IMG/VR virus record: IMGVR_UViG_3300029448_000044
Location: 1-26,172 of that record
DNA length: 26,172 nucleotides
From: a virus
Strand: one strand, 5' to 3'
Positions 1 through 26,172 of this stretch are shown here, in pieces. The notes under the pieces were generated by a model. The model saw nothing but the letters and a program-made list of their open reading frames with translations. It was not told the DNA's origin and did not search any database. How positions within the stretch are numbered: position 1 is the first letter of the stretch; every line of letters begins with the position of its first letter. Both the position numbers and the translations under genes were made by a program.

Positions 1-7
1 GAATAAA

Positions 8-328
8 ATGAAATGCTATAACTGTAAAACAGAATTAATATGGGGTGGTGACCACGACTGTGGAGATGATGAGAACCACGCTATAGTTACAAACTTATCT
101 TGTCCAGAATGTGGTGCTTTTCATTTAGTATACTGGGGTCATAAAGAAGAAGAAGAGGACTGGTCAGAAGGTTATGACAAATGGTTAAAAGAACAACAGT
201 TAGAATTGTTTGACAAAGAACCAGAAATGTGGTATCATTACTGTGATGAAGAAAAAAGTATGATGAAAGTTGGTAAAGGAGAACCTTGTAATTGGTGTAT
301 GAAAGAGGAACATGAAAGTAATACTTGA
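8..328 (+). CDS. small zinc-ribbon protein, conserved in phages
   Basis: A 106-residue protein with cysteine pairs typical of zinc ribbons: CYNC near residue 3, CPEC near residue 32 and CNWC near residue 95, with one more Cys near residue 79. An acidic patch (five Glu in a row, then Asp and Trp) lies in the middle. A role in nucleic-acid binding or protein contact is inferred from the zinc-ribbon fold only; no enzyme motif is visible. It ends 17 bases inside the DNA polymerase gene, so the two are probably translated together. Its ribosome binding site would lie at or before the window edge and cannot be judged. Similar short Cys-rich proteins are known next to replication genes in marine phages. 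Confidence 0.75.
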   Translation: MKCYNCKTELIWGGDHDCGDDENHAIVTNLSCPECGAFHLVYWGHKEEEEDWSEGYDKWLKEQQLELFDKEPEMWYHYCDEEKSMMKVGKGEPCNWCMKEEHESNT

Positions 329-1958
329 TATAGAAACAGATGGATTTAATCCTAGTAAGATACATTGTATCGTAGCAAAAAATATAGATACAAATGTTGT
401 AACAGTATTTGACCCTGATAGTATGTATAGTTTTAATAACTGGGCAAAGAACGTGGATAAGTTTATTATGCATAATGGTTTATCTTTTGATGCACCTGTT
501 ATGAATCGATTACTTGGGACAAACATAACACCGGATAAGATTATAGATACATTAATTTTATCGCAGTTGTTTAATCCTATTAGAGAAAAAGGACACAGCC
601 TAAAAGCATGGGGTGAGAAACTAAACATGCTAAAAGGTGGTGAAGATGTAAATTTTTCTACGTATGATTTTAATATGTTACAGTATTGTAAACAAGATGT
701 TGAGATAACACATGCTGTTTATAATCACCTGGTAACTGAAAGTAAAGGTTTCTCTCAGGAGTCTGTTAATCTAGAACATACGATTAGATTAATCATTGAC
801 CAACAAGAGAAGAATGGTTTTGCTTTTAATATGCAGAAGGCACAGGAGTTATTAGCAAAACTTAAAGATGACATCTACGATTTAGAACAATGGTCGTTAG
901 AAGAGTTTGAACCTACCATTGTAGAAATGAAGACGAAGACAAAAGAAATACCTTTTAATATTGGTTCTCGTCAACAGATAGCAGACAGACTAATGAAGAG
1001 AGGTTGGAAACCTAAACAGTTTACTGATAAAAAGAATATTATTATCAATGAGGCTGTTTTAAAAACAATAAAAGAACCGGAGTTGAAACTTACGGCAGAA
1101 AGATTTGCAAAGTATTTTCTTCTCCAAAAACGAGCAGTGATGGTTGAGTCTTGGATTGAGGCTTGCGATAATGATAATAGAGTACATGGAAAGGTTATGA
1201 CACTACGTACTATCACAGGTCGCATGGCACATAACTCACCAAATATGGCTCAAGTTCCGGCTACATATTCACCTTATGGTAAGGATTGTAGAGGCCTTTG
1301 GACAATATCAGACCCTATGAAATATAAGTTAGTAGGAACTGATGCTAGTGGTCTGGAGTTACGATGTCTTGCACATTATCTTAACGATACAAATTATACA
1401 GATGAGATATTGAATGGAGATATACATACAAAGAATATGGAGTTGGCCGGTATTAAAGATAGAGACCAGGCAAAGACATTTATCTATGCCTTTCTTTATG
1501 GTGCTGGAGCAGAGAAGATAGGTAAGATAGTAGGAGCTGGAAAGGAGCAAGGAAACTTATTGATTAATAGGTTCTTGTCAAACTTACCTTCTCTTAAAAG
1601 ATTACGTGGACAAGTAGAGAATGCCGGTAAGAGAGGAAAAATAAAAGCTATTGATGGAAGATATTTAAAAGTAAGAAGTCCTCATTCAGCTTTAAATACT
1701 CTTCTCCAAGGTGCCGGTGCTATCATTTGTAAACAATGGTTGCTACATATTATGAAGAGAGTTTATAGTAAAAAACTTGATGCAAAATTAGTAGCCTCTG
1801 TTCATGATGAGTATCAATTTGAAGTAGCGAATCAAGATGTAGGAGAATTCTGTAACATCACAAAGGTAGCTATTAAAGAAACTGAGACGACATTGAAGTT
1901 ACGATGTCCTTTAGATAATGATTACAAAGTGGGATTGACATGGGCAGAAACACATTAG
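312..1958 (+). CDS. T7-like family A DNA polymerase with 3'-5' exonuclease domain
   Basis: This is the replicative DNA polymerase (548 residues). The N-terminal proofreading domain shows Exo I (D6-I-E8), Exo II (HNGLSFD, about 54-60) and Exo III (YCKQD, about 125-129). The polymerase domain has motif A (D344 in DASGLELR), the O-helix with R384, K388, Y392 and Y396, and motif C (H498-D499-E500). These align closely with T7 gene 5 protein (R518, K522, Y526, Y530). Y392 sits where E. coli Pol I has Phe762, making this a Tyr762-type enzyme, a type reported to be linked with virulent phages. It is about 155 residues shorter than T7 polymerase, mainly in the thumb between residues 195 and 217, where T7 carries its thioredoxin-binding loop. 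An AGAGGA ribosome site precedes the ATG, which lies inside the previous gene. Confidence 0.97.
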   Translation: MKVILDIETDGFNPSKIHCIVAKNIDTNVVTVFDPDSMYSFNNWAKNVDKFIMHNGLSFDAPVMNRLLGTNITPDKIIDTLILSQLFNPIREKGHSLKAWGEKLNMLKGGEDVNFSTYDFNMLQYCKQDVEITHAVYNHLVTESKGFSQESVNLEHTIRLIIDQQEKNGFAFNMQKAQELLAKLKDDIYDLEQWSLEEFEPTIVEMKTKTKEIPFNIGSRQQIADRLMKRGWKPKQFTDKKNIIINEAVLKTIKEPELKLTAERFAKYFLLQKRAVMVESWIEACDNDNRVHGKVMTLRTITGRMAHNSPNMAQVPATYSPYGKDCRGLWTISDPMKYKLVGTDASGLELRCLAHYLNDTNYTDEILNGDIHTKNMELAGIKDRDQAKTFIYAFLYGAGAEKIGKIVGAGKEQGNLLINRFLSNLPSLKRLRGQVENAGKRGKIKAIDGRYLKVRSPHSALNTLLQGAGAIICKQWLLHIMKRVYSKKLDAKLVASVHDEYQFEVANQDVGEFCNITKVAIKETETTLKLRCPLDNDYKVGLTWAETH

Positions 1959-2365
1959 AACCAAATATAGAAGACAGAAAGAAGTTTGATTTAGATTTAC
2001 AATATGGCCAAGTAAGGGAAAAGATTGTGGCCGACATGCTACAAGATAAAAAGATAGAAGTTAAATCTGAAAGAGGTATGTGGTTACAGACAGGGAACAT
2101 AGCAATAGAATATGAAAGCTATGGTAAACCTAGTGGCATCAATGCTACTGACTCAGATTATTGGTTTCATAATCTTTGTATAGGAGATGAAGTGTATGGA
2201 ACATTGGTATTTAAAACAGATATGTTAAAGAAGATTATAAAGAATACACCTAACAAAAGAGAAGTATCTGGTGGAGACCACAATGCATCTAAGATGTATC
2301 TAATGAATATTCAGAATATTTTTTCTCAAACTATAATTAAAAAAAGTGTTGACAATGATAGTTAA
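1940..2365 (+). CDS. small PD-(D/E)XK-type nuclease-like protein
   Basis: A 141-residue protein overlapping the end of the polymerase gene by 19 bases. Residues 20-62 look like the core of a PD-(D/E)XK fold: a helix with Glu near residue 27, then E40-V-K42-S-E44 as the E-x-K catalytic signature, then TGNIAIEYE and a G-K-P-S-G turn. The family is known for endonucleases, Holliday-junction resolvases and repair nucleases. Phages with T7-type replication usually carry a junction-resolving endonuclease near the polymerase, so that role is plausible, but it is inferred from position and short motifs only. The gene ends in a Lys/Asn-rich tail, and its last codons hold the -35 box of the promoter for the next gene. 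No strong ribosome site is visible before its ATG, which fits coupling to the polymerase. Confidence 0.6.
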   Translation: MGRNTLEPNIEDRKKFDLDLQYGQVREKIVADMLQDKKIEVKSERGMWLQTGNIAIEYESYGKPSGINATDSDYWFHNLCIGDEVYGTLVFKTDMLKKIIKNTPNKREVSGGDHNASKMYLMNIQNIFSQTIIKKSVDNDS

Positions 2366-2378
2366 AGTATGCTATAAT
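2349..2378 (+). promoter_or_regulatory. near-perfect sigma70 promoter for the ssDNA-binding protein gene
   Basis: The sequence shows TTGACA, an 18-base spacer and TATAAT, both boxes matching the consensus exactly. TGC directly before the -10 box is an extended -10 element. The -35 box lies inside the end of the upstream gene. Transcription would start about 2385, giving a short leader with AAGGAG at a good distance from the ATG at 2410. It should be read by host RNA polymerase and raise the amount of ssDNA-binding protein above that of neighbouring genes. Confidence 0.85.
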
Positions 2379-2409
2379 ATAATTTTATTAACCAAAAAAG
2401 GAGACACGA

Positions 2410-2880
2410 ATGAGTGTTATTAGTGGAACAGCTTATTGGGCGAGCATTACAAGCCCAAACACAACCTTTGATGCAGATGGTACATGGAGTATTGATGTAG
2501 GTAATCTGGATGAAGACAACAAGGCTCTCGCAGAAAAAGATGGCCTTAAAATTAAGAACAAAGGTGATGACAGAGGAGACTTTGTTAGCATCAAAAGAAA
2601 CGTCAAAAGAAAAGATGGTAACTTAAATAGTGCACCAGAAGTTCTTGATGCTCAGAAGAGAACTATGATGAATACATTAGTTGGTAATGGTTCTAAAGTA
2701 AACGTACTATACACAACCTACGAATGGAAGTACAAAGGTAGGTCTGGTGTTTCTGCTGACCTTAAGAAGATACAGGTCGTAGACTTAGTCCCTTATCAAG
2801 GTGATGCAGACGATGCCTTTGATGTAGTGCCTAATGGTTATTCTGCTGACGCAGACGAAAAAATTCCTTTTGCCTCTTAA
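2410..2880 (+). CDS. gp2.5-like single-stranded DNA-binding protein
   Basis: A 156-residue protein that most resembles phage ssDNA-binding proteins of the T7 gp2.5 type. It has a likely OB-fold core with alternating hydrophobic strands (KVNVLYTTYEWKYKGRSG near residues 97-114, then DLKKIQVVDLVPY), Lys-rich stretches for DNA contact in the middle, and an acidic C-terminal tail (DADDAF, DADEK), the part that in T7 recruits polymerase and helicase. The final residues are PFAS rather than the terminal Phe of T7 gp2.5. It is the first gene after a strong promoter, has an AAGGAG ribosome site, and is followed at once by a terminator hairpin. This fits a protein needed in large amounts during replication. 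The identification rests on overall character and location, not on a catalytic motif. Confidence 0.82.
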   Translation: MSVISGTAYWASITSPNTTFDADGTWSIDVGNLDEDNKALAEKDGLKIKNKGDDRGDFVSIKRNVKRKDGNLNSAPEVLDAQKRTMMNTLVGNGSKVNVLYTTYEWKYKGRSGVSADLKKIQVVDLVPYQGDADDAFDVVPNGYSADADEKIPFAS

Positions 2881-2891
2881 TTAAAAGGATA

Positions 2892-2935
2892 GTGGAGAGC
2901 TGTGTAGATTGGCAGTTCTCCACATTTTATTTATG
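2892..2935 (+). terminator. intrinsic terminator/attenuator after the ssDNA-binding protein gene
   Basis: An 11-base-pair stem (GTGGAGAGCTG with CAGTTCTCCAC, one G-U pair) closes a 10-base loop and is followed by ATTTTATTTAT. The U-rich run leads straight into the ATG of the exonuclease gene at 2933, leaving no ribosome binding site. It probably stops most transcripts from the strong promoter, letting through only a fraction. Confidence 0.85.
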
Positions 2936-3790
2936 AAAAAAATAGATACAATAGTAGAAGATATATATAATTTATTCGAAAAAAAGAATGAAGAACTTAC
3001 TGAAAAAGAAGTAGATAAATGTATAAATGACTTTGCTAATTCAGTTAAGGTTCATGTAAAAGACTTTTTAAAACAGTTACCACAAGATAAACCTAGATTA
3101 AGATTATCTACAATAGGTAGGCCGGACAGGCAACTATGGTATGATTTTAAAAAACCTACTAATGAACCCTTGGCACCTAGTACCAGGATTAAGTTTCTTT
3201 ATGGATATATATTAGAGGAGTTATTAATTATGCTTGCCTCTATATCTGGACATAAAGTAACTCAACAACAAAAACAAGTCGAAGTGGAAGGAGTTAAAGG
3301 ACATCAAGATTGCTTTATTGATGGTGTATTAGTAGATTGTAAAAGTGCATCAGGTAGAGGCTATACTAAATTTAAATATAATAACTTATCTAATGATGAC
3401 CCTTTTGGTTATATCTCTCAGATATCTGCTTATGCTGAAGGTAATGGCGTAGAGGAGGCAGGTTTTTTAGTTATTAATAAATCTACAGGAGAAATATGTT
3501 ATACAAAAGTACATTCATTGGAGATGATAAATGCTAAGAAAAGAATACAAAAAATTAAACAAGTTGTTAATTCAGATACACCACCGGACAAATGTTATCC
3601 AGCAGTTCCTGATGGAAAGTCTGGCAACTATAAGCTCGATACTGCTTGTATGTACTGCAATTACAAGTTTGATTGTTGGAGTGATGCTAATGATGGCAAA
3701 GGACTTCGTACTTTTAATTATTCAACCGGTAAAAGGTATTTTACTAAAGTTGAAAAAGAACCTAACGTAGAGGAAATACATGATAAATAA
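2933..3790 (+). CDS. Cas4/RecB-like PD-(D/E)XK exonuclease
   Basis: A 285-residue nuclease that probably degrades DNA or processes ends during replication and recombination. The catalytic core is visible: Asp126 (GHQDCF), D135-C-K137 (the D-x-K signature) and Q163-x3-Y167 (QISAY), as in RecB and Cas4 nucleases. Three cysteines, C239, C242 and C248, sit near the C terminus where Cas4/AddB proteins hold an iron-sulphur cluster, but the matching N-terminal Cys is not evident: the region around residues 58-72 reads LSTIGRPDRQLWYDF. A phage-specific variant without that cluster is possible. An upstream TTG at 2909 is in frame but lies inside the terminator loop, so the ATG at 2933 was chosen. It has no Shine-Dalgarno sequence. 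It overlaps the next gene by 11 bases. Confidence 0.88.
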   Translation: MKKIDTIVEDIYNLFEKKNEELTEKEVDKCINDFANSVKVHVKDFLKQLPQDKPRLRLSTIGRPDRQLWYDFKKPTNEPLAPSTRIKFLYGYILEELLIMLASISGHKVTQQQKQVEVEGVKGHQDCFIDGVLVDCKSASGRGYTKFKYNNLSNDDPFGYISQISAYAEGNGVEEAGFLVINKSTGEICYTKVHSLEMINAKKRIQKIKQVVNSDTPPDKCYPAVPDGKSGNYKLDTACMYCNYKFDCWSDANDGKGLRTFNYSTGKRYFTKVEKEPNVEEIHDK

Positions 3791-4421
3791 TCATTGGGTT
3801 GTAAAAGAAACTGGTAAACTATTTACACCAAGTGCAGATAAGTTTGGTTTTGTTTATATTATAACGAATACTAAAAATGGTAAAGCATATATAGGATGTA
3901 AACAATATACAATAGGAAGAACTAAAAAGAAAACTAAATGGGAAAACTATACCGGTTCTTCAAAATATTTAAATGAAGATATTAAAAAGATAGGTAAGAA
4001 ATATTTTACATTTGAAGTGATTGCCGAGTATAAAAATAAAAGAAGTCTAAGATATTATGAAATGTATTATCAAGTTAAACACGATGTTCTTACTACTACG
4101 TTAGAAGGAAGTGATGAACGTGCATTTTATAATGCGTATGTTGGTGGTAAGTTTTTTCCTCCTATCGAAAGTTATAGAAGAGGATATAAACATCCTCAGT
4201 TTAGAGGTAGAACAGAATTTTATTTGGATGGTAAAAGAATGGTAGTTAGCTGTTTAAGTGAATGGGCAGATGATAATGGCTATGATAGAGGAGCAATTAA
4301 TCAAATAGCTAGAACAGCACAAGATGGTTTTTTTAATCATCATAAAGGTAAGAGAAGAGCCTTTTCTTTAAATGGCCCATTAGGAAAGATTACCAATGTT
4401 AGAAGATTAGATGAAGGATAA
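3780..4421 (+). CDS. GIY-YIG endonuclease with C-terminal DNA-binding motif
   Basis: A 213-residue nuclease. The GIY-YIG core is at residues 24-95: F24-V-Y26 with I27-I28, Y37-I-G39, then a basic stretch (GRTKKKTK) and the metal-binding Glu94 in YYEMYY. The C-terminal part (about 157-193, LSEWADDNGYDRGAINQIAR followed by a basic FFNHHKGKRR segment) looks like the NUMOD/IENR-type helix-turn-helix of homing endonucleases. This arrangement is typical of free-standing homing enzymes such as phage Seg proteins. Here it overlaps the exonuclease before it and the gene after it by 11 bases each and has an AGAGGA ribosome site, so it is fully built into the operon. It may be domesticated, for example as a repair or host-DNA-degrading nuclease, or it may still be mobile. 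Confidence 0.85.
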   Translation: MINNHWVVKETGKLFTPSADKFGFVYIITNTKNGKAYIGCKQYTIGRTKKKTKWENYTGSSKYLNEDIKKIGKKYFTFEVIAEYKNKRSLRYYEMYYQVKHDVLTTTLEGSDERAFYNAYVGGKFFPPIESYRRGYKHPQFRGRTEFYLDGKRMVVSCLSEWADDNGYDRGAINQIARTAQDGFFNHHKGKRRAFSLNGPLGKITNVRRLDEG

Positions 4422-4770
4422 ACCTGATATTATACAGATAGAAAATGTCTTTTATTCTGAGCCTTATAACTCAGAGAAAAGATTATTTCTGTCTGTGATA
4501 CTTCAGGCATTACTAGATGTATCAAAGAATATAGTTACATCTAATGATAAAGTTAATAAGATGCGAGCAGAGGCCTGGTTTTTTTCTGAGGTAGGTGTTA
4601 CTTGTAAAAACTTTGAAACTGTTTGTGATATGGCCGGTGTACAACCAGATAAAGCTAGGTCTTTTGCCTACAAGGTTATACATGCAGATAATAAAAACTA
4701 TTTAAGAAAGAGAATTAGAAGCGTATTAAGAGGCGACAATGACACAGAAGAAAAAAGATTTGACATTTGA
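4411..4770 (+). CDS. conserved small phage protein of unknown function, helix-turn-helix-like
   Basis: A 119-residue protein, mostly helical. Residues 50-90 carry a pattern (RAEAWFFSE, then a Cys-rich turn, FETVCDMAGVQPDKAR) that recurs in small phage proteins near replication genes. It reads like a helix-turn-helix in which the second helix follows the Gly-Val-Gln-Pro turn. A DNA-binding or regulatory role is possible, but no family with a proven function was recognised. The C-terminal end is basic (RKRIRSVLR). It overlaps the nuclease gene before it and shares 32 bases with the next gene, so it belongs to the same translational chain. Confidence 0.75.
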   Translation: MKDKPDIIQIENVFYSEPYNSEKRLFLSVILQALLDVSKNIVTSNDKVNKMRAEAWFFSEVGVTCKNFETVCDMAGVQPDKARSFAYKVIHADNKNYLRKRIRSVLRGDNDTEEKRFDI

Positions 4771-5119
4771 AGAAAATCATGCTAAACTATATGCTGATAT
4801 GATAAATTATGAGGAGCAAGAAAACATGGGGATGATGGATGATGCAATTAAAGATACATTAAAAGAAAAAAAATTTAAAAAGACAAATCTAAAAGAGTAT
4901 GCTAGTCGTAAGAAACAAGTAGGTGGTAATCATTATAAGATGTTTAAGATTCAACCTGTAGAGTTTATTATGGGAAACAATCTTACATTTTTAGAAGGCA
5001 ATGTTATTAAATACACAACCAGAGCTAGATATAAGAATGGCATTGAAGATTATGAAAAGGCAAAACATTGTTTAGAATTAATGATTGAACATATAAAGGA
5101 GAATGAACACGATGAATAA
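4739..5119 (+). CDS. DUF3310 protein, related to T7 gp1.7 nucleotide kinase
   Basis: A 126-residue protein. Residues 1-60 are charged and look flexible. Residues 61-120 are a DUF3310 domain: QVGGNHY, then IQPVEFI, FLEGNVIKYTTR and EDYEKAKHCLELMIE, the hallmark of the family. T7 gp1.7 contains this domain and has nucleotide kinase activity on dGMP and dTMP, so a role in raising dNTP supply is likely. Location directly before ribonucleotide reductase supports that. Only the C-terminal domain is convincing, so kinase activity is inferred. AAGAGG lies six bases before the ATG. A candidate internal promoter lies near the start of the gene. Confidence 0.88.
   Translation: MTQKKKDLTFEENHAKLYADMINYEEQENMGMMDDAIKDTLKEKKFKKTNLKEYASRKKQVGGNHYKMFKIQPVEFIMGNNLTFLEGNVIKYTTRARYKNGIEDYEKAKHCLELMIEHIKENEHDE
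4760..4788 (+). promoter_or_regulatory. candidate internal promoter before ribonucleotide reductase
   Basis: TTGACA, a 17-base spacer and TAAACT (four of six matches to TATAAT), with TGC just before it as an extended -10 element. It lies inside the DUF3310 gene, about 325 bases before the reductase start. In AT-rich DNA such matches can occur by chance, so this is only a candidate. Confidence 0.3.
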
Positions 5120-7037
5120 TAATTATTTACCAACTGAATATCAAAACTTTATACATAAGTCTAGGTATTCCAGGTGGATAGAAGAAGAATCTAGAAGAGA
5201 GTCATGGATAGAAACAGTTACTAGATTCAGTACGTTTAACCAAATACATCTAAAGAAAAACTTAGGTGTAACATTAGATAGTGAAGTATGGAGAAGGATA
5301 GAAGATAGTATTATTAATCTATCTGTGATGCCTTCTATGAGAGCATTGATGACTGCAGGGCCTGCATTAGAAAGAGAAAATGTTGCCAGTTATAATTGTT
5401 CTTATCTTCCTATCGATAATCCAAAAGCGTTTGATGAGATATTATATATTTTAATGAATGGTACAGGTGTAGGTTTCTCTGTTGAAAGAGAGAATGTAAG
5501 TAAATTACCTACAATACCAGATAGAAAGTTTGAACAGACCGAAGATGTTATTTCAATTGCTGATTCTAAAGAAGGTTGGGCAAGAGGTTTTAAAGATTTA
5601 ATATCTTACTTATATACCAATAGAATACCTAAAGTAAATGTAAGTAAGATAAGACCTGCCGGTCAACGATTGAAAACATTTGGTGGTAGAGCTAGTGGTC
5701 CTCAACCTTTAGTTAATCTAATTGATTTTACTATTGATAAGTTTAAAGGTGCAAGAGGTAGAAAACTAAACTCTATGGAGTGTCATGATATTGCGTGCAA
5801 AACAGGTGAAGTAGTGGTTGTTGGTGGTGTGCGTAGGTCTGCCCTTATATCTTTGAGTAATCTCTCCGACCAAAGATTAAGAGCAGCAAAGTCTGGTGCT
5901 TGGTGGGAAACAAACCCAGAAAGAGCACTAGCAAATAACTCTGTTGTTTATACTGAACAACCAGATGCAGGTATTTTTATGAAGGAATGGCTCTCTCTTT
6001 ATGAAAGTAAGTCTGGAGAAAGAGGTATATTCAACAGAGTTTCTGCACAAGACAAGGCAAAAGAAAATGGTAGAAGAAATGCTGACCATCCTTTTGGCAC
6101 GAATCCTTGTAGTGAAATTATACTAAGACCAAATCAGTTTTGTAATCTTACAGAGGTAGTTGTAAGACCTATGGATACTGAGGCTACCTTACATGATAAG
6201 ATAGAAGTAGCTACTATATTAGGTACTATACAAGCTACCTTAACTGACTTTGGTTATCTAAGAAAGAGATGGCAAACAAATACAGAAGAGGAAAGACTAC
6301 TTGGTGTATCTCTTACAGGTATTATGGATAACTCTATTATCAATAGAAGAAGAACAAAGTTACCAGATATATTACGTAAGATGAGAAACAAAGCTGTGTT
6401 GACAAATGCCGAATGGGCAGATAAATTAGGTATACCTCAATCGACTGCAATTACTTGTGTTAAACCTTCTGGTACTGTGAGTCAATTAGTTGACAGTGCT
6501 AGTGGTATTCATGCTCGACATAACCCTTATTATATTAGAACAGTTAGAGGTGATAACAAAGACCCACTAACAGAGTTTATGAAAGAACAAGGTATACCTA
6601 ATGAACCAGATGTAATGAAGCCTGACCATACTACAGTATTTTCTTTCCCTATGAAATGTGATAGCAATGCTGTATTTAGAAATGATATGTCTGCCATTGA
6701 ACAGTTAGAGATATGGAAGTTATATGCACAACATTGGTGCGAACATAAACCTTCTGTTACTATTTCTGTTAAGGAAAAAGAATGGGTCAATGTAGGTAAC
6801 TGGTGTTGGGATAATTTTGACCATCTTTCTGGTGTATCCTTCTTACCTTTCTCAGACCATACATATCAACAGGCACCTTATCAAGATATTGATGAAGTAC
6901 AATACACTGATTTAAAATCTAAGATGCCTGAGAAAATAGACTGGGTTAGATTACAAGACTTTGAAAAGGAAGATAATACTAAAGGTTCACAAGAGTTAGC
7001 ATGTACTGCAGGCTCCTGTGAATTAGTAGATATTTAA
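5112..7037 (+). CDS. nrdJ: class II (adenosylcobalamin-dependent) ribonucleotide reductase
   Basis: It reduces ribonucleotides to deoxyribonucleotides using vitamin B12 coenzyme, feeding phage DNA synthesis. It matches the monomeric type known from Lactobacillus leichmannii (739 residues there, 641 here). The expected residues are present: C96 (SYNCS) and C344 (FCNLTE) as the reducing pair, N331-P-C333-S-E335 as the active-site Asn, thiyl Cys and Glu, and C631/C636 as the C-terminal shuttle pair. The spacings 333-344 and 631-636 equal those of C408-C419 and C731-C736 in the Lactobacillus enzyme. An ATG at 5103 is in frame, but AAAGGAG ends only one base before it, so the ATG at 5112, overlapping the previous stop, is the likelier start. 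The host must supply or import cobalamin. The gene closes the replication module. Confidence 0.95.
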   Translation: MNNNYLPTEYQNFIHKSRYSRWIEEESRRESWIETVTRFSTFNQIHLKKNLGVTLDSEVWRRIEDSIINLSVMPSMRALMTAGPALERENVASYNCSYLPIDNPKAFDEILYILMNGTGVGFSVERENVSKLPTIPDRKFEQTEDVISIADSKEGWARGFKDLISYLYTNRIPKVNVSKIRPAGQRLKTFGGRASGPQPLVNLIDFTIDKFKGARGRKLNSMECHDIACKTGEVVVVGGVRRSALISLSNLSDQRLRAAKSGAWWETNPERALANNSVVYTEQPDAGIFMKEWLSLYESKSGERGIFNRVSAQDKAKENGRRNADHPFGTNPCSEIILRPNQFCNLTEVVVRPMDTEATLHDKIEVATILGTIQATLTDFGYLRKRWQTNTEEERLLGVSLTGIMDNSIINRRRTKLPDILRKMRNKAVLTNAEWADKLGIPQSTAITCVKPSGTVSQLVDSASGIHARHNPYYIRTVRGDNKDPLTEFMKEQGIPNEPDVMKPDHTTVFSFPMKCDSNAVFRNDMSAIEQLEIWKLYAQHWCEHKPSVTISVKEKEWVNVGNWCWDNFDHLSGVSFLPFSDHTYQQAPYQDIDEVQYTDLKSKMPEKIDWVRLQDFEKEDNTKGSQELACTAGSCELVDI

Positions 7038-7045
7038 TTTTTTTG

Positions 7046-7074
7046 TTGCATTTATACACAAAATGTGGTATAAT
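7046..7074 (+). promoter_or_regulatory. sigma70-type promoter for the small heat shock gene
   Basis: TTGCAT, a 17-base spacer and a perfect TATAAT with TGG just before it (extended -10). It lies in the 97-base gap after the reductase gene, and transcription would begin near 7081. No sigma32-type heat-shock boxes were recognised. Confidence 0.72.
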
Positions 7075-7082
7075 AGTATTAT

Positions 7083-7109
7083 AAAGTGCCAATGTGGACT
7101 TTAATTTTT
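7083..7109 (+). other. 5'-end stem-loop in the leader of the heat shock gene
   Basis: AAAGT and ACTTT pair, and inside them CCA pairs with TGG around an ATG loop, leaving one bulged G; AATTTTT follows. The stem begins within a few bases of the predicted transcript start, so it may protect the messenger from decay. It could also be a weak terminator for reductase transcripts, or an RNA thermosensor element, as known for other small heat shock genes, although it does not cover the AAAGGAG site at 7121-7127. Confidence 0.45.
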
Positions 7110-7134
7110 AACTTGCTTATAAAGGAGAATAAAA

Positions 7135-7545
7135 ATGGTAACATTTAATTTAGATAATATTACTAGACAAGCTATTGGTTTTGATAACTTGTTTAATACA
7201 ATGCTAAGTGATAACGTAGGAGATACAGGGTATCCTCCATATAACTTAATTAAGTCTGAGGAAGATACGTATCTATTACAATTTGCATTAGCTGGTTTTA
7301 AAGACAGAGAACTTGATGTTAGTGTTAAAGAAAATAAACTAACTATTAAAGGTGAGTCTGCTGATAAAGAAGAGGATGTAGAATATCTACATAAAGGTAT
7401 TGGTAAAAGATTTTTTGAAAGACAGTTTATTCTTGCCGATACGTTACATGTAGAAGGTTGCACTTTCCTTCGTGGTATATTAGAGATTAAACTCAAACAA
7501 ATTATACCTGAAGAAAAGAAACCAAGACAAATAGAAATACAATAG
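7135..7545 (+). CDS. hsp20: IbpA-like small heat shock protein (Hsp20)
   Basis: A 136-residue ATP-independent holdase chaperone that would bind unfolding proteins in the cytoplasm. The sequence follows E. coli IbpA from end to end: IGFDNLFN near residue 14, GYPPYN near residue 32, the alpha-crystallin core at about 32-125 with LAGFKDRELDV and ENKLTIKGE, the GIGKRFFERQF strand, and the C-terminal IPEEKKPRQIEIQ containing the I-x-I tail motif used for oligomer assembly. A Cys is present in the VEGCTFLRG strand. Small heat shock genes occur in several marine phages, where help with capsid or host protein folding is proposed. It has its own promoter, a strong AAAGGAG site, and a terminator directly after it, so it is a separate high-expression unit. 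Confidence 0.96.
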   Translation: MVTFNLDNITRQAIGFDNLFNTMLSDNVGDTGYPPYNLIKSEEDTYLLQFALAGFKDRELDVSVKENKLTIKGESADKEEDVEYLHKGIGKRFFERQFILADTLHVEGCTFLRGILEIKLKQIIPEEKKPRQIEIQ

Positions 7546-7551
7546 GAGCAT

Positions 7552-7586
7552 GGCAGGGATTCATTAGAGTCTCTGCCTATTTTTTT
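7552..7586 (+). terminator. intrinsic terminator/attenuator after the heat shock gene
   Basis: GGCAGGGA pairs with TCTCTGCC (eight pairs, one G-U) around a 10-base loop, followed by TA and seven T. The T run ends exactly at the ATG of the next small gene. A five-codon ORF starting at 7550 after an AGGAG lies over the hairpin; its translation could in principle affect folding, but this is speculative. Confidence 0.82.
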
Positions 7587-7730
7587 ATGGCAAGAGCAAT
7601 AGTAGGGGCAGGAAAAAGATTAAGAAGTTTTTTTAAGAAGATTACTTCTATAGGTAAGTCTAATAGAAGTAGACCAAAGAATAAACATAAACGTAGAAAT
7701 TTTAAAAAATATAAAGGACAAGGTAAATGA
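7587..7730 (+). CDS. small, highly basic protein of 47 residues
   Basis: The reading frame encodes 47 residues, of which about 20 are Lys, Arg or His, with only one or two hydrophobic patches (AIVGAG, SFF) near the start. It ends in an ATGA overlap with the next gene, which is a typical coding arrangement here and the main reason to accept it. There is no ribosome site: seven T of a terminator precede the ATG. Such a basic peptide could bind nucleic acid or membranes, but no family was recognised. It would be made from read-through past the terminator or from longer transcripts. Confidence 0.6.
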   Translation: MARAIVGAGKRLRSFFKKITSIGKSNRSRPKNKHKRRNFKKYKGQGK

Positions 7731-7975
7731 GAATAATATTAATATTAATGGTTAGTTTAATTACAATGCAGTTAAAAGCAGGTGGTTTATTTGATTCTGT
7801 CGGATACAGATATTATCATGATTTAGACAATGAGCATGATGGTTCTAAGTTTAGAAGTTATGCTACTAAAAATTTATCTAATAATGATAAATTAAAAATA
7901 GCTTATGAGAGAAAAAGAATAGGTCAAGGTTTGGAAGCCGGAACATTTTTTATAGATTACGAATGGAAGTTTTAG
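7727..7975 (+). CDS. small secreted protein with outer-membrane-strand-like C terminus
   Basis: An 82-residue protein. Residues 1-18 form a clear signal peptide: M-R, then a hydrophobic run (IILILMVSLITMQL) and a likely cleavage after KAG. The mature part has alternating polar and hydrophobic residues as in beta-hairpins (VGYRYYHDL, KIAYERKRIGQG), and ends in TFFIDYEWKF with a terminal Phe and aromatic residues at alternate places, like the signal read by the outer membrane Bam complex. It is too short for a complete barrel, so it may assemble as an oligomer, dock on a host porin or act as a decoy. Exclusion of competing phages is one idea. No Cys is present, so it is not a lipoprotein. AAAGGA and AAGG precede its ATG. 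Confidence 0.72.
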   Translation: MRIILILMVSLITMQLKAGGLFDSVGYRYYHDLDNEHDGSKFRSYATKNLSNNDKLKIAYERKRIGQGLEAGTFFIDYEWKF

Positions 7976-7976
7976 T

Positions 7977-8765
7977 ATGAATATTAGAAATGATATGGAT
8001 ACAGTCTATATAGGCTATGACCCTAGAGAACATGCAGCTTATGAGGTGTTAAAGTTCTCAATAGAAATAAGAGCTAAGAACCCTGTCAGAATTGTGCCTC
8101 TAAAAAAAGAGGCTCTAATTAAAAATGGTATGTTTAGAAGAAGGTCTAACAAGATAGGCAATCAACAGTATGATGAGATAGATGGTAGACCTTTCTCTAC
8201 AGATTTTAGTTTTACTAGATTTTTAGTACCTCATCTAAATATGTATGAAGGATTAGCCTTATATTTAGACTGTGATATGTATTGCTTTGGTGATATTACA
8301 GAGTTATTTGATATGTGTAGAGATGCTTACTATCCTGTCTGGGCAGTACACCATAAGTATAATGTTGAGAAAGGCACGAAGATGGATGGCCAAGCACAAG
8401 AACCTTATGCTATGAAGAACTGGTCTAGTCTGATGATGTTTAATTGTAATCATCATTATCTAAACAGTTTAAGTATTGATGCTATTAATACAGAAAAAGG
8501 TAGATGGTTACATACATTTAAATGGTTGCCTGACCAAGAGTCTGACATAGGTCAAATACCAGAAGAATGGAATTGGCTTGATGGTCACTCTCCAGAAGAG
8601 ATGAAACCAAAGATTGTACATTTTACAACTGGTGGTCCTTGGTTTTCTAAGTGGAAACCTAGAGGTACAACTGAAGGTAGATATGCTGTGAAATGGTGCG
8701 AAGATGCTAGGTGGTTACAGATGAAAGGTATAATACCAAGAGAAGAGGATTACTTAATAGAATGA
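7977..8765 (+). CDS. GT8-like glycosyltransferase
   Basis: A 262-residue enzyme of the GT-A fold, probably moving a sugar from a nucleotide sugar to a surface glycan. Visible features are the N-terminal strand TVYIGYDPRE (residues 9-18), the D98-C-D100 metal-binding motif within ALYLDCDMYCFGDITEL, and a C-terminal KIVHFTTGGPW (212-222) that corresponds to the conserved H-x2-G-x2-K-P-W region of GT8 enzymes, here with the Lys missing. It begins one base after the stop of the secreted protein gene and overlaps the next gene by an ATGA. A second in-frame ATG at residue 7 would only remove six residues. It likely acts with the large sugar-modifying fusion downstream. Confidence 0.86.
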   Translation: MNIRNDMDTVYIGYDPREHAAYEVLKFSIEIRAKNPVRIVPLKKEALIKNGMFRRRSNKIGNQQYDEIDGRPFSTDFSFTRFLVPHLNMYEGLALYLDCDMYCFGDITELFDMCRDAYYPVWAVHHKYNVEKGTKMDGQAQEPYAMKNWSSLMMFNCNHHYLNSLSIDAINTEKGRWLHTFKWLPDQESDIGQIPEEWNWLDGHSPEEMKPKIVHFTTGGPWFSKWKPRGTTEGRYAVKWCEDARWLQMKGIIPREEDYLIE

Positions 8766-8989
8766 GAGAATTAACTAGCACATTATATGGAGCTATAAGA
8801 GCACATTATGAAGGCGAAAGAACAAAGGCCTTATATCAACTTGACTTAGCTTTTCAAAAACCAGTGGCAATAGGAGAACATCCTAAAATAGTAGAAGATT
8901 CTATTGCCTTAGTTAAACAGTTAGCTGAAGCTGAAGAGGCTTTACAAACATTAGAAAATAATTTTGGAGCATACAATGACAGAAGTTAA
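8762..8989 (+). CDS. small conserved helical phage protein
   Basis: A 75-residue protein of two or three helices. The pattern ALYQLDLAF, then VAIGEHPKIVEDSIALVKQLAEAEEALQTLE, recurs in short proteins of many marine phages (from memory of the family pattern); no function is established. The start is the ATG that overlaps the stop of the glycosyltransferase (ATGA), rather than the in-frame GTG at 8711, which would lie well inside that gene. It also overlaps the next gene by 14 bases, so it is translated as part of the cassette. A coiled-coil adaptor role is possible, but there is no direct evidence. Confidence 0.78.
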   Translation: MRELTSTLYGAIRAHYEGERTKALYQLDLAFQKPVAIGEHPKIVEDSIALVKQLAEAEEALQTLENNFGAYNDRS

Positions 8990-11279
8990 TATTGTTACGT
9001 CATTTAACGAAAACTTACTAAAGAACACAGCAGTACATTTATTAAATTCTTTGAAAGAAAATTTAGAGGATAGTATTAATTTTACTGCATACTATCATGA
9101 TTGTAAAATAGATGCTTACTCTCTACCAGACTATACATATAAAAACTTACATGCAATTAAAGACCATGAAGATTTTATGAAGAGATATGAAGAACACGAT
9201 GGCACAGAAAATGGTAAGATACCATACAATGAAAAGTTAGATGCGTTGAAATGGTCACATAAAGTATTTGCCTTAACTGAACATGCCTTTTCATTAGCAG
9301 AAAAAAATACAGAGGCAGGTTGGTTAATATGGATTGATTCTGATTCTTATTTAAAGAAAAGATTAACAAAGAAAGATATCTTAACAATGTTAAATGATAA
9401 AGCTGACATTGTATATAATCCTGATGAACCTTTCTTTATGGCTTTTAATTTAAATAAACAACCTTCTGTAGATATTCTTGGTGATTTACGTGGTGCATTT
9501 ATTCTTGGTGAAGTAACGAAATACAGAGAATGGCATGATTATTATGTACTAGAAAGATTATTAAATATCTATCAAGCACATGGTATGAAAGTAGAACGAA
9601 CCTTTCAGATGAATGATTATTTTTATCACTTCAAAGGTACGCCAGACTTTTCAAAAGTATCTATCAGAAATGGGAAGGGAGAAAGAGTTTTTCCATTATC
9701 AGAAGAAGTGGCACAAGATATTAAACCTAATAGATATCAACAGATATCACAGATAATGCGAAAATATAAACCAAAGACTGTGATAGAAACTGGTACATGG
9801 AATGGTGGTAGGGCTATAGAAATGGCACTAACTGCTTTTGATTATACCGATACCTTTACCTATCATGGATATGATTTGTTTGAAGAAGCTACGATAGAAA
9901 CAGACCATGAAGAGTTTAATAGTAAGGCACATAACAAAATGTCTGCAGTACAAACTAGACTAGAAGAGTTTGCAGAACATATGAAGCAGAATAAAAATAA
10001 AACTTTTACATTTGAATTACATAAAGGTAATACCAGAAATACTTTAAAAGACCAAGGTGAATGGTTTGATATGGCTTTAGTAGGTGGTGGTAATAGTATT
10101 AAGACTGTTGCTCATGATTATGATTGTGTTAAGAAAACACCTATCATTATGCTTGACCATTACTTCAGGGAAGATGATGCTAAGATGGCACCTAACGATG
10201 CATACTTTGGTGTTAATAAGATATGGGATAAATTAAAAGGTAATAAAGATATTCGTAAACATGTACTACCTTCTGGTGATAAAGTAAAAGAAGGTGGCTT
10301 TACACATTTTATGATTGTATTAAATGATAAAGAACTAGAAAATATTCCTGCTGATTTACAAAGAGTACCTATTGTTGTTAATCCTAGAGATTGTGTACCT
10401 AAAGATTATATTAGAAATAATATTAAAGATAATTTAAAATTAATAAGTCAAAATAAATTTATTAATAAATGTCGAACACATAATCATCACGCTATTATTA
10501 TCTCTGGTGGACCTAATATTAACTATCAAGAATTAAAAGATACAATAAAAAAATATCCAGATGCATTAACTCTTTGTGTAAAACATGCATACCCTGGCCT
10601 TATTGAAAATGGTATTAAACCTTTTGGTTGTATTTTATTAGACCCACGTTCTATTGAAGGAACCAGTACACATGGAATTAAAAGAAAAGATTTACTAAAA
10701 GACTTAGATAATGATACAAAGTTTTTTGTAGCGTCTATGACAGACCCATCTGTTACTAATTATTTAAGAGAAAAGAAAGCAGATATCTGGGGATGGCATG
10801 CCTTCACAGAATCATTAAGAGATGATGAGGATAGAAAACAAGGTATTAAAAACAATCAAGTTAAGATTCGAGAAGATATAGGTTTACCGGCAGGTGCTAC
10901 ATTAATTACTGGTGGTACTTGTGCAGCTATGCGAGCTATTGGTATGTTACATACTATGGGTTTTAGAAACTTACATTTATTTGGTTTTGAATGTTCATTA
11001 GAAGGAGAACCTACAGAAGATATGAAAAAAGAAACTACTGGTGCTGATGATGAACCTAAAAGACCAAAGTATTTTCAAGTATCTATTGAAGATAAATCTT
11101 ACTGGACTACCGGTGAATTATTAGCAATGGCTCAAGATTGTGAGAAGACTTTTGCTGATAAGACTATGGGTATTAATTATCACTTTTATGGTGGGGATAG
11201 TTTAGTATCTCAGATATGGAAAAGTTCTATGAAGAAAGAAACCTTACCTAGTTATAAGGAGATGTTAAATGTACAGTAG
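8976..11279 (+). CDS. three-domain fusion: glycosyltransferase, methyltransferase, Maf/DUF115
   Basis: A 767-residue protein with three enzyme-like parts. Residues 1-225 resemble a GT-A glycosyltransferase, with WLIWIDSDSY at 116-125 giving the D121-S-D123 metal motif. Residues about 250-455 look like a SAM-dependent methyltransferase of the TylF/CmcI sort: VIETGTWNGG at 269-278 as the SAM loop and YHGYDLFE near 296-303. Residues about 505-745 match the DUF115/MptE-like Maf domain: AIIISGGPN at 506-514, the CVKHAYPGLIENGIKPF region, and the GATLITGGTCAAMRAIGMLHT helix-turn at 640-660 leading to LHLFGFE. Maf proteins attach nonulosonic acids to flagellin in other bacteria. The whole suggests transfer and methylation of an unusual sugar. 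A TTG at 8964 is in frame, but the ATG at 8976 has GGAG six bases before it. It overlaps the next methyltransferase gene by 11 bases. Confidence 0.8.
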   Translation: MTEVNIVTSFNENLLKNTAVHLLNSLKENLEDSINFTAYYHDCKIDAYSLPDYTYKNLHAIKDHEDFMKRYEEHDGTENGKIPYNEKLDALKWSHKVFALTEHAFSLAEKNTEAGWLIWIDSDSYLKKRLTKKDILTMLNDKADIVYNPDEPFFMAFNLNKQPSVDILGDLRGAFILGEVTKYREWHDYYVLERLLNIYQAHGMKVERTFQMNDYFYHFKGTPDFSKVSIRNGKGERVFPLSEEVAQDIKPNRYQQISQIMRKYKPKTVIETGTWNGGRAIEMALTAFDYTDTFTYHGYDLFEEATIETDHEEFNSKAHNKMSAVQTRLEEFAEHMKQNKNKTFTFELHKGNTRNTLKDQGEWFDMALVGGGNSIKTVAHDYDCVKKTPIIMLDHYFREDDAKMAPNDAYFGVNKIWDKLKGNKDIRKHVLPSGDKVKEGGFTHFMIVLNDKELENIPADLQRVPIVVNPRDCVPKDYIRNNIKDNLKLISQNKFINKCRTHNHHAIIISGGPNINYQELKDTIKKYPDALTLCVKHAYPGLIENGIKPFGCILLDPRSIEGTSTHGIKRKDLLKDLDNDTKFFVASMTDPSVTNYLREKKADIWGWHAFTESLRDDEDRKQGIKNNQVKIREDIGLPAGATLITGGTCAAMRAIGMLHTMGFRNLHLFGFECSLEGEPTEDMKKETTGADDEPKRPKYFQVSIEDKSYWTTGELLAMAQDCEKTFADKTMGINYHFYGGDSLVSQIWKSSMKKETLPSYKEMLNVQ

Positions 11280-11940
11280 AGATAACCCATCAAAAGATTA
11301 TAGTGAACTAGTAACAGAATATCAAATCTTACATACTGTAGGAAATAAAAAACAAAAAGGCCACAGTATGTTTGCTGGTATATCTTTATGTGACCATTTA
11401 GCTAGTATTACACAAATAATTAGAAAAGAAAAAGCACGTAGTTTATTAGATTACGGCTGTGGTAAAGGTTGGTTATATTCGAAAGAAAAATGTAAAAGAT
11501 TACCACTGAATAAAAAAGGTGAAATATTAAAAAACCCTTTACAAGATTTATGGCAGTTAGATTTTCATGCATTATATGACCCTGGATATGAAGAGTTTCG
11601 TACATTACCTAAAGGTAAGTATGATGCTGTTATTTGTACAGATGTTATAGAACATATTGATGAGAAGGATGCACCTTGGGTTCTTGAAGAAATATTTACA
11701 TTTGCTAAGAAGTTTGTCTATGTTACTATTGCTTGTTATGAAGCAAAGAAAACATTTGATAATGGTAGAAATGTACACGTTAATGTAAAAAAACCAGACT
11801 ACTGGAACAAATTATTAAATAACTTACATGAGAAACATTCTCATTTAAATGTGTACTATAGTTTAGATGTATTAGATGAGAACTCTCCACCAGAAGACCC
11901 TTTAAAAATTGTACAAGTAAATAAATTAGAAAGGAAATAA
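11269..11940 (+). CDS. SAM-dependent class I methyltransferase
   Basis: A 223-residue methyltransferase. The SAM-binding loop is LLDYGCGKG at 59-67, and DAVICTDVIEHI at 119-130 forms the acidic and post-II motifs. The sequence FAGISLCDHLASITQII at about 36-52 and VHVNVKKPDYW near 169-179 resemble small methyltransferases known in marine phages. The substrate cannot be read from the sequence; its place directly after the sugar-modifying fusion suggests a methylated glycan, while a nucleic-acid or small-molecule target is also possible. The AAGGAG ribosome site lies inside the previous gene, seven bases before the ATG, and the overlap with that gene suggests linked expression. Confidence 0.88.
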   Translation: MYSRDNPSKDYSELVTEYQILHTVGNKKQKGHSMFAGISLCDHLASITQIIRKEKARSLLDYGCGKGWLYSKEKCKRLPLNKKGEILKNPLQDLWQLDFHALYDPGYEEFRTLPKGKYDAVICTDVIEHIDEKDAPWVLEEIFTFAKKFVYVTIACYEAKKTFDNGRNVHVNVKKPDYWNKLLNNLHEKHSHLNVYYSLDVLDENSPPEDPLKIVQVNKLERK

Positions 11941-11941
11941 T

Positions 11942-12340
11942 ATGGCATTACTAAGTTTAATAGGCCCTGCTACTAAGTTAATAGGTAAGTTTGTAGAAGA
12001 TAAAGATGCTAAGAATAAACTTGCTCACGAGGTAGCTACAATGGCAGAGAAACATGCACAAGAATTAGCTAAAGGACAATTAGAGATTAATAAAGCAGAG
12101 GCACAATCTAGAAATATTTTTGTTGCCGGTTGGCGACCCTTCATAGGTTGGGGATGTGGTGTAGCCATGATATGGCACTTTGTTATTGCTCCATTTATTA
12201 TTTTTTTTGCAGCTTTGTTTGGGGCAACATTGCCACCACTACCAGAGTTTGATATGGGTAGTTTAATGACTGTATTAATGGGCATGCTCGGTCTTGGTGG
12301 CCTCAGAACTTTTGAAAAATATAAAAAAATTACAAAATAA
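11942..12340 (+). CDS. 3TM holin (GTA holin family)
   Basis: A 132-residue inner-membrane protein that would form the lesion that starts lysis. Its layout fits the 3TM holin family first noted in gene transfer agents: an N-terminal helix that reads as amphipathic (ALLSLIGPATKLIGKFV), a charged alpha-helical region (about 20-58), the family hallmark SRNIFVAGWRPFIGWGCG at about 56-73, then two clear hydrophobic segments (MIWHFVIAPFIIFFAALFG and MGSLMTVLMGMLGLGGL) and a Lys-rich cytoplasmic tail. AAAGGAAA precedes the ATG. The lysozyme-domain protein of this phage is on the opposite strand in the virion operon, so holin and hydrolase are not in one lysis cassette. Confidence 0.9.
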   Translation: MALLSLIGPATKLIGKFVEDKDAKNKLAHEVATMAEKHAQELAKGQLEINKAEAQSRNIFVAGWRPFIGWGCGVAMIWHFVIAPFIIFFAALFGATLPPLPEFDMGSLMTVLMGMLGLGGLRTFEKYKKITK

Positions 12341-12350
12341 AGGAGTAATA

Positions 12351-12533
12351 ATGTTAAAAGAATATAGTATTATATTAACTACTGTTGTACTTGTTATTGG
12401 ATTAGTATTAATTTTAAGCAGTTTAAATCCTAATAGTCAAGACAAAATAATAATAAAAACACCTGAACCTATTCCTGAACCTGTTATAGAAAACAAGGTT
12501 TATGAGAAGTATGAGATGGGTAATTATAGGTAG
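12351..12533 (+). CDS. small single-span membrane protein, possible lysis accessory
   Basis: A 60-residue protein with one N-terminal hydrophobic span (SIILTTVVLVIGLVLILSSL, residues 6-25), then a Pro/Glu stretch (TPEPIPEPVIE) and a short polar tail. A strong AAGGAG site six bases before the ATG at 12351 fixes the start; a longer in-frame extension to 12294 lies inside the holin gene and was rejected. Position directly after the holin suggests a lysis role such as an inner-membrane spanin part, but the protein has no coiled coil or lipobox, so this is a weak inference. It shares one base with the next gene (TAGTG). Confidence 0.72.
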   Translation: MLKEYSIILTTVVLVIGLVLILSSLNPNSQDKIIIKTPEPIPEPVIENKVYEKYEMGNYR

Positions 12534-12805
12534 TGGCAGAGTTTAAGAAACATACACCTTATAAAACTAAGGACTGGTATTTAAAATGGGCATCATCCTT
12601 TGTATTGATAATAGGAATCATGCTCACTTCACATAATATTTATCCATTAAATTTATATGTAAGTTCTTTAGGTTTATTAGGTTGGACTATCGTGGGATTT
12701 ATCTGGAATGATAGAGCAATTATGGTGGTAAATTTAATATCGCTAGTTATATATATGACTGGTTTGATAAATCATTTACTTTTTATAATGACGAGTATAG
12801 ATTAG
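12533..12805 (+). CDS. small multi-span membrane protein (DUF6552-like)
   Basis: A 90-residue protein with three likely membrane spans: WASSFVLIIGIMLTS (19-33), YVSSLGLLGWTIVGFIW (42-58) and VVNLISLVIYMTGLINHLLF (65-84). The pattern KDWYLKWASS, then GWTIVGFIWNDRAIMVVN, matches a small family found in marine phages whose function is unknown. It starts with GTG, sharing the G with the TAG stop of the gene before it, with only a weak AGG upstream, so it likely relies on translational coupling. The next gene begins at the base after its stop. Confidence 0.78.
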   Translation: MAEFKKHTPYKTKDWYLKWASSFVLIIGIMLTSHNIYPLNLYVSSLGLLGWTIVGFIWNDRAIMVVNLISLVIYMTGLINHLLFIMTSID

Positions 12806-13264
12806 ATGGCGTTAAATGAGCAACAAGAAAGATTTTGTCAGTCGTATGTTCTACACAGGAATGCTTCAGAAGCTGCGAGAGCTGCTGGGTATTCAAAAGA
12901 ACATGCAGCACGACAGGGGCATAGGTTACTACAAAACGAGGAAGTTATCGAAAGGATTACGGAACTCGAACAAGACCTAACCACTGATGTTGATGTTATT
13001 ACTGAGATAGAAAAACAATATGATTATGCCAGAGCAAATGGGCATACGAATAGTGCTATAAAAGCATTAGAATTATTATCTAGAGTAAGAGGTACTCAAG
13101 ATGAGAAGGAAGATAATACAGACCCTGTTAAGTTAAAACAAGACTTAGTAGACTCTGCTAAAATTATGGGTAAAGATTTTTACTTTGAAATTGGTAAAGA
13201 AGCTGGGTTCTTAAACGGACATAACAAGGTAGACAATATAGATAATAAAGAAGATAAAGAATAA
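12806..13264 (+). CDS. terS: terminase small subunit
   Basis: A 152-residue DNA-packaging recognition protein. The N-terminal helix-turn-helix is typical of the terminase_2 family: NEQQERFCQSYVLHRNASEA, AARAAGYSKEHAARQGHRLL and QNEEVIERI (residues 4-51). A helical oligomerisation part follows, then a charged Asp/Asn/Lys-rich tail. It would mark the packaging site on phage DNA and hand it to the large subunit, which is not in this window. It lies directly after the membrane protein gene with no gap, is the last plus-strand gene, and its final 54 bases are also coding on the opposite strand. Confidence 0.92.
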   Translation: MALNEQQERFCQSYVLHRNASEAARAAGYSKEHAARQGHRLLQNEEVIERITELEQDLTTDVDVITEIEKQYDYARANGHTNSAIKALELLSRVRGTQDEKEDNTDPVKLKQDLVDSAKIMGKDFYFEIGKEAGFLNGHNKVDNIDNKEDKE

Positions 13265-13657
13265 TACACAGCCTCCTATGACAGCATTCTCTATCTTTTG
13301 ACGCTGTATTCTTTTAGCTTCTAACTCTGCTTCTTTCTTTTGCTTTCTTATCTCTGCTTGTATTCTTAAGACTTCGTTCCAGGCATTAGGACCATAGTTC
13401 ATATTAACAAAGGTTCTAAGTTCATTCTCCATTTGTATTGCCTTCTTCTTCATGGCAAATGTTTCTAGAGCTTCTTCTTCTACAGAACCAAATGTTCTAC
13501 TTTTCTTTTTATTGTGCCCTTCTTTAACTGTTTGAATTGCACCCATCCACCTGCCTAAATCTTTAGACATGCTTTCTACTTGTTTACCTACTTTAAATCC
13601 TGCTACAATAGTTTTGTATGCAGTCGTAGCTACACCAAATGCTGTAACTGGGTCCAT
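13211..13657 (-). CDS. conserved virion-operon protein with C-terminal membrane span
   Basis: A 148-residue protein of a family recurring in marine phage virion operons (from memory). It has an N-terminal segment MDPVTAFGVATTAYKTI, then KQVESMSKDLGRWMGAI, a long helical region with SVEEEALETFAMKKKAIQMENELR and YGPNAWNEVLRIQ, a strongly basic coiled-coil-like stretch, and a final hydrophobic helix (VLFFIFFIIYIVYLVMSV). It is likely a tail-anchored or internal virion protein; no enzyme motif is seen. An AAGAGGCA ribosome site precedes the ATG. Its 3' end overlaps the small terminase gene tail to tail. Confidence 0.82.
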   Translation of the reverse strand: MDPVTAFGVATTAYKTIVAGFKVGKQVESMSKDLGRWMGAIQTVKEGHNKKKSRTFGSVEEEALETFAMKKKAIQMENELRTFVNMNYGPNAWNEVLRIQAEIRKQKKEAELEAKRIQRQKIENAVIGGCVLFFIFFIIYIVYLVMSV

Positions 13658-13681
13658 GTTTGCCTCTTAATTATTAATGGA

Positions 13682-14737
13682 TTATATAAATCTTGGTTGT
13701 CTTTTATAAGGGTCTCTTACTATACCTCCTGATTGTTTTTTCTTAGGCTGTCTTTCTATTAAAACTTTATCTTTTAATTGTCCATAATCTTGTTTACTTA
13801 AATTTTGTGATAATTTATCTAAATAAGAACTCCATAATCTTTTATTTCTATCTCCTAAAATAACTCTTTTTCCTGCTGGTCCAGTATATCTGTCAGTCAT
13901 ATTATCAACTATTCCTTTAATATCATTTTTTGATGCAGCAGTAGTTAATCCTGGTGCCTTTTTAGGTGATAATCCATTAAAAGTGCTTTCGACTAATAAT
14001 TCTTGTATTGTCTTTGATAAATCTGAAAACTTTTTACCTGTTTGATTTTCATATTCTCCTTTAGTTATTCTTGCTTTTTCTTTGATATCTTGATTAAGAA
14101 TTTTTAATGCATCTTCTTTACTTATAGGAATAAAGTTTCCTTTATCATCTTTAACTTTAATACCATAAACTAATCCACTTTTATATTCTTCTGATGATAA
14201 TTTATGGCCATAACCTATATCATAAGTTTTGTCTAATTTTGGATTTAATTTTGATTCAACAGATAATGATACTGTAGGTATAAATCCTTCAGCACCTGTT
14301 AAAAAATTAGTAAGAGTATTTGATGGATTAAATTGAAACTTTGTAGGTTTCGCTACAGTATCTTCTTGTTTAGTAGTTGTCTCACGAGAACTAAAATCTG
14401 GAATCATTTGACCAGGTGTAGGTTCAATTTTCTTTTTCTCTTGACCTCCAGTAGGTATATCAGGAACAGGCTTTTCTTCTTTTCCAATTAATTTTTTTTG
14501 TTCATCAGATAACATTCCTTCTGTTGAAACAGTACCTAAATTTGTTCTAGGTATAGCCCTAGATAAACTTGCTAAACCTTTTTCTAAATCTCCTATTTGT
14601 TGTACTTGTTTAGGTGTTTTTAGTTCAAATTCAGTACCTACTCCAGGTTGTTTTTGAAGTTGTTCCTCAACACTTTCAGGCATAGTTGATTTAAAAGTAG
14701 GTGATAAAAAACTTAAAAATTTATCTAATGCATTCAT
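13682..14737 (-). CDS. virion-operon protein with GH24-like lysozyme domain
   Basis: A 351-residue protein. Residues 1-135 are polar and low in order (many Pro, Thr, Lys, Glu). Residues 140-310 resemble a T4-type lysozyme: LTGAEGF with the likely catalytic Glu150, the TYDIGYGHKLS turn at 171-181, and GDRNKRLWSSY near 295-305. In T4 lysozyme the turn is YTIGIGH with a catalytic Thr; here an Asp takes that place. The product would cut peptidoglycan, either to let DNA enter or as the endolysin. Location among the virion genes and the long N-terminal arm favour a virion-associated enzyme, but no other hydrolase is in the window. No Cys is present. The C terminus ends in SGGIVRDPYKRQPRFI, an odd tail. 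AAAGGGT precedes the start. Confidence 0.82.
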   Translation of the reverse strand: MNALDKFLSFLSPTFKSTMPESVEEQLQKQPGVGTEFELKTPKQVQQIGDLEKGLASLSRAIPRTNLGTVSTEGMLSDEQKKLIGKEEKPVPDIPTGGQEKKKIEPTPGQMIPDFSSRETTTKQEDTVAKPTKFQFNPSNTLTNFLTGAEGFIPTVSLSVESKLNPKLDKTYDIGYGHKLSSEEYKSGLVYGIKVKDDKGNFIPISKEDALKILNQDIKEKARITKGEYENQTGKKFSDLSKTIQELLVESTFNGLSPKKAPGLTTAASKNDIKGIVDNMTDRYTGPAGKRVILGDRNKRLWSSYLDKLSQNLSKQDYGQLKDKVLIERQPKKKQSGGIVRDPYKRQPRFI

Positions 14738-14749
14738 ATTAATACCCTT

Positions 14750-14956
14750 TCATCTATAAACTCTTACATTTGGATTACTTAAATCTACTTCTACTGGCCT
14801 ACATATTGCTGTATATCTTTGTTTAGTTGCAGGGTTTGCTGGCTGTTTCATTACCCTAGCTGCAAAGTATTTACATCTATTAATATCAGCAAACATCATA
14901 TTACTTTCTTGCTGTGCTTTACCTAGATATATCATCAATAGAAAAACAGTGGTCAT
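14750..14956 (-). CDS. small protein with N-terminal hydrophobic segment
   Basis: A 68-residue protein with a hydrophobic start (TTVFLLMIYLG) that may be a membrane anchor or signal, followed by a small domain with FADINRCKYFAARV and YTAICRPVEVD, so two Cys about 23 residues apart that could form a disulphide in the periplasm. Proteins of this kind occur in marine phages without known role. It overlaps the gene before it by ATGA. A spanin-like or envelope function is possible but not shown. Confidence 0.75.
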   Translation of the reverse strand: MTTVFLLMIYLGKAQQESNMMFADINRCKYFAARVMKQPANPATKQRYTAICRPVEVDLSNPNVRVYR

Positions 14957-15201
14957 TTATCTGCTGCCCTTCTAATCATATCATCTATCTTACTTTCTAG
15001 CCTATCAAATCTTTGCATGAGTTGTGTCATATCATCTTTGACATCTTCTTTAGTAGCATAGTTTAGGGCCATTTGTTCTTTAGCTGCTGCTAATTCATCT
15101 TTAACTTTACTAATAGCAGCAGACGTAGAACGTATCCACCACATAAATCCACCTATTGCCATTGTTAGTATTGCATTCCATATCATTGTCATATCTGCCA
15201 T
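14953..15201 (-). CDS. small membrane-anchored coiled-coil protein
   Basis: An 82-residue protein. An N-terminal membrane span (MIWNAILTMAIGGFMWWIR, residues 5-23) is followed by a charged heptad-like helix (AISKVKDELAAAKEQ and LMQRFDRLESKIDDMI) of coiled-coil character. This layout, one N-terminal span plus coiled coil, is seen in phage holin-like and spanin-like proteins, and in small virion proteins. AGGAGA gives it a clear ribosome site. It follows the giant virion gene after a one-base gap. Confidence 0.76.
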   Translation of the reverse strand: MADMTMIWNAILTMAIGGFMWWIRSTSAAISKVKDELAAAKEQMALNYATKEDVKDDMTQLMQRFDRLESKIDDMIRRAADK

Positions 15202-15202
15202 A

Positions 15203-18200
15203 TTAGTCTCCTATTTTTATATCTGGTAATTTATCTGTTTGTAAAGTTGTACTGTCATATGCTCTTTCTAAAGATAAAAATGAATCTCGAATATTACTAA
15301 TATATGGTGCTATTTCAGGATTATTTTTTCTTATATCTTTAAATATATTCCTATTAAAAGTAGGAACGGTAAATCTTCCTAAGAATAAATTATTTATTTC
15401 TGTATCAGAAAAATTACCTGCAGCTTTTATTTTCTTATCTCTTAATATTTTTTTTATTTGAGATTCAGTCATAAATCCTTTTAAATCATTTATCATTTCA
15501 AATACACCTTGTTGTGCTGCAAACTGTTCTTCAATCGCTTCATTATAATCCTCTAAGATACCTTGTAAAGATAAGTTTTGATTACGATTAGGATTTGTTA
15601 AATCATTATTAATTCTTTTTACAGTAGACTTTAATGTGCCATTTGCATTTCTCATAAGATTACTAACAGCAAAACCAATTTGTTTTTTAGGTTTATAATC
15701 TTGTTCTTTAATACCTAATCTAAAAGGATATAATGCTAATGCCATAGCTTCATCTGCTTTACCAGGAACGCCAGGAAAACCTAACTCTTTAAAAGTTTTA
15801 CTTAACTGAGCAGTATCACCAAAGTAAGAAGGATTTAAAGCATTTCTAATTCTAGTTCCTAACTCACCTCTTCCTAATGGTGTTGATAAAATATTAAATC
15901 CTTTTTCTACAGCAGCATCACCACCAACATCTCTTAATAGTTTTACAAAACCAGGCTCTATTAATTTATATGTACTAGTTAAGTGTCTTATTCTACCTTC
16001 ATCAGTATCTGCCTTGGCATAATTTAAAAATGATAAACCTAATTCTGTTGCCATAGAAGGACTTAAAAAAGGTTCATATGTTTTCTTTACAGCATAAGGA
16101 AATAGCTCATCTAATTTTTCTACTACATCTTCACCACTAGCTGCTGCCATCATCAAAGGTGTTATAATATCTAATACATATTGGTCTGGATTATTATAAG
16201 ACAAGTCTGTAATACCATATGTATCATTACCTTCTTTATCTTTACCTTTAGGTCTTATCTGTAAGGCATGATACTTGGCCCAATCTGGTTGTGTTTTTCT
16301 AGCACCAGGTTCTACTTTATCAGTGCCCATAACTTGATTGTATGTATAAGCAGCCACAGTAGGTAAAGCAGCCATTGTAATCTGTGATTTAAGTCTTTCA
16401 ACACCAGCTATTTGTAATGCCTTATTACCAGTCTCAAAACCTTCTCGTAATTCTTGTGCACCTAGTTTTAATATCTGATATTTATTACGTAAGTTCTCTG
16501 CAGGAAAAGCAGTAAAGGCACCAAGGATAGGTATATCTCTCATCTTTTCTAATATCTTTGGAACTCTATCATATACAGGAATAATATTTAATGTCTTACC
16601 TGCTGCCTCTTCAAATAACATATCATCATCAAATTTTTTAAAGTTTTTAGCAGGTAATGGAACACCAAAGTTCTCTGAAAATTCTATACGTTTTAACTGT
16701 TTTGCCTCTGGACTAAGATTATTAAAAATAGATTGAGCTCTTCCTCTCTCTCCAAGTAATGTCATAATCTTACCAACATCATCTGTACCAGTATATGTTC
16801 TTTCTGCTTTTCTAGATATCTTTTTACCAATACCTGTTCTTTCTAATGAAGCAATACCACCAGATGATAAATCTAAAAATCTTCTACCTAAAAAACCAGC
16901 AAGACCTTTTTCATCTTCTATTTTTCTAGCATCAGCTAATCTACCAAGTATCTGATTAATCTCAACATTAGTAGCAGTAACACCCAATCTACTTGCAATT
17001 TGTTTAAGTTTTTCAAATCCTTCTTTATCTGTTTTAGCATTATATGCATACTTAGGAATAGAACGAAGGTTACCAGCAGATGCAACATATTGGGGCACGC
17101 CCATAATATTTCTTATGTGACCATAAGGATTATAAACAGTAACACCTTTTTTTAAGTAACCGTTAGCACCAGAAAATAAACTACCTAACATTGAATTACC
17201 AAACACAGGCTTAGTATCTGTTAATACTCTTAATTTATTTGCCACTTCTCTAGGTACAAATAATTGTCCTAGCTCTGGATTAAATACATCAGTTCTAGCT
17301 AACCTTATACCTGCCTCAGTTGATTCTTTAGTGCCTACTAGAGGAACCATATCTTCATTAGGCCTAGCTTTAATAGCCTCTGCCAAGGCAACATCTTTAT
17401 CACCGGTAACTTTAATAGCAATACCTCTACCTAGTAAACTTTTACCTACTTGGTCTGCAACTAAAATATCAGATATAGGGTCAGTAATAGCTCCTATAGT
17501 TTCTGTTGCTCGTATTGCAGGACTAGCATTAATGCCCCATATTTTTTGTAATATAGGATTAATATCTTTTCTCTTTTTTAATCCACCAAACTTAGTAGCT
17601 TTTTTTGTAGGATAAAAAGAATTATAAACTTGTTTCTCTACAAAGTTATTGATTAACTTATCTTGTGCATCAACATCTAACTTGCCTTCTCTTAAAGGTG
17701 TAAATGTTTTCTTTAGCTCTCCGGTTTCTTCTACCTTACCAGTTGCTTTATTCATTTTACCTTTACGTATACCAAGCTGAACTTGTAAATCTTTATTTAC
17801 TTTAGCATCATCTTTTAATTGTTTTAATAAATCATCATTAACTTCATATCTTCTCCAAAACTCAAAAGGTATTTGAGCTCCTTTGTTTTGACTTCTACTA
17901 TAGACTCTTTTCATATAATTATCAGGGTCTATTTTATATATGCTTTGTATCTTTTCACTTTGTGGGTCTGTATATTCAAATACTTTTTTATAGACTCTTT
18001 TTTTCAAATCTACAAATTGTTTAACAGCATTATACATTCCTTCATCAGCTTCTTGTAAGTCTCTTAACGCTACAGTGTTACCTTCCATAGCATCATTTAC
18101 TAAATCTCTTTTTACTGAATCATCTTGTACAAATCTATTTTCATTGATTCTAATATTATCTACTATGTTTTCTGTATCTGTTTTTATTTCTTTAAATACA

Positions 18201-19033
18201 GCACGACCTCTTTCAAAGTTTCTTTGAGTAATATCATCTACTCCCCCAAAGGGCAGTAAATAATTTTTAATTCTATTAATATACTGTGCAGCTTGCTCAC
18301 CAGCTTTTGTACTTTTAGTTAAATTACCAACACCTTTAACACCTTCAATACCAGCTTTACCAATACCATATAAACCAACACCAGCTACAGGACTAGCTAT
18401 GCCTTCAATTGTACCTTGTGCCAAAGCCGAACCTATATCAAATTTACCAGGCTCTCTTCTGCCTATTGCCATATCTACATCTTGACCTTTTAAATTTTGT
18501 GCAACACCTCCAGCTCCAGCAATAGTCCCTTCAGCAGCTAAAGTTTTAGCAAAGGCTTTTCTTTGTTGATTCTTTGTTATATTTTTTACTTTAGCTTGTA
18601 GTAATTTTTTTACGTTTGCCTTTACTGTTTCTTTACCAGCTTGTGTAGCAATAGTACCTGTACCGGCTGTAAATACACCTGCTAAGATTGAAATTAAATT
18701 TGTAGGGTCAGTAACACCTGCCACTAAATAATCTTTAAGTAAATCTGATGTAGGTGCTGCACCTTCTTTACCAATAGTAGGTAATTGTTCTACTTTAGTT
18801 ACAGCATTTGCATAAGACTGTTTATCAGCCTCTGACATATCTTTGACATTATCACCAATAACAAATGTAGAGGCAAGATTAGTATCAAAGTATCTTTTGT
18901 TAGTAAGAAATCTATCTAGTATATCTTTTCTATTATTACTAACATTAATACCTTGAGCTTGAAGTGAATTCCAAGCATCATTAAGAAACGCATCATCTCT
19001 TAATAGAGAGTCATATGTAACTTTTTCTGTCAT
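15203..19033 (-). CDS. giant internal/ejection virion protein
   Basis: At 1,276 residues it is the largest gene of the window. The N-terminal quarter has Gly/Ala-rich amphipathic segments (about 101-130 and 168-240) that could insert in membranes; the rest is mostly charged, helical sequence. No lysozyme, protease or other enzyme motif was recognised. Size, lack of Cys and position in the virion operon resemble T7 gp16-like internal proteins that leave the capsid and help form the channel for DNA entry; this role is inferred from context. There is no strong ribosome site: its ATG overlaps the stop of the gene before it by one base (TAATG), so it probably depends on coupled translation. Confidence 0.8.
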   Translation of the reverse strand: MTEKVTYDSLLRDDAFLNDAWNSLQAQGINVSNNRKDILDRFLTNKRYFDTNLASTFVIGDNVKDMSEADKQSYANAVTKVEQLPTIGKEGAAPTSDLLKDYLVAGVTDPTNLISILAGVFTAGTGTIATQAGKETVKANVKKLLQAKVKNITKNQQRKAFAKTLAAEGTIAGAGGVAQNLKGQDVDMAIGRREPGKFDIGSALAQGTIEGIASPVAGVGLYGIGKAGIEGVKGVGNLTKSTKAGEQAAQYINRIKNYLLPFGGVDDITQRNFERGRAVFKEIKTDTENIVDNIRINENRFVQDDSVKRDLVNDAMEGNTVALRDLQEADEGMYNAVKQFVDLKKRVYKKVFEYTDPQSEKIQSIYKIDPDNYMKRVYSRSQNKGAQIPFEFWRRYEVNDDLLKQLKDDAKVNKDLQVQLGIRKGKMNKATGKVEETGELKKTFTPLREGKLDVDAQDKLINNFVEKQVYNSFYPTKKATKFGGLKKRKDINPILQKIWGINASPAIRATETIGAITDPISDILVADQVGKSLLGRGIAIKVTGDKDVALAEAIKARPNEDMVPLVGTKESTEAGIRLARTDVFNPELGQLFVPREVANKLRVLTDTKPVFGNSMLGSLFSGANGYLKKGVTVYNPYGHIRNIMGVPQYVASAGNLRSIPKYAYNAKTDKEGFEKLKQIASRLGVTATNVEINQILGRLADARKIEDEKGLAGFLGRRFLDLSSGGIASLERTGIGKKISRKAERTYTGTDDVGKIMTLLGERGRAQSIFNNLSPEAKQLKRIEFSENFGVPLPAKNFKKFDDDMLFEEAAGKTLNIIPVYDRVPKILEKMRDIPILGAFTAFPAENLRNKYQILKLGAQELREGFETGNKALQIAGVERLKSQITMAALPTVAAYTYNQVMGTDKVEPGARKTQPDWAKYHALQIRPKGKDKEGNDTYGITDLSYNNPDQYVLDIITPLMMAAASGEDVVEKLDELFPYAVKKTYEPFLSPSMATELGLSFLNYAKADTDEGRIRHLTSTYKLIEPGFVKLLRDVGGDAAVEKGFNILSTPLGRGELGTRIRNALNPSYFGDTAQLSKTFKELGFPGVPGKADEAMALALYPFRLGIKEQDYKPKKQIGFAVSNLMRNANGTLKSTVKRINNDLTNPNRNQNLSLQGILEDYNEAIEEQFAAQQGVFEMINDLKGFMTESQIKKILRDKKIKAAGNFSDTEINNLFLGRFTVPTFNRNIFKDIRKNNPEIAPYISNIRDSFLSLERAYDSTTLQTDKLPDIKIGD

Positions 19034-21222
19034 TATTGATTTCTTTTTGTAGTAATTGTTTTACTTAAGCCAGAAGCTGTTTGATTATTAGAGGTTTGAG
19101 CTGTTGTAGTACCCATAATCTTTTGAATAGCTTCTAAATCATAATTAACAGCTTCTGGTAATATGGTACCTGCTCTAACTTCTTTTAATATTTGAGCTTT
19201 TCTTTCTGCATCATTATAAGCAGTGCTTGTTAAAATTTCTTCTACTCTTTGTATAGATGCTGCCATTCTATTAATGCCAGTTAATGCTAATTGATATTTA
19301 GATTGTATTTCTTTTGTTACTAATTCACGTTCTGCTCTACTTATTCTACCTTCTTCAAAAGCAGTATTAATAGCTTGTGTTGATAAATTAAATTGGTCTT
19401 TCAAATTAGAATCAATAACATCTAACTCTTTTGTATTTAATTTAGCAAGGTCCGATTGAAAATCTTTAATAGAAGCCATTGCCTCTTGACCACCAGTAGT
19501 CAAGTCTGCCAAAAATCCTCCACCAGTACCACTGCCTTGTGTTAGACCTCTTCCTAGACCCATTAGAAAATCAACTTTAGCTTGTGCTTTAAGTGCATCT
19601 TTACTTGCACCAATGTTATTTAATCTAGCATTTTTAGATTCTTCTAATGATTTACTAAAATTACTGATATTAGTCTTTAAACTTTCTATAGCTGCTTTTT
19701 CATCAGCATATAAATTACCTATTTGTTTAGCAGTTTCAACGCCACCATAACTATCTAACACAGATGAATCTTGTGCAGTTCCTGTATCTGTACCTGTACC
19801 CTGATTAGTTACTGTACCTTGATTAGTGCCTGTTACTGTGCTAGTTGAGTCTGGACCTATAACAGGTGAGTTATCTGCTAATATACTTTGTAGAGTATTA
19901 TATGTTGCCTGGTCTTGTTTGAATTGGTCTAAATTAGGTTGGTCAAACTCTCTTTCTCTTTTTTGCCTACCAAGAGTACCTTCTAATTGTGCTTGTCTTG
20001 CTAGTTGTCTGTCAGTAGGTCTTACCATACTTTTAAGTCCTTCTACAACTCTACCTGGAATTGTAGATACATCTAAAGATTCAACTGGCTTTACATCTAC
20101 ACCTGGAACATCTAAAGGCTCAACAGGTTTTAATTTTAAACTTCTTAAAAAATCAAGAATAGCACCTGCTTCTTCATCAGTGCCTACATCTGAAACTCCA
20201 GACATTGGAGAAACATCTTGCATAGTTTGTTGTAATATTTGACTACCTTGTTGTCTTTTAACCACAGGTAAACTTGCTAGGCCTTTACTAATACCTCCAC
20301 CTTCTTTAGAAAATAAACCTACATTCTTAGCACCTTGATAAGTACCTAGTGCTGTAGTAGCAGTTCCTAGTGCTTGTGATAATGGGCTAGGTCTATATGG
20401 TTGTGGTGCATATTCTACACTACCTTGACTAATTGGTGTACCAGCTACTAAGGCCTGATACTGTCCTAATTGTTGCTCTGGAAACTGTCTTTCTTGTAAA
20501 AATCTTTGATATGCTTCATCCAATAACTGTTGTTGTCTTTGCTGTTGTTCTTTACCTACAGCCTCTAATGCACCTAACTCTCTAGTCTGTGCACCAAACT
20601 GTCCTGTAGCTAAACCAGTAAGACCTTCAGCAGCTTGTGCCTCTCTAGCTTTTTGTTGTCTAAAAGCATCTTGTGCTGATTGAAAGGCTTGTTGTTGTCC
20701 TCTAGTTTGTATATCAGCTAATAATCTAGCTTGGTCTGCAAGGGTTTGAGCTTCTAACATAGTACCTCTCGTACCACCAAAAGCTCCTGCTCCTATTTGA
20801 GCTTGTCTAATTTTAGGTAATGTTTCTCTTTCAAATGCTTCTTGAGCTTGTCTTTTCTCAACATCAATCACAGCTTGTTGATAAGGAGACATATATTCTT
20901 CTAATGCTTCAGCAGTTGGTCTCTCAGAAATACCTCTTACTAAACCTTTAGCCTCTTCAAATACTGGAGCTTGCGTTCCTACTAAACCTGCAATACCTTC
21001 TTGAGCTGCTTGTTGTTGAGCAGTAACATCAGCTAATGTTTGTCCTTCATAAGGTACAAAACCTTCTTCAGTTCTTTGTTTATATAGTGCCTGTCCTTTA
21101 CCTAATATGTCTTTGAGAAAAGGTGCTATCTCTTCTGCTATTTTAGGTTCAGTAATTGATGCAGGTATAACCTGTGCTGGTTGACTTTTAGTAATACCTA
21201 GTAAAGATGATAATATACTCAT
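19033..21222 (-). CDS. large Gln/Ala-rich internal virion protein
   Basis: A 729-residue protein. The N-terminal half is helical and very rich in Gln, Ala and Glu (YMSPYQQAVIDVEKRQAQEA near residue 109; then repeated AQ and QQQ runs) and contains the QIGAGAFGGTRG motif seen in marine phage virion proteins, also the FLQERQFPEQQLGQY motif. The middle has two near copies of a KPVEPLDV-type segment and a Thr/Gly/Asn-rich linker (about residues 458-485) that looks flexible. The C-terminal part is helical again. It has no Cys. A DNA-ejection or internal core role is inferred from the neighbours. It has a strong GAGGAGGAG ribosome site and shares one base with both adjacent genes. Confidence 0.8.
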   Translation of the reverse strand: MSILSSLLGITKSQPAQVIPASITEPKIAEEIAPFLKDILGKGQALYKQRTEEGFVPYEGQTLADVTAQQQAAQEGIAGLVGTQAPVFEEAKGLVRGISERPTAEALEEYMSPYQQAVIDVEKRQAQEAFERETLPKIRQAQIGAGAFGGTRGTMLEAQTLADQARLLADIQTRGQQQAFQSAQDAFRQQKAREAQAAEGLTGLATGQFGAQTRELGALEAVGKEQQQRQQQLLDEAYQRFLQERQFPEQQLGQYQALVAGTPISQGSVEYAPQPYRPSPLSQALGTATTALGTYQGAKNVGLFSKEGGGISKGLASLPVVKRQQGSQILQQTMQDVSPMSGVSDVGTDEEAGAILDFLRSLKLKPVEPLDVPGVDVKPVESLDVSTIPGRVVEGLKSMVRPTDRQLARQAQLEGTLGRQKREREFDQPNLDQFKQDQATYNTLQSILADNSPVIGPDSTSTVTGTNQGTVTNQGTGTDTGTAQDSSVLDSYGGVETAKQIGNLYADEKAAIESLKTNISNFSKSLEESKNARLNNIGASKDALKAQAKVDFLMGLGRGLTQGSGTGGGFLADLTTGGQEAMASIKDFQSDLAKLNTKELDVIDSNLKDQFNLSTQAINTAFEEGRISRAERELVTKEIQSKYQLALTGINRMAASIQRVEEILTSTAYNDAERKAQILKEVRAGTILPEAVNYDLEAIQKIMGTTTAQTSNNQTASGLSKTITTKRNQ

Positions 21223-22808
21223 TATACACTCCTCCTCATTCTATCTAATGTTGCTAGACCATCTATTTCATTTTGTTGTTTCTTTTGTCCTGTTGCTGCC
21301 ATTCGAATATCTTTTACTGTTTCATCCATAATCTCTGCACCTTCATCTGGATTACCATTACCTAGTAAAGACATTGTATTAGCATCTACCACATACTCTT
21401 TAGGACTTACTGCTAATGTTGCCACTTGCTGGCCATTTTCTCGCTCTATGATAGGCATATATACATTATCTTGCATTCCACCACCTTGTCCTTCTACCAT
21501 GCCTGAGAACTCTTTATATCGAACATCAAGGCCATTTGGTGACATATCATTAGCAGGCATGCCTCCATATGCCATACCTATTAAACCACCTGATGCATTT
21601 AGCACTGGGTCTACTCTTTCATAACCTAATCTAACACCAGATGCTTTTTTTTCACCACCAGGTCCAAAGCCTTGTGATGCTGCTTGTATTCTAGCTAAAG
21701 CTAATGTATATGGTATTCTTTTACCAGTTTCTATATCTATATAAAATGCACCTTGCTCATCAAACCCACTGCTAAGATTTGCAGATGCTAATTGGTCTGG
21801 TGTAAACTGTTGTACTGGTTGTTGTCCTCCTAGTAAAGATAAAGCTGTTGAACCTAATGCTACTTTACCTAGAGTACTTTCTGGTATTAAATTAGCTAAT
21901 TTATCTAATCCTGGAACTTCTCTAGTTAAAAGTGTTCCTGCTTCATCTACTCCAGAACCAGGTAAAGAGTCTGATATTCTTTGTCCAAGAGTCCTATCAG
22001 TTAAAACTTGGTCTTGTATTACAGGTGTTGAGCCTCCTCCAATACCACTACCAGGATATACAGCTTTAGTTATATCTCCTACATCTCCATAACTTCTAAA
22101 TGCAGTATCAGCAGCAGTATTAATACCTGTCTTTCCAACATTAGCAAGTTGGTCTGTAATTTGTGAACCATAAGTAGCTGAACCTATATCTGGTGCAGCA
22201 CCTCCAACTGCAAATTCAGGACTAACAGGATTAGCTCTAGCAAAATCTGTATAACTAGATGAATCAGTAGGTAGTGTTTTACCAGAAGCTCCTGTGCCTT
22301 GACCAAATAATTTACCACCAGCATATGTCAATGCAGCAGCAGTAGCACCTCTTCTAAATGCTTCTTCTGGGTCATCTCCAGCAATTAATGAACTTAATCC
22401 AGCAGCTCCTCCATACAATGCAGGTTTACTTAATGCTGCTAATTTTGGAATTAATGTAGGTGCAAAATATCCTAATGCTAAAGGTAAAGCAATTCTACCT
22501 ATAGGTGATTTAGCAACATTACGAACACCTTTTGTAACTCCTCTAACAGCTTTACTTATACCTTTTCCAATAGATTTAAATGGTCTTGTAATAGTTTTTA
22601 AAAAACCACCACCAAATGCTTGTACTACAGGCAAGGACATAAGACCTGTATTCATCATCATAGGTTGCATTTCATATTGCATATTTCTATCTATTCTCTC
22701 TTGACCAACCATATCTTGTAATAAACTTAACCTTTCCATACCGGTAGGTTCTGGTTGTTGTAATTCATCTCGAAACATAATTAAATCTTGTAGTCCTTGT
22801 TGCTGCAT
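21222..22808 (-). CDS. virion protein with Gly-rich membrane-active segments and tape-measure-like C terminus
   Basis: A 528-residue protein. Residues about 70-100 hold a basic amphipathic stretch (repeated Gly-Lys, KSIGKGISKAVRGVTKGV), followed by hydrophobic Gly/Ala segments (IALPLALGYFAPTLI, ALYGGAAGLSSLIAG, AATAAALTYAGGKLFG) able to interact with membranes. The C-terminal 100 residues carry ASGGLIGMAYGG, SGMVEGQGGGMQDNVYMPI and VSPKEYVVDANTMSLLGNG, matching a motif (roughly G-E-F/Y-V-V-x-A followed by L-G-N-G) common at the ends of phage tail or tape-measure-like proteins. No Cys is present. It is likely packaged in the virion and exported during infection. AAGGAAAG precedes its ATG. Confidence 0.8.
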   Translation of the reverse strand: MQQQGLQDLIMFRDELQQPEPTGMERLSLLQDMVGQERIDRNMQYEMQPMMMNTGLMSLPVVQAFGGGFLKTITRPFKSIGKGISKAVRGVTKGVRNVAKSPIGRIALPLALGYFAPTLIPKLAALSKPALYGGAAGLSSLIAGDDPEEAFRRGATAAALTYAGGKLFGQGTGASGKTLPTDSSSYTDFARANPVSPEFAVGGAAPDIGSATYGSQITDQLANVGKTGINTAADTAFRSYGDVGDITKAVYPGSGIGGGSTPVIQDQVLTDRTLGQRISDSLPGSGVDEAGTLLTREVPGLDKLANLIPESTLGKVALGSTALSLLGGQQPVQQFTPDQLASANLSSGFDEQGAFYIDIETGKRIPYTLALARIQAASQGFGPGGEKKASGVRLGYERVDPVLNASGGLIGMAYGGMPANDMSPNGLDVRYKEFSGMVEGQGGGMQDNVYMPIIERENGQQVATLAVSPKEYVVDANTMSLLGNGNPDEGAEIMDETVKDIRMAATGQKKQQNEIDGLATLDRMRRSV

Positions 22809-23002
22809 TATACTTTCCTTCTGTCCATATAGTTTGATTGTGCTTTTGTTTGGTCTGCATGAAAATTATTACTGACATCACGTAAAGGTTCTATCTTTTG
22901 TTTTTGACTGTAGATACCTTTCATTAATCCAGTTTTACCTTGATTAATATTCTGAATGTAATTGCTAGTATTAACTAAATTAAAATAATCTTTTGTATCC
23001 AT
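22808..23002 (-). CDS. small virion-operon protein of unknown function
   Basis: A 64-residue polar protein rich in Asn, Gln and Lys, with no membrane span or known motif (it begins MDTKDYFNLVNTSNYIQNIN and ends in NYMDRRKV). It shares one base with each neighbouring gene through TAATG junctions, which is the main evidence that it is real. Its place between the tail-hub region and the large internal proteins suggests a minor virion part or assembly factor. Confidence 0.68.
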   Translation of the reverse strand: MDTKDYFNLVNTSNYIQNINQGKTGLMKGIYSQKQKIEPLRDVSNNFHADQTKAQSNYMDRRKV

Positions 23003-23283
23003 TAATAAAACGCCTTAAATGTTGTTGAAGCTGCTGTGCTTACATATCCTTTATATACTCCAGCACTAGCTGCATATACGATATCTCCTTTTTGTGGTCC
23101 ATGTACTTCTGATGTAGTTACCACAACTCTCATATTTGTTGCCGGTCTATTATCTACAATAGCATCTCTTGCATCTAATTCATCTAAAAGAGTTGCTCCC
23201 CATCTTTGAACTTCTAAATATAACTCTCTTACTTCTTCTGTCTTTAAATTAAAAAGACTAGGTAACTCAGGATATCTTGCCAT
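23002..23283 (-). CDS. small structural protein, unknown role
   Basis: A 93-residue protein. The N-terminal half is helical (EEVRELYLEVQRWGATLLDELDARD) and the C-terminal half is beta-rich (RVVVTTSEVHGPQKGDIVYAA, then GVYKGYVSTAASTTFKAFY). The helix-plus-sheet layout with a Gly-rich turn resembles short tail-associated proteins of marine phages. No catalytic residue is seen. One-base overlaps at both ends place it firmly in the virion operon. Confidence 0.75.
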   Translation of the reverse strand: MARYPELPSLFNLKTEEVRELYLEVQRWGATLLDELDARDAIVDNRPATNMRVVVTTSEVHGPQKGDIVYAASAGVYKGYVSTAASTTFKAFY

Positions 23284-25145
23284 TATCTACCACCATCTTT
23301 TTGTAATCCTATACGTATTGTCCCCCATCGCCAATTTGTACCAGTAGAATCACAAGATACCCTGATTCGTGCTTGCCTTCCTCGAGCTCGCATACTAATC
23401 TTTTCTGTAGTATTTGATATAGTAAAAGGCCCTTTCTCTACTAATTCTTGACTCTCAGGATACCTTTTTGTTTTAATACTAAACTTTATATTACCTGTAT
23501 TAATATCATAATCAGGTATAATCTTATCCATGAATATTAATTCATTACCATCATCTAAATCAAAATCTGCTGATTCTATGAAAGAAGTCTGAGCAGCTCC
23601 GTTTGCAGTATAAACAGATACAGGTTCATTATTAAATAAATTACTACCACCTGCAGATGTGCCTGTTGTTATTGTATTACCAAATACTGTTCTATCTACA
23701 AAGGTTGTAAATAATCCTGTACCATATACCCAGTAATTTTCTTCTGGTGAATGCACTACATATTTATTACATTCATTAGAACCACTGCCTGGATATAACC
23801 ATATTATTTCTTTAAACTCTGAATTAATACCGGCAAATACTTTATCTTTTACATCATAGTTTAAATCATCAAAGATAAATCTTCTAACAGTACAAGGTAA
23901 GGTTCTGACTTGACCATCATATGCATAGAAGTTTTCATCACCCATCCAATATGCAATACCATTATAATCAACACCACCATGCGTAGATATCATACCACAA
24001 TTACTACCGGCCTGTCTAAAAGTAAATGTAAATGGTGGCCCTGTAAATTGCATTAACCATAATGAATTATCAGTCCATATATGTATAGCATTCTTACCTC
24101 TCACAGCTCCCATGATTTTAGTACCATCAGTTAATACTGTTTCACCTGATGTAGAACTAACACTAGGTACCCAATTGGTTATGTCTTCTTGATTAGACCA
24201 TCTAACAGTCATTGGGTCAAATGTACCTGTTGGTGACGCTGTAGTATTAAATTGATTACTACCTAAACATATTAAGTGTCTATCATTTGGTGATACAATA
24301 ATAGAGTTTACTGTTGTTGGTGTTGAGTTTGTAGCACCAGAAACTAATGTTGCTCTTGCTGGTGTTGATGAGGCATCTGTATCATATCGATAAATAGAAC
24401 TACCTCTTCTATTTGCTATAACATCTTCACCAAAGTTATCTAAAGTCCATTGTGTAATTTCACTAACAAAATCACTAGCACCTGCTGATATAGGTTGATT
24501 CCATGCTCGTTCTCCTGCAGCACAAACACCAGCATTAAAAACTCCTGCACCATATCCAACACCTGCAACAGCAGTATTTGTTCCTGTACCTAGTAAATAA
24601 TGTATGGTACCACCACCTGTAGAGGACTGTGCAACACTAGCAGTTGTTGCTACGTCAATAGCAAAAGTATTAGAATCAATAACACTAACAGCATAAGTCG
24701 TTGTGCCTAATAATATGTTACCACCAATTGTTGTAGAACTTGTAAAGAAAATAAAATCTCCGGTTGTTCTACCATGACTTGCTGCTGATACAGTAACTGT
24801 ATTTGCACTTAACGCTACAGAGAAACAATTCGTTAAAGTTGTGCTTGTTGATACTGGTGTAATATCATAAATTAAATCACCATTATGTTCAAATAGTTTT
24901 TTCTCTGTACCAAAGGCAGCTCTTTTTAATCTTCTATTATCTGACCAAGCAATTAAATCTCTAGCATTACCATCAAAGGTAGCACTTACTCTTGTTTCAT
25001 AACCACGAATAACTTCTGGTTTGCCTGCTCTAAATCGTACTCTATCTCCATCATACCATTTACCTTCTTCAGCATACTGAGTAGACTCTCTATGAAAACC
25101 TACAGCAAGATTATATTTAATAAGTTTTGAGTCAGGATGTGACAT
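23283..25145 (-). CDS. tail hub / stabilisation-like protein with inserted domain
   Basis: A 620-residue beta-rich protein. Phrases such as GKWYDGDRVRFRAGKPEVIRG near the start, DLIAWSDNRRLKRAAFGTEKK, FDPMTVRWSNQEDITNW in the centre and HIWTDNSLWLMQFTGPPFTF are typical of the phage stabilisation-like family (P22 gp10-like) that closes the portal and joins it to the tail. About residues 104-183 form an insertion rich in Thr, Ser and Gly with ASHGRTTGDFIFF and VIDSNTFAI, resembling the small beta domain (E1 FCCH-like) often seen in phage proteins. Several Cys are present, unlike the large proteins downstream. AGGAG precedes the ATG. Confidence 0.78.
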   Translation of the reverse strand: MSHPDSKLIKYNLAVGFHRESTQYAEEGKWYDGDRVRFRAGKPEVIRGYETRVSATFDGNARDLIAWSDNRRLKRAAFGTEKKLFEHNGDLIYDITPVSTSTTLTNCFSVALSANTVTVSAASHGRTTGDFIFFTSSTTIGGNILLGTTTYAVSVIDSNTFAIDVATTASVAQSSTGGGTIHYLLGTGTNTAVAGVGYGAGVFNAGVCAAGERAWNQPISAGASDFVSEITQWTLDNFGEDVIANRRGSSIYRYDTDASSTPARATLVSGATNSTPTTVNSIIVSPNDRHLICLGSNQFNTTASPTGTFDPMTVRWSNQEDITNWVPSVSSTSGETVLTDGTKIMGAVRGKNAIHIWTDNSLWLMQFTGPPFTFTFRQAGSNCGMISTHGGVDYNGIAYWMGDENFYAYDGQVRTLPCTVRRFIFDDLNYDVKDKVFAGINSEFKEIIWLYPGSGSNECNKYVVHSPEENYWVYGTGLFTTFVDRTVFGNTITTGTSAGGSNLFNNEPVSVYTANGAAQTSFIESADFDLDDGNELIFMDKIIPDYDINTGNIKFSIKTKRYPESQELVEKGPFTISNTTEKISMRARGRQARIRVSCDSTGTNWRWGTIRIGLQKDGGR

Positions 25146-25153
25146 ATAAACTC

Positions 25154-26074
25154 CTAATCAAAGTTTTTTAATAAAGCTGCATCTATAGTTGTAGCACTTC
25201 TTGTAGTATATACTAATATATCTACATCTCCTGCACCTGTACTTAATGTAGGAGCTGCAGCAGATACAAATTGATAAGCAGCATTATATGCTAATGTTCT
25301 AGAACCTGTACCATCTTGTATAATATGTATCTGTCCTGATTGCCCTGCCACTGCATTTGATGGTGCTTCTAATGTTCTATTACCACCTAGTGTTACTACA
25401 AAATTATTACCTAAGGCAAAATCAAGTACAATACTTGTTGCATCTGTTAATGTTGTTGGTGTATTATATGCTCTAGCAGATGTGCCTACTTTTAATGAAC
25501 CTGCTTCTACAACTAAATCTCCACGTAATGTTGTATTAGCTGTTACAGAAACTCTAGGATAACGTAAGTCTGCAATAGATACATCAGGTACATTAGTTGC
25601 TCCTGTTCCAATGTCTGCTTCAGATGCTGTGCCTAATCCTAATCCTTTAGCATTAGTAGCAAATACACTTGTACCATCACAGATAACTAAACCTACTGCA
25701 CCAAAAGGTATAGTATAACCATCACCACCTGCAGTTTTAATTTTAACTACATCACTTGCTGTAGTATTAGCAGATACTTTATTATTAATTACATAACTTT
25801 TTGAATTAGAAGGTATCTCTAAACTAATAGTCGTATGTGCTCCACCAACAGAACCTTTAACTTCAATAAAGGCAGACCTAGCTGTATCTCCACCACCATC
25901 AACTGCTGATAAAGTTACTGTAGCTGCAGCACCTATTTCTACTGTTGTATAAGCTGCAATAGCATCATCTACTAAACTAATAACACCATCATTTAATACA
26001 ACACCCCATGAGTTAGGATTATCTCCATCACCCTGTTTATTTAATCGTATTCTACTTGTATATGTTGATGCCAT
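25154..26074 (-). CDS. tail fibre-like adhesin or appendage protein
   Basis: A 306-residue beta-rich protein. The N-terminal part (MASTYTSRIRLNKQGDGDNP and NSWGVVLNDGVISLVDDAIA) resembles virion-attachment domains of short fibres. The final 105 residues form a domain common to fibre tips: VVTLGGNRTLEAPSNAVAGQ, then GQIHIIQDGTGSRTLAYNA and LSTGAGDVDILVYT. It likely helps to bind the host or build the fibre base. At 306 residues it is short for a complete receptor-binding fibre, so further fibre genes may lie beyond the window. AGGAGA precedes its ATG. Confidence 0.8.
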   Translation of the reverse strand: MASTYTSRIRLNKQGDGDNPNSWGVVLNDGVISLVDDAIAAYTTVEIGAAATVTLSAVDGGGDTARSAFIEVKGSVGGAHTTISLEIPSNSKSYVINNKVSANTTASDVVKIKTAGGDGYTIPFGAVGLVICDGTSVFATNAKGLGLGTASEADIGTGATNVPDVSIADLRYPRVSVTANTTLRGDLVVEAGSLKVGTSARAYNTPTTLTDATSIVLDFALGNNFVVTLGGNRTLEAPSNAVAGQSGQIHIIQDGTGSRTLAYNAAYQFVSAAAPTLSTGAGDVDILVYTTRSATTIDAALLKNFD

Positions 26075-26086
26075 ATTATTCTCCTA

Positions 26087-26164
26087 TTAATCATTACATT
26101 GGCAAAGTTTACCAAATAATCTTCTTTTAAATTTTTTATAAAACTTCTTAATTCTATCTAACAT
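26087..26164 (-). CDS. short basic peptide at the window edge, possibly the end of a longer gene
   Basis: The frame codes for a 25-residue Lys/Arg-rich amphipathic peptide (MLDRIKKFYKKF, then KRRLFGKLCQCND), ending 12 bases before the start of the fibre-like gene. The frame stays open to the window edge, so the true start may lie outside. The alternation of basic and hydrophobic residues suggests an amphipathic helix, with C-x-C near the end. No function can be named. Confidence 0.4.
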   Translation of the reverse strand: MLDRIKKFYKKFKRRLFGKLCQCND

Positions 26165-26172
26165 ACTGTTGA

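Follow-up and report, generated by a model that had tools for sequence, protein, structure and literature searches.

What does an ocean phage make with a single protein that appears to join a glycosyltransferase, a methyltransferase and a Maf-like domain, and on what does it put the product? The question is raised by a 26,172-nucleotide stretch of viral DNA (positions 1 to 26,172 of the 57,043-base IMG/VR record IMGVR_UViG_3300029448_000044; hereafter the window), in which an earlier note, made from the letters alone, had described one uninterrupted 767-residue frame with three sets of motifs. The frame proved exact. It runs on the forward strand (8976–11279) from the ATG at 8976 to the stop at 11277–11279 without an internal stop, and TTTTGGAG, with its SD-like GGAG, lies immediately 5' of the start. 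The motifs are at the residues then given: D121-S-D123, VIETGTWNGG (269–278), AIIISGGPN (506–514) and GATLITGGTCAAMR (640–653). With relatives encoded at full length across hundreds of contig stretches, a chance ORF or a misassembly is ruled out, and the gene and its three domains are under purifying selection, with dN/dS values of ~0.09–0.15 in each domain among close relatives. The features of the locus are collected in Table 1.

Table 1. Coordinates, in window positions, of the three-domain gene, its domains and sites, and the neighbouring features.
Feature	Position	Strand	Basis
Terminator-like hairpin in the gap between Hsp20 and the cassette	7552..7577	+	11-pair stem, T tail
GT8-type glycosyltransferase, directly upstream	7977..8765	+	PF01501, 2.2e-5
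Small ORF overlapping both glycosyltransferase genes	8711..8989	+	phrog_1811, 3.5e-9; in most close relatives
Three-domain protein, 767 aa	8976..11279	+	ORF, SD-like GGAG, relatives in viral-contig stretches
GT-A glycosyltransferase-fold domain, residues ~1–225	8976..9650	+	GT6/ABO fold matches; stand-alone relatives
DxD motif, D121-S-D123	9336..9344	+	intact in the window; co-occurs with H218
H218, proposed third metal ligand	9627..9629	+	perfect co-occurrence with DxD
Class I methyltransferase domain, residues ~240–455	9693..10340	+	TomG/COMT/SafC folds; Methyltransf_24 in relatives; alignment with the 540-aa form
SAM-binding loop VIETGTWNGG, residues 269–278	9780..9809	+	G273, W275, N276 and G278 invariant in 42 relatives
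G370-G371-G372, in the place of the first COMT/TylF metal Asp	10083..10091	+	no variation at Gly370 or Gly372 among 42 relatives
Maf/MptE-like domain (PF01973), residues 462–767	10359..11276	+	PF01973, E=3.8e-15; domain model; blocks in common with 5mu5
Second methyltransferase (Methyltransf_23)	11269..11940	+	PF13489, 1.5e-7; phrog_24759
Holin	11942..12340	+	phrog_3427, 2.7e-32; fixed neighbour
Terminase small subunit (TerS)	12806..13264	+	phrog_51, 7e-21

By DNA polymerase and large terminase, the nearest annotated phages are the pelagiphages HTVC115P, HTVC103P, HTVC104P and HTVC027P, at just 40–48% identity. With these as its closest annotated phages and a GC content of ~0.31–0.35, the window phage likely has a SAR11 host; the three-domain gene, at 0.31, matches its surroundings. 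Upstream, at 3780–4421, the window encodes a GIY-YIG (SegE-type) endonuclease whose match to PHROG 447 (4.4e-29) carries the label 'NAD synthetase', a name that looks to be wrong for such an enzyme.

The three-domain architecture is common in uncultured marine viruses, but absent from a phage collection of 50,697 records. Viral contigs scanned with the single protein yielded 28 loci, mostly full length and 53–99% identical, and alignment-based scans found relatives encoded in at least 477 and at least 580 stretches, counts that take in near-copies and possibly both of the architectures described here. The phage collection gave no match to the window protein at E<=1e-5 and none to a relative at E<=1; as far as this collection goes, we reject the idea that the protein is already described in cultured phages, and a query with the two-domain form (see below) likewise finds relatives of the N-terminal domain only. 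A scan of a genome collection recovered only two matching contigs (L104 and L105), both with phage genes, while 289 genomes of one class gave L104 again and one 270-aa frame matching the C-terminal domain alone. Binned as Sneathiella and Flavobacteriaceae, L104 and L105 contain all or some of a set of phage genes (terminase, holin, RNR, DNA polymerase), and therefore look like misbinned phage contigs. We reject a recent capture of the gene from a host, as neither the genome scan nor the 289 genomes held a chromosomal copy and its GC content is like that of its surroundings.

The earlier note had proposed three enzyme parts, in the order glycosyltransferase, methyltransferase and Maf, within this one phage protein, and modelling bore it out in that the parts are separable folds. 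Modelled in full by AlphaFold on the 42 full-length relatives, the protein reached a pLDDT of 84 and a pTM of 0.54, a value at which the arrangement of the domains cannot be read from the model. Its PDB fold matches (E ~1e-5 to 1e-7) form three groups: the Maf structure 5mu5, COMT-type O-methyltransferases (TomG, COMT, SafC), and GT6 alpha-1,3-galactosyltransferase/ABO enzymes. PDB sequence searches with the single 767-aa protein or with the full profile gave nothing useful. On these models we are close to confident that the protein joins a GT-A domain at its N-terminus and a Maf/MptE (sialyltransferase-like) domain at its C-terminus to a class I methyltransferase between them. We found neither a single fold nor a loss of the metal and SAM pockets in all three parts.

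Only the C-terminal part is recognized by Pfam in the window protein, where PF01973 alone exceeds its threshold (residues 481–675, 56.5 bits where the cut-off is 34.6, E=3.8e-15); the same family is matched by all 42 relatives at E<=1. Modelled alone, this domain reached a pLDDT of 89 and a pTM of 0.87. The first-ranked structure was again the Magnetospirillum Maf 5mu5 (E=1.6e-7, TMq 0.54), followed by archaeal MptE (8sd5, Methanocaldococcus HPPK; E=3.3e-5), and more weakly by sialyltransferases and thiamin pyrophosphokinases. When a profile of the domain was searched against PDB sequences, the top chain was also 5mu5, weakly (E=0.04), with the SGP loop and the GFREIHLFGFD block aligned. Maf enzymes use CMP-activated acidic sugars to glycosylate flagellin and tolerate Kdo as a donor; in the canonical Maf, PF01973 is preceded by a Rossmann domain that is degenerate and weakly similar to methyltransferases (PMC11339370). 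The window protein has in common with the Maf flagellin glycosyltransferases (PF01973, MAF_flag10) its C-terminal fold, the SGP and GF..LFG.D blocks, and a Rossmann-type domain ahead of them. It differs in its added N-terminal GT-A domain, in having as its Rossmann domain a methyltransferase whose SAM loop is intact, and in being phage-encoded without a flagellin partner. Foldseek aligned 572 columns of the full model with 5mu5, but at an rmsd of 17 A. The curated Maf/PseD model NF050051 (cut-off 670 bits) had no match in the window protein, and three relatives scored 18–37 bits over ~80–110 residues.

The Maf assignment of the earlier note therefore stands as to family and best fold, whereas nonulosonic acid transfer is a reaction that the domain may, but need not, perform, because PF01973 also includes the MptE fold, which matches almost as well, and because the PseD cut-off is far off. 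We think it probable that the domain is a Maf-type CMP-sugar transferase rather than a diphosphokinase. A pterin or nucleotide diphosphokinase would suit the name of the Pfam family, taken from MptE (6-hydroxymethylpterin diphosphokinase), whose fold the domain has in common, and the ranking of the Methanocaldococcus HPPK second among the fold matches with the thiamin pyrophosphokinases after it. Yet Maf 5mu5 comes first in both fold searches and is the sole homologue in the PDB sequence search, through two matching blocks, the operon is glycan-related, and the ORFs scanned include none for a pterin pathway, all of which makes a diphosphokinase very improbable.

The middle domain has the fold and the SAM loop of COMT/TylF-type O-methyltransferases (Methyltransf_24). 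That family is matched by 28 of the 42 full-length relatives (best 8.4e-7), while relative L100 falls below its cut-off (20.4 bits against 26.3), and the window protein falls below that of TylF (13.7 bits against 23). Conserved throughout the relatives are the SAM loop ETGTWNGGRA and the acidic GYDLFE that follows it, with D300. The departure is at the metal site: the first metal-binding Asp (IDAD or IDGD in COMT-type enzymes) is Gly family-wide (VGGG or IGSG), as judged from an alignment by eye of FDMALVGGGNS with DLVFIDADK, whereas the second, D394, is retained. From these residues, SAM binding seems likely and the usual Mg2+-dependent O-methylation does not. The sugar methylation that the earlier note thought possible gains from the intact loop, but is not secured, since the first metal Asp is missing throughout; we see even odds that the domain is a working methyltransferase.

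The GT-A domain is detectable by motif and fold alone. GT6 enzymes were its best GT-A matches (E ~1e-6) in the fold search with the full model, and it has the fold and the DxD of GT6/GT8-type glycosyltransferases. It differs from these in reaching the cut-off of no Pfam glycosyltransferase family (three of the 42 relatives match Glycos_transf_2 weakly) and in the loss of its metal motif in two lineages. Stand-alone relatives of the domain occur in L134–L139, in MW202713 and in Pelagibacter phage Mosig. The metal motif that the earlier note had pointed out is intact in the window, but not in the family at large: among 93 non-redundant three-domain proteins, D121, D123 and H218 are present together in 37, lost together in 56 and mixed in none, a co-occurrence whose Fisher value ignores relatedness and is not evidence on its own. 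On the tree, the losses fall in two separate lineages, one of three members (NxN) and one of 53. These three residues appear to act as one site, as metal ligands should. This speaks for a GT-A domain that uses a metal in the window's copy, and we lean towards that copy being active.

GT-A activity is nevertheless not essential to the family, since most of the relatives found lack the metal motif. Metal-independent GT-A enzymes exist, and loss of the DxD is by itself no proof of inactivity. In the lineages without it the domain is kept at a dN/dS of ~0.07 among close pairs (0.09 with the DxD), so it appears to have another use there. Decay of the whole cassette in these lineages is ruled out both by this value and by the GT8-type neighbour, whose DxD and His are intact in 101 of 101 copies checked. 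A protein that is only partly active, with the methyltransferase and GT-A domains serving mainly as scaffold or for binding and the Maf-like domain doing the chemistry, would account for a GT-A motif lost twice under such constraint and for the Gly at the methyltransferase metal site, and the N-terminal domain of Maf is itself a degenerate Rossmann fold (PMC11339370). We find this unlikely: the window's copy retains D121, D123 and H218 as well as its SAM loop, a loop that has decayed in no relative.

The fusion, which the earlier note did not recognize as described, is new only in part. A literature search that took in few of the subscription journals found no description of the three-domain protein. 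A degenerate Rossmann domain joined to PF01973 is, however, already the normal layout of the canonical Maf, so what is new is that a GT-A domain has been added, that the SAM loop is intact, and that a metal site was lost twice. Nor is the protein wholly new to databases, since A0A6J7X5Q0, a 714-aa protein of an uncultured Caudovirales phage (UniProt/BFVD), aligns along the model (800 columns, 26% identity, TM-score 0.54–0.57). It is distant in sequence and probably has the same three-domain layout; its sole annotation is 'Methyltransferase domain containing protein', and no description of it was found.

Across diverse contigs the gene stands in a recurring order: Hsp20, GT8-type transferase, three-domain protein, methyltransferase, holin and TerS. 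Most genes from the GT8-type transferase to the holin overlap or almost abut, and the second methyltransferase starts within the three-domain gene, sharing its last 11 bases. The neighbourhood thus holds both sugar-transfer and methyl-transfer genes, in keeping with the glycan-enzyme reading of the earlier note. The phage-encoded Hsp20 (7135–7545) is also found in the distant pelagiphage HTVC115P. Terminator-like sites in the region are no more frequent than in shuffled sequence, and the hairpin at 7552–7577 is suggestive only. An 82-aa protein (7727–7975) with a signal-peptide-like start has a fixed place ahead of the GT8-type gene in many relatives; it has no family match and could act at the host envelope. 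Among the Pfam-scanned ORFs, a set that covers the small early ORFs and the structural genes in part, we found no gene for nucleotide-sugar synthesis or base modification. We reject DNA glycosylation, given the lack of a base-modification gene among the ORFs scanned and given that SAR11 is almost without restriction-modification (PMC7029224).

A shorter form of the protein was found in L105–L133, where GT-A and MptE domains are joined directly in 540-aa proteins. These have the same two domains with the DxD intact, the same GT8-type gene upstream and the holin downstream, but they lack the methyltransferase domain and the adjoining methyltransferase gene, and a different gene, of 304 aa, comes next. 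In a tree of the C-terminal domain, drawn with no outside root, the two-domain proteins form one clade opposite all of the three-domain proteins. As both are missing from this clade, the domain and the separate methyltransferase gene seem to be gained or lost as a pair, although the tree has this as a single event, which may be chance. The 304-aa protein (L105:9137–10051), relatives of which lie beside the stand-alone GT-A domains of L134–L139, has no Pfam match and is possibly another glycosyltransferase.

What, then, is made, and where does it go? Our main reading, to which we give a probability of about 0.4, is a soluble cytoplasmic enzyme of three folds that builds and caps a glycan, most likely on a virion protein. 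Its donors, the methylation, the order of steps and the acceptor are what we infer from the observed folds, motifs, operon and purifying selection. The GT-A domain would add a sugar from a nucleotide-sugar by way of a metal on D121, D123 and H218; the Maf-like domain would either add an acidic sugar, supplied in CMP-activated form, or accept onto one; and the middle domain, lacking the usual Mg2+ site, would bind SAM and methylate the glycan as it grows. The adjoining GT8-type transferase and the second methyltransferase would act as partners. The phage would draw activated sugars from its host, and Kdo is a possible donor for a phage without a sugar pathway of its own. The acceptor would most likely be a virion structural protein, and less likely the host envelope. 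We favour the virion because Maf glycosylates proteins in the cytoplasm and because the cassette is packed with the holin and TerS genes, and would put its chances slightly above even and those of the envelope slightly below.

For the glycosyltransferases of pelagiphages, the published view favours modification of the host O-chain, and it has been put forward for glycosyltransferase-rich pelagimyophages, in which GT8 is the main family (PMC7029224). The present cassette could likewise modify the O-chain or another envelope glycan in the course of infection, either to stop the adsorption of competing phages (superinfection exclusion) or to keep progeny from being trapped on debris: a GT8-type gene adjoins the three-domain gene, and the Mosig stand-alone GT-A relative sits in a cluster of glycosyltransferase, methyltransferase and sulfotransferase genes. 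However, the ORFs scanned included no membrane-anchored Gtr-type transferase, flippase or polymerase; the cassette lies tightly beside the holin and TerS genes, which are usually late; and the known Maf acceptors are proteins, modified in the cytoplasm (PMC11339370). We hold a host-surface role to be possible, if somewhat doubtful. The virion reading also has a bolder form, in which very common, uncultured marine phages use a one-polypeptide assembly line to decorate their own virion proteins with a methylated, sialic-acid-like sugar, and one domain of the line has twice turned non-metal, and probably non-catalytic, without being lost; this we consider a long shot.

The choice between virion and host surface matters, as there are few demonstrations of protein glycosylation by phages, and host-surface modification is usually the only explanation given for the sugar-transfer genes that ocean phages carry. 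The three-domain family offers a widespread and clearly bounded protein on which to test it, and its natural variation, with the DxD kept or twice lost and the methyltransferase there or missing, lets the role of each domain be asked. It would also take the Maf family beyond flagellin.

Some of the related contigs hold further features. In L016, an in-frame stop (3912–3914) splits the three-domain gene into frames of 437 and 336 aa, and is either a sequencing error or the mark of a broken gene. L031 encodes a DUF7227 protein (6135–6785; 6.8e-71) with conserved cysteines. Finally, L030 encodes a 614-aa Ser/Thr-rich repeat protein (3395–5239, with ambiguous bases near its end) that is probably a tail fibre and conceivably an acceptor of the glycan.
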